From Nostoc sp. TH1S01 (lineage in GTDB: Bacteria > Cyanobacteriota > Cyanobacteriia > Cyanobacteriales > Nostocaceae), in the NCBI GenBank assembly GCA_018993265.1, contig JAGKSW010000061.1, forward strand, positions 1 to 64,000: 64,000 bases of DNA, written 5' to 3'. Both the position numbers and the translations under genes were made by a program. This document shows, piece by piece, positions 1-64,000 of the stretch. The notes under the pieces are model-generated. The model made no database searches. It was given only the letters and a program-made list of their open reading frames with translations, and had not been told where the DNA came from. Position 1 is the stretch's first letter, and each line of letters opens with the position of its first letter.

Positions 1-138
1 TCTGTTACCTGAATCCTTACATATTTATATGTGGAGAAGAAAAGATATGGGCTACACTATAAACTTAATACACCAGAAATTTATTGGTTGGCTGAGGCAA
101 TCAGTAATTTTTTAGATATACCCATTACTTGGGTTTAG
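1..138 (+). pseudogene. Tail of an unrecognised reading frame at the left edge
   Basis: From base 13 a frame is open to a TAG at 136-138 and encodes a protein-like tail ending LDIPITWV. In that frame there is a TGA at 10-12, so either the gene enters the window in another frame (frameshift or decay) or the resemblance to a gene end is accidental. A hairpin followed by T residues at 184-212 fits as its terminator, which supports a transcript arriving from the left. I do not recognise the family. Confidence 0.25.
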
Positions 139-183
139 ATGTAACTATTTCATGTCGGATTCAGTGAAAGACTTATCATTAAG

Positions 184-212
184 ACCACAAGTAAGAGGGT
201 TTTGTGGTTTTT
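184..212 (+). terminator. Rho-independent terminator-like hairpin
   Basis: A 7-bp perfect stem (ACCACAA with TTGTGGT), a 10-nt loop and a run of five T on the plus strand. It would end a transcript entering from the left edge. Confidence 0.5.
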
Positions 213-319
213 GCATAGATGTCTTGAATTATTGCTAATTAGCCGGATATAATATTAATAATTACCAATTTAGTCTTTCTAAAATTCTCTAGATATGGCG
301 ATTACATATATTAAAATTC

Positions 320-355
320 ATCCCAGCACCTGTCTAGAAAGTAAGATGTTGGGAT
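320..355 (-). terminator. Hairpin downstream of map
   Basis: A 9-bp stem with one G-T pair (ATCCCAGCA against TGTTGGGAT) lies 25 bases past the map stop codon. Read on the minus strand it is followed by GAATTTTAAT, a weak T-rich tail. Confidence 0.4.
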
Positions 356-379
356 CAATTACAATCGCTATTACTGAAA

Positions 380-1207
380 TTAAATTTTAGTGCGATCAGT
401 CAAAATTTCATAACCAGTTTCTGTCACTAAAACTGTATGCTCAAATTGAGCCGACAGAGAATTATCTACCGTTACCGCTGTCCAACGGTCAGCTAATGTG
501 CGCGTGTGTTTAGAACCTGCATTTAAAATTGGTTCAATTGCCAAAGTCATTCCCGCACGCAATTTCACATTCGGCATCTCTCTTGTACGGAAGTTAAATA
601 CTGATGGTTCTTCGTGCAAGTTACGACCAACACCATGTCCGGTAAATTCTTCCACTACACTATAACCATTAGCTTTTACATGGTCTTCTATAGCTCCAGC
701 TAGGTCAAGTAAATATGCACCAGCTTTAACTTGTTCTATACCTTTATATAAAGCTTCTTCAGCTACACGAATTAGGTTAGCAGCTTCGAGAGTGACTTCA
801 CCGACAGCAATTGTAATGCAAGAATCGCCGTGGAAACCTTGGTAACATGCACCTGTATCTACTTTTAATACATCCCCCGCACGGATGACTTTTTTAGGAC
901 TAGGGATACCATGCACTACTTCATTGTTGATACTAGCGCAAATAGAGCCAGTAAAACCGTGATATCCTTTAAAACTAGGTATTGCATCCATTTCCCGGAT
1001 GCGTTTTTCCGCATAAGCATCCAAGTCAGCTGTTGTCATCCCTGGCTTTACCAGTTCAGAAATTTCTTTCAATACCGTTGCGACAATTTTCGCAGATTGC
1101 CGCATAATTTCAATTTCACGCGGCGATTTGATTTCAATTCCCCGGCGCTGCTTTTGTGGAGGCGTGGTCTTAACTGGTTGCGAAAGCAAGTTGCTAAAAA
1201 TGTTCAT
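380..1207 (-). CDS. map: Type I methionine aminopeptidase
   Basis: Removes the initiator methionine from nascent proteins in the cytoplasm. The five metal ligands of the family are visible: D117 (in VDTG), D128 (in GDS), H191 (in GHGVG), E225 (in IEP) and E256 (in EHT), with the substrate-binding His near 99 (EVVHGIP). The 275-residue length includes about 23 residues before the usual start of the catalytic core; this short basic extension is unlike the minimal E. coli form. The gene stands alone on the minus strand, with a hairpin after its stop and a long gene-free region upstream. Cyanobacteria often carry several map paralogues, so this may not be the only copy. Confidence 0.95.
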
Positions 1208-2364
1208 GTGCTAATAATAATTACTTGGGTCTTGTCAATTGTGAGACAGACTTTATCCAAAATTCAGAACTTGGTTCTCTTTATACGGCAAAAACTTTAG
1301 CTTTTTGGCAATGACTTTTCCTATCTCACAGATTTTCGGTGAAATCGAAACAGTCAAACGATAGGCCTACAAAGGTTTTAGCGTGTGCGATCGCATTCTG
1401 CGAAATATGGATAAAGTTGAGCTAAGTTGAGAAATAATATCTATAATTACCTTAACTTATATTAAGTCTTACGAAAGATATTACAAACTTCTAAATAAAA
1501 AACTGTTCGATTATAGCAAGTAACGTGAGATTGTCTTCTTTTTTCTCAGTTAGCTCCGGAGCCTACATTTGCAGTAAGTCTGAAACTGTTGCATAATTTT
1601 AGGCGATCGTATAAATAATAATGATAATATTGCCCAAAGTCTTACACAATCTACACTTGTCACAGTCTGAATCTTATAGAATATCTGCCAAATGCCAAAC
1701 TATCTCCCTTGACTATTCATCAATTCATACATTGAAGGGATGAGACCAGTGCCTTAATGTTCAACTGGTTACAGATAATTACAGGCTATGTGTTGACTTT
1801 TACTTTTCCTTAAGATATATTTCTTTCGTAACGACTTAGACGTTGTAGTTGCTAGCAAGCAGCTTGATGTTTAAGAAATTATAAATAGTATCAGAGTAAT
1901 AAAACTAAATTTTAATTAGTTAGATTGCTTTGTTACAAGGTTTAATTGAATATTCTTTATTGAGATAACTTTGGTATTTAGAAGAAGCTGGGCTTCGATG
2001 GTCTTAATGATCTCAGTCCCTTCTGACTAACCTTTAGCTTTTTGTGATGTATTTACATAAAGCCAAGGAGGAATTTTGCAGTATAACTGTCTCTACAACT
2101 ACAAGCCAGAATTAAGCACAAAATACACCCGGAATTTCCGGTAAATCAACCATAACAAAAAATAACCCTAACGTAAACAGTCTAACACATAAGAAATAAT
2201 AATCTTAGGCATGGATTTTTTAGACGTACAATCTAGCACAGGTTTACACGCTATATGGTAGCATCATCAATATTTTTTACAAAAAAATACTTTTATCAAT
2301 AAAAGGATAGCAGCCGCCCTCGTTGATAATAAACTTATCCGTACTTTCGTAGATATCTGCAATT
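1208..2364. other. 1.16-kb gene-free region between map and wzc
   Basis: I see no convincing coding sequence on either strand. It contains one HIP1 octamer near 1387 and a short palindrome, CCGGAATTTCCGG, at 2129-2141. As the divergent upstream region of map and of the polysaccharide island it should hold both promoters, but no consensus promoter stands out. The wzc start has no obvious Shine-Dalgarno sequence. Confidence 0.5.
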
Positions 2365-4560
2365 ATGGAAACTAATCCCAACATTGAAGAGATAGATTTT
2401 CAAAAATACCTACTTGTTCTCAAACGGCGTTGGGTTCCCGCAGTAGGAGTTTTTGGAATGGTTGTTGCACTCGCATCCTTGTCTGCTTTTTCAGCAAAAC
2501 CATCCTACGAAGCACAGGGAAGACTGTTGATTAGTACGAATCGTACCCCTTCACTCACAGGTTTAGGAGAAGCCATCGGTAGGATAGAGTCTCTGAGTGC
2601 TACAAACAATCCTATAGACACTCAAGCACAGATATTGCAATCTGTGCCTGTAGTTGAAGAAACAATTAAAACACTGAACCTGAAGGATGAGCAAGGAGGA
2701 TTTATTACCATTGATGACTTTACTAGTAGAGTTAAGGCCGTCAATGTAAGAGGAACTGAGATATTAGAAATTTCCTATACAGATGGAGATCCAGTTTTGG
2801 CAGCAAAAGTTGTCAATCAACTGATGAAAGTCTATATCAAAAACAACATAGAGGCTAATCGCGCTGATGCAGTCTCGGCTCGCAAGTTTATTGATGAAGA
2901 ACTACCTAAGACTGAAGCGGCTGTTAAGATAGCAGAATTAAACTTACGTAAATTTAAAGAACAAAACAAAATAATTGATTTGACCGAAGAGGCTAATTTA
3001 TCGGTACAAACCATTGCTACCCTAGAACAGCAAATTGCTCAAACCCAAGCTCAATTAGCCAACGCTACAGCTCGGACACAACAATTGCAAAATCAGGCAA
3101 GTATTGATGCCAAGCAATCTGTAACTTTTGCATCTTTAAGTCAAATACCAGGAATTCAGTTAGTACTTACTCAACTCCAAGAAGCACAAAACCAATTAGC
3201 AGTTGAGCGCACTCGTCTGCAACCAACGAATCCCACCATTGTTAACTTAGAAGAAAAAATTGTTGGGTTGAAAAATTTACTAGATGAACGCATCCAACAA
3301 GTTTTGGGTAGTAATCAGCAAATTTCTGTGGGCAATATCCAGATTGGTGAGCTGAGACAAAGATTGATTGCAGACTTTGCTCAGGCTGAATCAGAGCGTG
3401 TAGGTTTAGCCCAACAAATAACTGCATTATCAAGTAAATGGTATGCATACAAACAAAGAGCAAATATTTTACCCAAACTAGAACAGACTCAAAGACAACT
3501 AGAACGTCAGCTTAAAGCAGCTCAAACAACCTACGAAGCACTTTTAACAAAACTACAAGAAGTTCAAGTAGCAGAAAATCAAAATATTGGCAATGCCCGT
3601 GTCATTTCCCCAGCATTAGTTCCAGATCAACCTTCAGGCCCGCGCAAAGCACTGACTATTTTAGGTGGCGGAGTATTCGGCATCATAATTGCCCTAATTG
3701 CAGCCTTCACTTTAGATTTAATTGACCAGTCAGTGAAGACGGTTAAAGAAGCTAAGGGATTGTTTCAATATACCTTGTTGGGTGTGATTCCTTATGTAGG
3801 CAAAAATAGTCATGGTCAAAGAAGTTCTTATAAATCCGGGTTTGATAAACAAATCCCCAGAGTGATTGGTAGAGATATCCCCCAATTTCCTGTTGGGGAT
3901 GCGTACCAAATGCTACAAGCAAATTTAAATTTTCTCAGTTCTGATCAAAAATTAAAAGCGATCGTAGTTACTAGTTGTGTGCCTAGAGAAGGTAAATCTG
4001 CGGTAGCAGCAAATTTAGCTGTGTCAATGACACAGATGGGGCATAGGGTTCTACTGGTTGATGCAGATATGCGCTCTCCTATGCAGCACCATATATGGGA
4101 GATGACAAATGCGGTAGGATTGTCAAATGTTATGGTTGATCAAGCAACTCTTGATGTAGCTGTACAACGAGTCTTGCCTAATCTCTGCGTTCTTACCGCT
4201 GGAGTTGTACCTCCCAATCCAGTAGCATTGTTAGATTCTCAAAAGATGAATGCTCTCGTTGCATCTTTTCGAGAAAATTATGATTTCGTAATTTTCGATA
4301 CCCCTCCTCTAGCAGGAATGGCTGATGCTGCTGTTTTAAGCAAGCTAGCTGACGGAATCTTATTAGTAGTTCGTCCTGGGGTAATTGAGTATTCTAGTGG
4401 TAATGCTGCGAAAGAGTTCCTCAAACAGTCAGGACAACAAGTTTTGGGTATGGTAATCAATGGTGTGAATATTAAGCAAGAGCCTGACAGCTACTTCTAT
4501 TACTCTAGAGAATCTTTTGAATTTGTTGAAACTCCAAGCAATTCTGTTATTGCTAAATAG
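2365..4560 (+). CDS. Wzc-type polysaccharide co-polymerase / BY-kinase
   Basis: Inner-membrane protein controlling chain length and export of Wzx/Wzy polysaccharides, fused to a bacterial tyrosine kinase. Two membrane helices (about residues 23-46 and 430-452) bracket a long periplasmic domain rich in Gln/Glu coiled coil (about 185-410). The cytoplasmic kinase has Walker A ending G543-K544-S545, Walker A' with D566 and D568, and Walker B with D645 (FDTPP). The C-terminus has a short tyrosine cluster (SYFYYS), the usual autophosphorylation site, though it is poorer in Tyr than E. coli Wzc. 731 residues is normal for the family. It is the first gene of the island and probably its first cistron; no Wza- or Wzb-like gene is beside it. 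Confidence 0.93.
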   Translation: METNPNIEEIDFQKYLLVLKRRWVPAVGVFGMVVALASLSAFSAKPSYEAQGRLLISTNRTPSLTGLGEAIGRIESLSATNNPIDTQAQILQSVPVVEETIKTLNLKDEQGGFITIDDFTSRVKAVNVRGTEILEISYTDGDPVLAAKVVNQLMKVYIKNNIEANRADAVSARKFIDEELPKTEAAVKIAELNLRKFKEQNKIIDLTEEANLSVQTIATLEQQIAQTQAQLANATARTQQLQNQASIDAKQSVTFASLSQIPGIQLVLTQLQEAQNQLAVERTRLQPTNPTIVNLEEKIVGLKNLLDERIQQVLGSNQQISVGNIQIGELRQRLIADFAQAESERVGLAQQITALSSKWYAYKQRANILPKLEQTQRQLERQLKAAQTTYEALLTKLQEVQVAENQNIGNARVISPALVPDQPSGPRKALTILGGGVFGIIIALIAAFTLDLIDQSVKTVKEAKGLFQYTLLGVIPYVGKNSHGQRSSYKSGFDKQIPRVIGRDIPQFPVGDAYQMLQANLNFLSSDQKLKAIVVTSCVPREGKSAVAANLAVSMTQMGHRVLLVDADMRSPMQHHIWEMTNAVGLSNVMVDQATLDVAVQRVLPNLCVLTAGVVPPNPVALLDSQKMNALVASFRENYDFVIFDTPPLAGMADAAVLSKLADGILLVVRPGVIEYSSGNAAKEFLKQSGQQVLGMVINGVNIKQEPDSYFYYSRESFEFVETPSNSVIAK

Positions 4561-4627
4561 ACTTATTCAACTTTGAATGAAGATGAAATTAATAAGTTAT
4601 TGACCTGCATTTTACTAACTTCAAACC

Positions 4628-5530
4628 ATGAAAACCCCAGTTGCTTTCATAATATTCAAAAGACCAGATACCACAGAGAAAGTATTTGAAGCAATTCGTC
4701 AAGCGAAACCATCAAAACTTTTTGTCATTGCAGATGGAGCGCGTGATGAACGTCCTGGTGAGGAAAAAAAGTGTGAAGATACTCGTGCAATTATTGACAA
4801 AGTAGATTGGGAGTGTGAAGTACTTAAGAATTACTCTCCTATTAACTTGGGTTGTGGTAGGCGCGTTGCTAGTGGGCTGGACTGGGTATTTCAAAACGTT
4901 GAAGAAGCAATTATTTTAGAGGATGATTGTGTACCTCATCCTAGTTTTTTTCCATTCTGTGAAGAATTATTGCAAATTTACAAATATGATGAACGCATTA
5001 TGTCAATTGGAGGCTTGAGTATACCTCACAAAAAAAATCAAGCAGATTATAGTTATCACTTTTCTCTTTATCCCCGTATTTGGGGTTGGGCTACTTGGAG
5101 AAGAGCTTGGAAATATTTTGATTTTGATATGAAACTTTGGCCGGAATTACGTAATATAAATTTACTAGCATCTTTATTTAAAGATAATAAAACAGTAAAT
5201 CATTGGACAAAAATATTTCAATCAACGTACGAAAAAAGAAAAAATGTTTGGGGATATCAGTGGACTTTTGCTTGTTGGTTTCAAAACGGGCTTACTATTA
5301 TTCCTTGTGCTAACTTGGTCAGGAATATCGGATTTGGTGAAGATGCAACTAATACAATATACTTAGATGAATTTCGTTCCCAAGCTATTTTAGAAAAAAT
5401 GAATTTTCCACTTCAGCACCCCCCCTTTGTAACTAGAGATTTTCAAACTGAAGAGTGGTTACAAAATAATATCCATAACCATAGTTTTATTAGGCGATTT
5501 TCTCAAAAGATTTCAAAGATTTTGAAATAA
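4628..5530 (+). CDS. GT2-like glycosyltransferase (copy 1)
   Basis: Predicted GT-A sugar transferase of the type often annotated as glycosyl/sugar transferase near polysaccharide genes. The N-terminus (VAFIIFKRPDTTEKVF) is the nucleotide-binding strand and the metal-binding acidic motif is E98-D99-D100 in LEDDC. No membrane segment is seen, so it is cytoplasmic or peripheral. It is clearly a close relative of the gene at 18774: long blocks such as TEKVFEAIRQAKP and VEEAIILEDDC are identical. As there, a polysaccharide pyruvyl transferase gene follows, 51 bases downstream, so the two likely act on the same sugar. Donor and acceptor are unknown. Confidence 0.8.
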   Translation: MKTPVAFIIFKRPDTTEKVFEAIRQAKPSKLFVIADGARDERPGEEKKCEDTRAIIDKVDWECEVLKNYSPINLGCGRRVASGLDWVFQNVEEAIILEDDCVPHPSFFPFCEELLQIYKYDERIMSIGGLSIPHKKNQADYSYHFSLYPRIWGWATWRRAWKYFDFDMKLWPELRNINLLASLFKDNKTVNHWTKIFQSTYEKRKNVWGYQWTFACWFQNGLTIIPCANLVRNIGFGEDATNTIYLDEFRSQAILEKMNFPLQHPPFVTRDFQTEEWLQNNIHNHSFIRRFSQKISKILK

Positions 5531-5581
5531 AAGTTAATGACTAAACTAAAATAGTTTTTTAATTTAAAATTAGGAACAAAA

Positions 5582-6610
5582 ATGAAAGTAGGAATTTGGG
5601 GTTCATATAATTATGGAAACTATGGTGATGATTTAATGGCAATTAAATTCGCCAGTGAATTAAAAAAAATGAGCGTTGAACCTTGGGTCTATCGTTTAGA
5701 TACTAATTTAGCTCAAAGGTATCAAATTCATACAACTCACTCCATAAAAGAACTATTCGAGAACACTAAATTTTGTATTATTGGTGGTGGTGGAATGCTG
5801 ACAGAATGTTCAGCAGCAAAAGTTGATTTTGAAGAATTGGATTATGCTGTTACTAGCAATCAGTGCCCTCTATTTCCTATTTCTGTAGGTAGTAATGGTC
5901 AAGAAAAAAATACAACACTGCCATTAGAAAATATAAAGTTATGGCAAAATCCTTATTGCCAGACATCTACTGTTAGGCTTTTAGGAGATGTTGCTCTTGT
6001 TGAAAAGTTGGGAAACAAAGCAATTTATTATCCTGATGTTTTGTTGTCAATCAGCGATTTATGGGACATTAAACCATTACCAAAGTCTAGCACGCAATTG
6101 CATGTAGGAATTAATATTGGTAAGTCTTTGAGCCGAAGTTTTATCTTATCTCAGCTGAGTTGGATTGCTGAGATTAAAAAAGATATTGTGTTTCATTTTA
6201 TCAGCACAAACTTACCTAACTCTTCGTATCGTAATCACATTCTTCCTCATAAAGAGTCTGACTATATTAAAAGTCATATTTATACAGATCCTATATCAAC
6301 TTTAAAATTTCTTAAATCTTTGGATTTATTAGTATCAAGTAAATTGCATCTAGGCTTAACTGCATTATCTTTAAACACACCATTTTATAGTTATGGTGGG
6401 ACAGGAAAAACAAAAGCATTTCTCAAAAGTATAAATGCAGAATTTGCTATTTTTAACTCTAAAAACATTATTGATTTATTCAAAGTAATAACTAATCCTT
6501 CCGAGGTGATTCAAGCTAAGAAGAAGTTTGATTTTAATAAATTGGAAGAGGAAAAGGTATTAAGTAAAGGCCATATTAAATTTTTAAAACAAGTTATTCA
6601 AACTTGTTGA
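5582..6610 (+). CDS. Polysaccharide pyruvyl transferase family protein (copy 1)
   Basis: The family transfers pyruvate from phosphoenolpyruvate to a polysaccharide sugar as a ketal, adding negative charge. The N-terminus has the family hallmark YGNYGDD (GNxGDD-type loop), followed by FCIIGGGGML near residue 65, a typical glycine-rich strand, and later SSKLHLGLTA, matching the conserved S-R/K-x-H motif of the C-terminal Rossmann half. Length 342 residues is normal. A clear AGGA-type ribosome binding site lies before the ATG. The region is very AT-rich, as is the rest of the island. It pairs with the preceding glycosyltransferase. Confidence 0.85.
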   Translation: MKVGIWGSYNYGNYGDDLMAIKFASELKKMSVEPWVYRLDTNLAQRYQIHTTHSIKELFENTKFCIIGGGGMLTECSAAKVDFEELDYAVTSNQCPLFPISVGSNGQEKNTTLPLENIKLWQNPYCQTSTVRLLGDVALVEKLGNKAIYYPDVLLSISDLWDIKPLPKSSTQLHVGINIGKSLSRSFILSQLSWIAEIKKDIVFHFISTNLPNSSYRNHILPHKESDYIKSHIYTDPISTLKFLKSLDLLVSSKLHLGLTALSLNTPFYSYGGTGKTKAFLKSINAEFAIFNSKNIIDLFKVITNPSEVIQAKKKFDFNKLEEEKVLSKGHIKFLKQVIQTC

Positions 6611-6938
6611 TACTTTGGGTTTAGTGTTAGCCTTAGTAATTACTGCTAGTTGTTCGCTGGTACAAGCAGGTGCAAAATAAGTACTTTCAAAACTAAATCC
6701 ACTACGCTATCTCTTTCGTATCTTAATTCCAATCTGGATTGATGAAGGCTAACGAGGCAAAAATTTTCATCATTCGGTTGAGGAGCTTAAGTAAGAATTG
6801 TGAACAACTAACGCAGAATTCAGCGAAATTAATTGTATGTTGCCATAAGTTTAATTAAGTTTCAGCGGCTTGCATAATTTTTAGCTCTCTACTACTTTTC
6901 AACCATTGTCTAAATTAGAGATTTGCAATAGAAATTTA
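6611..6938 (+). other. Gene-free spacer with a lipoprotein-signal-like peptide
   Basis: From TTG 6615 to TAA 6680 a 21-codon frame reads as a hydrophobic segment followed by ITASCS, a good lipobox, then stops six residues later. This looks like the signal remnant of a lost lipoprotein gene or a tiny lipopeptide. The remainder of the spacer shows nothing I recognise. Confidence 0.25.
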
Positions 6939-8252
6939 ATGTTAAACAAATTGAAATTTAAAAAACTATCTTTTTTTAAATCTCGTAAGGATTTAGCTGC
7001 AATTATTGTCAACACAGGTTGGTTGTTTGCTGATCGCATCCTCCGTATGGGTGGCAGCTTAATAGTAGGAGTTTGGGTAGCACGATACCTGGGCGTACAC
7101 AACTATGGTCTTTTTAATTATTCCTCTGCTTTTGTTGCATTATTTAGTCCAATTGCTAGTCTAGGATTAGATAGATTGGTAGTTCGCAGTGTTGTTAATG
7201 ATTTATCAGCTAAAGACAATATTTTAGGAACGACTTTTTGGCTAAAACTGATTGGTGCATTTTTATCGTCATTATTAGCTATTGGCTTGGCCTTGTTGTT
7301 AAATGAGAATCAACCACAAGCATTTTGGTTAGTAGTAATTTTTTCATCAGCTTCCATGTTTCAAGCTTTTGATACAATTGACATTTGGTTTCAATCGCAA
7401 GTTCAGTCAAAGTACACTGTAATTGGCAAGAATACAGCATTTTTTCTAACTATATTACTCAGAATTACTTTAGTTATTACTAAGTCACCCTTGTTATCTT
7501 TTGCTTGGGCTTCATTCGCTGAATCTGCCATAGGTGCATTAGGTTTGGTGGTTTTGTATAATTTTAAACATCATTCTCTTCATTCGTGGCGTTGGAAATT
7601 TGCTGTTGCAAAGTCTTTACTACGTGAAAGTTGGCCACTAATATTCTCTGGTTTGTCCATTGTAGTCTATATGAAGATAGACCAGGTTATGTTAGGTCAA
7701 ATGGTTGGTCAAGAAGCTGTAGGAGTTTATTCTGCTGCTGCTCGTATGTCTGAAGTATGGTATTTTATCCCTACGACTATTGTCTCTTCGTCTGCTCCTG
7801 CAATTTATGCTGCTAAAAAAGCAGCAAATGAAAACCTATATTATGGGCGGATAAAAAAGTTGCTTCGTTTGTTAACACTTACTAGTATTAGCATTGCTAT
7901 ACCCATGACCTTTTTATCAGGCAAAATAATAACAGTTTTATTTGGTAATAGCTATACAGAAGCAGGTACAATCTTATCAATTCATATTTGGGCTTCTTTA
8001 TTTGTATTCTTAGGAGTAGCATCAGGCCCGTGGTTTTTAGCCGAAGGTTTGTCTCATCTTTCTATGTATAGGACTCTAGCCGGAGCAATAACGAACATAG
8101 TGCTAAATATTATACTAATTCCCAGGTACTCAGGTGTTGGTGCTGCTATAGCGACTGTTATTTCTTATGCTGTTGGCTCATGTTTATTGAATGCTACCCA
8201 TCCAAAAACAAAGAAATTTTTCCTGCTTCAAGTCAAATCACTGTTTCTGTAA
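6939..8252 (+). CDS. Wzx-type oligosaccharide flippase
   Basis: Multipass membrane protein of the polysaccharide-transporter (MOP/MATE) superfamily that flips lipid-linked repeat units to the periplasm. The N-terminus has the hallmark NTGWLFADRILRMGGSLIVGVWVARYLG. Successive hydrophobic segments extend to the C-terminus, with the second half beginning near VYMKIDQVMLGQ, a conserved family block. I chose ATG 6939 over a TTG 33 bases upstream because it gives the usual short basic leader; the TTG would give 448 residues. With the Wzy-like gene at 17445 and the Wzc at 2365 it completes a Wzx/Wzy export route. Confidence 0.9.
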   Translation: MLNKLKFKKLSFFKSRKDLAAIIVNTGWLFADRILRMGGSLIVGVWVARYLGVHNYGLFNYSSAFVALFSPIASLGLDRLVVRSVVNDLSAKDNILGTTFWLKLIGAFLSSLLAIGLALLLNENQPQAFWLVVIFSSASMFQAFDTIDIWFQSQVQSKYTVIGKNTAFFLTILLRITLVITKSPLLSFAWASFAESAIGALGLVVLYNFKHHSLHSWRWKFAVAKSLLRESWPLIFSGLSIVVYMKIDQVMLGQMVGQEAVGVYSAAARMSEVWYFIPTTIVSSSAPAIYAAKKAANENLYYGRIKKLLRLLTLTSISIAIPMTFLSGKIITVLFGNSYTEAGTILSIHIWASLFVFLGVASGPWFLAEGLSHLSMYRTLAGAITNIVLNIILIPRYSGVGAAIATVISYAVGSCLLNATHPKTKKFFLLQVKSLFL

Positions 8253-8293
8253 AATTTATTTTTAAATATCGAATTTTACAATACCTAACTTTT

Positions 8294-9055
8294 ATGGTTA
8301 CTTCATCAGATAAACAAAATTCTATAAAATTTAAGTATCAACAAATCAGCTTAATAAGCTTATTACGGTTTGAACTATTAAGTTTATATGGAAGAAAAAT
8401 ATTGCGTCCAAAGCCTAAACTAAAAAAAGATAGTTTAAATTTATTAAATTTAGGTTGCGGCTCAACTATTTTTGAAGGTTGGATAAATGCAGATTTTTTT
8501 ACCAATACTGTTAGATTCTGGGAAAGACCTGCTAGCAGTCGTGATTGGATGCTTGATTTGAGATATCCAATGAATTGTGATGATAATGTTTGGGATGGAG
8601 TTTTTTCAGAACATACTCTGGAACATTTGTATCCTCATCAAGCCCTGCATTTACTCAAAGAGATATATCGAACAATGAAACCTGGTGCATGGTTAAGAGT
8701 TACTGTCCCTGATTTAAGGAAATATGTGCATTACTATTGCGGTGAGCTAGTAGATGAAAGATTTAATACTTGGCAGACAGGATGTGAGGCAATTAGATAT
8801 TTAACACAAGATAATCTTCATTTATCTATTTGGGATTGTGAGCTATTAAGTAGTTATTTAAAGGAAGTAGGTTTTATTAATATAAAAGAAGTTTCTTTCA
8901 TGGAAGGAACGGATACTTTACTACTTAAAGACAAATATAAGAGGGCTTGGGAAACTTTGTACATGGAAGCTCAAAAACCTAATTATAATTTTAGTAAAGG
9001 GCAGTTAAATGATGAACAAAATAAATTTTTTACCGACTCAAAGTCAATTGATTAA
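8294..9055 (+). CDS. SAM-dependent methyltransferase
   Basis: Class I methyltransferase fold. Motif I is LLNLGCGSTIFEGWINADF, the acidic end of strand 2 follows, and EHTLEHLYPHQALHLLKEIYR plus MKPGAWLRVTVPD is the typical small-molecule/sugar methyltransferase pattern. The frame is open from 8180, overlapping the flippase by 73 bases; ATG 8294 removes that overlap and starts with a polar leader, so I prefer it (253 residues). It overlaps the downstream dioxygenase gene by 47 bases, implying co-translation and a linked function, perhaps O-methylation of a polysaccharide sugar. The substrate is inferred from context only. Confidence 0.82.
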   Translation: MVTSSDKQNSIKFKYQQISLISLLRFELLSLYGRKILRPKPKLKKDSLNLLNLGCGSTIFEGWINADFFTNTVRFWERPASSRDWMLDLRYPMNCDDNVWDGVFSEHTLEHLYPHQALHLLKEIYRTMKPGAWLRVTVPDLRKYVHYYCGELVDERFNTWQTGCEAIRYLTQDNLHLSIWDCELLSSYLKEVGFINIKEVSFMEGTDTLLLKDKYKRAWETLYMEAQKPNYNFSKGQLNDEQNKFFTDSKSID

Positions 9056-9890
9056 AGAATTTTATGAAGAAAATGGCTATGTAATAGTCAAAAATGTAAT
9101 TGAGCAAACTCATATTACAGCTTTTTTACAAGAGTTGGATAAATTTAAACTAATAAAAAAATATTATTATTTTGCCCATGATAATCACAAATTTGAGAAA
9201 CTAACAATTGATCAGGCAGGCTTATTAGAACATTCAATTCTAAATCCTTTAGATATGCCTTTTCAAAAAAGATTTGGTTATGCTGCATCAAAAATCATTT
9301 GGTCAAGTTCTGTATCTAGATTATTGGCAAGTTTAACTGATAGACAGAAGCATATAATGTGGCAATCAATTTTTATTGAAAAGTCTCATGGTATTTCGCC
9401 GCATCAAGATCACTACTATTTAGATACTGACCCTCCAGGGAACTTAGTTGCATGTTGGTTTGCATTAGAAAATATTAAAGAAGATGCAGGCTCTTTTTTT
9501 GTAGTTCCTCAAAGTCATCGTGGTTTCTTAGTTACCAGAGATAGAAAAACTCCAATTTTTAAAGACCATGATGGTTATCGATATAAAGTTAAAGAATTAA
9601 TGGAAACCGAAAACTGCAAAATGGTACCTATTACACCAGAAAAAGGAAGTGTAATTTTATGGCATCCTTTTCTAATTCATGGTTCTTTTCAAAATAAGAA
9701 TCCGCGTCTTTCTAGAAAATCTTTAATTGCTCATTTTCTTCCAGAAGGGTATACTCTGCTCAGAACTTCTCAACCTAAATCAACTATTACTTCTACAAAT
9801 TCAGACATTTTGTTGCCAAAGAAAAGTATTTTGAGGAAAATGAAAGAAAGTTTAATTTATATTCCTTACTTGCTTCAGCAAATATTATAA
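9009..9890 (+). CDS. Phytanoyl-CoA dioxygenase (PhyH)-like Fe(II)/2-oxoglutarate oxygenase
   Basis: The facial triad of the superfamily is visible: H132-Q-D134 in SPHQDHYY and the distal histidine H224 in LIHGS, with R233 or R236 placed to bind 2-oxoglutarate. The core (VACWFALENIKEDAGSFFVVPQSHRG) is the standard PhyH strand arrangement. Length 293 residues is typical. It starts within the last 47 bases of the methyltransferase gene, so the two are translationally coupled. PhyH proteins hydroxylate diverse small molecules; inside a polysaccharide island the likely substrate is a sugar or its substituent, but the sequence does not show which. Two ATG codons lie at 9009 and 9012. Confidence 0.85.
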   Translation: MMNKINFLPTQSQLIKEFYEENGYVIVKNVIEQTHITAFLQELDKFKLIKKYYYFAHDNHKFEKLTIDQAGLLEHSILNPLDMPFQKRFGYAASKIIWSSSVSRLLASLTDRQKHIMWQSIFIEKSHGISPHQDHYYLDTDPPGNLVACWFALENIKEDAGSFFVVPQSHRGFLVTRDRKTPIFKDHDGYRYKVKELMETENCKMVPITPEKGSVILWHPFLIHGSFQNKNPRLSRKSLIAHFLPEGYTLLRTSQPKSTITSTNSDILLPKKSILRKMKESLIYIPYLLQQIL

Positions 9891-10004
9891 TTAATTTTTT
9901 CGACAAACTTGGGCGTATTTATAATATAATTCTGTTCATTACAGTTGATATATGAAAAAATTCTGGTTATTCAGTGTATTTTATAAAAAGTTAATGTTAC
10001 ATTA

Positions 10005-11258
10005 ATGAAACCTCTTTTAATAAATACTTCTGATATTATTGGTGGTTCATCTCGTGCGGCCTATCGGTTGCATAAGGGGTTGCAACAGATTGGTGTAAAT
10101 TCGCAGATGCTAGTGCAAGAAAAATCTAGCGACGACAGTAGTATAATAGCGCCTCCCGTTAGATTTTATCAAGGAATAGCGCGTTCTAAAATCTCCATTG
10201 ATGCCTTCCCTTTAAAGTATTATCAAAATTCAACTAGAGAGACATTTTCTCTTCAATGGTTACCAGACAGAGTTATTAATAAAGTTAATAAAATTAATCC
10301 AGATATAATTAATTTACACTGGATTTGTGGAGGTTTTTTGCAAATAGAAACGCTGTCCAAACTTAAGCGCCCTGTAGTATGGACAATGCATGATATGTGG
10401 CCATTTACTGGAGGATGTCACTACAGTGGGGAATGCGATCGCTACACTAAATATTGTGGAGCTTGTCATTATCTTGGTAGTACTCAGGAGTTGGATATTT
10501 CACGTTGGGTATGGAAACGCAAAGCTAAAGCGTGGAGAAAAGTTAATTTAACCATTGTTACACCTAGTCATTGGTTAGCTAAATGTGCACGTTCAAGTTC
10601 GCTTTTTCATAATTTACCAATAGAAGTCATTCCTAATGGAATTGACATCTCGATTTATCAACCTATTGAGCGTCAATTAGCTAGGAAATTACTCAAATTA
10701 CCACAAAATAAAAAAATAATATTATTTGGGGCTTTAAAAGCAGATTCTAACAAAAGAAAAGGATTTAATTTATTAATATCAGCTTTGCAAAAACTAAATG
10801 AAACAGTCTGGAAAGATAATTTAGAAGTTGCTATTTTTGGAGCATCAAAGCCGGGAACATTACCAAGATTTGGTTTCAAAAGTCATTATTTAGGTACATT
10901 TCAAGATGATATCTCCTTAGCTTTAGTTTATTCTATGGCTGACGTGTTTGTTCTACCTTCTGTTCAAGAGAACTTGGCAAACACTGTAATGGAATCGCTT
11001 GCATGTGGAACACCTTGTGTCGCCTTTAATATTGGTGGTACATCGGATATGATTGACCATCTGATAAATGGTTATTTAGCTCACCCTTATGAGATAGAAG
11101 ACTTAGCTCAAGGCATTTCTTGGATACTAGAAAATCAGGAAAGGTACAAAAAACTATCATATCAAGCTCTTGAAAAGGCAAAAAGTTTTACACAAGAAAT
11201 TCAAGCGCGTCGCTACTTATCGCTTTTTAAAAATCTCAAAAATTATAAAGAATCATAA
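10005..11258 (+). CDS. GT4 family glycosyltransferase
   Basis: GT-B retaining glycosyltransferase using a nucleotide sugar. The N-terminal domain has GGSSRAAYRLHKGLQ (acceptor-side glycine loop) and the cysteine-rich block WPFTGGCHYSGECDRY found in a GT4 subgroup; the C-terminal domain has VIPNGID and the E-x7-E motif in QENLANTVMESLACGTP. Length 417 residues is normal. No signal peptide or membrane helix is seen, so it acts at the inner face of the membrane. A 114-base gap separates it from the dioxygenase gene. Confidence 0.9.
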   Translation: MKPLLINTSDIIGGSSRAAYRLHKGLQQIGVNSQMLVQEKSSDDSSIIAPPVRFYQGIARSKISIDAFPLKYYQNSTRETFSLQWLPDRVINKVNKINPDIINLHWICGGFLQIETLSKLKRPVVWTMHDMWPFTGGCHYSGECDRYTKYCGACHYLGSTQELDISRWVWKRKAKAWRKVNLTIVTPSHWLAKCARSSSLFHNLPIEVIPNGIDISIYQPIERQLARKLLKLPQNKKIILFGALKADSNKRKGFNLLISALQKLNETVWKDNLEVAIFGASKPGTLPRFGFKSHYLGTFQDDISLALVYSMADVFVLPSVQENLANTVMESLACGTPCVAFNIGGTSDMIDHLINGYLAHPYEIEDLAQGISWILENQERYKKLSYQALEKAKSFTQEIQARRYLSLFKNLKNYKES

Positions 11259-11360
11259 CTCTCATAGTTAATTATTCGTGCCTGTATCTCGCTCGGTTGG
11301 TAACAGCTATTAACAATAAATTAAGCGACATCTAGAAATTCAAAAAATAACTATAACTTT

Positions 11361-12230
11361 ATGATGAAAACCTTGCATTTAGCTGTAATAATGACCTGCC
11401 ATAACCGATGTGCGAAAACCTTAGCTTGTTTGGAAGCGTTATTTAAGCAGGAAATATCATCAGATGTGGAGATTCAAGTCTACTTAGTAGATGACGGTAG
11501 CACTGATGGTACAGGAGAAGCTGTGCGTACTAACTACCCTGAAGTCATAGTTATTCAGGGAAATGGAAATTTATTTTGGAATAGAGGGATGAGACTAGCC
11601 TTCAGCGAGGCTATGAAATCTGACTATGACTACTATCTTTGGTTAAATGATGACACCTTGCTTTATCCAAAAGCTATCGATACTTTGATGGCAACTTCCC
11701 AATATCTAATCCAGCAAGGTCATACGCAAACAATTGTAGTAGGGTCTACTCAAGATCCAATAACTGGTTTATTGAGCTATGGAGGTGTGATTAATAGTTC
11801 CTGGTGGCATCCTCTTAAGTTTCATAAAGTAGAACCAGGTGAAGAGGTAAAACCCTGTCTAACAGTAAATGGCAATTGCGTCCTTATATGCCGAAAAGTA
11901 GTGCAAGTAGTAGGCAATCTCGATTCATCATTCATTCATAGCACTGGAGATTTTGATTACGGACTCAGAAATCATCACCAAGGTGGTTCATCTTGGATTG
12001 CACCTGGATATATAGGCACTTGCAAGTTGAATGACCTAGCAAATCGTCATTTAGTCTGGGATGAACCAAGTTTAAACTTGCGCCAGCGATGGCAGAAGAT
12101 AAATCACCCCTTATGTTTACCCATTTCTGAGTGGAGAGTATATGCTGGTAGACATGGAGGGTTATTCTGGCCAATATATTGGCTATTTCCATATATAAGG
12201 TTGATAGTAAAATCAGTTTTGATATTCTGA
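11361..12230 (+). CDS. GT2 family glycosyltransferase (rhamnosyltransferase-like)
   Basis: GT-A inverting transferase. The N-terminal strand is HLAVIMTCHNR, followed by VYLVDDGSTDGTGEAV (nucleotide-binding DDGS) and WLNDDT, the metal-binding acidic motif near residue 97. GNGNLFWNRGMRLAF is the typical GT2 block between them. The C-terminal end (FWPIYWLFPYIRLIVKSV) is amphipathic/hydrophobic and could hold the protein at the membrane. The short leader starts with tandem ATGs at 11361 and 11364. The sugar transferred cannot be read from the sequence. Confidence 0.88.
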   Translation: MMKTLHLAVIMTCHNRCAKTLACLEALFKQEISSDVEIQVYLVDDGSTDGTGEAVRTNYPEVIVIQGNGNLFWNRGMRLAFSEAMKSDYDYYLWLNDDTLLYPKAIDTLMATSQYLIQQGHTQTIVVGSTQDPITGLLSYGGVINSSWWHPLKFHKVEPGEEVKPCLTVNGNCVLICRKVVQVVGNLDSSFIHSTGDFDYGLRNHHQGGSSWIAPGYIGTCKLNDLANRHLVWDEPSLNLRQRWQKINHPLCLPISEWRVYAGRHGGLFWPIYWLFPYIRLIVKSVLIF

Positions 12231-12428
12231 ATACTTTTTAAAACCTACTGCATTCTCCGTGCTTAGGTTGCTATAGAGAAACCATTTGATATCTTTTTTT
12301 GAAATATAACAGCTTCAGGAAAGCAGTTTTAAACTCACCCTCGTAAATTGGCAAAGGTATTGTTCTAGACAACCGATTTTTCTCAAATTACTTGAATAAA
12401 ATAATTTTAGTTTGGGGTATTCTTGGAC

Positions 12429-13412
12429 ATGAAACAATTATTCATAGCATGGGTTCCTTTTCAACGCCGTCCACTATCAATGCAATCTTATTTTGGATAC
12501 GAGATTGAATTTCTATCATTTGCATTTAACACTCGTCTACTCAGACCATTAGAGTATCTCTTGAAAGCTTGGAAAACACTAAATTTATTTATCCGCCAGC
12601 AGCCTCATGTTATATGGGTACAACTTCCTCCAACGCCTTTACTTCATTTGGCTCATCTCTATAAAGTATTCTTAAACCAAAAAGTTATAATTATTGCAGA
12701 CTGCCATAATCCTACTTTCCTTTCACCTTGGATAAACTTTCCGGGAACAGTTTCTCTTCTCAATCGCTGTGACCTAGTACTGATACACAATCATGCTGTC
12801 AAAGAGCCAGCTTTTATAAATGGTGTCAAGAATCAAGTTTTATATGTTTTAGAAACTCTACCTGCATCAACTGAAGATAGTAAAATAAGTAATCAGAAAT
12901 TATTTTCATACCCGTGGATTTTATGTCCATGTTCCTTCGATCAAGATGAATCTATTGAAGCTATTTTGGATGCAGCTCGTTTAGCTCCCGAAATTACTTT
13001 TGTATTGACAGGAAAAGTGTCTCGCGCAAAAGGTATTCATGACTTAAGTAATGTTCCACCTAATATTAATTTAGTTGGATTTCTACCAACTGCTGAATTT
13101 AATCATTTACTGTACAGCACAGATATTGTTCTGGCTTTAACAAAGCTAGAGGGTATACAGCTTAGTGTTGCTAATGAGGCTGTAGGGTTTGGTAAACCTA
13201 TGGTTCTTGCTAATACGAAAATTTTGAAAGAATTGTTTTATAAAGGAGCTATTTACGTAAATGCGCTTGACCCATACTCAATAGCACAAGGTTGTAGGGA
13301 AGCTTTTTTGAAAAAAAATGAATTAACTAATGAGGTTCAGGAATTGGCTTTGGAACGCAAACAAAAATGGCTTGCTCAAGCTTCACAGATAGACAAAGCT
13401 TTATTAGTATAA
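12429..13412 (+). CDS. Glycosyltransferase, GT-B fold (GT4-like)
   Basis: Shows the two-domain layout of a GT-B enzyme: an N-terminal half with HVIWVQLPPTPLLHLAHLY and IIIADCHNP, and a C-terminal half with ITFVLTGKVSRAK, NINLVGFLPTAEFNHLLYSTDIVLALTKLEGIQLSVANEAVGFGKPMVL. The last block has the acidic pair (E-G... NEA) of GT4/GT1 proteins. At 327 residues it is shorter than GT4 enzymes usually are (about 360-420). ATG 12429 is preferred to the in-frame TTG at 12423. It lies between the GT2 gene and the dehydrogenase gene on the same strand. Confidence 0.78.
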   Translation: MKQLFIAWVPFQRRPLSMQSYFGYEIEFLSFAFNTRLLRPLEYLLKAWKTLNLFIRQQPHVIWVQLPPTPLLHLAHLYKVFLNQKVIIIADCHNPTFLSPWINFPGTVSLLNRCDLVLIHNHAVKEPAFINGVKNQVLYVLETLPASTEDSKISNQKLFSYPWILCPCSFDQDESIEAILDAARLAPEITFVLTGKVSRAKGIHDLSNVPPNINLVGFLPTAEFNHLLYSTDIVLALTKLEGIQLSVANEAVGFGKPMVLANTKILKELFYKGAIYVNALDPYSIAQGCREAFLKKNELTNEVQELALERKQKWLAQASQIDKALLV

Positions 13413-13500
13413 ACTTCCCACTCTGCAAATGTAGTAAATAGTCCATAAGTCATTAAGTAATCAATCTGGATTTTAAAGTTATTTTAGGTTTGGTTTTCCT

Positions 13501-14775
13501 ATGAAAATTAGCGTTTTTGGACTTGGATATGTTGGTGCTGTGACTGCTGCATGTTTGGCGAAAGACGGACACCAAGTGATTGGAGTCGATGTCAATGCAG
13601 AAAAGGTGGCTTTGATTGCTAGTGGAGAATCACCCATTGTGGAGCCTAATCTAGGCGATTTACTAGCTGAAGGCGTAGCCACAGGTCTGATTCGAGCCAC
13701 CACAGACGTTGAAGAAGCAGTAATAGCCTCAGATATTTCCTTAATTAGTGTTGGTACACCTCCAACAGACAAAGGAGAGCCTGACCTTAATTACGTTTGG
13801 GGGGTGTGCAAAGATATTGGTGCAGCAGTAAAAAGTAAAGCAGAAACGCATGTAGTGGTATTACGCAGTACTGTCCCTCCTGGAACCTTGGATAAGTGTC
13901 AACATCTACTAGAAAATTTATTTGATCATAACTTGATACACTTAGCCTTTAACCCAGAGTTTTTACGAGAGAGTTCAGCTGTCCGAGATTACTTTCAACC
14001 TCCTTATACAATCATCGGCACTGAATCTCCAGTGGCAGAAAATGCAGTCCGGCAGATTTACGAAAAAATAGACGCACCAGTTCTGGTAGTTAAGCCTACT
14101 GTGGCGGAAATGGTTAAATATGTAGCCAACACTTGGCATGCTGCCAAGGTCAGTTTTGCCAACGAAATTGGACGCATTTCCCAAGCTTTTGGTGTAAATG
14201 GACGAGAAGTCATGAACATAATCGTACAAGATACGAAGTTAAATATCTCTCCTGTATATATGCGTCCTGGCTTTGCTTATGGAGGTTCCTGCTTACCCAA
14301 GGATGTGAGTGCTTTGCTGTACTATGCACGAATGATGGATGTACCTGTTCCCCTACTAAATACCCTTCCTACAACTAACAGTTTACAGATTGATTTGGCA
14401 GTTCAGCAGGTATTGCGGCTTGGAGTAAGAAAAATTGCTGTCTTGGGTTTAGCTTTTAAATCAGGTACTGATGACTTAAGGGAAAGTCCGGCAGTCATAC
14501 TAGTTAAACGTTTACTGGGAGAGGGGTGTGAAGTGAGAATATACGATAAAGCAGTCTATGAGGCTCGGTTGATGGGTACAAATCTCGCTTACATCCAGAA
14601 TAATCTACCTCATTTTGAAGCTTTGCTGGTTTCAGAACCTCAGTATGCTCTGCAAAAATTTGCAGAACTGGTAGTAGTTACCCATGCCACAGCAGAGTTT
14701 AGTCAAATACTATTGAAACTCCCCAAAGAAATCCAAATTATGGATTTGGCAGGTGTATTAACTCAAGAACAATAA
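13501..14775 (+). CDS. UDP-glucose/GDP-mannose dehydrogenase family, AlgD-like
   Basis: NAD-dependent four-electron oxidation of a nucleotide sugar to its uronic acid. The N-terminal Rossmann motif is GLGYVGAVTAACLA; the catalytic cysteine is C264 in YGGSCLPKD; the C-terminal domain has AFKSGTDDLRESPAV. The details VEPNL, NPEFLRESSAV and TWHAAKVSFANEIG resemble GDP-mannose 6-dehydrogenase (AlgD) more than UDP-glucose dehydrogenase, so GDP-mannuronate is the best guess, but UDP-glucuronate is possible. It would supply the acidic sugar of the polymer. 424 residues is normal. The base composition is less AT-rich than that of the neighbouring transferases. Confidence 0.88.
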   Translation: MKISVFGLGYVGAVTAACLAKDGHQVIGVDVNAEKVALIASGESPIVEPNLGDLLAEGVATGLIRATTDVEEAVIASDISLISVGTPPTDKGEPDLNYVWGVCKDIGAAVKSKAETHVVVLRSTVPPGTLDKCQHLLENLFDHNLIHLAFNPEFLRESSAVRDYFQPPYTIIGTESPVAENAVRQIYEKIDAPVLVVKPTVAEMVKYVANTWHAAKVSFANEIGRISQAFGVNGREVMNIIVQDTKLNISPVYMRPGFAYGGSCLPKDVSALLYYARMMDVPVPLLNTLPTTNSLQIDLAVQQVLRLGVRKIAVLGLAFKSGTDDLRESPAVILVKRLLGEGCEVRIYDKAVYEARLMGTNLAYIQNNLPHFEALLVSEPQYALQKFAELVVVTHATAEFSQILLKLPKEIQIMDLAGVLTQEQ

Positions 14776-14924
14776 ATAGTAATTTAAACAAACAAATACT
14801 ACCACGAGATAACATCACTCGTGGAAAAAAGAATCTTCTAAGAGTAGAGACAGTCCTAATATGAGTGCTGAACTCTCATTAGCTATGCTTGGTTTTTGTA
14901 AATTTTTTCTGGAGTAAGTAAAAT

Positions 14925-15992
14925 ATGTCTGTAGTTATCATTACAGGTTCAGCAGGTTTAATTGGTTCTGAAGCAGTTCGATTCTTTTCCAAGTTGGCTA
15001 TGCAGATTGTTGGCATCGACAACAATCTGCGTAAATTCTTCTTTGGAGAAGAAGCGTCAACAGAATGGAATCTTCAACGATTACAGTCAGAAATTACAAA
15101 TTACGAACATTTTGACATAGACATTCGAGATTATGCAAAGATAGAAGCAATTTTCAAGCGATTTGGTAAAGATATATCATTAATTATTCATACAGCCGCT
15201 CAACCTTCTCACGACTGGGCTGCTAGAGATCCTTTCTCCGATTTTTCTGTTAATGCCAATGGAACACTCAATTTATTACAGGCTACCCGTAAATATTGTT
15301 CAGAAGCTGCATTCATTTTTACATCTACAAACAAAGTTTATGGAGATTTGCCTAATTACCTACCCTTAATTGAACAAGAGAAAAGATGGGAAATTGATAT
15401 ATCTCATAAATACTACGGCGGCATTTCTGAAGATATGAGTATAGATCAATGTAAGCATTCATTATTTGGAGCGTCTAAAGTTGCTGCGGATGTTCTCGTA
15501 CAAGAATATGGTCGCTACTTTGAAATGAAAACTGTATCTTTTCGAGGTGGATGTCTCACTGGACCAAATCATTCAGGAACTCAACTGCACGGATTTTTGG
15601 CTTATCTGATGAAATGTGCAGTTACTGGAAAGCAATATACAATTTTTGGTTACAAAGGTAAGCAAGTACGTGATAATATTCACTCGTCTGATCTAATATC
15701 TGCATTCTATGAATTTTATAAAAATCCTAGTGTAGCTGCGGTTTATAACATTGGAGGTGGTCGGGACAGCAATTGTTCAATGCTAGAGGCTATAGATATT
15801 TGTCAAGAGATTACGGGTAAGGAGATGAACTACTACTATACGGACAGTAATCGTATTGGTGATCATATTTGGTACATAAGCGATCTCTCAAAATTTAAAG
15901 CACATTATCCAGACTGGTCAATTAAATATGATGTAGCGCAAATTTTGCGTGAGATTTATGAATATAACCTTGAAAGGTGGATCAATGATTAA
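14925..15992 (+). CDS. NAD-dependent epimerase, CDP-paratose 2-epimerase-like
   Basis: Extended SDR sugar-nucleotide enzyme. NAD is bound by G8-S-A-G11-L-I-G14; [12 protein letters not shown] and [23 protein letters not shown] are features of the RfbE-like subgroup. The position of the catalytic tyrosine in the YxxxK motif is phenylalanine: F181-G-A-S-K185. From memory this FGASK form is common in this subgroup, so it may be a family trait rather than damage. A GGAG Shine-Dalgarno precedes the ATG. Its stop overlaps the start of the next gene. No other 3,6-dideoxyhexose genes are in the window, so the true substrate is open. Confidence 0.8.
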
Positions 15993-16791
15993 CGAGGGCA
16001 AATTTTCTATATTAGGTGTGAATGTACACGCTGTAGACTATGAGTTTGCAGTTACAAAAATTGTCTCAGCTGCTGAAAAAAATCAACCTTATTCTGTGAG
16101 TGCTTTAGCTGTACACGGAGTAATGACGGGTTTTTTAGAGCCATTACATGCGAAACGTTTGAATGGAATAGATATGATTGTTCCAGATGGACAACCTGTT
16201 CGTTGGGCTTTGTGGTGGTTACATAAAAAGAGACTACCTGATCGTGTCTATGGACCGAATCTTACATTACGTGTTGCTAAAGCTTTTGCTGAAAGTGGAT
16301 TAAGTGTTTATCTATACGGTAGTAAGCAGGAAACTCTGACCAGATTTGCACAAAATCTGAAGCAATTATTTCCTACTCTCAATATTGTTGGTATGGAACC
16401 GTCAAAATTTCGCAGGCTAACTGAGGATGAACGTCTAGAATTAGTCAATCGAATTAAAGCTTCTGGTTCAAACGCTGTTATTTTGGGTTTGGGTTGTCCT
16501 AGGCAAGAAGTCTGGGCGTATGAATACCGCAATCTTTTAAACATTCCAATTTTAGCAGTTGGTGCTGCTTTTGATTTTCATGCAGGTACTGTACCGCAAG
16601 CGCCGCAAGTTATGCAAAATTTGGGTTTAGAGTGGTTGTATCGATTGATTCAAGAACCTAAACGTTTATGGCAGCGGTATATTTTACTAAATCCTCTATA
16701 TGTATGGAATATATTTTTACAGTATGTAGGCTTGAGAAAGTTTACTCCAGACGAACCAGATGGTAGTGAAAAAATAGAATCATACGGATAA
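15985..16791 (+). CDS. WecG/TagA/CpsF family glycosyltransferase
   Basis: This family transfers N-acetylmannosaminuronic acid, N-acetylmannosamine or related sugars to a lipid-linked acceptor. Family blocks visible: [12 protein letters not shown] at the N-terminus, [15 protein letters not shown] with the conserved catalytic-region Asp, [51 protein letters not shown] and [17 protein letters not shown] chose ATG 15985, which overlaps the preceding stop codon (ATGATTAA) and so couples the two genes; the frame is open from 15949. The resulting 268 residues matches the family. A uronic-acid donor would fit the AlgD-like gene upstream. Confidence 0.92.
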
Positions 16792-17050
16792 AAATATTGT
16801 AAGGATTCATCTACTGATATTTTTTCAGAAATCAAATCGGATTCCTATATATGTTTTGAATGTCAATACCGTTTCCAAAATAAGAGCATGAAGAGGTAGG
16901 GCGTTTCGTAGTAGAGTTATTGTCTCTCACAACGACAACTCAAAAACCACTTCTCGCCCATACCCGATATCTTATGACTCCTGCAATGCCTGCTGCCGCA
17001 AATAAACGCAACAACGATGCGGCAATTGAACCAAATTATCCTAGCTTTGA

Positions 17051-17260
17051 TATCTAACATTTTTGCTGTCTCATTCACCTGAATTACAACCAGCAGAAAG
17101 ACTGTGGACTGTAATTGATGAACAAATTGCTAATCAATCTTTTGAGACACTCGATGATTTGGAGAATGTTTTATCTCATCGCTGTCAATCTTTACTCCAG
17201 CAGCAAGATTTAATTCGCGGTCTAACTGGTTTTTATTGGTTGATTAAAATTGGGTTTTAA
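17051..17260 (+). pseudogene. IS630-type transposase remnant (C-terminal end)
   Basis: The frame reads FLLSHSPELQPAERLW followed by IDEQIANQSFETLDDLE, closely matching the C-terminal block of IS630-family DDE transposases, including the final catalytic Glu in PAER. A TGA at 17048-17050 closes the frame upstream, and no N-terminal two thirds is found, so only about 65 codons survive. I could not identify terminal inverted repeats. It sits between the WecG and Wzy-like genes and marks past transposition into the polysaccharide island. The flanking 16792-17050 and 17261-17430 hold nothing else I recognise. Confidence 0.75.
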
Positions 17261-17444
17261 TCGTAACTACTTACCTGGATATGATATGAATCCATATATT
17301 TATAATTTGACTACCCTCTGTCTTCTTAGACTACCTTATCTTCCCTTTGTTCACAACCTATTTAGGATTGCTGTATGTACTTTATTTTAGTTAAGAAATT
17401 ATTATCTGTTATGTTACCTCTTTATTAAAGGAGTAAATAGTAAC

Positions 17445-18698
17445 TTGAACAACCAAAATTTAGTTATTCCCAAAAAAGTTGAATTGGTTTTAGTTGTATG
17501 CCTTCTTGTATTAATAGAGGTTAGTAAATTACCACGTTTTGGACAACAGATTATTAGTTTATTTTATTATGTAATTCCCTTTATTGTAATGATTAATCGT
17601 TGGAATAGATTTACATATGTTATCTTCCAAGATATATTTTTACTGTTATTGACTTTACTAGCTATTACTTCTGTCTTATGGTCTGAAAATCCAAGTTGGA
17701 CTCTACAAGCATCACTATTCTTAGTGCGCTGTACTATTTTTGGAGTATATTTAGGCATGACATATACACCAAAAGAATTACTAGGTCTATTATCTTTGGT
17801 ATTTTTTTTACTCATTGTTATTTCTCTATTTGTTGGCTTGTTATTCCCAAGTTATAACTTGCAGTTGTTCTATGATGGAAGTTTGGCATGGAGCGGTGTT
17901 TTTGGACACAAGCAGAGCTTTGGACCTTACATGGGCTTGGCGGCATTAACTTATTTAATAAATTGCTTTGATCAGCGTATCAATAGATTGTTTGCTTTAT
18001 GTGTACTTTCAATGGCGTTGGTATTAATAATACTTTCAAAAAGTGCAACGAGTTTAATCATTTTTTGTGTAGCTTTAAACCTCATGCTCTTGTACAAAGT
18101 TATTAAACAAAAAAGTTTCAGAGGAATTTTGCTAATAATTATATTATCTATATATGCTTCATTATTTTTTAATGTAGTATCAAACTTAGAAATAATAGTA
18201 GAGCTTTTAAACAAAGATATTGAATTTAACGGACGTACTCCAATTTGGACATTAGCCATTGAATCTGCCTTAAAGCGTCCTTGGCTAGGATACGGGTATC
18301 AGGGGTTTTGGTCATCAGAAGTTTCTGCCCAAGAAGTTAGTGCTTATACGTGGATAAGTAGGACTGAAAGTTATTTGAATGGAGAAAATGGCTTTCATGC
18401 TCATAATGGTTATATCGACTTATTTTTAGATTTAGGTGTATTAGGGTTAAGTTTGTTTGTAATTAATATATTTAATTTATTAAAGCGTATTATATACTTG
18501 AGCTTTATTAATAGAAGAATAGAAAACTTTTGGTATTTTCAATTTGTTGTGTTTTTTTTAGTTAATATATTGGCTAATGGAAGGGGCATATTATGGTACC
18601 GAACAGATTGGGTTATTTACATAGCAATATGCTTTTCATCTGCTCTTGAATACCGCAAAATCCAAAAGGATAAACATTATAAAAAATTAAGTTTTTAA
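17445..18698 (+). CDS. O-antigen ligase/Wzy-like polysaccharide polymerase
   Basis: Multipass membrane protein with about ten hydrophobic segments. The large periplasmic loop carries the Wzy_C/ligase hallmark: GRTPIWTLAIESALKRPWLGYGYQGFW, then the conserved histidine segment GFHAHNGYIDLFLDLGVLGL. It is predicted to polymerise repeat units on the outer face of the inner membrane; with no other LPS ligase-like gene here, a polymerase is more likely than a ligase. The start is TTG 17445, supported by an AAAGGAG Shine-Dalgarno about ten bases before it. 417 residues is typical. Confidence 0.87.
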   Translation: MNNQNLVIPKKVELVLVVCLLVLIEVSKLPRFGQQIISLFYYVIPFIVMINRWNRFTYVIFQDIFLLLLTLLAITSVLWSENPSWTLQASLFLVRCTIFGVYLGMTYTPKELLGLLSLVFFLLIVISLFVGLLFPSYNLQLFYDGSLAWSGVFGHKQSFGPYMGLAALTYLINCFDQRINRLFALCVLSMALVLIILSKSATSLIIFCVALNLMLLYKVIKQKSFRGILLIIILSIYASLFFNVVSNLEIIVELLNKDIEFNGRTPIWTLAIESALKRPWLGYGYQGFWSSEVSAQEVSAYTWISRTESYLNGENGFHAHNGYIDLFLDLGVLGLSLFVINIFNLLKRIIYLSFINRRIENFWYFQFVVFFLVNILANGRGILWYRTDWVIYIAICFSSALEYRKIQKDKHYKKLSF

Positions 18699-18773
18699 AG
18701 AAATTAAATGCGTGTAACCGCAGAATATTCAAGAATACTTCAAGCTCGATATCTAACTAGTTTTTTTTAAGCA

Positions 18774-19712
18774 ATGATAAAGACTTCGGTAGCATTTTTA
18801 ATCTTTAACCGGCCTGATAAAACTGAAAAAGTATTTGAAGCAATTCGGCAAGCCAAACCACCTAAACTTTTAGTAGTTGCAGACGGCCCACGTACTGACC
18901 GTCCAGGTGAAGCTGAAAAATGTGCTGCAACACGTGCAGTAATCGACCGTGTAGATTGGGAATGTGAGGTTTTAACTAATTACTCAGATGTTAATTTAGG
19001 ATGTAAGCTAAGGGTTTCTAGTGGCTTAGATTGGGTTTTTCAGCAAGTAGAGGAAGCAATTATCCTAGAAGATGACTGTTTACCTCATTCAAGCTTTTTT
19101 AATTATTGTGAGGAGTTATTAGAAAAGTATAGAAATGACGAGCGTATTATGATGATTACCGGAACTAATGTATTAGGTACATGGAAAGCCGATAGGCACA
19201 GTTATCATTTTAGTTATTATGGGAGTATTTGGGGATGGGCTTCTTGGAGGAGAGTTTGGCAATATTATGATGTTAATATGAAATTGTGGGCAGAGTCTGA
19301 AATTCAAGATAGAATCAGAGATTTAATTTGTGATGAAAAACAATATGCTGTACGTAAAAAGCAGTTTGATGCTACATATAAAGGCGAGATAGATACCTGG
19401 GATTTTCAGTGGTTTTTTGCTCGTTTGTTACAGTCAGGGTTAACCATAAATCCTTCAGTAAACCTAATTTCTAATATTGGTTTCACTGAAGAAGCAACAC
19501 ACACTAAAGCATTTGTTGATGGAATATCTAATCTTGATGTAATTGCAATGAATTTTCCCTTAAGACATCCTTATGTAGTCTGTGTGGATAGAGAGTACAG
19601 TCAAAAACACCATCAAAAATTTACTAAACATCAGAAAGCCCTTCGGCGAATTTGGAAAAAAATAAAAAATATCCTCTTCCGTGAAAATGCATTACCGAGT
19701 TTCAAGAAATAA
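18774..19712 (+). CDS. GT2-like glycosyltransferase (copy 2)
   Basis: Close paralogue of the gene at 4628, with the same N-terminal nucleotide-binding strand (VAFLIFNRPDKTEKVF) and the acidic motif E99-D100-D101 in LEDDC. Similarity is highest in the first 130 residues and falls towards the acceptor-binding C-terminal half (IMMITGTNVLG against IMSIGGLSIP), so the two enzymes probably use the same donor but different acceptors. The C-terminus is basic and could bind the membrane. A pyruvyl-transferase-family gene follows, as for copy 1. Confidence 0.8.
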   Translation: MIKTSVAFLIFNRPDKTEKVFEAIRQAKPPKLLVVADGPRTDRPGEAEKCAATRAVIDRVDWECEVLTNYSDVNLGCKLRVSSGLDWVFQQVEEAIILEDDCLPHSSFFNYCEELLEKYRNDERIMMITGTNVLGTWKADRHSYHFSYYGSIWGWASWRRVWQYYDVNMKLWAESEIQDRIRDLICDEKQYAVRKKQFDATYKGEIDTWDFQWFFARLLQSGLTINPSVNLISNIGFTEEATHTKAFVDGISNLDVIAMNFPLRHPYVVCVDREYSQKHHQKFTKHQKALRRIWKKIKNILFRENALPSFKK

Positions 19713-19841
19713 GCTACTTAATCTTCTGGATTGAGCATCTCAGCTTCGCTAATATAAAGATGTACAATATGCCTACACCACAAATCAGTAGTAGATCAAA
19801 AGTTTTGATAAAAAGAGAAAAAATAAAAGGCACAAAATATT

Positions 19842-20930
19842 ATGAGACTATCAAGAATTAGCCCCATAGGATCAATTCTCATGGCTTTTGATTTCTACGG
19901 ATCTGGTAATATTGGAGACGATCTTATGGTTGCGGGCTTTCAGGAGGCTTTATCAACGCTAAATCCTGAATATAGCCCAAAAGTTTTTGCGAGAACTAAG
20001 CATAATTTAAACTGTCAAAAACTTCGTTTCCCTAATATTAGTTGGATAAACAATTCTAAATCATTTGACACCTCAGCAGATCATTATAATGAAATGGAGT
20101 GTTGGGCAGGAGTAGGTGACACCCCCTTCCAGCTTACGAGTGGAGATTGGTTTCTTAATTTTTTATTATCTGAAACCAAGCAGTTCTCTCATTTCAAACA
20201 CAAAGTTTTAGTTTCTGTTGGAGCCGAAACAGAAATTCAGCCAAAGCTCAAAGAATTTAGTCAGGTTGCAAAACTTTTTGATCGAATATCGGTTAGAGAT
20301 GAGCATACCTATGCTATTTTAGTAGACAAATTAAAAGTTCCAAGCCAAAAAGTTTTTCTAGGAGCAGATTTAGCTAATATTAGCCTACCAATGGTTTTAG
20401 CAGATTGTAACCAAGCTAAAGAATTTAATTTAGGTTTGATCGTAGCATCTGAGACGCTTTCAAAAAAAGATATTCAAGAAGTCGGAATCTTTATTGCTGC
20501 ACAATCAGAACCAGTTGCTTTTCTTGCAGGGGAAACTCGTAACTTGAAAAATTCGGAATCATATATTTTTTCTAGATTAACCAGATTTCCTTGTTCTCGT
20601 GCAAGAGGTAATATAGTTTTGAAATTTCCTGATTACAACCGAGGCTCACTATATGATTTGGTTCAACCGCTTTGTGCATGTAAAACTGTGATTAGTTCCC
20701 GTTATCACTGTTTATTATCAGCAGCCTGGGCTGGATGTAAAGTAGCTGCAATTGGAAGAAGTTCCAAAGTTATTGAGTTAGCCAAGGAATTAAATATACC
20801 TTACTGTACCTTCCCCATCACTAGCGAAAAACTAGAGAATTTGTTCAAAGAAGCCACTATAGTTTCAAACAAACTTCTCCTCTCTAAAAGAGACAAGGCA
20901 TTGGCTGGTGTAGCCTTCTGTTTCAGTTAG
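19842..20930 (+). CDS. Polysaccharide pyruvyl transferase family protein (copy 2)
   Basis: The N-terminus has FDFYGSGNIGDDLMVAGFQEAL, the GNxGDD loop of the family. Later blocks are VLVSVGAETE, FDRISVRDEHTYAIL (the conserved S-x-R-D/E element), GADLA and ISSRYHCLLSAAWAG (S-R-Y-H, the family's active-site histidine). It differs strongly from the gene at 5582, so the two [transferase + pyruvyl transferase] pairs were not made by a recent duplication. An alternative start is the internal ATG at 19881. The predicted role is ketal-pyruvylation of a surface polysaccharide sugar. Confidence 0.8.
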   Translation: MRLSRISPIGSILMAFDFYGSGNIGDDLMVAGFQEALSTLNPEYSPKVFARTKHNLNCQKLRFPNISWINNSKSFDTSADHYNEMECWAGVGDTPFQLTSGDWFLNFLLSETKQFSHFKHKVLVSVGAETEIQPKLKEFSQVAKLFDRISVRDEHTYAILVDKLKVPSQKVFLGADLANISLPMVLADCNQAKEFNLGLIVASETLSKKDIQEVGIFIAAQSEPVAFLAGETRNLKNSESYIFSRLTRFPCSRARGNIVLKFPDYNRGSLYDLVQPLCACKTVISSRYHCLLSAAWAGCKVAAIGRSSKVIELAKELNIPYCTFPITSEKLENLFKEATIVSNKLLLSKRDKALAGVAFCFS

Positions 20931-21114
20931 GTAACTGGGCAAGAAACCACTCACTATATATAGGCAATTTAGTGTTTGTAAAATCACGAACTGGAGAATT
21001 TGTCAGCACGTGGCAAATAGTTAATGCTTTATTGTCCTACTGCCTAACTTTGGAGTATTGATTAATGATTATTTTAGTTAAATTCATGTATGTTCTTGAG
21101 AAAGTGAAAATATT

Positions 21115-21726
21115 ATGAAAAATAAGCAAGATGTAGAAGAATTATCACAGAGTTACTCACTTTTACAAACAAACATTTTCAAAATAATAGAGGAACATTC
21201 TTCAGTTATCAAATTTTTAGCTAATTACTTATCTGAGATTGAAGAAATAGCCACTGTTGTAGTCAATACTTTAAAGGCAGGTAAAAAAGTTTTACTGATG
21301 GGTAATGGTGGTAGTGCGGGTGATGCTCAACATATAGCTGCGGAACTAGTGGGAAGGTTCTCCAAAGAACGGCGTGGACTACCAGCGATCGCCTTAACAA
21401 CAGATACATCAATTTTAACCTCAATTGGTAATGATTACGGTTATGAAAATATTTTTAGCCGTCAAATTGAGGCACTAGCTAATAGTGATGATTTTGTGGT
21501 AGGCATCTCTACATCAGGTAACAGCAATAACGTTTTACAAGCTTTAAAAATAGCTAAGAATATTGGCTGTAAAACAGCAGCTTTATTGGGTAAAGATGGA
21601 GGCGAAATAAAAAATATTGTAGACCTACCACTGATTGTTCCATCTGCCAACACAGCCCGAATTCAGGAAGCACACATCTTGATTGGACATATAGTATGTG
21701 AAATTGTTGACTTGTACTTCACTTAG
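21115..21726 (+). CDS. gmhA: Phosphoheptose isomerase (SIS domain)
   Basis: Converts sedoheptulose 7-phosphate to D-glycero-D-manno-heptose 7-phosphate, the first step of the ADP-heptose pathway. Visible motifs are [11 protein letters not shown] (63-73), AAELVGRF with the catalytic E77, STSGNS (132-137) binding the phosphate, and QEAH with catalytic H187. The length of 203 residues, with an N-terminal helical leader of about 20 residues, fits GmhA. It heads the heptose cassette (gmhA, GT9, unknown, hldE, gmhB), all on the plus strand with small gaps, very likely one operon. Confidence 0.93.
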
Positions 21727-21765
21727 TTAGCCTGCGGTTATAACCAAAAACACAAACTCATATGG

Positions 21766-22950
21766 ATGGAACACGTGAACCAAAAAGTTAAAGATTGTAA
21801 GAGTGTATTAATTTTACGACCTGACAATTTAGGAGATGTAGTTTTATTTTCTGGCGCTCTTCGGCATATCCGTAATTATTTCCCAAATGCAACCATCTCT
21901 ATTTGTGTCAAAGAGTATGTAAAAAACTATATTGAGCATTGTCCATACATTGATTACATATATACTTGGGAGAAGTATGCTGTACCATCTAGCATCTTTG
22001 ATTACAATGCGCGTCTTCGCAAATATTGGTTAAGCAAACATTGGATAGGGTTGTTTGATCGACTGTACCGCAAACACTTGTTGAAAGACTTAAATGCAGA
22101 CCTTTTATTAGTGCCTACACGTTCACCAAAGAAGGGTGTCTATGGTGAACATACAGTTATTTCCGATATTCCTGCTCAAATTAAAATTGGAATAGCCGGA
22201 GATTATTCAAATCAAAACCATCAAACTGACTTGAAAGCTGAACGCTTATATACTCAGCGTCTAAAGCTAGATCAAGGTTTGCAAGATTTGCATGAATTCA
22301 ATGTGACTGCTGAGTTACTTCAATTTCTTGGTCTAAATATTAGTGTCCCAGATTTGTGGCCTGAAGTTTGGACAATGGAAGAAGATCGAATTTGGGCAGA
22401 ACAAAGAATACCCAAGAGTTCTAAATCTATTGTCTTAGGTTTATGTCCAGGAGCTACATATACAAAAAAGTTGTACCCAATTGAGCAATACAAAGCTATA
22501 TTTGAATCAGTCAATGATGAGACTTTTACAATTATTTTGTTCGGAAGCAAGTCGGAAAGAAATTTGTGTGAACAAATACAACAAGAGATACAAAATTGCA
22601 AAAATGTAATTAAAGTATTGAATCTTGCGGGAGATAGTACAATCAGACAGTTAATTGAAGGACTGAGAAATTGTGATGTTGTACTTTCAGCAGATTCAGC
22701 CTCTCTTCATTTGAGTGTATCGCTCAGAAAACCTGTTGTTGGAATAATGGGTGGTGGGCATTATGGTCGGTTTTATCCTTGGGGAGATCCTCGCATACAC
22801 CGAGTTGTCAACAAACCGATGGATTGTTACTGGTGTAATTGGCGTTGTAGATTTCCAAGTGTTAGATGTATTGAAGAAATCGATCCTACTCAAATTGCTT
22901 TTGAATTGCAAAGCTTAATAAAGGAACTGTATCGTGCCAAAAAAATATGA
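21766..22950 (+). CDS. GT9 family glycosyltransferase (heptosyltransferase-like)
   Basis: ADP-heptose:LPS heptosyltransferase family fold. The N-terminal signature is ILRPDNLGDVVLFSGALRHIR; the C-terminal domain has LGLCPGATYTKKLYP and the nucleotide-binding ADSASLHLSVSLRKPVVGIMGGG. The cysteine-containing end (CYWCNWRCRF) is seen in part of the family. It is 394 residues, slightly longer than E. coli WaaC or WaaF. Its place between gmhA and hldE makes ADP-heptose the likely donor. ATG 21766 is chosen; another ATG four bases earlier is out of frame. The end overlaps the next gene by 17 bases. Confidence 0.9.
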   Translation: MEHVNQKVKDCKSVLILRPDNLGDVVLFSGALRHIRNYFPNATISICVKEYVKNYIEHCPYIDYIYTWEKYAVPSSIFDYNARLRKYWLSKHWIGLFDRLYRKHLLKDLNADLLLVPTRSPKKGVYGEHTVISDIPAQIKIGIAGDYSNQNHQTDLKAERLYTQRLKLDQGLQDLHEFNVTAELLQFLGLNISVPDLWPEVWTMEEDRIWAEQRIPKSSKSIVLGLCPGATYTKKLYPIEQYKAIFESVNDETFTIILFGSKSERNLCEQIQQEIQNCKNVIKVLNLAGDSTIRQLIEGLRNCDVVLSADSASLHLSVSLRKPVVGIMGGGHYGRFYPWGDPRIHRVVNKPMDCYWCNWRCRFPSVRCIEEIDPTQIAFELQSLIKELYRAKKI

Positions 22951-23908
22951 GCCAGTTGATTTGAAAAATGTCAAGACGTTTCCACTTGAGGATCGCCCAA
23001 CCAAAGTTCAATCATCGGATTTTATACAACCCTGTCGAGTTAATCCACATATTACGGAGTTTCTAGACTGCTTACCACATATTCTCAAAGCACGAGAATT
23101 ACGTGGAGCTATTGATGCTATTGTAAATGCTGCTGAACTGAAGAAGCCAGTAGTTATAGGGTTTGGCGGACATGTTATTAAGTGTGGTCTTGCCCCTTTG
23201 ATAATCCAACTTATGAAAGAGGGTGTCATTAGCGGTATAGCGATGAACGGTGGAGCCAGTATTCACGATTTTGAAATGGCTTTAATTGGACGAACATCAG
23301 AAGACGTTGCTGCTAGCTTAGAGTCTGGCATGTTCGGCATGGTGAGAGAAACTGGAGAGTCCATGAACCATGCTATTAAATTAGGAGCAGAAAAAGGTTT
23401 AGGATTAGGTGAAAGCCTTGGTACTCAGTTAATTGAGATTAACACTCCTTTTCTTGAATACAGTATTCTCGCTGCTGGCAAGAAACTTGGTATACCTGTA
23501 ACCGTGCATACTGCCATAGGAGGCGACACAATTCATATGCATCCTGGCGCAGACGGTTCTGCATTAGGGTATACAAGTTTCATTGATTTTCGGTTGTTAA
23601 CTTCTATTATTATGGATTTTAATAATGGAGGTGTCTACTTAAACTTAGGATCTGCTGTTATCCTACCAGAGGTATTTTTGAAAGCGCTTAATCTGGCTCG
23701 AAATTTGTCACCCCATAAAATAGAGGGTTTTACAACTGTAAATATGGATATGCTTCAACATTATCGTCCACTCCAAAATGTGGTTCAAAGACCAACAAAA
23801 ATTGAAGGGCAAGGCTATTCCATTACAGGACACCACGAAATTATGATTCCTCTACTTATACATAGTGTACTGGCAAAGCTTAAGAAAAATTCTGTTTCCG
23901 GTCTGTAA
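22934..23908 (+). CDS. Uncharacterised deoxyhypusine-synthase-like protein in the heptose cassette
   Basis: I know no function for this protein. Its blocks can be laid against deoxyhypusine synthase in order: VVIGFGGHVIKCGLAPLI, ISGIAMNGGASIHDFEMAL (compare the TAGGVEEDLIKCL region), FLEYSILAAGKKLGIPVTVHTAIGGD, GGVYLNLGSAVILPEVFLKAL, and a C-terminal PTKIEGQGYSITGHHEIMIPLL. This suggests the same NAD-binding fold. The segment that carries the catalytic lysine of deoxyhypusine synthase has no obvious equivalent here, so the chemistry should differ. It starts with GTG 22934 inside the end of the heptosyltransferase gene and precedes hldE, so it probably acts on a heptose or a heptosylated intermediate. 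That last step is inference. Confidence 0.6.
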   Translation: MPKKYEPVDLKNVKTFPLEDRPTKVQSSDFIQPCRVNPHITEFLDCLPHILKARELRGAIDAIVNAAELKKPVVIGFGGHVIKCGLAPLIIQLMKEGVISGIAMNGGASIHDFEMALIGRTSEDVAASLESGMFGMVRETGESMNHAIKLGAEKGLGLGESLGTQLIEINTPFLEYSILAAGKKLGIPVTVHTAIGGDTIHMHPGADGSALGYTSFIDFRLLTSIIMDFNNGGVYLNLGSAVILPEVFLKALNLARNLSPHKIEGFTTVNMDMLQHYRPLQNVVQRPTKIEGQGYSITGHHEIMIPLLIHSVLAKLKKNSVSGL

Positions 23909-23988
23909 AATATTAAAATGTTTTTCAAAACTATATATGTTGTTGATTGATTATTGAAATACTGTGATTGGGATTAAAGGATAAATAA

Positions 23989-25482
23989 ATGCTCCAGTTT
24001 ATTCAAAAATCAACCATTGAAAAAGTCATTAAAGAAAAGTTTTTCCATTGTAAAATAGCAGTGATTGGTGACTTAATCCTAGACCAATATCTATGGGGAA
24101 GGGTATCTCGGATTTCTCCAGAAGCCCCTGTTCCTGTGGTTAGGTTAGAACACGAGACTTGCTCTCTGGGAGGCGCGGGAAATGTTGCTCATAACTTAGC
24201 AGCTTTGGGTTGTCAGGTTCAGTTAATTGGTGTAGTTGGTATTGATAAAGAAGCAGATATTTTAAGAAGCGAAATACTTAATTTAAATATCCCCACAGAT
24301 GGTTTAGTGGCTGATATAACTCGTCCAACAACCGTAAAAACTAGAGTTATCAGTGATTCACAACAATTAATCCGTCTAGATAATGAATCTACTCAAAAAA
24401 TTAGCCAAAAAGTTGAACAAGAGTTACTTGAATATAGCATCGCTCAACTTGATCATGTAAATATTGTAATTTTGTCAGATTATAACAAAGGAGTTTTGAC
24501 CGATGATTTTCTTCAAACATTCCTTGCCATAGCTAAACAGAAGCAGATTCCAGTTTTAGTAGATCCCAAGCGTAGTGATTACACTGCTTATTCAGGTGCA
24601 ACCGCCATAACACCTAATCGTTCCGAATCTGAGTTAGCCGTCAAACGTCCACTCTTTACTGATAAAGACTTTGAAGTGGCTGGTGAAGAATTGCAACGTA
24701 AGTATTCCTTTGAAGCCGTGCTGATAACACGGAGTGAGAAGGGGATGACTTTATTTTCAGATGGAAAAGCTTATCATTTTCCCACTCAAGCTAGAGAAGT
24801 TTTTGACATTTCAGGTGCTGGCGATTCAGTTATTGCCATTTTAGCAGCAAGCCTATTAGCTGGATTATCTTGGACAGAAGCTGTTGAATTATCAAATCTC
24901 GGTGCTGGAATTGCTGTGCAAAAAGTAGGAACTTCCCCTGTCTATAAAGAGGAGTTACTACAAGTATTAGAACAAGAAGGAATTAGTACTACTAATAGTA
25001 AAATTCTCCGGTTACCGGATTTAATTCGCAGAATAGCTGCTTGGAGAGGAGAAGGCAAGAAAATTGTTTTTACAAATGGTTGTTTTGACTTACTGCATGT
25101 AGGTCATGTGGTGTATTTAGATAAAGCTAAGGCTACAGGAGATATTTTAATTGTTGGTTTAAACGCTGATGATTCAGTGAAGCGGTTAAAAGGGCCAGAA
25201 AGACCTATAATTTCTGAATCTGATAGAGCGCGAGTTTTGGCATCCCTGAGTTCAGTAGATGCTGTTGTCTTGTTTGACCAGGATACTCCTATTGAATTGA
25301 TCGAAGCAATAAAACCTGATGTTCTTGTTAAGGGTGCTGACTATCGAGAAGAGCAAGTAGTTGGTGCTAGCTTTGTAAGTTCCTATCAAGGAGAGGTAGT
25401 ACTAGTCCCACTAGTGGATGATAGATCTACCACCAAAATTGCAAGTAAGATAGGGAAGCTTTCTTCAATCTCAGCAAATTGA
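23989..25482 (+). CDS. hldE: Bifunctional heptose-7-phosphate kinase / heptose-1-phosphate adenylyltransferase
   Basis: Two fused activities of the ADP-heptose pathway. The N-terminal PfkB-type kinase (to about residue 330) shows SLGGAGNVAHNLAALG and D273-ISGAGD279, with D279 the catalytic base. The C-terminal nucleotidyltransferase (from about 355) shows FTNGCFDLLHVGHVVYL with H370 and H373 of the HxGH motif and SVKRLKGPERPI. The 497-residue length matches the fused HldE/RfaE of Gram-negative bacteria. An AAAGGA ribosome binding site precedes the ATG. It is followed by gmhB, which acts between its two activities. Confidence 0.96.
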   Translation: MLQFIQKSTIEKVIKEKFFHCKIAVIGDLILDQYLWGRVSRISPEAPVPVVRLEHETCSLGGAGNVAHNLAALGCQVQLIGVVGIDKEADILRSEILNLNIPTDGLVADITRPTTVKTRVISDSQQLIRLDNESTQKISQKVEQELLEYSIAQLDHVNIVILSDYNKGVLTDDFLQTFLAIAKQKQIPVLVDPKRSDYTAYSGATAITPNRSESELAVKRPLFTDKDFEVAGEELQRKYSFEAVLITRSEKGMTLFSDGKAYHFPTQAREVFDISGAGDSVIAILAASLLAGLSWTEAVELSNLGAGIAVQKVGTSPVYKEELLQVLEQEGISTTNSKILRLPDLIRRIAAWRGEGKKIVFTNGCFDLLHVGHVVYLDKAKATGDILIVGLNADDSVKRLKGPERPIISESDRARVLASLSSVDAVVLFDQDTPIELIEAIKPDVLVKGADYREEQVVGASFVSSYQGEVVLVPLVDDRSTTKIASKIGKLSSISAN

Positions 25483-25543
25483 AATTCACCTTTGACAAAT
25501 CCTCAAAATTATTGCTTAGGTTTGAAATGAGGAGATATACTCT

Positions 25544-26167
25544 TTGGAAAACCAGAAAATTTTGCATTTAACTAACAATTTAAATTCGCAATCTAAAATA
25601 CCAGCAGTATTTATAGATAAAGATGGCACTTTGATTGAGGATGTACCCTATAATGTAGACCCACAATTAATGCGGTTGACAACAGGTGCTATTGAGGGAT
25701 TACAGCTACTAAGCAAAGCTGGATATAAGTTAATTATAATTACCAACCAGTCGGGAGTAGCACGGGGTTATTTTCCAGAATCTTCCTTAGTGGCGGTAGA
25801 AGCGCGATTATCTGAAGTATTAGCCGAAGGGAATTTACTGCTGGATGGTTTTTACTACTGTCCGCATCATCCAAATGGTGTGGTGTCGGAGTACGCGATT
25901 GATTGTGATTGTCGTAAACCGAAACCAGGCTTAATTTTACGTGCAGTTGTTGAACACAATATAGATTTGCAAAATTCTTGGTTGATTGGCGATAGTCTTA
26001 GTGATGTGGAAGCTGGAAAGCTGGCAGGATGTAAAACAATCTTGATAGCTCATGATCATAAGCCTAACTTGCAAATGTCTCATTTACAAATTCCTCATCA
26101 TATAGCAAGTACTCTTTCAAGAGCGGCGCAGATAATATTATATGATGAGCATAATTTTCAAATTTAA
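25544..26167 (+). CDS. gmhB: D-glycero-D-manno-heptose-1,7-bisphosphate 7-phosphatase (HAD)
   Basis: HAD-family phosphatase removing the 7-phosphate between the two HldE steps. The nucleophile motif is D25-K-D27-G-T, motif II is ITNQSGVARG, and motif IV follows LIGDSLSDVEAG. The zinc loop of GmhB-type phosphatases is present: C106, H108, C121, C123. TTG 25544 is chosen because a GAGGAG ribosome binding site lies about ten bases before it. It is the last gene of the cassette and is followed by a strong terminator hairpin. The epimerase gene hldD, which would make L-glycero-heptose, is not in the window, so the D-glycero form may be the sugar used. Confidence 0.92.
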   Translation: MENQKILHLTNNLNSQSKIPAVFIDKDGTLIEDVPYNVDPQLMRLTTGAIEGLQLLSKAGYKLIIITNQSGVARGYFPESSLVAVEARLSEVLAEGNLLLDGFYYCPHHPNGVVSEYAIDCDCRKPKPGLILRAVVEHNIDLQNSWLIGDSLSDVEAGKLAGCKTILIAHDHKPNLQMSHLQIPHHIASTLSRAAQIILYDEHNFQI

Positions 26168-26288
26168 GTAACTTGCCATGAAAAAACATCCAATTTTTAA
26201 GGATGCTTTATGGGGAGCCTTAACAGTGTTAGAAAAAGTCTGCAATTCCGACAAGTTTATTATACAATTCCCAAAAATATTCTTGGTA

Positions 26289-26335
26289 ATGCAGTACTCC
26301 GGTTGGTGTAGATAGAGTACTGCATGACTATTTTT
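26289..26335. terminator. Bidirectional terminator between gmhB and the beta-helix gene
   Basis: A perfect 10-bp stem (ATGCAGTACT with AGTACTGCAT), a 17-nt loop and a T-rich tail on the plus strand. It lies between two convergent genes. Confidence 0.7.
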
Positions 26336-26340
26336 GTAGT

Positions 26341-27870
26341 TTACGGTTTACGCTCCAATGCACCTATATCGATAAGTGCAATACCGTTACCATCTCCATC
26401 TTGTGGACGGGATACACCGAGTCTATCAGTTTTAGGTGCTGCAACGCCATTGAAAGAACTAGTGCCAGAATCAATTGCAAAGCTACCATAATTCAGTGAA
26501 AAGTTACCTGTTGCAGGATTTGCAAATTTTGGGTCTTTGCCAATGAGATTGCTTAGTCCCAAATTTGTGTATTTGGAAGAATTGTAAACTAAGTTATTTT
26601 CATAGATGGTGTTAGTTGATGTCTTAGATACTTTGTTAACTATTCCATCTTTCTTAGCGTACATTATGTTGTTGAACACTCTTACATTATCTGACTTGAC
26701 AGAATCAATTTCGCCCAATACATTCTGAAGATCAGGACTCTGAGCATTCTGATAGGTAGTGTTGTTGATTATATCCACATTAGCACTATTATTTAGGACA
26801 ATTCCAGAACCGCCATTTTTGTAAACTATGTTGTTGGCAATTAAGGTTCTGCCAGTGTATGGTTCACCAATGGAACTATTTTTGATATGCTTTCCATCAT
26901 CAATAATGATGCCATGCCCTTCAGAGACTTTTCCTTGAGTATTCTGATACCAGGGAATGTAGTTAATATTGTCGTGAACAATATTACCCCTAATAATCAT
27001 TTTGTATTTAGTGGTGTTATTGTCTTCATTTCTGTTATGTAGTAAGCTAATAGGACTAGTTCCTTGAGGGCTATACAACGATGTTTGAGAAATGACGTTA
27101 TTCTCAATAGTAATGTAGTCAGATACCCTTGTGCCAATTCCACCACCACCAAATTTAGAGATATTGTTGTTGCGAATTACTATATGGTGAGAATACTCTG
27201 AGCCTCCCTCTGTAACTTTAATTCCCGCACCCGCTGTCAGTGGGTTCTTGAGATTGTTTTTTTGCTGTTGAGCATATTCCAAGGTAATTTGGTCGTTGCT
27301 CCCTACCAATGTAAAACCCTCTATATTAATATATGAGGAACCACCGATGAAGATAGCAACCATATTACTCGATTTGAGTACTGGTTTATGGCCAGGATAA
27401 GCTTTAAAGGTAATTGGAGCAGTAGCTGTGCCTTGTTTCTGATAAATGTAGAGTATTGATTGATTAGGATCTTCCTGGGTGTAAGTGCCGTTCATGACGT
27501 ACACTGTATCGCCTGCGGCTATATTTTTTGCGGCTTTTTGCAAAGTCCGAAACGCGGTAGTTGTTGTTAACCCATCATTACTATCGTCACCGCTACCAGA
27601 GACATAGTATGTCGTGCCGGTGGTAGCTTGGGCTAATTTAGCAGAGCCTATTTTAGAAGTAGATGTGCCTTTAATTTGGTTAAATTTTGCTGTGGCACTT
27701 GTACGTATCAGGTTGGAAGAGTTTAAGGTTGCGTTATCAATTATGCTTTGTTGATTATTGGATAACGGTTGAATAATTGTCGCTACAGAAATATTTTGTA
27801 CATTGCCAAGACCGCTTAATACCCAAGGAAGTACTAGGGATGCGGTGAAACCGAAACTCTTATTAAACAT
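26341..27870 (-). CDS. Secreted right-handed beta-helix protein (DUF1565/NosD-like)
   Basis: After a signal-like hydrophobic N-terminus (SFGFTASLVLPWVLSGLG) and a low-complexity linker comes TTYYVSGSGDDSNDGLTTTTAFRTLQKAA, the start of a DUF1565-type domain. Then follow repeated N-rich rungs of a parallel beta-helix (HHIVIRNNNISKFGGGG, DYITIENNVIS, RTLIANNIVYKNGGSGIVLNNS, VDIINNTTYQNA). Such folds occur in polysaccharide lyases, epimerases and surface proteins; no catalytic residues can be assigned. I prefer ATG 27870 to the GTG at 27894. It is convergent with gmhB and may act on the polymer made by the island. Confidence 0.8.
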   Translation of the reverse strand: MFNKSFGFTASLVLPWVLSGLGNVQNISVATIIQPLSNNQQSIIDNATLNSSNLIRTSATAKFNQIKGTSTSKIGSAKLAQATTGTTYYVSGSGDDSNDGLTTTTAFRTLQKAAKNIAAGDTVYVMNGTYTQEDPNQSILYIYQKQGTATAPITFKAYPGHKPVLKSSNMVAIFIGGSSYINIEGFTLVGSNDQITLEYAQQQKNNLKNPLTAGAGIKVTEGGSEYSHHIVIRNNNISKFGGGGIGTRVSDYITIENNVISQTSLYSPQGTSPISLLHNRNEDNNTTKYKMIIRGNIVHDNINYIPWYQNTQGKVSEGHGIIIDDGKHIKNSSIGEPYTGRTLIANNIVYKNGGSGIVLNNSANVDIINNTTYQNAQSPDLQNVLGEIDSVKSDNVRVFNNIMYAKKDGIVNKVSKTSTNTIYENNLVYNSSKYTNLGLSNLIGKDPKFANPATGNFSLNYGSFAIDSGTSSFNGVAAPKTDRLGVSRPQDGDGNGIALIDIGALERKP

Positions 27871-28292
27871 AGGAAACACAATCGTCGAGAACACACTTGA
27901 TAAAAAGATACCTTGAAGTAGACAGTGTGACCTCTGTATTACTACTAATTGATGATGTTACAAAAAAAATAAATAGAAAATAATAAATGTATACTTTAAA
28001 TCAGTAAGTGTTTCAGACAGATGTAGTGTATATTCCTGATTTCAAATAAAATTTATGTTTCAAACTCTATCTGTGTATAAAATAAGTATTTTTAACCTTT
28101 TATTACTTAGAACAATATAGTAACAAATGTTATTTTTATATTTTATATGAAAATAATATTTAATTATTTATTAATAAATTCAAATTCATTTGGATTTCTC
28201 TATGTTTATCAAAATAGAATTCAGGAGTCAAGAGCCAGAATTCTCCAATTGAATTTTGTGCGAATGACGGATGAATAAGCGGTGAAAAACCA

Positions 28293-28354
28293 CACTAAAT
28301 CGAAGATTTAGTGGTCTTCAATTAGTGGTGGCTCTTTTTCCCCAACGAAAAAGA
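28293..28354. repeat. Two adjacent perfect hairpins in a 790-bp spacer
   Basis: The first hairpin has a 9-bp perfect stem (CACTAAATC, loop GAA, GATTTAGTG, 28293-28313). The second has an 8-bp stem (TCTTTTTC, loop CCCAAC, GAAAAAGA, 28333-28354). They lie in the divergent spacer 27871-28657, in which I find no gene. The function is unknown; they could be a leader structure of the downstream sulfotransferase gene or a decayed repeat. Confidence 0.45.
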
Positions 28355-28657
28355 CTATAAATGAGGAAATTATATTTGATTTCTTAACAAATTTAGGTAG
28401 CTAGAATGTATAATTTGTTTTAAGGCTCAAAAAGAATCATCTTGTAAAGCTTAAGTCAAAAATTTGGCTATAAGTAATTCGGTGTAATTAAAGATAACTA
28501 ATGAAAAACGCCATTCGTTGTTTGTCCTTAGTCATTAGTAAGAGTTTCAAACCTATTTGCGTTTTGTCATTTAGATTTTTTTATTTCTACCAACTTACTT
28601 GAAACAGTTAGTCCTTGTCTTCCCTCTGCAAGTCTCAAAACTATTGAGGTCAAAAAA

Positions 28658-29368
28658 ATGATTATTTCACATTCAAAAAAATTTGTCTTTATTCATGTTT
28701 ACAAAACTGCGGGAACATCAGTTACAGATGCTCTTCAAAAATGGAATTCTTTAACAGAAAATATATTTTTAAGAGGAATAGAAAAAACATTGAATATTGA
28801 AATATATACTAAAGGATATATGTCTAAGCTAAGAATGATAAATAGATTGAAAGGAGGCTGTCATGCAGATGTATGTGATCTTCAACGAAATATGCCAGAG
28901 GAAATGTTTAAAAGCTATTTTAAGTTTGCTTTTGTGAGAAATCCTTGGGCATGGCAAGTTTCATTGTATGAGTATAGTAAGCGGAAAAAGGGACACCATC
29001 AACGTGAAATGATGAATAAATTTTTAGATTTCAACGAATATATTCATTGGAGAGTAGAGAATGAAGTGAGATATCAAACTGATGTGCTACTTAACAAACA
29101 AGGAAAGTTTGGCTTAAATTATTTAGGTAGAGTTGAGGATATAGACAAAGATTTTGAATTCTGTTGTAAACAACTAAATATTCAAGCTGTACTACCTAAA
29201 CATAATGTATCAGTTACAAAAGATTACCGCACATACTATAGTGAAAAAACAGCACAAATGGTGGCAGAGGCTTTTCAAAAAGATATAGATAATTTTGGAT
29301 ATGATTTTGATGGTGTTTCTTCAACAGCAAAACCAAAGCTTCCTGTACAAGAAATTGTAAATAACTAA
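28658..29368 (+). CDS. Sulfotransferase family protein
   Basis: PAPS-dependent sulfotransferase of the Sulfotransfer_2/heparan type. The 5'-phosphosulfate loop is K16-TAGTS, and the 3'-phosphate motif is FAFVRNPW with R94; a conserved LGRVEDIDKDFEFCC block follows. The 236-residue length is normal. No signal peptide or membrane helix is seen. It stands about 790 bases from the beta-helix gene with its own spacer. It may sulfate the polysaccharide made upstream, since cyanobacterial capsules often carry sulfate, but the link is by position only. Confidence 0.82.
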   Translation: MIISHSKKFVFIHVYKTAGTSVTDALQKWNSLTENIFLRGIEKTLNIEIYTKGYMSKLRMINRLKGGCHADVCDLQRNMPEEMFKSYFKFAFVRNPWAWQVSLYEYSKRKKGHHQREMMNKFLDFNEYIHWRVENEVRYQTDVLLNKQGKFGLNYLGRVEDIDKDFEFCCKQLNIQAVLPKHNVSVTKDYRTYYSEKTAQMVAEAFQKDIDNFGYDFDGVSSTAKPKLPVQEIVNN

Positions 29369-29451
29369 TAAATGATAGATTAAAACATTGTCATGACCAA
29401 ATATATCGCTCTCTTGAGAGGATGTTTAAAAAGGAGATAGATGAAGTCTGT

Positions 29452-29476
29452 GGGGAAGGTGACTTCCCCGTCTCTT
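29452..29476. terminator. Terminator between the sulfotransferase and M16 peptidase genes
   Basis: A 7-bp perfect GC-rich stem (GGGGAAG, loop GTGA, CTTCCCC) is followed by TCTTTT on the plus strand. It separates two convergent genes and abuts the M16 stop codon. Confidence 0.65.
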
Positions 29477-32323
29477 TTACAGAGCGATAACAGAGGAGCC
29501 TGCTGTCACCACCACAATTTTATCTGGGTGGAGTAACTCACGGGCTGACTGATTGACTTGGGCAAGAGTAACTTGTTTGATTTTATCAGTGAAGGAATTT
29601 AGTTCTGTTATGTTCATTCCATGTACCTGATTCATTAGCATTGTATGTGCTAATTCTTCGGGGTCAGCTAGGGAAATTTTATAGTTGCTAATTAAAGTAT
29701 TCTTAGCTGTCTCTACATCATTTGCTGTGACACCTTGCTGATGAATTTCTTGTAAGAGTTGGCGAGTACTAGCGATCGCTTTATTACTATCTTCAGGACT
29801 AGTTTGCATTTCTATCCAAAATGTCCCAGCATTTTTCTGTGCTTGTAAGTAGCTATAGATACTGTAGGTTAACCCTTGGCGATCGCGCACTTCTGCACCT
29901 AAGTAACTAGATAACGTATCGCCTCCCAAAATTTGGTTCAATACTAAAGCTGCATAATAACGAGGGTCTTGACGATTAATCCCTGTGTTACCCATAAAAG
30001 TAATGGCTTGCGCTTTACCTGCCATCACCGGGTTTAGACTTAAGACATTATCTGGTAATTTTACATTTGGATATTGGATTGTTGGTGGTTGACCACTTAC
30101 TTGCCAATCTCCCAATTCTTTTTCGATCAGCGATCGCACTTGGGTAGATTCAAAATCTCCGACGATCACCAGCACTGTTGTATCTGGACGATAATGCTTG
30201 GCCTTAAAAGCAATTACATCCTCACGTTTAATTCGTCTCAAGCTTTGTTCGGTAGGAAAAGAATGTAAAGGATGTTGTTTTGGGTAGAGGGATTGGACAA
30301 AAATTCTTTTCGCTACTTCTGCGGGATCATCTAATTCTTGTTTAAGGTCAGTTAAAGCTTGCTGGCGATTTAATTCCAATTCTTTTTTGGGAAATGTACT
30401 GTTTTTCACTACATCCGCTAAAGTTTGAATCAGAATAGGTAAATCTGTTGCTAAACCATCGCCTTCAATCCGTACACCTTCACGATAAGCGGTAAAATCC
30501 AGGGATGCGCCTCTATCTTCCAAGGCTTTAGCCAAAGTTAAAGCATTCTTGCTTTTTGTTCCACTCATTAAGTTATCAGCCACCAGTGATGCTAGTCCCG
30601 CTTGATTTTCTAAATCAAATTCTTTTCCAGCTTTGATATGACCATTTAAAGTTACGGTGGGTGTACTTTTATCTGGTAATAGCAATACTTGTAGACCGTT
30701 AGCTAAAGTAAATTGCTCTGGTAGCGTCAGATTAGAAGTTTTTTGACTTGCCTCGTGAGATACTTGCTTAACAACGTCTGTTGTTTCCTCTAGTGGCGGT
30801 AGATACTTATCCAGTTCTGATACGGGTATAGGTCTAGCAGCAGATAAATTTTCTGTAGTTTGATTTAAGTTTAATTTTTTACTAGTTTCTGTCGGATATT
30901 GCTGAGTTGGCTGGAATAATCCGACTACACGGGTTTCTGGTTGGAGATATTTTTTGGCTACATTGACAATATCTGCACCAGTCACTTGACTAACAGCAAC
31001 TAAATAGCGGTCAGTATAGCGATAGTCACCAGCGGTTATTTCATCGTTACCTAATTGCATTGCTTGGCTGGTGATGTCCCGATTACTCAAAATCACGCCA
31101 GCTTCTAACTGCATTTTAGCCCTGGTTAATTCTTCTGGCTTGACTCCTTTTTGTACTAAATTAGCGATCGCACGATTTAATACCGTTTCAATCTTCTTTA
31201 AATCTTGATGATCATCTGCTGTAACTAACAACTCATACCAGCCAGCCTCTTGCAAGCTAGAAACAGATGCAGAGATTTCACTCGCTAAACCAGATTCCAC
31301 CAAAGCTTGATAAAGTCGTGAGTTTCTTCCCTCTGTCAAAACATAATCCATCACTTCCAACGCAGGAATATCTGGGTGATGTAAATTAGGGAGTGGATAA
31401 ACCACTTGCAGCATCGCGGCGGCTCCCTGTTCTCGTAAGATTAGGGGAGTGGGGAGTAGGGAGTGGGGAGTGGGGAGTAGGGAGTGCTGAGTGCTGAGTT
31501 TTGAGTTTTGACTCTTCGGTAATTTCCCAAATATTTTTTTGACTGTTTCTAAAGTTTTACTAGTTTGAAAATCTCCCACAATTACTAATACAGCATTATC
31601 AGGAGTATAAAATTTGCGGTAATATTCTCTGACTTGCTCAACTTGGAATTTTTCTACATCTGCTTTGTTACCACCCACAGGTAATCCGTAAGCATGATTA
31701 GGAAACAAGGCGTGCATAACAGCACGGTTGAGGCGATATTCAGGACTATTTTCGTAACCTTGTAATTCTGAAATTACTACTCGTTTTTCGGTTGCTAGTT
31801 GGTCTGGTTCAATGAGAGAATTTTGCATTCTATCTGCTTCTAGAACTAGCAGTGCTTTGAGTTTGTCTCGTTCTACAGTGTTATAGTAAGCTGTTTGGTC
31901 ATAACTAGTAAAAGCGTTGGAGTCACTACCTAAAGCACTAAATAACCTACCAAATTGCACGGGACGGTTTTTTGTACCTTTGAACATCATGTGTTCGAGT
32001 TGATGTGCAATACCGTTTATTCCTGGTGCTTCGTGGCGTGAACCGACTTTGTACCACATTTGCACACTCACAACTGGTGCAGTATGCACTTCTTTTGTTA
32101 AAACAGTCAGACCATTTTCTAATACTGTTTTACGTACGTTGGCTGTAATTGTGGAGTTATTTATATGAGTTGCAATCAATTGTGTTTGAATATTTTCTGA
32201 TTTGATTGTAGCCGTATACTTGCTGTCAGCAGGTTGATCACTTAAACAAAATACTGTGATTATCCACAGACTTAAAAATAAAAATGACCAACGATATCTA
32301 TACCCTATAAAAAACAGAGCCAT
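29477..32323 (-). CDS. M16 family zinc peptidase, double-domain, exported
   Basis: Pitrilysin/processing-peptidase-type zinc protease. With ATG 32323 as start it has an N-terminal signal or anchor helix (about 12-28), then the inverted zinc motif H107-QLEH111 and a distal glutamate near 186. The second M16 half (from about residue 530) lacks the zinc motif, as is normal for the two-domain form. About 948 residues. An STRR of heptamers lies in frame at 31445-31512 and adds about 20 Ser/Pro/Thr/Leu-rich residues (STQHSLLPTPHSLLPTP) to the linker before the second subdomain. A TTG at 32353 is a less likely start. Substrates are unknown. Confidence 0.9.
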   Translation of the reverse strand: MALFFIGYRYRWSFLFLSLWIITVFCLSDQPADSKYTATIKSENIQTQLIATHINNSTITANVRKTVLENGLTVLTKEVHTAPVVSVQMWYKVGSRHEAPGINGIAHQLEHMMFKGTKNRPVQFGRLFSALGSDSNAFTSYDQTAYYNTVERDKLKALLVLEADRMQNSLIEPDQLATEKRVVISELQGYENSPEYRLNRAVMHALFPNHAYGLPVGGNKADVEKFQVEQVREYYRKFYTPDNAVLVIVGDFQTSKTLETVKKIFGKLPKSQNSKLSTQHSLLPTPHSLLPTPLILREQGAAAMLQVVYPLPNLHHPDIPALEVMDYVLTEGRNSRLYQALVESGLASEISASVSSLQEAGWYELLVTADDHQDLKKIETVLNRAIANLVQKGVKPEELTRAKMQLEAGVILSNRDITSQAMQLGNDEITAGDYRYTDRYLVAVSQVTGADIVNVAKKYLQPETRVVGLFQPTQQYPTETSKKLNLNQTTENLSAARPIPVSELDKYLPPLEETTDVVKQVSHEASQKTSNLTLPEQFTLANGLQVLLLPDKSTPTVTLNGHIKAGKEFDLENQAGLASLVADNLMSGTKSKNALTLAKALEDRGASLDFTAYREGVRIEGDGLATDLPILIQTLADVVKNSTFPKKELELNRQQALTDLKQELDDPAEVAKRIFVQSLYPKQHPLHSFPTEQSLRRIKREDVIAFKAKHYRPDTTVLVIVGDFESTQVRSLIEKELGDWQVSGQPPTIQYPNVKLPDNVLSLNPVMAGKAQAITFMGNTGINRQDPRYYAALVLNQILGGDTLSSYLGAEVRDRQGLTYSIYSYLQAQKNAGTFWIEMQTSPEDSNKAIASTRQLLQEIHQQGVTANDVETAKNTLISNYKISLADPEELAHTMLMNQVHGMNITELNSFTDKIKQVTLAQVNQSARELLHPDKIVVVTAGSSVIAL
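31445..31512. repeat. STRR (heptamer-type tandem repeat) inside the M16 gene
   Basis: Imperfect repeats of GGGGAGT/GGGAGTA and then GTGCTGA/GTTTTGA run through the peptidase gene without breaking the frame. Similar STRRs elsewhere in the window are intergenic. Confidence 0.85.
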
Positions 32324-32472
32324 TTTTTTAGTAGATGCATTTATTAAATGCAATTATATATTTATAAGCGCAATTAGTAATAGTTTATTCTTTCTTCGGG
32401 ATGGATGGAATCAGAGACACTACCAAAAAAAGTTCGTTTAATCACAAAAAGTATATAAAGATATAAACTGAT

Positions 32473-32922
32473 TTAACCGAGTTTATTTAAAGTCCGAATA
32501 AATTCTAATGGTAAACCATCACTGTCTGCAATAAAGGTAACTTCCCAGATGCGATCGCCTATTTGCTGTTGTGTAGGTTCTAAAAGGACTTTCAGGGGTG
32601 ATAATTGTTCTGGCTGGTTTTGTGCTGCTAATGCAAAGCTGGTTTTTAAATCGATTAACCAGCTAGGTAAATCTGGGGTAAGTTCTGTTAAATCAAAGGA
32701 CAAATGATAATACCCCACATAATGCTCATCATCAAACGCATCAGGTGCAGGTTTTGGTTGAGGGATTTGAATCAGTTCAATACGTCCACCTAAGCCTTCC
32801 ATCCAACAAGCTAGGGTATAGCCTGTAGTGAAGCGTTCACATACGCTAAACCCCAACAATTCATAAAATGCGATCGCGCGATGAATATTCGCAGTCCGGA
32901 TAGAGGCGTGGTGCATAATCAA
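32473..32922 (-). CDS. VOC (glyoxalase/bleomycin-resistance fold) family protein
   Basis: A single VOC domain of 149 residues. It starts HHASIRTANIHRAIAFYELLGF, the usual first beta-alpha-beta module with a metal-binding His, then GYTLACWMEGLGGRIELIQ with the Glu ligand, HLSFDL with the second His, and ends ITFIADSDGLPLEFIRTL-like with the last Glu (here VTFIADSDGLPLEFIR). A metal-dependent lyase, isomerase or dioxygenase is possible; the reaction cannot be named. It is monocistronic or linked to the next minus-strand gene; STRRs flank it on the upstream side. Confidence 0.82.
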   Translation of the reverse strand: MIMHHASIRTANIHRAIAFYELLGFSVCERFTTGYTLACWMEGLGGRIELIQIPQPKPAPDAFDDEHYVGYYHLSFDLTELTPDLPSWLIDLKTSFALAAQNQPEQLSPLKVLLEPTQQQIGDRIWEVTFIADSDGLPLEFIRTLNKLG

Positions 32923-32924
32923 CA

Positions 32925-33025
32925 GGAGTGAGAGGTGAGAGGCTAGGGGCTAGTGGAAAGATAAAATTAACCAGTAATAACTTTATTCTCCCTAATTCCT
33001 AGCCTCTAGCCTCTAGTCCCTAATT
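32925..33025. repeat. Pair of opposed STRRs between the VOC and TIGR02652-like genes
   Basis: GAGAGGT/GAGGCTA/GGGGCTA-type heptamers at 32925-32954 and CTAGCCT-type heptamers at 32988-33025 are in opposite orientation and could pair in single-stranded nucleic acid. Confidence 0.6.
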
Positions 33026-33028
33026 TTA

Positions 33029-33541
33029 CTACTCAAACAACCTGAAATAAGGGTAGCGCACAGGCACTCCCGGCTCTTTTTCCAAATCGAAATTAATCAC
33101 TTCCCAGCAAGGTTCTTCTGTGGAATCGGGACTAAATTCTACTGGTAAGCCATACAGTCGCGCCGATGTCGTCTCTGGCTGTCCAGAACGCCAAGGGGTA
33201 CTGCGTTCTAAATAACCACTCATCAATTCCTGATAACGTCTGGCAATAATTACCTTTGTTGCTCGGTAGCCTTGGGTATACAGTTTGTCTAAAGCTTCGT
33301 GAATTTCAAACCGTATCCCATCAGGATGAGTGTGTTGTCTATACCATTCCCCATTCCATCTGCGCCAATGACGACCTGACTGTAGATGAATTAACTCCTC
33401 AGTCTTAGGGTTGGCTTCAAATGCGCCATGACGAGGACAAAGATAGGTATCTGTAAGTGTCAAAGCCGGAATAGTTTGCCGACAATGGGGACACTGAATT
33501 TCGTGACCAAATATTGGGTACTGCAAACCTGGATTCATCAT
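33029..33541 (-). CDS. Conserved cyanobacterial protein, TIGR02652-like
   Basis: 170 residues. The N-terminus has a zinc-ribbon-like pattern (CPHCRQTIP then YLCPRHGAF), followed by HLQSGRHWRRWNGEWYRQH, a strongly conserved block of a cyanobacteria-only family that I recall as TIGR02652. Its function is unknown. The C-terminal part is rich in aromatic and proline residues. It starts with ATG ATG. There is no signal peptide, so it is probably cytoplasmic. Confidence 0.75.
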   Translation of the reverse strand: MMNPGLQYPIFGHEIQCPHCRQTIPALTLTDTYLCPRHGAFEANPKTEELIHLQSGRHWRRWNGEWYRQHTHPDGIRFEIHEALDKLYTQGYRATKVIIARRYQELMSGYLERSTPWRSGQPETTSARLYGLPVEFSPDSTEEPCWEVINFDLEKEPGVPVRYPYFRLFE

Positions 33542-33782
33542 GAAGTGCGTACAAACATAATTTCTTCTTCACTAGCACCATTAGGTTCGATTTTACACTT
33601 CGGCTCCTCACTTTGAGTTAACTGTTCGTAACTGCACGGAAACGTATTTGCAGTTTAGAACAATTGTAAACTGTGTCTTCCTCAGTGTAGAGGTTTAACA
33701 ACATGATATTCTGGTTGTGCAACCAGCTTCTCAAAGGTTGGAGTTTCTCCAGTGTTCCTGGGTACCATATTCCTATTCTATC

Positions 33783-34301
33783 GTGTCTACTGCTTCTTAC
33801 TGGCCATCTCCTGATTTTTCTCTAGCAGCCTTCGTTGCAGACAATGCTGTTGTAATTGGTGCTGTGAACATCCAAGCCGGAGCCAGCATTTGGTATGGCG
33901 CAGTAGTCAGAGCAGATGTAGAGCGGATTGAGATTGGTGAATGCACAAATATCCAAGATGGAGCCATTCTGCACGGCGATCCTGGGTTGCCCACCATTTT
34001 AGAAGATCATGTGACTGTCGGACATCGCGCTGTGATACATTCTGCCCATATTGAGCGCGGCTGTTTAATTGGCATTGGGGCGGTAGTTTTGGATGGAGTC
34101 AGGGTAGGCAGCGGTAGTATTATCGGTGCAGGCGCAGTTGTTACGAAAGATGTACCGCCTTTATCGTTAGTTGTCGGCGTTCCTGGCAAAGTGTTGCGTC
34201 AAATTAGCGCCACCGAAGCCGCAGAACTCATAGAACATGCTGAACGTTACAAAAAGTTAGCTTTGGTTCATGCGGGGAAGGGCGATGATATTGGTTTTTA
34301 G
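33783..34301 (+). CDS. Gamma-class carbonic anhydrase family protein (hexapeptide repeat)
   Basis: Left-handed beta-helix trimer protein. Hexapeptide repeats run from about residue 15 to 130 (AVVIGAVNIQAGASIWYGAVVRAD, then VRVGSGSIIGAGAVVTKDV). The three zinc histidines have the family spacing: H64, H81, H86. The frame is open from GTG 33717, but GTG 33783 gives the usual N-terminus (STASYWPSPDFS), 172 residues. It resembles YrdA/CaiE-type or CcmM-domain proteins, without the Rubisco-small-subunit repeats of CcmM. Whether it has anhydrase activity cannot be told from sequence. Confidence 0.85.
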   Translation: MSTASYWPSPDFSLAAFVADNAVVIGAVNIQAGASIWYGAVVRADVERIEIGECTNIQDGAILHGDPGLPTILEDHVTVGHRAVIHSAHIERGCLIGIGAVVLDGVRVGSGSIIGAGAVVTKDVPPLSLVVGVPGKVLRQISATEAAELIEHAERYKKLALVHAGKGDDIGF

Positions 34302-34305
34302 GAAA

Positions 34306-34391
34306 GTCTGAAGTGTGAAGTGTGAAGTCTGAAATTTTATTTTTTAGCCTGCTGCCTTTTAACTAATGACCATTGACAAATGACAAATGAC
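34306..34391. repeat. STRRs downstream of the gamma-CA gene
   Basis: GTGTGAA-type heptamers at 34306-34333 and TGACAAA-type heptamers at 34365-34391. Both are typical Nostocales STRR units. Confidence 0.8.
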
Positions 34392-34507
34392 TATTTCGTA
34401 ATCTTTCTTTACATATAAAGTTGGAAAAAATGCCCACTTGGGCTAAAAATAAAAATGAGAAGAGTTGATAAAACTTTAATTTCTACTTAACAGAGGGGTT
34501 CTAAATT

Positions 34508-34633
34508 ATGGATATCGATTTTCGTGTAGCGATCGTTTTAGCGCCTATTGCTGTTGCAGCTGGCTGGGCTTTGTTTAACATTGGTGCAGCAGCTTTGAGA
34601 CAAGTTCAAACCTTTTTGAACAGAGAAGCATAA
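34508..34633 (+). CDS. psbY: Photosystem II protein Y
   Basis: A 41-residue single-span thylakoid protein associated with the cytochrome b559 side of photosystem II. The sequence starts [20 protein letters not shown] and ends QTFLNREA, the conserved PsbY form; the membrane helix is about residues 6-26. The gene lies in an intergenic region flanked by STRRs and has its own spacer of about 200 bases upstream, so it is probably transcribed alone. It is easily missed because of its size. Confidence 0.93.
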
Positions 34634-34694
34634 ACATAAATTTACATTATCACCTTACAACCGACTGTTTCTAGGAAATCTGGGCAGTCGGTTT

Positions 34695-34826
34695 TGTCAA
34701 TGGTCATTTGTCATTTGTTATTTGTCAATGGTCATTTGTCATTTGTCATTGGTCATTAGTTAAACTCCTCTGCCCCCTGCACCCTGCACCCCTGCTTCCC
34801 CACTCCCAACTCCCAACTCCCCCTCC
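34695..34826. repeat. STRR tract directly upstream of folC
   Basis: GTCATTT-type heptamers at 34695-34759, then CCCTGCA- and CCCAACT-type units at 34770-34826, ending two bases before the chosen folC start. Confidence 0.85.
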
Positions 34827-34827
34827 A

Positions 34828-36090
34828 GTGAATATCGATTCTGTACTTCAACCTTTGCAACATTTTGGTGTGAATCTGGGACTGTCGCGTATTGTCAAAC
34901 TATTGGCAAACCTGGGCAACCCTCATGAGCGGATCTCGGTCATTCATGTTGCTGGGACAAATGGTAAAGGTTCTGTCTGTGCTTATCTCTCTTCAGTACT
35001 TACCACAGCTGGTTATCGGACAGGACGTTACATTTCGCCGCATTTAATTGATTGGACAGAACGAATTTGTATCAATGAAGAACCAATTTCTGCTGAAGAA
35101 TTAAGTCAACTTTTGCAAAAAGTCCAGGCGGCTGTTTCTCCTGATGATGAATATCCCACTCAGTTTGAAATTATTACTGCGGCTGCTTGGTTGTATTTTG
35201 CCCAGCAGCAAGTTGATATTGCAGTGATAGAAGTTGGGTTAGGGGGACGTTTAGATGCGACTAATGTTTGTTCCGAACCTTTGGTGACAGTAATTACTTC
35301 CATTAGCCGCGAACATTGGCAACAACTAGGCCCCACAGTGGCTGATATTGCTAGAGAAAAAGCTGGAATTATCAAGCCTGGGTGTCCGGTTGTCATGGGT
35401 TCATTGCCAGCCGATGCCGAAAAAGTTGTGCGATCGCGTGCCAAAGAATTACAATGCCCAATATTTACACCCCAACCTGCACTGCAAATCTCTCCAGGCT
35501 GGGCAGAATATCAAACACTTCAACATCCCCAAAATTCAATTCAATATCCTTTACCATTACAAGGGCAAATTCAATTAACTAATTCAGCTTTAGCTTTAGC
35601 AACCTTAGAAATTCTCCAACAACAAGGTTGGCAAATTCCTAAATCAGCCATCATCAATGGTATGGTAAACACCAAATGGCCAGGAAGAATGCAATGGCTA
35701 ACTTGGCACAACCATAAATTATTAATTGATGGCGCACATAACCCCGCAGCGGCTCAAGTATTACGTAATTATGTAGATAGTTTAAATCCTCAAAATGTAA
35801 CTTGGGTAATTGGTATGCTCTCCACAAAAGACCATGCCGAAATTTTTCAAGCTCTGCTACGAACAAAAGATAAATTATATTTAGTACCAGTACCAGATAG
35901 TAATTCAGCTAATCCTGTAGAATTAGCAAATCTGGCTAATAATATTTGTCCAGGACTCAGTTTATGTCAAACAAATAATGATTTAACGTCAGCATTAGAA
36001 TCTGCATTTACTGACACAGATAATTTAGTAGTTTTGTGTGGTTCTCTTTATCTAATCGGACACTTTCTAGGAACATTAAATCATTCGTAG
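34828..36090 (+). CDS. folC: Bifunctional folylpolyglutamate synthase / dihydrofolate synthase
   Basis: Mur-ligase-fold enzyme adding glutamate to dihydropteroate or folates using ATP. The P-loop is VAGTNGKGSVCAYL; other family blocks are GRYISPHLIDWTERI, DIAVIEVGLGGRLDATNV (catalytic Glu and metal site), KAGIIKPG with the carbamylation lysine, and LLIDGAHNPAAAQVL in the C-terminal domain. The frame is open back to 34708, but that stretch is translated STRR, so I take GTG 34828 (MNIDSVLQPL), giving 420 residues, the usual length. Gene end and convergent neighbour share a terminator hairpin. Confidence 0.93.
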   Translation: MNIDSVLQPLQHFGVNLGLSRIVKLLANLGNPHERISVIHVAGTNGKGSVCAYLSSVLTTAGYRTGRYISPHLIDWTERICINEEPISAEELSQLLQKVQAAVSPDDEYPTQFEIITAAAWLYFAQQQVDIAVIEVGLGGRLDATNVCSEPLVTVITSISREHWQQLGPTVADIAREKAGIIKPGCPVVMGSLPADAEKVVRSRAKELQCPIFTPQPALQISPGWAEYQTLQHPQNSIQYPLPLQGQIQLTNSALALATLEILQQQGWQIPKSAIINGMVNTKWPGRMQWLTWHNHKLLIDGAHNPAAAQVLRNYVDSLNPQNVTWVIGMLSTKDHAEIFQALLRTKDKLYLVPVPDSNSANPVELANLANNICPGLSLCQTNNDLTSALESAFTDTDNLVVLCGSLYLIGHFLGTLNHS

Positions 36091-36096
36091 ACAAAA

Positions 36097-36129
36097 AGAT
36101 CCCCGACTTCTTAAAGAAGTCGGGGATCT
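36097..36129. terminator. CCCCGACTTCTT hairpin between folC and the ABC lipoprotein gene
   Basis: A 16-bp perfect stem (AGATCCCCGACTTCTT and its complement) with a single central A. It lies between convergent genes and is one of three related hairpins in the window (also 42856 and the split copy at 43881/44052). It may serve as a terminator and is also a dispersed repeat. Confidence 0.7.
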
Positions 36130-36143
36130 GAGCATTTCAAAAT

Positions 36144-37442
36144 CTACCGATTATTCCATTGTTGCGTGGCATCTTCAACAGCTTGATCAACAGTTTTTTG
36201 ACCTAACATAGCTGCTTGTAAATTGTCGTAGATTGCCTTTTGCAATTTCTTGAAATCTTTTAATTTTGGGGTTAAAACCTCAGCTTGCTGTAATTGCGTT
36301 GCACTAATAACTCTAGCTTTTTCAACTGTAGAAGCATTAGCTGGCATATCTTTAAAGTAACTATCAGATAGTGCTTTGGTAGTTGAAGGTAAAACGTTAG
36401 CAGCTTTAGCAAAAGCTAATTGATTTTCGTCATTCGTGACAAATAAAGCAAATTTAGTAGCAGCATCAGGATGTTTACTAGCGCGAGGAATAATTATATT
36501 CATCACAGCCACATTTTTCTTACCTGTATCACCAGTAATTTGTGGTGCAATAGCTGAAGCTTGAGCAATTTTTGGCGCGTTGTTAGCTATTGTTTTGAGA
36601 AATTCTGGCCCCGAAGCTAAAAATGCAGTTTCACCAGATTGATATAAATCAATAGCATGACGATGACCTTGGGTTAACACTTCTTTTGGTAATAGTCCTT
36701 TTTTGTACAAGTCAACCCAATATTGAAATGCGGCTTTACCTTGTGGTGAATTAAAAGCGGCTTTACCATCAGCATCTACTAAAGTCACCCCCATTTGTAC
36801 TAAAGACTCCATCACTTCACCGGAATCTTGCGGTACAAAAGTCATAAAAAAGGCATACTTACCAGTCTTATCTTTAATTTGTTGTGCTGCTTGTGCTAAT
36901 TCTGCATAAGTAGCCGGTGGTTTACTGATACCTGCCTGTTTTAATAATTCAGTGTTATAAATAGTTAGCCGTGTTGTGAGATACCAAGGAATTCCGAAAC
37001 TTTTGCCATTAAGTGTGCTGGCTTTCCAAATGTTGGGTAAATAAGCAGAACGGGCATCTTTTGGAATTGCCGTATCTAGGTCTAACCAAGCATTTCGTCC
37101 TGCTAGTTGGGAAGCAAAATCTGGATTGAGGTTAACAACATCAGGTGGCGTTTTTGCGGAGACAGCTGTTAGAATTTTGTTCTCCATAGCAGCCCAAGGC
37201 ACATCAACCCAGTTAATTTTTACACCGGGATTTTGTGACTCAAAATTAGAAATCAAAGTTTTAAAGTAGTCAGTAAATTGAGGCTGGAGTTGCATTGTCC
37301 AAAACTCAATATTGGCTGCTTCCGTTGTCGCTGGTTTTGTACTTGTGCCGACGTTACCTGTGCTGCAACTAACAATCCAACTAGTCAATAAACCAATTAT
37401 TGCCCAAGCAGTTAGTTGTTTGAATTTTTGCAATCGAATCAT
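36144..37442 (-). CDS. ABC transporter sugar-binding lipoprotein (family 1 solute-binding)
   Basis: Periplasmic binding protein for a carbohydrate or glycerol-phosphate type importer. The N-terminus is a lipoprotein signal with the lipobox WIVSC, Cys near residue 26. The mature protein shows IEFWTMQLQPQFTDYFKTLISNFESQNPGVKINWVDVPW, the classic first lobe of family 1 binding proteins, and QSGETAFLASGPEF further on. 432 residues is normal. No permease or ATPase gene is adjacent, so it depends on components encoded elsewhere. It is divergent from pilM, with a 139-base shared upstream region. Confidence 0.9.
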   Translation of the reverse strand: MIRLQKFKQLTAWAIIGLLTSWIVSCSTGNVGTSTKPATTEAANIEFWTMQLQPQFTDYFKTLISNFESQNPGVKINWVDVPWAAMENKILTAVSAKTPPDVVNLNPDFASQLAGRNAWLDLDTAIPKDARSAYLPNIWKASTLNGKSFGIPWYLTTRLTIYNTELLKQAGISKPPATYAELAQAAQQIKDKTGKYAFFMTFVPQDSGEVMESLVQMGVTLVDADGKAAFNSPQGKAAFQYWVDLYKKGLLPKEVLTQGHRHAIDLYQSGETAFLASGPEFLKTIANNAPKIAQASAIAPQITGDTGKKNVAVMNIIIPRASKHPDAATKFALFVTNDENQLAFAKAANVLPSTTKALSDSYFKDMPANASTVEKARVISATQLQQAEVLTPKLKDFKKLQKAIYDNLQAAMLGQKTVDQAVEDATQQWNNR

Positions 37443-37581
37443 TTTACCAGTATTTTCACCCTTGATAGAAATGAAAAGCTTATGGAGAATTAACGAGATT
37501 ATAGGCTAAATCAATTACCCGTAAAGACGCAATATACTGCGTTGACAATTTAAATTTTCTATTTAGTAGTCCGGCGGAACT

Positions 37582-38688
37582 GTGGTGAAAAGCTTCAATA
37601 GTCTGTTTGGCAAATCTAATAAAGGGGTTGGCATCGAACTTGCATCAGAACGGGTAAATATCGTTCAGTTACGCAAGCAGCGCCAAGGCTTAAAACTAGA
37701 ATCATTTACATCTGTTCCAGTTCCCGAAGGTGTGGTGACAGATGGTCAAATTACTGACCCCCCAACAATGGCGCAAATCATTCAGCAAGGGTTGGCTGAA
37801 AGTAAAATCAAGGCTTCTCGTGTTGCTACCGGTGTACCTGGACGAGATTCTATTGTACGTCTGATTCCAGTGCCAGCTGAGTTAGATGACAAAGAATTGA
37901 GGGACATGGTGTTAAATCATGAAGCTGGCTTATATCTGCCATATCCGCGTGAGGAAGCTGATGTAGATTATCAAAAACTTGGGTATTTTGTAGATGAGGA
38001 TGGCATTGAAAAAGTACAGGTGTTGTTAGTTGCCACCCGCAAGGAGGTGACAGATACCTATCTTAGTACTTTTGAGCAAGCTGGATTGCAAATTGATGTT
38101 TTAGAGATTAACAGTTTTGCGCTGATTCGGACAATCCGCGACCAACTGCGGCAATTTGGCCCACAGGAAGCGGTAGTACTGGTTGACATTGAGTTTGACA
38201 GTACAGAAATAGCCATCATTGTCAACGGAGTACCTCAATTTTCGCGGACTGTGCCAATTGGCACTTATCAAATGCAAGAAGCTCTAGCAAGGACGATGAG
38301 TTTACCCATATCACGCGATATGGAACTTTTACGGGAAATGACTATTCCTGCGACTCCTATGGATGGTGGGCAAACTGGGGTAACAGGAATCAACCCAGGG
38401 ATGGCAGCGATGATGAGAGTTTTGGGAGAACTAACGGATGAACTGCGCCGTTCTATCGATTTTTACTTAAATCAAAGTGAGAATTTGGAAATCGCGCAGA
38501 TTTTATTGGCTGGGCCGGGTGGCGGACTGCAACAGCTAGACGAGTTCTTCACACAACGCTTAAGTTTGCCAACTGCACAAATAGATCCGGTCGGGGCCTT
38601 ATCTTTGCAAGTTGATGAACAAAAATATCCAGCTTTGGAACGTTCTGGTTTAGCGATCGCAATTGGCCTCGGAATGCGGGAGGTGTAA
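37582..38688 (+). CDS. pilM: Type IV pilus assembly protein PilM
   Basis: Actin-like (FtsA/ParM fold) cytoplasmic protein that binds the PilN N-terminus and couples the pilus motor to the membrane subcomplex. Visible: VGIELASERVNIVQLRK (first phosphate loop region), AVVLVDIEFDSTEIAIIVNGVPQFSRTVPIG (second nucleotide loop) and ILLAGPGGGLQQLDEFF (adenosine region). Two consecutive GTG codons (37582, 37585) form the start. It is the first of four genes, pilM-pilN-pilO-pilQ. In Nostocales such pili drive hormogonium gliding and competence. Confidence 0.93.
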   Translation: MVKSFNSLFGKSNKGVGIELASERVNIVQLRKQRQGLKLESFTSVPVPEGVVTDGQITDPPTMAQIIQQGLAESKIKASRVATGVPGRDSIVRLIPVPAELDDKELRDMVLNHEAGLYLPYPREEADVDYQKLGYFVDEDGIEKVQVLLVATRKEVTDTYLSTFEQAGLQIDVLEINSFALIRTIRDQLRQFGPQEAVVLVDIEFDSTEIAIIVNGVPQFSRTVPIGTYQMQEALARTMSLPISRDMELLREMTIPATPMDGGQTGVTGINPGMAAMMRVLGELTDELRRSIDFYLNQSENLEIAQILLAGPGGGLQQLDEFFTQRLSLPTAQIDPVGALSLQVDEQKYPALERSGLAIAIGLGMREV

Positions 38689-38692
38689 CGGG

Positions 38693-39457
38693 ATGTACAG
38701 TTTAGATGTTAACTTTCTTAAAGACCGCCCAATTTACCAAAATAAGAATGACAAAAAAGGGGGTAAAAAGCTTTCAGTTGGCGACCCTAAACCAATTTTT
38801 TTAGGAGTTGGGGTGGGTTTATGTTTACCCATTTTTGCAGGGGCTGGTTGGTGGGTTCTGCAAGGGAAAAATGGTGAACTAGAGCAGAACATAGCACAGT
38901 TACAGCAAGAAGTCACTAAATTAGATACAGAAATAGGAAATATTAATAAAATCAAGGAAGAAACGAATGCAGTTAAAGCGGAAACTCAAAGTTTAGTAAC
39001 TGTATTTGACCAGATTCGACCTTGGTCAGCGATGTTACAAGATTTGCGCGATCGCATTCCAGCTACAGTACAAATTGAGAACGTCAAACAAATTCCACCT
39101 ACTCCAGCCGCAGAAGGACAGCCGCCAACAAATCCAGCTGGTGGCATCGAAATCACCGGAGTAGCTCGGTCTTTTAATGATGTCAACGATTTCTTATTAA
39201 GTCTGCAACAATCTCAATTTTTGAAAGCTTCAGACAGCAAAATTACCACTGCAACCTTAGTAGATGCACCGCTACCACCAACTGCGAGTACATCTAAAGT
39301 CCTCATCAAACTGCCACCAATAGTTAAATACACTATCCAATCGAGTTTAAGCGATGTTCCCGCTTCGGAATTAGTTCGGGAGTTAGAACAGAAAGGCACG
39401 GTAGGACTAGTAGCTCGAATTCGCACTATGCAACAAACAGGAGTCATCCCGAAATGA
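38693..39457 (+). CDS. pilN: Type IV pilus assembly protein PilN
   Basis: Bitopic inner-membrane protein. The N-terminus MYSLDVNFLKDRP matches the conserved PilM-binding motif (usually INLLP-like) of the family. One membrane helix lies at about 34-57, then a coiled coil (ELEQNIAQLQQEVTKLDTEI) and a periplasmic ferredoxin-like domain. ATG 38693, five bases after the pilM stop, is chosen; the frame extends to 38663 within pilM but that adds unrelated residues. The gene ends in ATGA overlap with pilO, showing translational coupling. Confidence 0.9.
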   Translation: MYSLDVNFLKDRPIYQNKNDKKGGKKLSVGDPKPIFLGVGVGLCLPIFAGAGWWVLQGKNGELEQNIAQLQQEVTKLDTEIGNINKIKEETNAVKAETQSLVTVFDQIRPWSAMLQDLRDRIPATVQIENVKQIPPTPAAEGQPPTNPAGGIEITGVARSFNDVNDFLLSLQQSQFLKASDSKITTATLVDAPLPPTASTSKVLIKLPPIVKYTIQSSLSDVPASELVRELEQKGTVGLVARIRTMQQTGVIPK

Positions 39458-40218
39458 CGCTGAGTGAAGATTTGAATTTTGCCGATCAAGGCGAGGAATT
39501 TGATTCCGCTGCATCGCCCTACCCCGTAGCGTTTGGTATTACTTTCACTCCTCAAATTATTGGGGCGATTGCGGGGGTAGCAGGACTTGCTGGGGCATTA
39601 TTCATACTGCTAAATCTCGTGATGCCAGCATGGGACACCTATCAGCAGCAGCAAGCAAAAAGTGGGGAATTGCAAGGACAAATTGATCAAAAAAAAGCCA
39701 ATCTTAAACAAATTGAGCAAATAAAAAAAGATTTGGCCGATGCAAAACAACAAAAAATACAGGTTTTAGGTTTGTTTTCTAATGAGAAAACTTTAGATAC
39801 TTTACTATTAGATTTAAATCGATTGATTGAGTCTGGCAATGCTCAAGTTCCTCCTAACGCTGTAAAAGCCAAACTTCAGAAGTTTGCGCCGGTTACTAAT
39901 AAAGCAGAACCGATTACAGATGGCTCTTTAGGGGTAGCAGTCAACAACAAGCTGAAACGGTTGAACATTAATGTTGAATTTGTTGGCACTTATGAGCAAA
40001 CTCAATCTATTCTACGTAATATAGAGCGTTTGCAGCCTTTATTAATAGTTAAAGATTATCAGTCAGTATTAGCTCCGGTACAAGCCTCTACCCAATCGGG
40101 CAAAACCATACGTCAAGTAGGGCCTGCACCAATTACGACATCTTTTCAACTACAGGCTTTGATCCCACTTACGCCAGAAGAATTGGCAGCGGCGGCTAAA
40201 GCACCGCCTAAACAATAG
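39454..40218 (+). CDS. pilO: Type IV pilus assembly protein PilO
   Basis: Partner of PilN in the periplasmic alignment complex. A cytoplasmic leader of about 32 residues precedes the membrane helix (about 33-57), then a coiled coil (QQQQAKSGELQGQIDQKK and following) and a ferredoxin-like domain (LNINVEFVGTYEQTQSILRNIERLQPLLIVKDY). The start ATG overlaps the pilN stop by four bases. 254 residues. An STRR and a 150-base spacer separate it from pilQ, yet the gene order argues for one transcription unit. Confidence 0.9.
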   Translation: MTLSEDLNFADQGEEFDSAASPYPVAFGITFTPQIIGAIAGVAGLAGALFILLNLVMPAWDTYQQQQAKSGELQGQIDQKKANLKQIEQIKKDLADAKQQKIQVLGLFSNEKTLDTLLLDLNRLIESGNAQVPPNAVKAKLQKFAPVTNKAEPITDGSLGVAVNNKLKRLNINVEFVGTYEQTQSILRNIERLQPLLIVKDYQSVLAPVQASTQSGKTIRQVGPAPITTSFQLQALIPLTPEELAAAAKAPPKQ

Positions 40219-40257
40219 TGCTGAGGAATCAGTTAACAGTAAACAGTGACCAGTGAA

Positions 40258-40302
40258 CAATAACTGATAACTGATAACTGATAACTGATAACTGATAACT
40301 GT
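40258..40302. repeat. STRR: six ATAACTG-type heptamers between pilO and pilQ
   Basis: A near-perfect tandem of TGATAAC/ATAACTG units inside the pil operon. It is preceded by degenerate units (CAGTAAACAGTGACCAGTGA). It may alter transcript length or structure between pilO and pilQ. Confidence 0.9.
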
Positions 40303-40368
40303 TGAAAGTGCTGAGTTTTTTTGCCAAAAAGTGTTGCTTAAAAATGTTTATAAAGTGAGGAATGAACT

Positions 40369-42819
40369 GTGAAACAGCTTCACGGTAATAGTTTAATATT
40401 GGGTGCTGCTGCTTTAACATTTTTGGCAGCTCAACCAGGATGGGCGCAGATAGCTCAGATTAATGAAGTCAAGTTAAATCTTGTTGATGGTGGCATTAAC
40501 GTTATATTAAAAACGTCTTCAGGTTCTCGCCCGCAGGTTTTTACAACTAAAAGAGGTAAAACTTTAGTTTCTGATATTATTAACGCACAACTACGTTTAC
40601 CACAAAGAAGTAACTTTCGTCAAGATAGACCTGCATCAGGAATTGCTTCTGTTGAAGTCGTTCAGCTAGATGCTAATAGTATTCGGGTAATAGTAACTGG
40701 TGAAAACGATGCACCTGCTGGTCAACCAGTAACGCGCAAAGATGACAAAATTACCCTTGGCTTTACCTCCTCAACCGGAAGCATCGCATCAACGCCAACA
40801 CCAACAACTCCAACACCATCGACAGTGCCGCCTGGGAATGTTCCTGTGCCAGTGCAACCAAGCCAAAAGCCAGATGTTCTCGTTCCTAACCCGGAAATTA
40901 CTATTGATGGCAGACCTGCTCAAGCGGCTGGGCCTGGTCAACCTGTAAGCCAAGCGCCGCCATTCTTACCCAGAGCCGTTGCGCCACCAGTAGGCGATAT
41001 TGCAGTTTCTACGACAGATGCTTCTCCCAGTGTGATTGATTTAGGAACTCAAGAGCGTGTGCCGCGACTTGTGCTAAGGGATGCACCAGTGCGGGAAGTA
41101 TTATCACTGTTGGCTCGTGCGGCTAACCTCAATTTGGCTTACATCAGTGGTGATCCTACTGCAAATCAGCAGCAAGGTGCTGCTCCAGGCAGTGGTGCAG
41201 GCTCTCAAACAATCTCTTTGGATATAGAAAACGAACCTGTGCAAGACGTGTTTAACTATGTCTTGCGTTTAAGTGGTTTAGAAGCTAACCGTAATGGCCG
41301 TACAGTTTTTGTAGGGCCGAGATTACCTAATTCAACTCGTGATGTTGTTGTACGTAGCTTGCGACTGAATCAGGTAGATGTGGGAGTCGCTTTGAACTTT
41401 TTAGTTGGGATGGGGGCTGAAAGTGCTGTCAGCAGGGAACGACAAGTTACAAGCGTAACTGCTGTAGCTGTGGGTGGTGGTGCTAACCCAGTTACTCAAA
41501 GTCAAACTACTACAGAAACTAAGATTGAACGTCTCACCCTTGAAGACTCTAAATACACCACACCTTTGCTACGGGGTTTACAAGCATTAGGTGATGAGCG
41601 TACAAATTCAATAACTTTAATTGGCCCTGCCAAACAGATTGATATCGCAATTTCTCAACTAACTCAGCTTGATGTTCGTCGTCGTCAAGTAGCAGTTAAC
41701 GTCAAGATTGTTGATGTTAACCTTTTAAACACGCATGACAACAATACAAGTTTTTCCTTTGGTATAGGCAAGAACTTTTTTAGCAGTGATGGTGGTGCTG
41801 CATCTTTCAATTTTGGTGGTTCTAGACCACCTACTAGTGCTGAAGCAGCAAGTAGCATAACTAGTACACCAGTCATCAAGAATCCTATTACAGGACAAGC
41901 TTTTTTGAACCAAAATGGTACATTTACCGTTCCAAATGGAGGTTCAGGTGTTAGAGTTATACAAGATGGTATACTTTTACAAGACACTTCTGGTGATGCG
42001 ACTTTTTTAAATCCAATCTCTCCAGCAAACAGCAGTCCCACTACTCCTGGACTTACCACTTTTACTCCAGGAACACCAGATACAGTAACAATTACTACTG
42101 ACCCAACCACAGGAAGACAAACTGCTAGTTATGCAGCAGGCTCTCGTGCAACGGCTGAATTCAGTTTGCCAACTTTATACCAATTCCCCAAACGTTTCCT
42201 TGCTAGTTTGCAAGCTCAGGTAACAAGTGGCAATGCTAAGATTTTGACTGATCCAACTTTAATTGTTCAAGAAGGTCAACAAGCTCTTGTCAACTTAACC
42301 CAAGAAGTAGTAGGAAACGTAACGCTCCAAACTACTGACAATGCAGGTGGCTCTAGAACAGAAAGAAGAGTTGATAAACAAAAAATTGGCTTGACGTTAA
42401 ATGTAAAAATTGAGCGAATAGACGATAATGGGTTCGTTTCTTTATCGGTTGCTCCTACTGTCAGTTCACCTTCAGGTTCAGCAGATACAGGAAATGGACA
42501 AATAATTCTAGTATCTGAACGCTCTCTTACTTCTGGCTTGATTCGTTTACGTGACGGTCAGACATTAATTCTTTCCGGTATTATTCAAGATCAAGACCGG
42601 ATCAGTGTCTCTAAACTTCCAATACTAGGTGATTTGCCACTGATTGGTTCACTTTTTAGGAAAACCAACAAAACTAATCAGCGTCAGGAGGTAATTGTAT
42701 TACTCACACCTCAAGTTATGGATGATTCGGAAAACTCTTCTTACGGCTACAATTACACCCCTAGCCCAGAGGTGCGGAATGTACTTGAGCATCGTGGCTT
42801 TGGTGCGCCTAAACGGTAA
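40369..42819 (+). CDS. pilQ: Type IV pilus secretin PilQ
   Basis: Outer-membrane channel for the pilus. A signal peptide (to about residue 27, ending PGWAQ) is followed by an AMIN domain (about 33-125) that binds peptidoglycan and a proline/threonine-rich linker (about 135-210). Next come a secretin/TonB N-terminal domain (LVLRDAPVREVLSLLARAANLNL), an N1-type domain and the C-terminal secretin domain with VNLTQEVVGN and RQEVIVLLTPQVM. An insertion rich in Ser/Thr/Gly/Pro around 490-590 is longer than I expect in proteobacterial PilQ. Start GTG 40369; 816 residues. It ends the pil cluster and is followed by a hairpin. Confidence 0.93.
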   Translation: MKQLHGNSLILGAAALTFLAAQPGWAQIAQINEVKLNLVDGGINVILKTSSGSRPQVFTTKRGKTLVSDIINAQLRLPQRSNFRQDRPASGIASVEVVQLDANSIRVIVTGENDAPAGQPVTRKDDKITLGFTSSTGSIASTPTPTTPTPSTVPPGNVPVPVQPSQKPDVLVPNPEITIDGRPAQAAGPGQPVSQAPPFLPRAVAPPVGDIAVSTTDASPSVIDLGTQERVPRLVLRDAPVREVLSLLARAANLNLAYISGDPTANQQQGAAPGSGAGSQTISLDIENEPVQDVFNYVLRLSGLEANRNGRTVFVGPRLPNSTRDVVVRSLRLNQVDVGVALNFLVGMGAESAVSRERQVTSVTAVAVGGGANPVTQSQTTTETKIERLTLEDSKYTTPLLRGLQALGDERTNSITLIGPAKQIDIAISQLTQLDVRRRQVAVNVKIVDVNLLNTHDNNTSFSFGIGKNFFSSDGGAASFNFGGSRPPTSAEAASSITSTPVIKNPITGQAFLNQNGTFTVPNGGSGVRVIQDGILLQDTSGDATFLNPISPANSSPTTPGLTTFTPGTPDTVTITTDPTTGRQTASYAAGSRATAEFSLPTLYQFPKRFLASLQAQVTSGNAKILTDPTLIVQEGQQALVNLTQEVVGNVTLQTTDNAGGSRTERRVDKQKIGLTLNVKIERIDDNGFVSLSVAPTVSSPSGSADTGNGQIILVSERSLTSGLIRLRDGQTLILSGIIQDQDRISVSKLPILGDLPLIGSLFRKTNKTNQRQEVIVLLTPQVMDDSENSSYGYNYTPSPEVRNVLEHRGFGAPKR

Positions 42820-42855
42820 GCTGTTAGACAAACAGTCATATAAATAAGAAGCTCA

Positions 42856-42886
42856 GAATCCCGATTTCTTGAAGAAGTCGGGGTTC
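42856..42886. terminator. CCCCGACTTCTT-type hairpin after pilQ
   Basis: A 15-bp stem with two G-T-type mismatches (GAATCCCGATTTCTT against AAGAAGTCGGGGTTC). Same repeat family as the hairpin at 36097. Its position fits the pilQ terminator. Confidence 0.6.
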
Positions 42887-42904
42887 TAGTTGTTCACGGC
42901 GTAA

Positions 42905-43221
42905 GAGGTTGTTTGAAAAGTGGTTGGTTGTGATTTTAAGCACTTCTCGATCCCCCTTAGTCCCCCTTAAAAAGGCTACCGTGTACACACAAGTCTTATC
43001 AAGTTGTCTAGTAGCATTTAGATCCCCCCTAGCCCCCCTTAAAAAGGGGGGAATTTTCTTAAAGTCCCCCTTTTTAAGAGGGATTTAGGGGGATCAGATG
43101 ATTTGTGTGTACACCGTAGCTTTTTAAGGAGGGAAAGCTTCTTAAAGTCCCCCTTTTTAAGGGGGATTTAGGGGGATCTAAAACATTTTGCTACCAACAA
43201 AAAGACTTTTAAAACATCTTC
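42905..43221. mobile_element. Nested MITE-like palindromic element
   Basis: The outer ends GAGGTTGTTTGAAAAGT and ACTTTTAAAACATCTTC are inverted repeats (14 of 17). Inside, blocks of CCCCCTTAAAAAGG-type repeat are interrupted by a second inverted pair: CTTAAAAAGGCTACCGTGTA near 42969 and its near-complement ending at about 43128. No coding sequence. The ends resemble those of the element at 43900-44050 (GAGGATGTCTGA). The preceding TAA matches the target choice of that element, but the right flank is CAA, so a target duplication is not proven here. Confidence 0.6.
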
Positions 43222-43228
43222 CAAGTTT

Positions 43229-43720
43229 TTAAGCTGCGACAGAGATTTTCTCTTGTTCACGAGCATCGACTACTAAAACTAAGCATAAAGCTGCGATCGC
43301 TTTTTGCCATTCTTTTCTGACTACTGCATCTTGTACACCGTCAAACAAACTTATCAGGCGAGGAACTGAAGCTTCTAAAGCTGGACGTGGTACTGGACGA
43401 TGTAATTCAACTAGGTGAGTTAAACTTTCTTGATTGTTAACAAAACCAATTACCCATGCAGTCGCATGATCTGGGCTGTCGGGAACACGTTTAACACCCA
43501 ACTCGTTTTTTAACCAGTTGTAAAAAGGTGGTAATTCTTGAGCTAAAACTGCTCCGGCTGTGGGTAATGTTTCTTTTAGCAAATTAATATCTAAACCTGC
43601 TAATTCTTGTTGTAATTCCGGTAAAACAAGCACTTCATTGAGCGATTTTGACAGTATAGATTCAAGTTGTGCTTGGGAAAAATCTAAGTGTTGGGTGAAT
43701 GTTGTAAGTAGCAAATTCAT
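43229..43720 (-). CDS. Conserved hypothetical protein, 163 aa
   Basis: I do not recognise the family. It is leucine- and alanine-rich and mostly helical (LLLTTFTQHLDFSQAQLESILSKSLNEVLVLPELQQEL), with no signal peptide, no clear membrane helix and no metal motif. The C-terminal half (HLVELHRPVPRPALEASVPRLISLFDGVQDAVVRKEWQKAIAALCLVLVVDAREQ) has a regular helical pattern. It is flanked on one side by the nested repeat element and on the other by a 400-base spacer with a second element, so it has its own transcription unit. Codon use looks like that of the neighbours. Confidence 0.65.
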   Translation of the reverse strand: MNLLLTTFTQHLDFSQAQLESILSKSLNEVLVLPELQQELAGLDINLLKETLPTAGAVLAQELPPFYNWLKNELGVKRVPDSPDHATAWVIGFVNNQESLTHLVELHRPVPRPALEASVPRLISLFDGVQDAVVRKEWQKAIAALCLVLVVDAREQEKISVAA

Positions 43721-43880
43721 ACTTTAATCCTCTATCAATCACTAATTAATTTTTGCTACCTTTTAGCAACAAAATTATGCTCAAAATATAGATAAACTTT
43801 AGGGATAATTTTAGTATCTCCAGGAAGATAGCATTGTAGTTAAAGTTATAAATTCGGGTTCAATTATTTCATGATAAAAA

Positions 43881-44067
43881 ATATCCCCGACTTCTTTAAG
43901 AGGATGTCTGAGAAGTATTAAATATTTTGCTTGATCCCCCCTAGCCCCCCTTAGAAAGGGGAGAAATGAATCAAAGTCCCCCTTAAAAAGGGGGATTTAG
44001 GGGGATCTACAAGTCTCAAATACAACATCAAAAAATTTTCAGACATCCTCTAAGAAGTCGGGGATAT
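43881..44067. repeat. CCCCGACTTCTT hairpin repeat split by an insertion
   Basis: ATATCCCCGACTTCTT at 43881-43896 is exactly complementary to AAGAAGTCGGGGATAT at 44052-44067. In the uninterrupted copy at 36097 these arms are adjacent. Here they are separated by the 151-bp element at 43900-44050. Confidence 0.85.
43900..44050. mobile_element. 151-bp MITE-like element with TAA target duplication
   Basis: Terminal inverted repeats GAGGATGTCTGA and TCAGACATCCTC are perfect over 12 bp (14 of 15 if extended). TAA flanks both sides (43897-43899 and 44051-44053), and removing the element plus one TAA restores the host hairpin exactly. The interior is itself an inverted repeat of GATCCCCCTAAATCCCCC-type sequence. 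It has no coding capacity, so mobility would need a transposase in trans. Confidence 0.8.
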
Positions 44068-44123
44068 AAATCTCACAATTCTTTTGTTCGTCTGCAATAA
44101 TCTCCAGCTAGATTAGGTTGTGA

Positions 44124-44438
44124 TTAATGTGACGGTAGAGCTTTTTTACCAGGGAAAGATTGAGGATTTTCCAGAAGCGGCTGCTTGATGACTGGTGTTT
44201 TTTCTGGAGTAATTTTGAGGATGCTTTCTAGAGAAGAAATGCTGCTTCTTGATAAAAATCTGATTTCTCTTTCAAATTTTTCCCTTCCTTCTCTGAAAAA
44301 GCTGGACTCTCTAGGATGGTATATTCCATTAGCTACAGGTGCAGGAATTTGTTGAGCAGTGACTGGAGTGATTAATGACAATGCGCCTGTTGTCACGACT
44401 GTAGCTATAACAAGGCGGGAGGCTAGGCAAGATTTCAT
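44124..44438 (-). CDS. Small exported hypothetical protein, 104 aa
   Basis: ATG 44438 gives a clean signal peptide (MKSCLASRLVIATVVTTGAL, cleavage expected after ITPVTAQ); the frame extends to 44507 but those residues are unlike a secreted N-terminus. The mature part, about 75 residues, is basic (FFREGREKFEREIRFLSRSSISSLESILKITPEKTPVIKQPLLENP) and probably helical. I do not recognise a family. It is divergent from the RqcH gene. Confidence 0.65.
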   Translation of the reverse strand: MKSCLASRLVIATVVTTGALSLITPVTAQQIPAPVANGIYHPRESSFFREGREKFEREIRFLSRSSISSLESILKITPEKTPVIKQPLLENPQSFPGKKALPSH

Positions 44439-44518
44439 CTTGTTTATGGTATGCCAATCAGAGATAGACACGATAGCATATACTGAGCATCGACGTTTGA
44501 ACGCCAAGATTTGTTGTT

Positions 44519-46246
44519 GTGCAACCAGTTGACTTTACCACCCTCACATCTGCTTGTAGCGAACTACGCGCTTACTGGCTGCCATCGCGTTTAGAACAAG
44601 TTTATCAGCGCGATCGCTACACTATTTCTATCGCATTACGCACCCTGAAACAACGGGGTTGGCTGGAAATTTCTTGGCATCCCCAAGCTGCACGGATTTG
44701 TATTGGTGATCCGCCGCCGCGATCGCCTGATACTTTTACTTTTAGCCAGCAGCTAGTACACCAATTGGGTGGTTTGGCTTTAATTGCTATTGAAGCGATC
44801 GCACCTTGGGAGAGGGCGATTGATTTACAATTTGCCCGTCGTCCGGGAGAATCTGCCCTATATCACTTGTATGTGGAAATTATGGGCAAATACAGCAATG
44901 TAATTTTGACTGATGCCAATAATTCAATCATTACGGCTGCCCATCAAGTTAGTGAGCAGCAATCAAGTGTCCGACCGATTCAAACTGGACAACTGTACGA
45001 ATTTCCCCCCAAACTCACAGGCCCAGTTCCTAGTTTGAGCGAACCTCAAGCACGTTGGCAAGAACGGGTGAGCTTGGTTCCTGGTGCAATTAAGCGTCAA
45101 ATCATCAAAAGTTATAGCGGTTTAAGTGCATCACTGGTAGATTCTATGCTGTTGGCAGCGAGTATTGCACCAGAAACAACTACTGATCAACTAAATTCTG
45201 ACGATTGGCAAAAACTCTTTGAACGTTGGCAAGAATGGTTGCAAGCTTTAGATGTCGGTAAATTCCAACCAGCTTGGACAGCAACCGGATATACCGTGAT
45301 GGGATGGGGTGCGGTTGCACCAGTCAAAGATACCCAAACCTTGTTGAATAAGTATTACACTGACCAACTCAATCAACAGGTATTTGCTCAATTGCGCCAT
45401 CAACTGAGTCAGAAGTTAAATAATATTTTGGCGAAGTTACAGATTAAAGCGCAAGCTTTTAAGGAACGTTTGCAGCAATCAGATCAAGCGGATGATTATC
45501 GCCAAAAAGCAGATTTGTTGATGGCTAACTTGCAAAATTGGGAACCGGGAATGAAAGAAATCACCATACCTGATTTTGAAACAGGGGAACCAGTAGCGAT
45601 CGCACTTCAGCCTGATAAAAACGGTGTGCAGAATGCTCAAAATTTTTACAAGCAGCACCAAAAACTCAAACGCGCTCGTTTGGCAGTGGAACCGTTATTG
45701 TTAGAAGTACAATCAGAGATTGATTATTTAGAGCAAGTAGAAGCTGCGATCGCGCAAATCGAAAACTACGAAACAGCCGAAGACTTGCAAGCTTTAGAAG
45801 AAATCCGTGATGAGCTAATTGGACAAAAATATTTAGAAGATCCACAATACCGCGATCGCAGTACTAACGACACTGCTATTACCAATTTCCATCGCTACCG
45901 CACTCCCAACGGCTTGGAAATCTTAATCGGTCGGAACAATCGCCAAAATGACCAATTAACTTTTCGGGTGGCGGGAGATTATGACTTGTGGTTCCACGCG
46001 CAAGAAATTCCGGGAAGCCATCTCCTCATGCGTTTAGAACCAGGTACTGTCCCCGACACAGATGATTTGCAATTTGCGGCTAACCTCGCCGCCTACTACA
46101 GCCGCGCTCGTCAAAGTGACCAAGTACCAGTAGTCTACACTCAGCCCAAGTACGTCTACAAACCCAAAGGAGCCAAACCGGGAATTGCGATTTATAAACA
46201 AGAGCGCATTCTCTGGGGAAAACCGCAGTTAGTCAATAGTCAATAG
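44519..46246 (+). CDS. rqcH: NFACT family protein, RqcH/Rqc2-like
   Basis: Ribosome-quality-control factor family (Rqc2/NEMF, RqcH, FbpA) that binds stalled 50S subunits and adds C-terminal alanine tails. The NFACT-N domain (about 1-210, PVDFTTLTSACSELRAYWL, FARRPGESALYHLYVEIMGKYSNVIL), a helical coiled-coil middle (about 290-440) and the NFACT-R domain at the end (WFHAQEIPGSHLLMR, YTQPKYVYKPKGAKPG) are all present. Start GTG 44519. The last residues (QLVNSQ) and the stop codon are encoded by a GTCAATA-type STRR that continues past the gene. 575 residues. Confidence 0.88.
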   Translation: MQPVDFTTLTSACSELRAYWLPSRLEQVYQRDRYTISIALRTLKQRGWLEISWHPQAARICIGDPPPRSPDTFTFSQQLVHQLGGLALIAIEAIAPWERAIDLQFARRPGESALYHLYVEIMGKYSNVILTDANNSIITAAHQVSEQQSSVRPIQTGQLYEFPPKLTGPVPSLSEPQARWQERVSLVPGAIKRQIIKSYSGLSASLVDSMLLAASIAPETTTDQLNSDDWQKLFERWQEWLQALDVGKFQPAWTATGYTVMGWGAVAPVKDTQTLLNKYYTDQLNQQVFAQLRHQLSQKLNNILAKLQIKAQAFKERLQQSDQADDYRQKADLLMANLQNWEPGMKEITIPDFETGEPVAIALQPDKNGVQNAQNFYKQHQKLKRARLAVEPLLLEVQSEIDYLEQVEAAIAQIENYETAEDLQALEEIRDELIGQKYLEDPQYRDRSTNDTAITNFHRYRTPNGLEILIGRNNRQNDQLTFRVAGDYDLWFHAQEIPGSHLLMRLEPGTVPDTDDLQFAANLAAYYSRARQSDQVPVVYTQPKYVYKPKGAKPGIAIYKQERILWGKPQLVNSQ

Positions 46247-46326
46247 TCAATGCTCAATGGTCAAAAGGCAGGAGGCAGAAGGCTAAAGGATAAAATTTCA
46301 TACTTCATACTTCAAACTTCATACTT
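46231..46326. repeat. STRRs overlapping and following the RqcH stop codon
   Basis: GTCAATA-type heptamers at 46231-46262 include the RqcH stop codon; AGGCAGA-type units follow, and TACTTCA-type units are at 46297-46326. Confidence 0.8.
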
Positions 46327-46442
46327 TTTATCCCCAACCCCTCTACCTTCCGGTTTGTTGAAATATTCTCAAAGATGGAAGCCAATCTTAAGTAGCTATA
46401 TCTTTTTTTAGTAAATTTTTAAGAAAAAACTGTGTTGGCTGT

Positions 46443-46565
46443 TACAATATTGTTAAGAAAAGTTGCCCGTTGCATTTTGGGAACGCGCAATCGGGTTTTA
46501 ACTCTATTGAGAAGACAACGCGAAAAAACATTTTTAGACCAGCTGTGGGAGGCTGGTCTTTTTAT
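46443..46565 (+). ncRNA. Candidate small RNA or structured leader upstream of treZ
   Basis: A TACAAT box (46443-46448) is followed by a stem built from CCCGTTGC and GCAATCGGG, extended by GTTAA/TTAAC, with a loop containing TTTTGGGAACGC. An A-rich linker and a strong terminator (46536-46563) follow. No coding sequence accounts for this. The layout recalls the cyanobacterial Yfr2 (Cyano-2) family, but I cannot confirm the family from memory. The -35 region is not obvious. Confidence 0.5.
46536..46565 (+). terminator. Rho-independent terminator upstream of treZ
   Basis: An 8-bp perfect stem (AGACCAGC with GCTGGTCT), an 8-nt loop and a run of five T. No gene ends here, so it must end either a small RNA or an attenuated leader. 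Confidence 0.8.
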
Positions 46566-46723
46566 TTCAAAATGCTTACTACCAAATATATCTTTTGGCA
46601 CTGGTGAATTAACTGAGAAAAATACCATGATGCTATCTGGCAGATGACTGAAAAATGTTGAATTGATGACATTTTCAGTTGCCGAACATTCATCCAGAAC
46701 ATCATTAAACGGGAGGATACTGT

Positions 46724-48568
46724 GTGAAAATTGGCGCTAACTACTTAGGTAACGGCGAGTGTGAGTTTACTGTTTGGTCTCCCACACTAAACAGCGTTGC
46801 GGTAGAGATTTTAACGCCAGAACCGCAGTTAATTCCGCTGAAACCGCAAGCAGAAGGATACTGGCAGATAAAAGTAAATGATGTCTATCCTGGTACACTG
46901 TATCGATATAAATTAAATGAGCAAGAGGCCTTTGCTGACCCAGCTTCGCAGTTTCAACCCCAAGGAGTTCACGGCCCTTCTCAAGTTGTAGATCATCATT
47001 TTGAGTGGACAGATAAAACCTGGACGGGTATTCCCTTAGAATCGATGATTTTCTATGAACTCCATGTAGGGACATTCACACCGGAAGGAACTTTTGCTGC
47101 AATTATTCCCCGTTTACCAGAACTGCGAGAGTTAGGAATTAATGCGATTGAAATTATGCCCATTGCCCAATTTCCGGGCGATGATCATATTCAGTCTGAT
47201 TTGGCATATCGCAATTGGGGATATGATGGCGTTTATCTTTATGCGGTACAAAATTCCTACGGTAGTCCCGCTGATTTCAAGCAATTTGTGAATGCTTGTC
47301 ACGCAAATGGCATTGCTGTAGTGCTGGATGTGGTTTATAACCACTTTGGCCCAGAAGGTAATTATATGGGTCAATTCGCGCCCTATTTTACTAAAACTTA
47401 TAAGACACCTTGGGGCAACGCGATGAATTTCGATGATGCTTATAGCCAAGGTGTGCGAAATTATTTTATTCAAAATGCGCTGTATTGGTTGCGAGACTTT
47501 CATATAGATGCTTTGCGGCTGGATGCAATTCAAGCAATTTATGATTTGGGTGCAAAGCATGTTTTATGGGAATTGGCGGAAACTGTGCATAACTTTTCCC
47601 AAGGGGAAACATGGAAACGCCATTTAATTGCAGAAAGTGACTTGAATAACCCGCAAATTGTGCGTCCACCAGAATTGGGAGGATATGGAATTGATGCACA
47701 GTGGAGTGATGATTTTCACCACGCATTGCACACATTGTTAACAGGCGATCGCCAAGGGTATTATCAAGACTTCGGTAAGTGTGCGGATTTAGCTAAAGCT
47801 TACCAAGATACGTTTGTCTACGATTGGCAATATGCACCCCACCGTAAGCGTTTTCATGGGATATCTTGCCGCGATCGCCCATTATCTCAGTTTTCAGTCT
47901 GTATTCAAAATCACGACCAAATTGGTAATCAAATGAAAGGAGAACGCTTATCTGAGCGAATTTCCTTTGCTGGGTTGAAATTAGCGGCTGGTGCTGTATT
48001 GTTATCACCTTACTTACCGTTACTATTCATGGGTGAAGAATATGGCGAAACAGCACCCTTTATCTATTTTGTCAGTCACTCTGACCCTGAGTTGATTCAA
48101 GCTGTGCGTGCTGGACGCAAAAAAGAGTTTGAAGCGTTCCACTATGCAGAAGACCCACCAGATCCCGAATCTGCACAGACATTTCTGCGGTGTAAACTTA
48201 ACTGGGAATTGCGTCACCAAGGACAACACAAGGTTTTATGGAATTGGTATCGTCAGTTAATTCATTTACGCCAAACTCATCCCGCGTTGTTGAATTATGA
48301 CCGCGACAGTATTGCAGCAACTAGTGATGAAGAGAAAAAATTAGTTGTAGTGCGGCGTTGGTGTGAGTCGGGTGAAGTGGTATTTGCGATGAATTTTAAT
48401 TCGTCATCGGTGGTGGTAAGTTTACCAATTCAGAAAAGTGCGCGGAAGCTATTAGATTCGGCCGATGCCGTATGGTCTGGTGAAGGTTCTCAAGCGCCTG
48501 ACAAACTTGCGGTTGGAGATGAGGTTGTGTTGGAGGCTATGAGTTTGGTGTTGTATGAGGTTTTTTAA
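46724..48568 (+). CDS. treZ: Malto-oligosyltrehalose trehalohydrolase
   Basis: Releases trehalose from the maltooligosyltrehalose made by TreY. A GH13 enzyme with an N-terminal CBM48-like domain (about 1-90, FTVWSPTLNSVAVEI), then the barrel with VVLDVVYNHFGPEGNY, the nucleophile Asp in DALRLDAIQAIYD, the acid/base Glu in LIAESDLNN and QNHDQIGNQMKGERL. Start GTG 46724 with a GGGAGGA ribosome binding site. 614 residues is normal. The order treZ-treY-treH is known from Nostoc and Anabaena, where the operon responds to drying. Confidence 0.95.
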   Translation: MKIGANYLGNGECEFTVWSPTLNSVAVEILTPEPQLIPLKPQAEGYWQIKVNDVYPGTLYRYKLNEQEAFADPASQFQPQGVHGPSQVVDHHFEWTDKTWTGIPLESMIFYELHVGTFTPEGTFAAIIPRLPELRELGINAIEIMPIAQFPGDDHIQSDLAYRNWGYDGVYLYAVQNSYGSPADFKQFVNACHANGIAVVLDVVYNHFGPEGNYMGQFAPYFTKTYKTPWGNAMNFDDAYSQGVRNYFIQNALYWLRDFHIDALRLDAIQAIYDLGAKHVLWELAETVHNFSQGETWKRHLIAESDLNNPQIVRPPELGGYGIDAQWSDDFHHALHTLLTGDRQGYYQDFGKCADLAKAYQDTFVYDWQYAPHRKRFHGISCRDRPLSQFSVCIQNHDQIGNQMKGERLSERISFAGLKLAAGAVLLSPYLPLLFMGEEYGETAPFIYFVSHSDPELIQAVRAGRKKEFEAFHYAEDPPDPESAQTFLRCKLNWELRHQGQHKVLWNWYRQLIHLRQTHPALLNYDRDSIAATSDEEKKLVVVRRWCESGEVVFAMNFNSSSVVVSLPIQKSARKLLDSADAVWSGEGSQAPDKLAVGDEVVLEAMSLVLYEVF

Positions 48569-48640
48569 CGCAGAGGTGCGCTGAGTTGAACGCAAAGGGG
48601 CGCTGAGTGTTTTTTCCTTACACCTCTTTTTTAGCCTATT

Positions 48641-48760
48641 CAGGACTTAAGCAAGAACTCTCTCAAACTCTTATAACTTTGTGTCCTACCCTGCGGGAAG
48701 CCGCTATCGCGTCTATGCGTCCTTTGTGGTTCGTTTTTTCATACTTTTGCGTAAGTCCTG
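48641..48760. mobile_element. 120-bp MITE-like element (copy A) between treZ and treY
   Basis: The ends CAGGACTTAAGCA and TGCGTAAGTCCTG are inverted repeats. The flanks are CTATT on both sides (48636-48640 and 48761-48765), a perfect 5-bp target duplication. Same length and similar interior (CTCTCAAACTCTTAT, CCTGCGGGAAGCC) as the copy at 58966-59085. No coding capacity. Confidence 0.8.
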
Positions 48761-48785
48761 CTATTTATATACAAGTAACAATATT

Positions 48786-51551
48786 ATGCGAATCCCAAAA
48801 GTAACTTATAGAATTCAGTTTACACCCCAGTTTGGCTTTGAGGATGCTAGAGCGATCGCATCCTATTTATCAGATTTAGGTATTTCTGATTTGTATGCTT
48901 CGCCAATTTTTAAGGCGAGAACTGGGAGTACACATGGTTATGATGTGGTGGATGCTTCACAGTTAAATCCGCAATTGGGAACTCAGGAAAATTTTGCAGC
49001 TTTAGTGGCGAAATTACAATCTTTGGGGATGGGTTGGCTACAAGATATTGTACCGAATCACATGGCTTATAGTAGCGAAAATTCCTATTTAATGGATGTG
49101 TTGGAACACGGTGCAGATTCTAGTTATACCGATTATTTTGATATTTGTTGGAACTCGCCTTTTGCTAATAGTCAAGAGCGCATTCTTGCACCATTGTTAG
49201 GAGATTTTTATGGTGAAGCTTTAGAAAAGGGAGATATTCAACTCCAATATGAGCAGAATGGTTTAACTGTTAACTATTACAGCTTAAAATTACCATTGCG
49301 TTTAGAATCTTATAGCAAATTTCTGACTTACAACCTTGGGAAACTTACTCGGACACTGGGGAGAAATCATCCTGATTTTATTAAAGTTTTAGGTGTTCTC
49401 TACGTTCTCAAAAGTGTGCCTTCTGAGGTTACTGGTAAACAGCGTCAAGACCAAATTGCTTTTATCAAAGGTTTGATTTGGGAACTCTACAGCACTAATG
49501 ATGATATCCGGGAATTCATTGACGAAAACCTAAAAAGTTTTAATGGCGAACCAGGTAATTCGGAAAGTTTTAACTTACTCGATGACTTACTCAACGACCA
49601 GTTTTATCGTCTCGCCTTCTGGAAAGTTGGCGCAGAGGAAATGAACTATCGCCGTTTCTTTACTGTTAACGAACTTATCTCAGTGAAAGTTGAAGAAATG
49701 CGCGTGTTTAACAACACTCATAGTTTAATTCATAAACTGGTAGAGGACGGTGTATTCACTGGCTTAAGAATTGATCATATTGATGGACTATACAACCCAA
49801 CGCAGTATTTAGAAAGACTGCAAGAAAAAATGGGTGATGTTTATATTACAGTTGAAAAGATTTTAGAACTCACGGAAGATTTACCAAACAACTGGCAGAT
49901 TCAAGGTACTTCGGGATATGATTTTTTGAATTATGTCAATGGCGTATTTTGTCAATCTCAAAACGAAACAGCATTTGATAAAATCTACCATTCATTTATC
50001 GGGTCAGGCATCGATTATCCTTCACTGGTTAAAGAGAAAAAACATCTCATATTAGAAAAGAATTTAGCAGGTGATGTTGATAATTTAGCCAGTTTATTAA
50101 AGAATATTGCCAGCAAATATCGCTATGGTAATGACTTTACATTGAATGGTTTGAAGCGAGCGATCGCAGAACTGCTCACTCTCTTCCCCATCTACCGTAC
50201 TTATATCACGCCCGATGCAATTTCCGATGACGATAAAGCCTGCATTCAACAAGTAATTCATACGGCGAGAAAACAAGTACCTCTGTTGCAACATGAAATG
50301 AACTTTTTAGAAAAAGTCTTGCTGTTGCAGTTTGATGAATCTCTCAGCCAAACAGAAAAAGAACAGTGGATTTATTTTGTGTTGCGGATGCAGCAGTACA
50401 CTGGCCCACTCATGGCTAAAGGTGTGGAAGATACTACTTTATATGTTTACAACCGTCTAATTTCACTGAATGAAGTCGGCGGAAACCCCAGTCATTTTGG
50501 TATTACTATTGAGCAATTTCATAACTTTAACCAACAACACCAACAGAACTGGCCTCACACAATGAACGCCACCGCAACCCATGATACCAAGCGCGGCGAA
50601 GATGTCAGAGCGAGGTTAAATGTGTTGTCAGAAATTCCTCAAGAGTGGGAACAACAAGTAAATAACTGGAGTGAACTGAATCAATCACATCGTAGCTTAG
50701 TCGATCGCAACGATGAATACTTCCTCTATCAAACCCTAGTTGGCGCGTTTCCCTTTGCAGAACATGAACAAGCCTCCTTCGTGGAACGAGTGCAAGAATA
50801 CATGATTAAAGCCATCCGGGAAGCGAAAGTTCACACCGCATGGTTACGCCCCGATAACGAATACGAAGCAGCTTGTACCACCTTTGTGCAGAAAATACTA
50901 GACCCCAACTTATCACGGGAATTTTTAGATAACTTCCGTCCCTTTCAACAAAAAATTGCCGAATATGGCATATTTAACTCTCTTTCCCAAACCCTTCTCA
51001 AGATTACTGCACCTGGAGTTCCCGACTTTTACCAAGGAACAGAACTGTGGGATTTCAGCTTAGTTGATCCCGATAACCGCCGTCCCGTAGATTTTGAATT
51101 ACGACGTAGTTATTTGAGTACCATCCAAGCACAAATCAAAACAGATATTCTCGACTGCATTCCCGAACTACTAACTCAGAAAACCGACGGTAGAATCAAA
51201 CTGTTTTTAACACTGCAAGCACTCAAAGCTAGAACAAAATATCTCTCCTTATTCCAAAACGGCGAATATCAACCTCTACAAGTCCACGGAACTCACGCCA
51301 ACCATATCATCGCCTTTGCCCGACAACATGACAAGCAAACCGCGATCGCCATTGTCCCCCGTTTCCTCACCAGCCTCATCCCACCCGGACAACCCCCACT
51401 AGGCGAGTCAGTATGGCAAGATACACACCTAAAACTCCCCACCAAAACTTGGCAAAACCTCCTCACCCACCAAACCCTACAAACCAGAGACACTCTCCCC
51501 ATCTCTCAAGCCCTCTCCCACTTCCCCGTAGCCCTATTAATTGCTGAATAA
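48786..51551 (+). CDS. treY: Maltooligosyltrehalose synthase
   Basis: Isomerises the reducing-end alpha-1,4 bond of a maltodextrin to the alpha,alpha-1,1 bond of trehalose. GH13 barrel: PKVTYRIQFTPQFGFEDA, GWLQDIVPNHMAYS, nucleophile Asp in GLRIDHIDGLYNP, acid/base Glu in VEKILE, and TATHDTKRGEDVRARL near residue 590-605. The frame is open from 48681, but that part is translated MITE sequence, so ATG 48786 is the start (921 residues, as expected for the family). It follows treZ after 217 bases holding the MITE. Confidence 0.95.
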   Translation: MRIPKVTYRIQFTPQFGFEDARAIASYLSDLGISDLYASPIFKARTGSTHGYDVVDASQLNPQLGTQENFAALVAKLQSLGMGWLQDIVPNHMAYSSENSYLMDVLEHGADSSYTDYFDICWNSPFANSQERILAPLLGDFYGEALEKGDIQLQYEQNGLTVNYYSLKLPLRLESYSKFLTYNLGKLTRTLGRNHPDFIKVLGVLYVLKSVPSEVTGKQRQDQIAFIKGLIWELYSTNDDIREFIDENLKSFNGEPGNSESFNLLDDLLNDQFYRLAFWKVGAEEMNYRRFFTVNELISVKVEEMRVFNNTHSLIHKLVEDGVFTGLRIDHIDGLYNPTQYLERLQEKMGDVYITVEKILELTEDLPNNWQIQGTSGYDFLNYVNGVFCQSQNETAFDKIYHSFIGSGIDYPSLVKEKKHLILEKNLAGDVDNLASLLKNIASKYRYGNDFTLNGLKRAIAELLTLFPIYRTYITPDAISDDDKACIQQVIHTARKQVPLLQHEMNFLEKVLLLQFDESLSQTEKEQWIYFVLRMQQYTGPLMAKGVEDTTLYVYNRLISLNEVGGNPSHFGITIEQFHNFNQQHQQNWPHTMNATATHDTKRGEDVRARLNVLSEIPQEWEQQVNNWSELNQSHRSLVDRNDEYFLYQTLVGAFPFAEHEQASFVERVQEYMIKAIREAKVHTAWLRPDNEYEAACTTFVQKILDPNLSREFLDNFRPFQQKIAEYGIFNSLSQTLLKITAPGVPDFYQGTELWDFSLVDPDNRRPVDFELRRSYLSTIQAQIKTDILDCIPELLTQKTDGRIKLFLTLQALKARTKYLSLFQNGEYQPLQVHGTHANHIIAFARQHDKQTAIAIVPRFLTSLIPPGQPPLGESVWQDTHLKLPTKTWQNLLTHQTLQTRDTLPISQALSHFPVALLIAE

Positions 51552-51594
51552 CTCTTCCCTTTGCGTCTTTGCGCCTTTGCGCGAAACAAAACTC

Positions 51595-53082
51595 ATGACC
51601 ATACAACTCACCACACAGACACAAGTCCGCACCTACATCAAACAAACCTGGAAAACCCTCACCCGTTCCCACACCCACTTACTAGAATCAGCCCAAGACA
51701 CCAAACTAGAACACCCACCCAATACCCCGTGGCTAGTTTACATATCTCCCCAAGAAGACTGTAATACAGTCAAGTCTGTGTTAGAGCGATCGCTATCTGC
51801 AACCGAAATGCAGCAAATCGAAATTCGCACCTTACCCAACGAAGTTGCAGATATTCAAGAACACGGCTTGTTATATCTCCCCGGCGCTTATGTTGTCCCT
51901 GGTGGACGTTTTAACGAGATGTATGGCTGGGACAGCTATTTTATTTTGCTGGGCTTACTGCGGGATGAAGAATGGGAATTAGCTCAAAGTCAAGTTGATC
52001 AATTACTTTATCAAGTACAGCATTACGGCACTATTCTCAATGCCAACCGTACCTATATGCTGACGCGATCGCAACCCCCTGTCCTCAGTTTGATGGTGCT
52101 GGCGTTGTTTCAACATACCCAAGATCAAGCCTGGTTAAAATCAACTTTGCCCTTATTAGAACAGTTTTATTACTACTGGGTAGTACCGCCGCATCTCAAT
52201 CCCGCCACAGGTTTATCTCGATATTTTGCTTTAGGCGAAGGGCCAGCCCCCGAAGTTTTGTTTTCGGAACTGGACGAAGCAGGACGCAGCCACTACGAAC
52301 GTGTCAAGGAGTATTATCGAAAATTTGAGATTGATGATTATGATGTGAATTTGTATTATGACCGCGAAAAAGACGAACTCACAGATTTATTTTACAAAGG
52401 CGATCGCTCTATGCGAGAGTCTGGGTTTGATATTTCCAACCGCTTTGGCCCCTTCAGTGTTGATATCATCCACTATGCGCCTGTTTGTTTAAACACTTTG
52501 CTGTATCAAATGGAGCAAGACTTGGCACAAATTTACGATATTTTAGGTAATCCAGAACTGAGACAACAATGGAGCGATCGCGCCAATCTCCGCCGTGAGC
52601 GTATCAATCAATACTTATGGGATGAAGAAACAGGACTTTACCTAGACTATCATTTCCCCAGTGGCAAACGTCGTCATTATGAATTTGCCACCACCTTTTA
52701 TCCTCTCTGGACAGGACTTGCATCACCTACGCAAGCCGAGAGAATCGTCCAAAATCTGCCGATATTCGCCGCCCCAGGGGGAATTTTTACCAGTTCTCAT
52801 GTCACAGGAAATCAATGGGATGCGCCTTTTGGTTGGGCTCCCCTCACATTAATTGCTGTCCAAGGACTTCGCCGCTATGGATATCATACCGAAGGCCAGG
52901 ATATTGCTGATAAATTCCTCTCTATGGCGATGAAAGAATTTACAAAATTAGGTTTCTTCGTCGAAAAATATGACGTTGAGCGGTGTTCTGCTCAAGTTTC
53001 TGATGAAATTTGCTTTGGTTACAGTTCTAACGAAATAGGTTTTGGTTGGACTAATGGAGTGATTTTAGAACTTCTAGCGTAG
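51595..53082 (+). CDS. treH: Trehalase (GH37)
   Basis: Hydrolyses trehalose to two glucoses. The first GH37 signature is P102-GGRFNEMYGWDSY and the second is QWDAPFGWAPLT near residue 405. No signal peptide, so it is a cytoplasmic enzyme, as in Nostoc. ATG 51595 is chosen; the frame from 51541 begins in a repeat-like sequence (CTTTGCGTCTTTGCGCC) between treY and treH. It encodes 495 residues. Co-location with treZ and treY allows fast removal of trehalose on rehydration, known for Nostoc punctiforme and Anabaena. Confidence 0.95.
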   Translation: MTIQLTTQTQVRTYIKQTWKTLTRSHTHLLESAQDTKLEHPPNTPWLVYISPQEDCNTVKSVLERSLSATEMQQIEIRTLPNEVADIQEHGLLYLPGAYVVPGGRFNEMYGWDSYFILLGLLRDEEWELAQSQVDQLLYQVQHYGTILNANRTYMLTRSQPPVLSLMVLALFQHTQDQAWLKSTLPLLEQFYYYWVVPPHLNPATGLSRYFALGEGPAPEVLFSELDEAGRSHYERVKEYYRKFEIDDYDVNLYYDREKDELTDLFYKGDRSMRESGFDISNRFGPFSVDIIHYAPVCLNTLLYQMEQDLAQIYDILGNPELRQQWSDRANLRRERINQYLWDEETGLYLDYHFPSGKRRHYEFATTFYPLWTGLASPTQAERIVQNLPIFAAPGGIFTSSHVTGNQWDAPFGWAPLTLIAVQGLRRYGYHTEGQDIADKFLSMAMKEFTKLGFFVEKYDVERCSAQVSDEICFGYSSNEIGFGWTNGVILELLA

Positions 53083-53538
53083 ATATTGCAGGTAAGTGAC
53101 CATTGATAAACTAAAAGGGAATAGTAAATCTCAAGTAGGGTGCGTTAGGCGCTCGTATACAGTTTTTGTGATGAATTAGCTCACAATCTGTGCCTAACCC
53201 ACCTTCCGGGAATGATTTTTACTTTATAAATAACCTCTTCAACATAGTTTTTCAATATTTATTGCTTTCAAGGCGATTTACACCTCTAGTGCTAAGCAAA
53301 TTTCATTCTTTAGAGATAAATCTCCTATTTGATTTCTGAAAAAATATAGTATACTCAAAAAATGCTATTTTCAACTCTCCGCCTGTACATATACTTTCAG
53401 AAATCAAAATAGATTAACATACATTTTTTTACAATAAACTACCCATTTATTTAAAAATGATTATAATTACAATTATTCAATTTTTTTTGATAAAAATCAT
53501 AATTTTAAAAAATTAAATACTTTCATAAAATTAAGAAA
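53083..53538. other. 456-bp gene-free spacer after treH
   Basis: Contains a common cyanobacterial intergenic sequence (GTAGGGTGCGTTAGGCG and GTGCCTAACCCACC, about 53137-53203, able to pair) and then a very AT-rich stretch leading to the response regulator gene. No gene or clear promoter is visible. Confidence 0.5.
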
Positions 53539-53943
53539 ATGAACAATAATAAAAATAAACGTATTCTGGTATGTGATGATTGTGCTGCAACTTGTCTTTT
53601 ATTACAAACAATTATAGAAATAAATGGTTATCAAGTTAGCACAGTGTCGAGTGGAGAAGGAGTACTTGCAGAACTAGAAAGGCAAGTATTTGATTTACTA
53701 GTATTGGATGTAACAATGTCGGGAATTGATGGTTACGAAGTTGCCTACCGCATCCAACAAAATCCCAATTTAAAGTGTTTACCAATTTTGCTACTGAGTG
53801 GATATGAAGAAGAAACAGTCAGAGAGAAATGCCGCGCAAGAATAGCAGGCATTATCCGCAAGCCGATTGATATGAATGGATTGATAGAAGCAGTGGAAAA
53901 AGCTTTACAATCATGTAAATGTCAGCAAACAAGTGTTGTTTAA
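53539..53943 (+). CDS. Stand-alone response regulator receiver domain
   Basis: A CheY-like receiver of 134 residues with no output domain. Acidic pair D13-D14, phospho-acceptor D57 (LLVLDVTMSG), S87 and K108 (IIRKPID) are all present, so it should be phosphorylated. The partner kinase is not in the window. It has unusually many cysteines (12, 15, 19, 80, 98, 126, 128). The stop codon lies two bases before the insertion site of a MITE-like element. Upstream DNA is extremely AT-rich. Confidence 0.92.
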   Translation: MNNNKNKRILVCDDCAATCLLLQTIIEINGYQVSTVSSGEGVLAELERQVFDLLVLDVTMSGIDGYEVAYRIQQNPNLKCLPILLLSGYEEETVREKCRARIAGIIRKPIDMNGLIEAVEKALQSCKCQQTSVV

Positions 53944-53945
53944 CA

Positions 53946-54101
53946 CAGGACTTACGCGCAAATAACGTAACTCCGTCATTACGAGCTAAGCCGAAGCCGC
54001 GAGCCGAAGGCGTGGCGGGAAGTAATCCCCCCTGACCCTGGGATTGCTTCCCTACACTTCGTTCCGGTCGCAATGACAATATCGGCGCTGCGTAAGTCCT
54101 A
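53946..54101. mobile_element. MITE-like element (copy B), directly after the response regulator
   Basis: Ends AGGACTTACGC and GCGTAAGTCCT as in the copies at 48641 and 58966, but the interior is different: an inverted pair GGGAAGTAATCCC / GGGATTGCTTCCC inside GTCATTACGAG...CGCAATGAC arms. The flanking AACA on both sides (53942-53945, 54102-54105) suggests a shorter or decayed target duplication. Confidence 0.65.
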
Positions 54102-54317
54102 AACATCAGCGATCGCTGGAATTTTTTAAACCAGAAAAATCGTAATTTACACAGAAAATACGGCTTACCACCCCAACCCAAGTAGGTATCGAGTTGCTCA
54201 AGTCGGAGTGAAAACTACTAAGCTTGTAGATAGCACGTTAAAACTCTACCGGAAATTCTGCATCGCTCTCAGCGACAATTCCGGCTTCCTCATTGGCTAA
54301 CTACTTGTAACTAAGAT

Positions 54318-55784
54318 ATGTTTGATGCACTAGCAGACCGTTTAGAATCCGCCTGGAAAAAACTTCGGGGTCAAGACAAAATCTCGCAATCCAATATTCA
54401 AGAGGCTTTGCGAGAAGTCCGCCGCGCCTTATTAGAAGCAGATGTCAACCTCCAGGTAGTTAAAGATTTTATTAGCGAAGTTGAAGCCAAGGCGCAGGGA
54501 GCCGAGGTGATTTCTGGCGTGCGCCCTGACCAGCAGTTCATCAAAATTGTTTACGATGAATTAGTACAGGTGATGGGGGAAGAAAACGTTCCCCTGGCGG
54601 AAACTGAACAAAAACCGACAATTGTGTTGATGGCTGGTTTGCAAGGTACTGGTAAAACCACAGCCACAGCCAAATTAGCTTTACATCTACGGAAATTAGA
54701 GCGCAGCTGTTTGTTAGTCGCCACAGACGTATATCGCCCGGCTGCGATTGATCAGTTGATCACCTTGGGTAAACAAATTGACGTACCAGTATTTGATATG
54801 GGCAGTGATGCTGACCCAGTAGAAATTGCTCGTCAAGGTGTAGAACGCGCCAAAGCCGAAGGTGTCAATACAGTCATCATTGATACTGCGGGTCGCCTGC
54901 AAATCGATGAAGACATGATGGCGGAATTAGCCCGCATTAAACAAACAGTCCAACCCCACGAAACTTTGTTGGTGGTTGACTCTATGACTGGTCAAGAAGC
55001 CGCCAACCTCACCCGCACCTTCCACGAGCAAATCGGGATTACAGGCGCAATTCTCACCAAGTTAGATGGTGATAGCCGTGGTGGTGCAGCCTTATCAGTC
55101 CGTCAAATTTCCGGCGCACCCATCAAATTTGTCGGTATCGGCGAAAAAGTCGAAGCCCTACAACCGTTCTACCCTGACCGGATGGCATCACGGATTTTAG
55201 GGATGGGCGATGTCTTGACTCTGGTAGAAAAAGCCCAAGAAGAAATTGACTTGGCAGATGCCGAAAAAATGCAGGAGAAAATTTTGTCGGCGAAGTTTGA
55301 CTTTACCGACTTTCTCAAACAGCTGCGTTTGTTGAAAAATATGGGGTCGCTGGGAGGAATCATGAAATTGATTCCTGGTATGGGCAAACTGTCTGATGAC
55401 CAACTCAAGCAGGGAGAAACTCAGCTAAAACGCTGCGAAGCCATGATTAATTCCATGACCAAGCAAGAACGCCAAGACCCGGATTTATTGGCAAGTTCTC
55501 CCAGCCGCAGACGACGGGTGGCCAAGGGTTCTGGTTACAAAGAAGCTGATGTGAGTAAGCTGGTATCAGACTTCCAAAAAATGCGATCGCTCATGCAACA
55601 AATGGGTAAAGGTAACTTCCCCGGTATGCCTGGTATGCCGGGAATGTTCGGCGGCGGCGGTATGGGCAACGCCTACGCAGGTGGCCGTCCCGCAGCCCCC
55701 GGATGGCGCGGTTATAACGGCGGCGGTGGTACGAAAAAGAAAAAACCCAAGGATAAGAAGAAAAAAGGCTTTGGGAATTTATAG
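54318..55784 (+). CDS. ffh: Signal recognition particle protein Ffh (SRP54)
   Basis: GTPase that delivers ribosomes making membrane or secreted proteins to FtsY. N domain (about 1-90), G domain with G107-LQGTGKT, DVYRPAAIDQL, IDTAGRLQ and TKLDGDSRGGAAL, and the methionine-rich M domain (about 300-440) with SRRRRVAKGSG binding 4.5S RNA. The C-terminus is a Gly/Met/Pro-rich stretch (MPGMPGMFGGGGMG) and a lysine tail, as in other cyanobacteria. 488 residues. It is followed by STRRs and then rpsP. Confidence 0.97.
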   Translation: MFDALADRLESAWKKLRGQDKISQSNIQEALREVRRALLEADVNLQVVKDFISEVEAKAQGAEVISGVRPDQQFIKIVYDELVQVMGEENVPLAETEQKPTIVLMAGLQGTGKTTATAKLALHLRKLERSCLLVATDVYRPAAIDQLITLGKQIDVPVFDMGSDADPVEIARQGVERAKAEGVNTVIIDTAGRLQIDEDMMAELARIKQTVQPHETLLVVDSMTGQEAANLTRTFHEQIGITGAILTKLDGDSRGGAALSVRQISGAPIKFVGIGEKVEALQPFYPDRMASRILGMGDVLTLVEKAQEEIDLADAEKMQEKILSAKFDFTDFLKQLRLLKNMGSLGGIMKLIPGMGKLSDDQLKQGETQLKRCEAMINSMTKQERQDPDLLASSPSRRRRVAKGSGYKEADVSKLVSDFQKMRSLMQQMGKGNFPGMPGMPGMFGGGGMGNAYAGGRPAAPGWRGYNGGGGTKKKKPKDKKKKGFGNL

Positions 55785-55785
55785 A

Positions 55786-55829
55786 AGAGGGAACAAGGAA
55801 CAGGGAACAGGGAACAGGGAACGGGGAAC
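55786..55829. repeat. STRR downstream of ffh
   Basis: GGGAACA-type heptamers, about six units, begin just after the ffh stop codon. Confidence 0.85.
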
Positions 55830-56089
55830 AATTTTTTATTCCCTACTCCCTCACCAGTGTAGGTTTTTAGTAATGTGAGGAGTAATGACTCTAAAAATCA
55901 CGGTTTCATCACCCCTACACCCGTCAGATCCCCACTCCCAACTCCCCAACTTAATAGCCGTAAACACTAATCAAGTGTTAAAATAAGCATTTCAGCATGG
56001 GAAGTAATCAACCAAGGCACTTTCGCCAAATTACTTCCTGAATTTATCAGCTGCAAAAATCCATACAAACAGGAGAACGATTCTTCAAC

Positions 56090-56350
56090 ATGATCAAACT
56101 GCGCTTGAAGCGATACGGAAAAAAGCGGGAAGCGAGCTACCGTATTGTCGCTATGAATAGCCTCTCTCGCCGCGATGGTCGTCCTTTAGAAGAACTGGGC
56201 TTTTACAACCCCAGAACCGATGAAGTTAGACTAGATGTTCCCGGCATCGTCAAGCGACTACAACAAGGCGCACAGCCCACTGACACCGTACGTCGCATCC
56301 TAGTAAAAGCTAATGTTCTTGAACAGGTCAGTGCAAAACCCGCATCATAA
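56090..56350 (+). CDS. rpsP: 30S ribosomal protein S16
   Basis: 86 residues with the S16 signature [42 protein letters not shown]. An AGGAG ribosome binding site lies about 15 bases before the ATG. The order ffh-rpsP-KH protein is conserved in many bacteria. The gene end overlaps the start of the KH gene. Confidence 0.97.
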
Positions 56351-56747
56351 CGTCAATACGCCATCTTTCGCAGCTAATCCCAACTATGTTGGACTAGTGC
56401 GATTTTTGATGCAGCCGTTTTTAGAATCTCCAAAGACCTTAAGCGTTGATTGTGAAATTTCTCACACCCTGAAAAAAGCTTGGATTCGCATTGCCTTTGA
56501 CAGTGCAGATAAAGGCAAAGTATTTGGTCGAGGCGGACGCAATATTCAGGCGATTCGGACAGTAATTGCCGCAGCGGCGGAGCTTGCTGGACAATCAGTA
56601 TATCTGGATATCTATGGCAGCACTGCTATGGGGCGAGAGGGCATGTCTTTTGATGAAGACCGCGAAGAGCGACCGCCACTGCCAAAAACTAGGGAAAGAC
56701 GCGGAAACAACGGGCCTAGACCTGTTGCTAAACCTCGTTTCCGCTAG
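56331..56747 (+). CDS. khpA: KH domain RNA-binding protein (KhpA-like)
   Basis: Single KH domain with the G-x-x-G loop in [16 protein letters not shown]. It is preceded by [19 protein letters not shown], the conserved start of the YlqC/KhpA family, and followed by a basic Arg/Pro-rich tail ([18 protein letters not shown]) that is longer than in Firmicutes proteins. The start is uncertain: ATG 56313 or GTG 56331, both inside the end of rpsP; I give GTG 56331. Its position right after rpsP fits the family's role in ribosome- or mRNA-related work. Confidence 0.85.
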
Positions 56748-56783
56748 GTTTAAACTATAAAGAAAGGAAGATGAGGGAGAAAA

Positions 56784-56811
56784 GTATGAAGTGTGAAGTG
56801 TGAAGTATGAA
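56784..56811. repeat. STRR between the KH gene and rpsU
   Basis: GTATGAA/GTGTGAA heptamers, four units. Confidence 0.8.
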
Positions 56812-56919
56812 ATTCATCCTTTTTGCTTCTGCTTCCTGTCTTCTCTCATTGACCTGATTTCTAAATGCTATTTTTGAATGCAACTTCTAAATATCTCTGT
56901 CAGGGGGTGAAATTAGGGA

Positions 56920-57096
56920 GTGGCTGAAGTCCGTCTAGGTGAAAATGAAACAATTGACTCGGCACTAAGACGTTTTAAAAAGAAAATTCAAAGAGCCGGG
57001 ATATTATCTGAGGTTAAACGTCGGGAAAGATACGAAAAACCCAGTCTGCGCCGGAAGCGTAAAGCAGAAGCAGCACGTAAAGGCGTTCGCTACTAA
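56920..57096 (+). CDS. rpsU: 30S ribosomal protein S21
   Basis: 58 residues beginning with [23 protein letters not shown], then a helical basic part [20 protein letters not shown] and ending VRY. This is the cyanobacterial S21 variant with the ERYEKPS block. A GGGAG sequence runs directly into the start codon and CAGGGGG lies a little further upstream. The short length makes it easy to miss. Cyanobacteria often have two or more S21 genes. Confidence 0.93.
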
Positions 57097-57470
57097 GCGA
57101 TTAACCGCAGTCAATCGTGAAATTTGAGGTAAGTAAGTTTGCTTAACTTCAACCTCACCAGTGTAGAGGCGCGATCGCGTCTCTACTTCACTAGAAAATT
57201 CTCTAATATCATGTTCGGTGGATTCAGTAATGATTCCTTGCATCTGTGCAAGAACGTAAAAACTTTCTCCCCTGCTCCCTTGCACCTCTGCTCCCTCTGC
57301 GATCGTTACGATCGGTCTTGCAGCAGACACAACAGAACTAGCGCAGCGATGCAAAAGCGCAAAACTAGAAAATAATGTAAAAATAAAGTTAATTAAAAAC
57401 CATAATCAAAAATATCCAGAAATAATAGACAGTTGTTAAAAATTACTCCTCACACATTTAAGAAATAACT
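57097..57470. repeat. Spacer between rpsU and phoH with a HIP1-centred palindrome
   Basis: GTAGAGGCGCGA and TCGCGTCTCTAC (57163-57186) form a near-perfect 24-bp palindrome with GCGATCGC at its centre. The rest contains STRR-like CTCCCTTGCACC/TCTGCTCCC units near 57271-57300 and an AT-rich leader of phoH. No gene is seen. Confidence 0.6.
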
Positions 57471-58424
57471 ATGGCAGATGCCTTAAAGATTCAGCTGCCT
57501 AATATTCCGAGTGCGATCGCTCTTGCAGGTGATGGTGAAGAAAATCTCAAAATCCTGTCTCGGCAAACAGGCGCGGTGTTAGTGCTACGCGGACAGGAAC
57601 TACAAATTACTGGTACAGATGCCCAAATTAATTTAGCATCCAGGTTGGTGCGATCGCTCGAAGACCTGTGGATTAAAGGCAATACCATTTCCAATGCCGA
57701 TATTTTAACAGCTCGTCAAGCTTTAGATAGCGATCGGGAAGACGAACTCCAAGAATTACGCCGAGATGTTCTCGCTAGAACTCGCCGTGGTGAAGAAGTC
57801 CGCGCTAAAACATTTCGTCAACGACAGTATATTGAAACCATCCGCAAACGAGACATTACCTTCTGCACTGGGCCTGCTGGTACAGGTAAAACCTATCTCG
57901 CCGTTGTTGTCGCTGTGCAAGCACTCCTCGCCAACCAAGTAGAAAAGCTAATTTTAACTCGTCCAGCCGTCGAAGCTGGTGAAAGATTGGGCTTTTTACC
58001 AGGAGACTTACAGCAAAAAATTAATCCTTATCTGCGTCCACTTTACGATGCCATTTACGAATTCATTGATGCCGAAAAAGTCCCCAATTTAATAGAACGC
58101 GGCATTATTGAAGTTGCACCACTTGCATATATGCGCGGACGTACCCTAAATCATGCTTTCATAATAGTGGATGAAGCTCAAAATACCACACCCGCACAAA
58201 TCAAAATGGTTTTGACGCGGTTGGGTTTTCGTTCGCGGATGGTGATTACAGGCGATACAACACAAACAGATTTGCCGCATAATCAACAATCAGGTCTATC
58301 AGTTGCTTTAGACATTTTAAAACACGTCGAAGGCATTGGTTTTTGTGAATTTACCCAAAAAGATGTAGTGCGTCATCCCCTAGTTCAGCGAATTGTTGCT
58401 GCTTATGAAAAATACGAAAAATAG
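57471..58424 (+). CDS. PhoH family ATPase
   Basis: Cytoplasmic P-loop ATPase of the PhoH/PhoL (YbeZ) type, associated with RNA metabolism and the ribosome. An N-terminal KH-like domain (about 10-85) precedes the ATPase domain with Walker A G134-PAGTGKT, RPAVEAGERLGFLPGDL, Walker B AFIIVDEAQN and the sensor MVITGDTTQTDLP. 317 residues is normal. Its neighbours rpsP, the KH protein and rpsU fit a translation-related role. Confidence 0.93.
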   Translation: MADALKIQLPNIPSAIALAGDGEENLKILSRQTGAVLVLRGQELQITGTDAQINLASRLVRSLEDLWIKGNTISNADILTARQALDSDREDELQELRRDVLARTRRGEEVRAKTFRQRQYIETIRKRDITFCTGPAGTGKTYLAVVVAVQALLANQVEKLILTRPAVEAGERLGFLPGDLQQKINPYLRPLYDAIYEFIDAEKVPNLIERGIIEVAPLAYMRGRTLNHAFIIVDEAQNTTPAQIKMVLTRLGFRSRMVITGDTTQTDLPHNQQSGLSVALDILKHVEGIGFCEFTQKDVVRHPLVQRIVAAYEKYEK

Positions 58425-58479
58425 TCACTGGTCAAACATTACCAAATAACCAATGACAAATAACCAAGGACAATTAATT

Positions 58480-58884
58480 ATGAGTGCAAATTTAAAAGAA
58501 TTTTTAGAAGCTTGTGAAACTTTAGGAACTTTGCGTTTAATTGTTACCAGCAGTGCTGCTGTATTAGAAGCACGCGGCAAAATTGAGAAATTATTTTATG
58601 CCGAATTAGCCAAAGGTAAATATGCCAATATGCACACCGAAGGCTTTGAATTTCACCTAAATATGGATAAAATTACCCAGGTGAAGTTTGAAACAGGTGA
58701 AGCAAAAAGAGGTAACTTTACAACTTATGCCATCCGGTTTTTAGATGATAAACAAGAACCTGCTTTAAGCTTATTTCTGCAATGGGGCAAACCAGGAGAA
58801 TATGAACCCGGTCAAGTAGAAGCCTGGCACGATTTGAAAGAGAAATATGGCGAAGTTTGGCAGCCTTTACCAGTAGAGTTATAA
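58480..58884 (+). CDS. ChuX/HutX-like heme-utilisation domain protein
   Basis: 134 residues from ATG 58480 (MSANLKEFLEACETLGTLRLI). The pattern TEGFEFHLNMDKITQVKFETGEAKRGNFTTYAIRFLDDKQEPALSLFLQWG matches the single-domain ChuX-like family found in cyanobacteria. Classical ChuX/HutX proteins bind or degrade heme; whether this one does is not visible. The frame is open from 58453, but that stretch is repeat-derived (AACCAATGACAAATAACC). It follows phoH after 55 bases. Confidence 0.72.
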   Translation: MSANLKEFLEACETLGTLRLIVTSSAAVLEARGKIEKLFYAELAKGKYANMHTEGFEFHLNMDKITQVKFETGEAKRGNFTTYAIRFLDDKQEPALSLFLQWGKPGEYEPGQVEAWHDLKEKYGEVWQPLPVEL

Positions 58885-58965
58885 GTCATTTGTCATTTGT
58901 GGTAGGTTGGGTGGAGCGACAGCGAAACCCAACATCAATATTGGTGTAATAAATTGACAGACTAC

Positions 58966-59085
58966 TAGGACTTACACAAAATATCTCTCAAACTCTTATT
59001 TCTCTGTGACCTCTGCGCCTCTGCGGTACCCTGCGGGAAGCCACTTGCGCGTCTACGTTATTCCGTAACTCGTGCGTAAGTCCTA
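58966..59085. mobile_element. 120-bp MITE-like element (copy C)
   Basis: The ends TAGGACTTACACA and TGCGTAAGTCCTA are inverted repeats. The flanks are ACTAC on both sides (58961-58965 and 59086-59090), a perfect 5-bp target duplication. Exactly the same length as copy A at 48641. Confidence 0.85.
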
Positions 59086-59113
59086 ACTACATAATATTTA
59101 ATTACGAATTACA

Positions 59114-59911
59114 ATGAAGGCAATTTGCAGATTTTGCTTAATTGTTTTATTTTTGCTGGGATGGAGCGGAAATGCAATAGCAGGTGAATTATCTGAACGT
59201 TTAGAGAACTTTGCTCAGTGGGAAAAATTAACTTCTGTACAGCCAGCTTCCGGCGATTTAGCTTATCCTGAATGGATGGCTGGTACTTGGAAAGTTACAA
59301 GCACATTGGTCGATTTAGTTGCACCTTTAGCACCAGATATTGTGACCCCTGGTTTTGAAAGTAACCGTAAACAACTTAATCAACCTGTAAGTTTTATTGT
59401 CAGATTTATTAAACAAAAACCATCAATAACTGTTGGCTTAAAATTTATTCCACAAATCAATAATTTACAACCGATTTTAGTAGCAGATAGAGCATTTAAT
59501 AGTTTGAATTTAGCTAAAGCTTATTTAGGTGAAGAGGCGGTATTATCTGTCAAAGTAGATCCAGATTCGCCTAACCGCCAAATCACACTTTTACGTGGAG
59601 AACGGCAATTAGTCTCGATTGTGACAGCACGCGCTATAGAAAGTATTTCTGAGCATAAATATATCACTGCGGAAGTATTTCAACAACTATTTAAAGGTGG
59701 TTCTCGCCCTTATTTTAATTCTGTAGAGTCTACAACTGCTTACCATCAATTAGCCACACATAATCCCACAATTGAGGCAGATCAAGTTACTGCTGTCTAT
59801 CTTTCACCCCAAGATCCAGATTACTTTCAGGCGGGTTCTCGACCTGTTGCACTTTATCGCTATCGTCTAGAATTTTTTCCGGTGGAATTTCCCCCTCCTC
59901 CAGAAGGATGA
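59114..59911 (+). CDS. Conserved exported protein (cyanobacterial/plastid type, possibly DUF6816)
   Basis: A signal peptide (MKAICRFCLIVLFLLGWSGN, cleavage near AIAG) leads to the periplasm or thylakoid lumen. The mature part begins ERLENFAQWEKLTSVQPASGDLAYPEWMAGTWKVTSTLVDLVAPLAPD, which I recall from a family shared by cyanobacteria and plants. The function is unknown. It is predicted to be mostly beta, compatible with a lipocalin-like fold, but this is a guess. 265 residues. The MITE copy C lies just upstream of its start and could influence its promoter. Confidence 0.7.
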   Translation: MKAICRFCLIVLFLLGWSGNAIAGELSERLENFAQWEKLTSVQPASGDLAYPEWMAGTWKVTSTLVDLVAPLAPDIVTPGFESNRKQLNQPVSFIVRFIKQKPSITVGLKFIPQINNLQPILVADRAFNSLNLAKAYLGEEAVLSVKVDPDSPNRQITLLRGERQLVSIVTARAIESISEHKYITAEVFQQLFKGGSRPYFNSVESTTAYHQLATHNPTIEADQVTAVYLSPQDPDYFQAGSRPVALYRYRLEFFPVEFPPPPEG

Positions 59912-59999
59912 TTTCTTGTATTAGCTCTTGACTCTCTTGTAATACATTATGTAGTATATTGTTCCAAGCTCACGATCGCACTCTTGGACAGTATAGATC

Positions 60000-61817
60000 A
60001 TGGCAAAATTTCGAGATATTCTCAATTATTTTCATCCCTACTGGAAACTGAGCCTTTTCAGTATTACAGCATCGAGCATTTACGAAATTATTGATTTGGT
60101 TGTCCCTTATGCGATTGGGCAGATTTTAAATGTTTTGTCTAACCAACCGTTAGATAAACCTCTACAAAGTGCGATCGCATCTATCTCCGAACTTACCAAT
60201 TACCCAGTTGGTAAAACACTATCTTTAGCGGTTTTACTAGGTCTCATTTTTATAGTGACTGTAGTGAGAGCGCCAACACAACCTTGGTTAACAGTGTGGT
60301 TTAACTGGGATATTGCTTTAAGGGCGCGTCGAGATAAATCTCAAATAGCTGTAGAAAAAATCCTCTCTTTGCCCCTAGAATTTTATGATGTAAATAATCC
60401 CGGACGTATTGCCGGCAGAGTAGCTAGAGGTATTTCTAACCATACTTGGACATATCCAGAAATTGCCGGACAGTTAATCCCTAAAGTGCTGCGTTTGATA
60501 GGAATTTTTGTATTTATTGTAGTGATTGAATGGCGAATTGCAGTTTTATACATGATTTCCTTCGTAATTATTCTCGCCTTTAGTTTGAAAGAATTACGGC
60601 GAATAATTTGGCACGAAGGTCGCTTAGATAAATATATGGAAGATACCGAAAGTCGGACTTCCGAAATCATCACCAACATCAAAACGGTGAAAGCATTTGC
60701 TACAGAAGCTAAGGAATTAAAACGCCAAAAACAACGTTTAAATCGGGAGCTAACAGTAGTTGATTACCGCATCCACAAAAATTATACAAAACTGGTAGCT
60801 TGGCAAAAAACTGTCATTCAGTTTTGTGTGTTTACAATTTTAGGTTTAACTTTAGCAGCAACAGTAAATGGTCGAATTTCTCTTGGTCAGTTTGTCATGA
60901 TCTTGACACTTTCGAGCATGGCGTATGCTGAACTAGAACCGATTAGCAATGTGGCAGAAGTTTTTGCTCGACGCTATTCTTCTATGTTGCGGTTTCATGA
61001 ATTTTTGGAAGAGCCAACAGGGTCTGATACATCCAGTCTTTTAGTAGAAAATGAAACCGAATCGCCTTATAAATTTACTGGCAAAGTGGAATTTTCTCAT
61101 GTGAGTTTTGGGTATCTTGCCAACCGTCCAGTTTTGCAAGATATCAATTTATTGATTGAACCTTACCAAACAGTTGCCTTAGTAGGGCGTTCTGGTTCTG
61201 GTAAATCAACTTTAGTGAAACTACTATTGCGATATTTTGAACCTCAAGATGGTCAAATTCTGATTGATGGGCAAGATATTCGTACCTTGGATGTGGGTAA
61301 GTATAGACGCAGATTAGCGATCGTTCACCAAGAGGTAGATGTTTTTAACGGCACAATTTTGGAAAACCTCACATACGGTAGACCAAACGCCACCATTGAA
61401 GAGGTTCAAGAAGCCTGTAAGATTGCCAGAGTTGATGAGGTGGTACAGGTGCTACCCCAAGGCTATAACACCGTTGTTGGGGAACGCGGCGTGAGGCTAT
61501 CTGGCGGACAAAGACAACGCCTCGGAATTGCGAGGGCGTTGTTAGTTAAACCAGATGTACTGATTTTTGACGAAGCTACCTCTAGCTTAGATTATGAGTC
61601 AGAACGTTCCATCCAATTAGCTATGCGATCAATTCAGGGAACTTGTACCACAATTGTGATTGCTCACCGTCTGAGTACAGTCCGCGAAGCTGACAAGATT
61701 GTAGTGTTAGAACAAGGCAGAATTGTCGAAGTTGGTAGCCACGAAGAACTGTTGCGCCATGAAGGTATTTACCAACGCTTACATTCTCTCCAAGAAACCG
61801 GCGAACTCTTGAGTTAA
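60000..61817 (+). CDS. ABC exporter, fused permease and ATPase
   Basis: Type IV ABC half-transporter. A transmembrane domain with six helices (residues about 15-320) precedes the ATPase, with Walker A at 396-404 (GRSGSGKST), the signature LSGGQRQRLGIARALL, Walker B VLIFDEATSSLD and the H-loop IAHRLSTV. It would work as a dimer, exporting a lipid, peptide or drug; the substrate cannot be read. 605 residues is normal. A possible terminator hairpin follows. Confidence 0.92.
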   Translation: MAKFRDILNYFHPYWKLSLFSITASSIYEIIDLVVPYAIGQILNVLSNQPLDKPLQSAIASISELTNYPVGKTLSLAVLLGLIFIVTVVRAPTQPWLTVWFNWDIALRARRDKSQIAVEKILSLPLEFYDVNNPGRIAGRVARGISNHTWTYPEIAGQLIPKVLRLIGIFVFIVVIEWRIAVLYMISFVIILAFSLKELRRIIWHEGRLDKYMEDTESRTSEIITNIKTVKAFATEAKELKRQKQRLNRELTVVDYRIHKNYTKLVAWQKTVIQFCVFTILGLTLAATVNGRISLGQFVMILTLSSMAYAELEPISNVAEVFARRYSSMLRFHEFLEEPTGSDTSSLLVENETESPYKFTGKVEFSHVSFGYLANRPVLQDINLLIEPYQTVALVGRSGSGKSTLVKLLLRYFEPQDGQILIDGQDIRTLDVGKYRRRLAIVHQEVDVFNGTILENLTYGRPNATIEEVQEACKIARVDEVVQVLPQGYNTVVGERGVRLSGGQRQRLGIARALLVKPDVLIFDEATSSLDYESERSIQLAMRSIQGTCTTIVIAHRLSTVREADKIVVLEQGRIVEVGSHEELLRHEGIYQRLHSLQETGELLS

Positions 61818-61844
61818 TCTCAAGTTGCAATCAAAGATACTAAC

Positions 61845-61874
61845 TTAGGGTGGGTATGATTATTCTCACCCTAA
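61845..61874 (+). terminator. Hairpin after the ABC exporter gene
   Basis: An 8-bp perfect stem (TTAGGGTG with CACCCTAA) with a 14-nt loop, 28 bases after the stop codon. It has no T tract, so termination is uncertain. Confidence 0.4.
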
Positions 61875-61963
61875 ACACATCTCTAGGAACTGACTAAAAA
61901 TTTTTCTTACTCCCCTTGCAGTTATTAAAATCTACTGCTAATATAATAAATCGTGGGACATGC

Positions 61964-62046
61964 GGGTCGGTGTCCGAGTGGTTAATGGAGACGGACTGTA
62001 AATCCGTTGGTTTACGCCTACGCTGGTTCAAATCCAGCCCGGCCCA
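61964..62046 (+). tRNA. tRNA-Tyr (GTA)
   Basis: Acceptor stem GGGTCGG with CCGGCCC (one G-T pair), anticodon stem ACGGA/TCCGT with loop CTGTAAA giving anticodon GTA at 61998-62000, a long variable arm and T-arm GCTGGTTCAAATCCAGC. The long variable arm is as expected for bacterial tRNA-Tyr. The CCA end is not fully encoded. Confidence 0.96.
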
Positions 62047-62135
62047 CCTTCTCAAAGTGAAATTTATGAGTTATAATGACTGAGTATTCGGTAGAGTTAA
62101 CAGCATTATAGCTCATAGTTCAAAAGATAAATTCT

Positions 62136-62207
62136 GCCCGTGTGGCTCAGTGGTAGAGCACACCCTTGGTAAGGGTGAGGTCACGAGTTCAATCCTCGTC
62201 ACGGGCT
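62136..62207 (+). tRNA. tRNA-Thr (GGT)
   Basis: Acceptor stem GCCCGTG with CACGGGC, D-arm GGCTCAGTGGTAGAGC, anticodon stem CACCC/GGGTG with loop TTGGTAA giving anticodon GGT at 62168-62170, T-arm ACGAGTTCAATCCTCGT. 72 nt without CCA. It lies 89 bases after tRNA-Tyr, a common pairing. Confidence 0.96.
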
Positions 62208-62245
62208 TTTTGATATATATTAAAAATCAATATTGGTCAGATAAT

Positions 62246-62839
62246 TTGGTAATCAAGAAATTGTGGGTTTTGGTGACAGTGGCTTGTATATCTGCCTTGT
62301 CACTAGCGATCGCGACTACAGCTACCAGTATTTATTTATATGGTAGCACTAGCAATAATCTCAAGGCAGATGCAGCAATTGTTTTAGGAGCAGCGGTTTG
62401 GGGAGAAGAACCATCTCCTGTGTTTCGAGAGCGAATTAACCACGCCATTGACTTATATAAAAATGGATTAGTTAAGACGATTATTTTTACTGGCGGAGTT
62501 GGTGAAACTAATGAACCAGCTGAAGCTATAGTTGGAAAAAATTATGCGATCGCACAACAGGTAAAACCATCTAATATTCTCACAGAAACTCAATCTCGCA
62601 CAACTTCCCAAAATCTCAAAAATGCTTGGGAAGTAGCGAAAGCTCACCAATTAACTAAGTTTTTGATTGTGAGCGATCCTTTGCATATGAAGCGAGCTGT
62701 ATTGATGGCGCGAGGCTTAGGAATGGATGCATATTCTTCTCCCACGCCTACTACCCGCTATCGTAGTTTTTCTAGTCAGATGGAGTTTTTGAGCCGAGAA
62801 ACTTATTTTTATTTTGTCTATTTAGTGTTTAAAATCTAA
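62246..62839 (+). CDS. YdcF/DUF218 family membrane-anchored protein
   Basis: An N-terminal membrane helix (about 6-28, LWVLVTVACISALSLAIATT) is followed by a DUF218 domain: AAIVLGAAVWGEEPSPVFRERINHAIDLY, IIFTGGVGE, ILTETQSRTTSQNLKNA, FLIVSDPLHMKRAVLMARGLG. E. coli homologues (YdcF, SanA, ElyC) act near the cell envelope, and the family contains an unidentified-substrate Rossmann fold. The frame is open upstream into tRNA-Thr, which cannot be coding, so TTG 62246 is the best start (about 197 residues). It follows the tRNA by 38 bases. Confidence 0.82.
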   Translation: MVIKKLWVLVTVACISALSLAIATTATSIYLYGSTSNNLKADAAIVLGAAVWGEEPSPVFRERINHAIDLYKNGLVKTIIFTGGVGETNEPAEAIVGKNYAIAQQVKPSNILTETQSRTTSQNLKNAWEVAKAHQLTKFLIVSDPLHMKRAVLMARGLGMDAYSSPTPTTRYRSFSSQMEFLSRETYFYFVYLVFKI

Positions 62840-62961
62840 CATTTATAGCAGAAGGTAGTAAGTAGAGAACAGATGTATGTAGATAATTTAATAACTTGCC
62901 TCTCAGTCTGATAGTCCACAGTCAAAAACCTTTAAACTATTGACTACGGACTCTTATTTAG

Positions 62962-63654
62962 ATGGTTATGACTATTTGGTTAAGTTTGTGTGGGGCGATT
63001 TTAGTAGTCGCTTACTTGCTGGGTTCTTTTCCCACTGGCTATATTGCGGTGAAGCAGCTAAAAGGTATTGATATTCGGGAAGTGGGTTCAGGTTCAACGG
63101 GGGCGACTAATGTACTAAGAACGTTGGGTAAAGGGCCGGGAGCGTTTGTTTTGGGGGTTGATTGCTTAAAGGGAGTATCAGCGATCGCTTTGGTTTATGC
63201 TTTATTTAATTTTGGTGCTACTTCTGAATTCATACCTGCAACTGTAGATTTGCAATTATGGCAACCTTTGATGGTAACGTTAGCTGGGTTAGCTGCAATT
63301 TTAGGACACAGTAAATCAATATTTCTCGGTTTTACTGGTGGTAAATCTGTGGCTACCAGTTTGGGAATATTATTGGCGATGAGTTGGCAAGTAGGTTTAG
63401 CAACTTTGGGAGTATTTGCCGTTGTTGTAGCGATTTCGAGAATAGTATCGTTGAGTTCAATTTCTGGTGCGATCGCTGTGTCTATTTTTATGGTAATTTT
63501 TCACCAACCAATGCCTTATATTTTGTTTGGTATTCTTGGCGGTTTGTATGTAATTATCCGCCACCGCAGTAATATAGAGCGCCTTTTAGCTGGTACTGAA
63601 CCAAAAATTGGGCAGAAAGTTACAGAAGCAGAAAAGACAGAACAGACTGTTTAG
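62962..63654 (+). CDS. plsY: Acyl-phosphate:glycerol-3-phosphate acyltransferase
   Basis: Integral membrane enzyme that acylates glycerol 3-phosphate, the first step of phospholipid synthesis. The three PlsY motifs are present: GSFPTGY at the first helix, VGSGSTGATNVLRTLGK, and GHSKSIFLGFTGGKSVATSLG. About seven hydrophobic segments are seen. 230 residues, including a short polar C-terminal tail. It is the last gene in the window. Confidence 0.95.
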   Translation: MVMTIWLSLCGAILVVAYLLGSFPTGYIAVKQLKGIDIREVGSGSTGATNVLRTLGKGPGAFVLGVDCLKGVSAIALVYALFNFGATSEFIPATVDLQLWQPLMVTLAGLAAILGHSKSIFLGFTGGKSVATSLGILLAMSWQVGLATLGVFAVVVAISRIVSLSSISGAIAVSIFMVIFHQPMPYILFGILGGLYVIIRHRSNIERLLAGTEPKIGQKVTEAEKTEQTV

Positions 63655-63707
63655 TTTTTGATGTTAATACAGCGTTTCTTAGTTTTATGCAGTACATCAA
63701 GGGGAGA

Positions 63708-63735
63708 GAGGCTAGGGGCTAGGGGCTAGAGACTA
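63708..63735. repeat. STRR downstream of plsY
   Basis: GGCTAGG/GGGCTAG-type heptamers, about four units. Confidence 0.8.
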
Positions 63736-63820
63736 GAAAAATTTACCTTATCAAGATAAAAAATGCTGTATTTCAATTTGTAGTTATTTACTATAGTAAT
63801 CTGATTTAATTTTCTCGTAA

Positions 63821-63948
63821 TGGCGTGGCGAGGCTAAAATATTGCATTATGAATTTCTTGTGGGATGGGCTTCTAGCCCGTCCGGTGCGGGCAGGATGCC
63901 CACACCACAAGAATTATATTTATGCACTACTTTAGCTTTGCCACGCCA
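63821..63948. mobile_element. Palindromic MITE-like element with TGGCGTGGC ends
   Basis: The left end TGGCGTGGCGAGGCTAAA (63821-63838) and the right end TTTAGCTTTGCCACGCCA (63931-63948) are inverted repeats, 16 of 18. The interior is a second inverted repeat: ATTTCTTGTGGGATGGGC / GCCCACACCACAAGAAT. It has no coding capacity. No clear target duplication is seen. The rest of 63655-64000 has no gene. Confidence 0.65.
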
Positions 63949-64000
63949 CTATTTCTGAATTTATTTAATCCAATAATTACTGAATTTGGAAAGCGATTAA

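Follow-up and report, generated by a model that had tools for sequence, protein, structure and literature searches.

A tandem array of heptamers of the STRR type lies within the coding sequence of an M16 peptidase in the window, i.e. the whole stretch of 64,000 nucleotides from a Nostoc-like cyanobacterium that was analysed. This raises the question of how repeat DNA comes to be translated inside an enzyme, and whether it acts there as a switch, as a sequence-only reading had proposed. The heptamers were confirmed to lie in frame within the peptidase linker, since the array is located inside a 958-codon ORF (29477-32353, minus strand). The array itself was likewise recovered, while its earlier bounds of 31445-31512 were corrected to 31444-31513 based on TRF and the reading of the units. 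TRF determined a period of 7 at 31444-31486 (score 72) and a period of 21 at 31444-31493 (score 86). On the coding strand, the units are AGTCAAA, ACTCAAA, ACTCAGC, ACTCAGC, ACTCCCT, ACTCCCC, ACTCCCC, ACTCCCT, ACTCCCC and ACTCCCC. The features of the locus are as follows:

29477..32353, minus strand: M16B peptidase gene with an active and an inactive half (958-codon ORF; the longest ORF begins at TTG)
31991..32005, minus strand: HQLEH, the HxxEH zinc motif, residues 117-121 (from the sequence; invariant in 28 aligned rows)
31673..32104, minus strand: Peptidase_M16 (PF00675), residues 84-227, the better of two stretches
31106..31648, minus strand: Peptidase_M16_C (PF05193), residues 236-416, the better of two stretches; the profile match runs across the linker
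31448..31516, minus strand: interdomain linker, residues 280-302, KSQNSKLSTQHSLLPTPHSLLPT; a recurrent site of repeat DNA in orthologues, modelled as a coil leading from helix to strand
31444..31513, coding strand minus: heptamer array of ten units, nine of them ACTCNNN and the first AGTCAAA; the plus strand is G-rich (GGGGAGT)
31466..31504, minus strand: residues 284-296, the sole segment of at least three residues with a pLDDT below 50 in the half-protein model, within the helix-strand coil

The gene was assigned to the M16B zinc peptidases based on the HxxEH motif together with PF00675 and PF05193, which matched in two stretches each. Its start is probably the ATG at 32323. By sequence, the best solved structures were the Sphingomonas M16B subunits 3amj and 3ami, which match over the first half of the protein. 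An AlphaFold model of this half (residues 71-484, 57 rows) showed a mean pLDDT of 88 and a pTM of 0.86, and its best fold match was 3ami_A with an E-value of 2.1e-40 and a TM of 0.94, which places it in the M16B fold. The full-length model, with a mean pLDDT of 44, was set aside. The linker of the window's peptidase (linker peptide STQHSLLPTPHSLLPTP) comprises 23 residues and is encoded almost wholly by the ten heptamers of 31444-31513. According to the model, this length-tolerant connector of the first two domains is predicted to be disordered. Of three records obtained in a plasmid search with the region, one holds an M16 gene with 66% identity, and the other two are unrelated. In two genomes the M16 gene is interrupted near the middle linker and forms two ORFs, namely at residue ~531 in G006:C1:550329-553282 (L294) and at ~497 in G058:C3:6512396-6516377 (L295). 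These split genes resemble M16B enzymes built of two subunits.

A search for three GGGGAGT units with up to two mismatches gave 119 matches in the 7.65-Mb genome and 0 for the reversed control, which argues against a chance origin of the array. With the whole array as query, 47 BLAST matches were obtained, its own place included. In 864 kb of sampled sequence 111 arrays of period 7 were counted, compared to 0, 6, 1, 3, 1 and 0 arrays at periods of 5, 6, 8, 9, 10 and 11. With its tandem 7-bp units and many dispersed genomic copies, the array of the window is a repeat of the STRR type. The earlier statement that such repeats are normally intergenic was right, yet coding copies were not rare, as 10 of the 111 sampled arrays were well inside ORFs of at least 120 aa (15 by a looser coding mask). 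Since the ten sampled contigs had all matched the GGGGAGT search, the 111 arrays and the ten coding cases are probably somewhat high. The nine host genes encode PriA, a fused ABC ATPase (two arrays), a MalK-type ATPase, an AAA ATPase, a P-type ATPase, PrmA (with the array near the N-terminus), an SNF2 helicase, a chorismate-binding enzyme and the M16B peptidase. In 60 of the 111 genomic arrays, one strand or both could be read through in every frame, and 291 of the 666 strand-by-phase combinations were open. The nearest named relatives by sequence kinship were Nostoc spongiaeforme FACHB-130 and Nostoc sp. FACHB-280, both with 89%.

Two ORFs other than that of the peptidase also deserve mention for their heptamers. 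The SNF2 helicase ORF (L166:2846-7477, minus strand) comprises Pfam intein-splicing and LAGLIDADG domains together with an in-frame array of the CTCCCGA/CTCCCCA type. In the window, TTTGTCA heptamers at 34693-34757 read as the first codons (MSFVICQWSFVICHWSLV) of a putatively FolC-like ORF at 34708-36090 on the plus strand. The start of this FolC-like ORF is likely to be downstream of the heptamers, so that the repeat is probably an annotation trap.

M16 matches were found in all 199 genomes searched, that of the window included (among the matches listed). A first set comprised the linkers of 103 orthologue-type genes and 7 paralogues. Enlarged by named genomes and initially missed genes, it comprised 231 loci among the matches listed, of which 225 showed a linker-spanning ORF and 182 were distinct. 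Subtraction of 7 distant M16 proteins and 19 paralogue rows led to 156 orthologue-type genes, in which 11 rows nearer to the paralogue by one score test were kept. In these 156 genes, 63 of 67 heptamer arrays were located in the linker (in 58 genes) and four near the N- or C-terminus, where the counts refer to related genes and not to independent events. The linker, with bounds fixed after the data were seen, accounts for 14,364 of 446,682 bases (3%). At a looser threshold an array was present in 70 of the 156 linkers, again a count of related genes, and absent from 86. Homologues with the same linker but free of repeat DNA had been named beforehand as a possible refutation; the comparison gave a mixed picture, with 86 linkers free of an array and 70 array-bearing ones that mostly comprise other unit types, and both together point to a recurrent site instead of a single insertion. 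A lone insertion was rejected on the grounds that the orthologue linkers carry different repeats. Sequencing error as the source of the array was also rejected, since the single-contig genomes G006 and G008 have array-bearing ORFs across the linker.

The period of seven bases was also visible in the linker DNA as a whole. In the 156 genes the self-match at lag 7 amounted to 6110/13272 (0.460), compared to 0.282 and 0.289 at the neighbouring lags 6 and 8. For the first 103 genes a lag-7 self-match of 0.456 was determined in the linker compared to 0.251 in the remainder of the genes; lags 14 and 21 were also raised in the linkers (0.415 and 0.388), and other lags ranged from 0.25 to 0.30. With a threshold of 17 of 21, lag-7 stretches were found in the linker of 30 and elsewhere in 3 of the 103 genes. 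The corresponding numbers for lag 8 were 6 and 1, which indicates octamers in a small number of linkers. Paralogue linkers showed lag-7 self-matches of 0.666 (first seven) and 0.428 (all 19 rows).

The linker types varied by species and included SQQSTVN, SQESRVK, RRQEAGG, STQHSAL, PTPHSLL and EWGSGGVG, as well as some without evident repeat. A FastTree phylogeny that excluded the linker was evaluated without a shuffled control. On this tree, the presence of an array changed at least 32 times among the 156 genes, and the unit state (29 states) at least 52 times among the 70 array-bearing ones. For 55 pairs from 11 genomes of the genus, the median identity of the linker was 35% (23-65%) compared to 91% (85-99%) for 200 flanking residues. 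Linker lengths were determined in a set of 145 genes, which differs from the set of 156 used for array positions and unit states. The 78 linkers without array comprised 19-76 residues with a median of 24.5, and those with an array 22-73 residues with a median of 30. Based on these wide ranges, the length is only loosely constrained. The array had also been proposed to add about 20 residues while keeping the frame. The frame is indeed kept, whereas a plain addition of residues was not supported, since the 23 residues of the window's linker do not exceed the median of the repeat-free orthologues, the shortest of which has 19 residues; the repeat therefore occupies the linker. The two largest linkers were L234 with 76 and L209 with 70 residues. 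In L234, SQELRG and KSQGSK seem to enclose a longer element, and L209 comprises five QRGRGAE copies in an eight-residue register, which indicates a period other than 7 bases.

The array density was 4.4 per kb in the linker (63 in 14.4 kb) and 1.4 per kb in the adjacent non-coding DNA (129 arrays in 93 kb, with some non-coding loci probably counted twice). The excess in the linker may originate from the post hoc choice of the linker, from a resident seed such as AGTCA, or from selection.

The pattern of the M16B linker is not unique, as four other host proteins showed a similar one. For this comparison, 60 relatives were searched with the four proteins, and the best 30 loci each were filtered to 24 for PriA, 25 for the ABC ATPase, 25 for the AAA ATPase and 30 for MalK; paralogues may be among these genes, above all in the AAA set, and PriA genes truncated by a contig end are missing from them. 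Among these filtered best loci, arrays were found at residues 450-540 of PriA in 7/24, at residues 335-373 of the fused ABC ATPase in 9/25, at residues 373-399 of the AAA ATPase in 9/25 and near residue 297 of the MalK-type ATPase in 3/30. The remaining comparator arrays (two in ABC, one in AAA, three in MalK) were located at the N-terminus or precede the aligned region. In the single-contig genome G006, PriA gave two separate partial matches at a distance of about 2 Mb (G006:C1:6308023 and G006:C1:4115650; residues 1-468 and 675-891), the first of which ends near the repeat linker, possibly by a rearrangement through repeats. In the draft genomes G002, G020, G025 and G029, PriA pieces stop at most 15 bases from the first base of the contig, at or near the repeat linker. 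This suggests that heptamer arrays break assemblies.

Besides heptamers, palindromes were observed. An inverted repeat with a stem of at least 9 was present in 17 of the 156 linkers, and seven of these were variants of AGACGCGATTAATCGCGTCT. The linker of the window (row L001) showed no inverted repeat of this stem length and is not one of the 17, so it does not hold a palindromic element of the RPE/REP type. The palindrome GTAGAGACGCGATTAATCGCGTCTCTAC, counted with its ends and up to 3 mismatches, occurs in 152 copies in G013 and 79 copies in G014, both of which carry it in the linker and belong to the three genomes richest in it, and in 0 copies in the genome of the window. For the unit ACTCAGC, the match in the linker followed the count in the genome with a rho of 0.84 (n=23 genomes, kinship ignored). 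For CAACAGT, no significant relation between linker and genome abundance was found in 23 genomes (rho 0.26, p=0.23). G016 is the richest in the palindrome among 41 genomes (200 copies), yet its linker is without it. The same genome comprises 740 counts of CAACAGT beside its 200 GAGACGCG palindromes, and neither is found in its M16 linker (L019).

We consider it likely that disordered linkers are colonised recurrently and near-neutrally by heptamers that occur genome-wide, under a filter for reading frame and stop codons. The position of the arrays, their recurrence and turnover, the open frames, the predicted lack of structure and the likeness in four other proteins are shown by the data; near-neutrality and the arrival route of new units are what we infer. 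Heptamer arrays would keep arising or arriving across the genome by slippage, by copying from other arrays or by both, and would persist only at sites where the protein structure permits them and reading is not interrupted. A heptamer free of stop codons encodes one cyclic heptapeptide, whichever of the three frames of its strand is read. As 7 and 3 are coprime, the frame is restored after three units, which make up 21 bases or seven codons, so that only the net length counts. Slippage or insertion in a permissive coil would thus often do no harm as long as the net length fits, and the other cases would be removed by selection. In this way, repeats of the host genome could overwrite the linker at little cost with Ser/Thr/Pro/Gln-rich peptides that differ by species, and the linker would behave like non-coding DNA with an additional frame filter. 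Some observations do not fit this colonisation well: the array density of the linker exceeds that of non-coding DNA by more than plain tolerance would give, the linker content of CAACAGT does not follow its genome abundance and the linker of G016 is free of its abundant palindrome, and some linker repeats (lag 8, 6/103) are not heptamers.

Tandem arrays can slip, and the gain or loss of one heptamer changes the length by 7 bases, which would shift the frame and could switch the peptidase off reversibly. This phase variation, as proposed by the earlier reading, is disfavoured and very unlikely, although rare or strain-level off alleles may have escaped the comparison. Compared between species, with one genome per species and among the matches listed, 225 of 231 loci were open across the linker, and no frame break at the array, i.e. 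no frame-shifted off allele, was found in the other six. Two of these six are one G117 gene fetched twice, in which an out-of-frame deletion involves no heptamers and which was therefore rejected as an off allele. Two are contig fragments of one genome (G093) that end at the linker and are evidence neither way, and two are distant M16 relatives whose match is confined to a different region of the protein. Furthermore, neither the array nor the unit is conserved, so that a switch would need repeated reinvention. Just as improbable is an effect of the nucleic acid itself, in which a quadruplex of the G-rich strand would influence transcription or stability. The plus strand comprises six G-tracts from 31444 to 31486, and related GGGGA(C/T)T oligonucleotides of Nostoc form quadruplexes in vitro according to the available part of the source (PMC4692102). 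However, the mRNA would carry the C-rich strand here, and in 62 of 75 linker arrays the main units are without a run of three G or C, for which reason a conserved quadruplex function was rejected.

An expansion in situ, in which an ancestral linker starting with Lys-Ser-Gln (AGTCA codons) slips and drifts without import, is very unlikely as well. It could explain why linker starts with KSQ or KRQ are common both with an array (17+5 of 70) and without (15+9 of 86), and why the units change stepwise along the window's array from AGTCAAA via ACTCAAA and ACTCAGC to ACTCCCT and ACTCCCC. On the other hand, linkers hold palindromic elements that are abundant elsewhere in those genomes, and a 42-base part of the window's array is 98% identical to the array of the AAA gene in the same genome, although short periodic repeats can converge. 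With somewhat more weight, but still rather unlikely, the linker could be adaptive, with selection for a long, hydrophilic, Ser-rich disordered connector (for domain opening, protease resistance or surface variation) and the repeats as its supply. The composition of the linkers, with Ser at 0.177 compared to 0.065, enriched Pro and Gln and little Tyr and Val, would agree with this, as would the greater median length of array-bearing linkers and the array density above the non-coding background. Yet at the threshold applied 86 of the 156 linkers were without array, the linkers vary in length between 19 and 76 residues with barely conserved sequence, the pattern is similar in the unrelated PriA and three ATPases, and the composition may just reflect which heptamers are stop-free and common. 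A more far-reaching possibility, which we regard as doubtful, would be that certain protein linkers of Nostoc-like cyanobacteria are preferred landing pads into which genomic repeats are actively copied (e.g. by homology-seeded templating on a short resident sequence). Dozens of proteins in each genome, among them essential ones, would then continually receive a changing vocabulary of repeats, and repeat DNA instead of point mutation would drive the evolution of linkers.

The recurrent, near-neutral colonisation can be compared with known systems. As far as the consulted part of the source extends, cyanobacterial STRRs are usually 7-bp repeats of unknown function (PMC2670836). The arrays reported here resemble those of heterocystous cyanobacteria in their heptamer units, many dispersed copies and several unit families per genome. 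Unlike the cases described there, which are intergenic or upstream of genes, one coding linker is reused across related species. Coding STRRs are already known, since 68% of 89 GGGGA(C/T)T repeats of Nostoc sp. PCC 7120 are intergenic, and such repeats also occur in Xanthomonas, as stated in the accessible portion of the paper (PMC4692102). The unit determined here, GGGGAGT, is a very similar G-rich heptamer; the same portion of that paper stresses quadruplexes and does not treat protein linkers or orthologues. In ORFs of Beggiatoaceae, TAACTGA heptamers are read as one heptapeptide (LSVISYQ), with stops on the opposite strand; from the excerpt at hand, they are mostly found near protein ends without recurrence at one site, unlike the arrays of the M16B linker (PMC4679880). 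Rickettsia palindromic elements and REPs are small repeats translated inside unrelated proteins, and REPs were described at about one recB site in two Xanthomonas; these are palindromes and not heptamer arrays, and the available parts of the sources describe no comparable turnover across several species (PMC3733652, PMC10969869). No account of different heptamers repeatedly colonising a single protein linker in several species was found in titles and abstract openings, with few subscription papers covered, which is weak evidence of absence. STRRs are also said to lie inside the RNase P RNA gene (Vioque, 1997), where they likewise colonise a spot in a conserved gene, but this is an RNA gene without a reading frame.

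Altogether, the M16B linker looks like a tolerated landing spot and not like a switch. Caution is required in annotation, where such repeats can give rise to false start regions, and in assembly, given that several PriA fragments break off at a contig end inside the linker. What appeared as the curiosity of one gene becomes a measurable pattern, in which heptamers have taken over linkers in everyday enzymes of these cyanobacteria, namely a peptidase, PriA and the ABC and AAA ATPases. This pattern offers a natural experiment on linker tolerance and a ready set of sites to measure the birth and turnover of short bacterial repeats.
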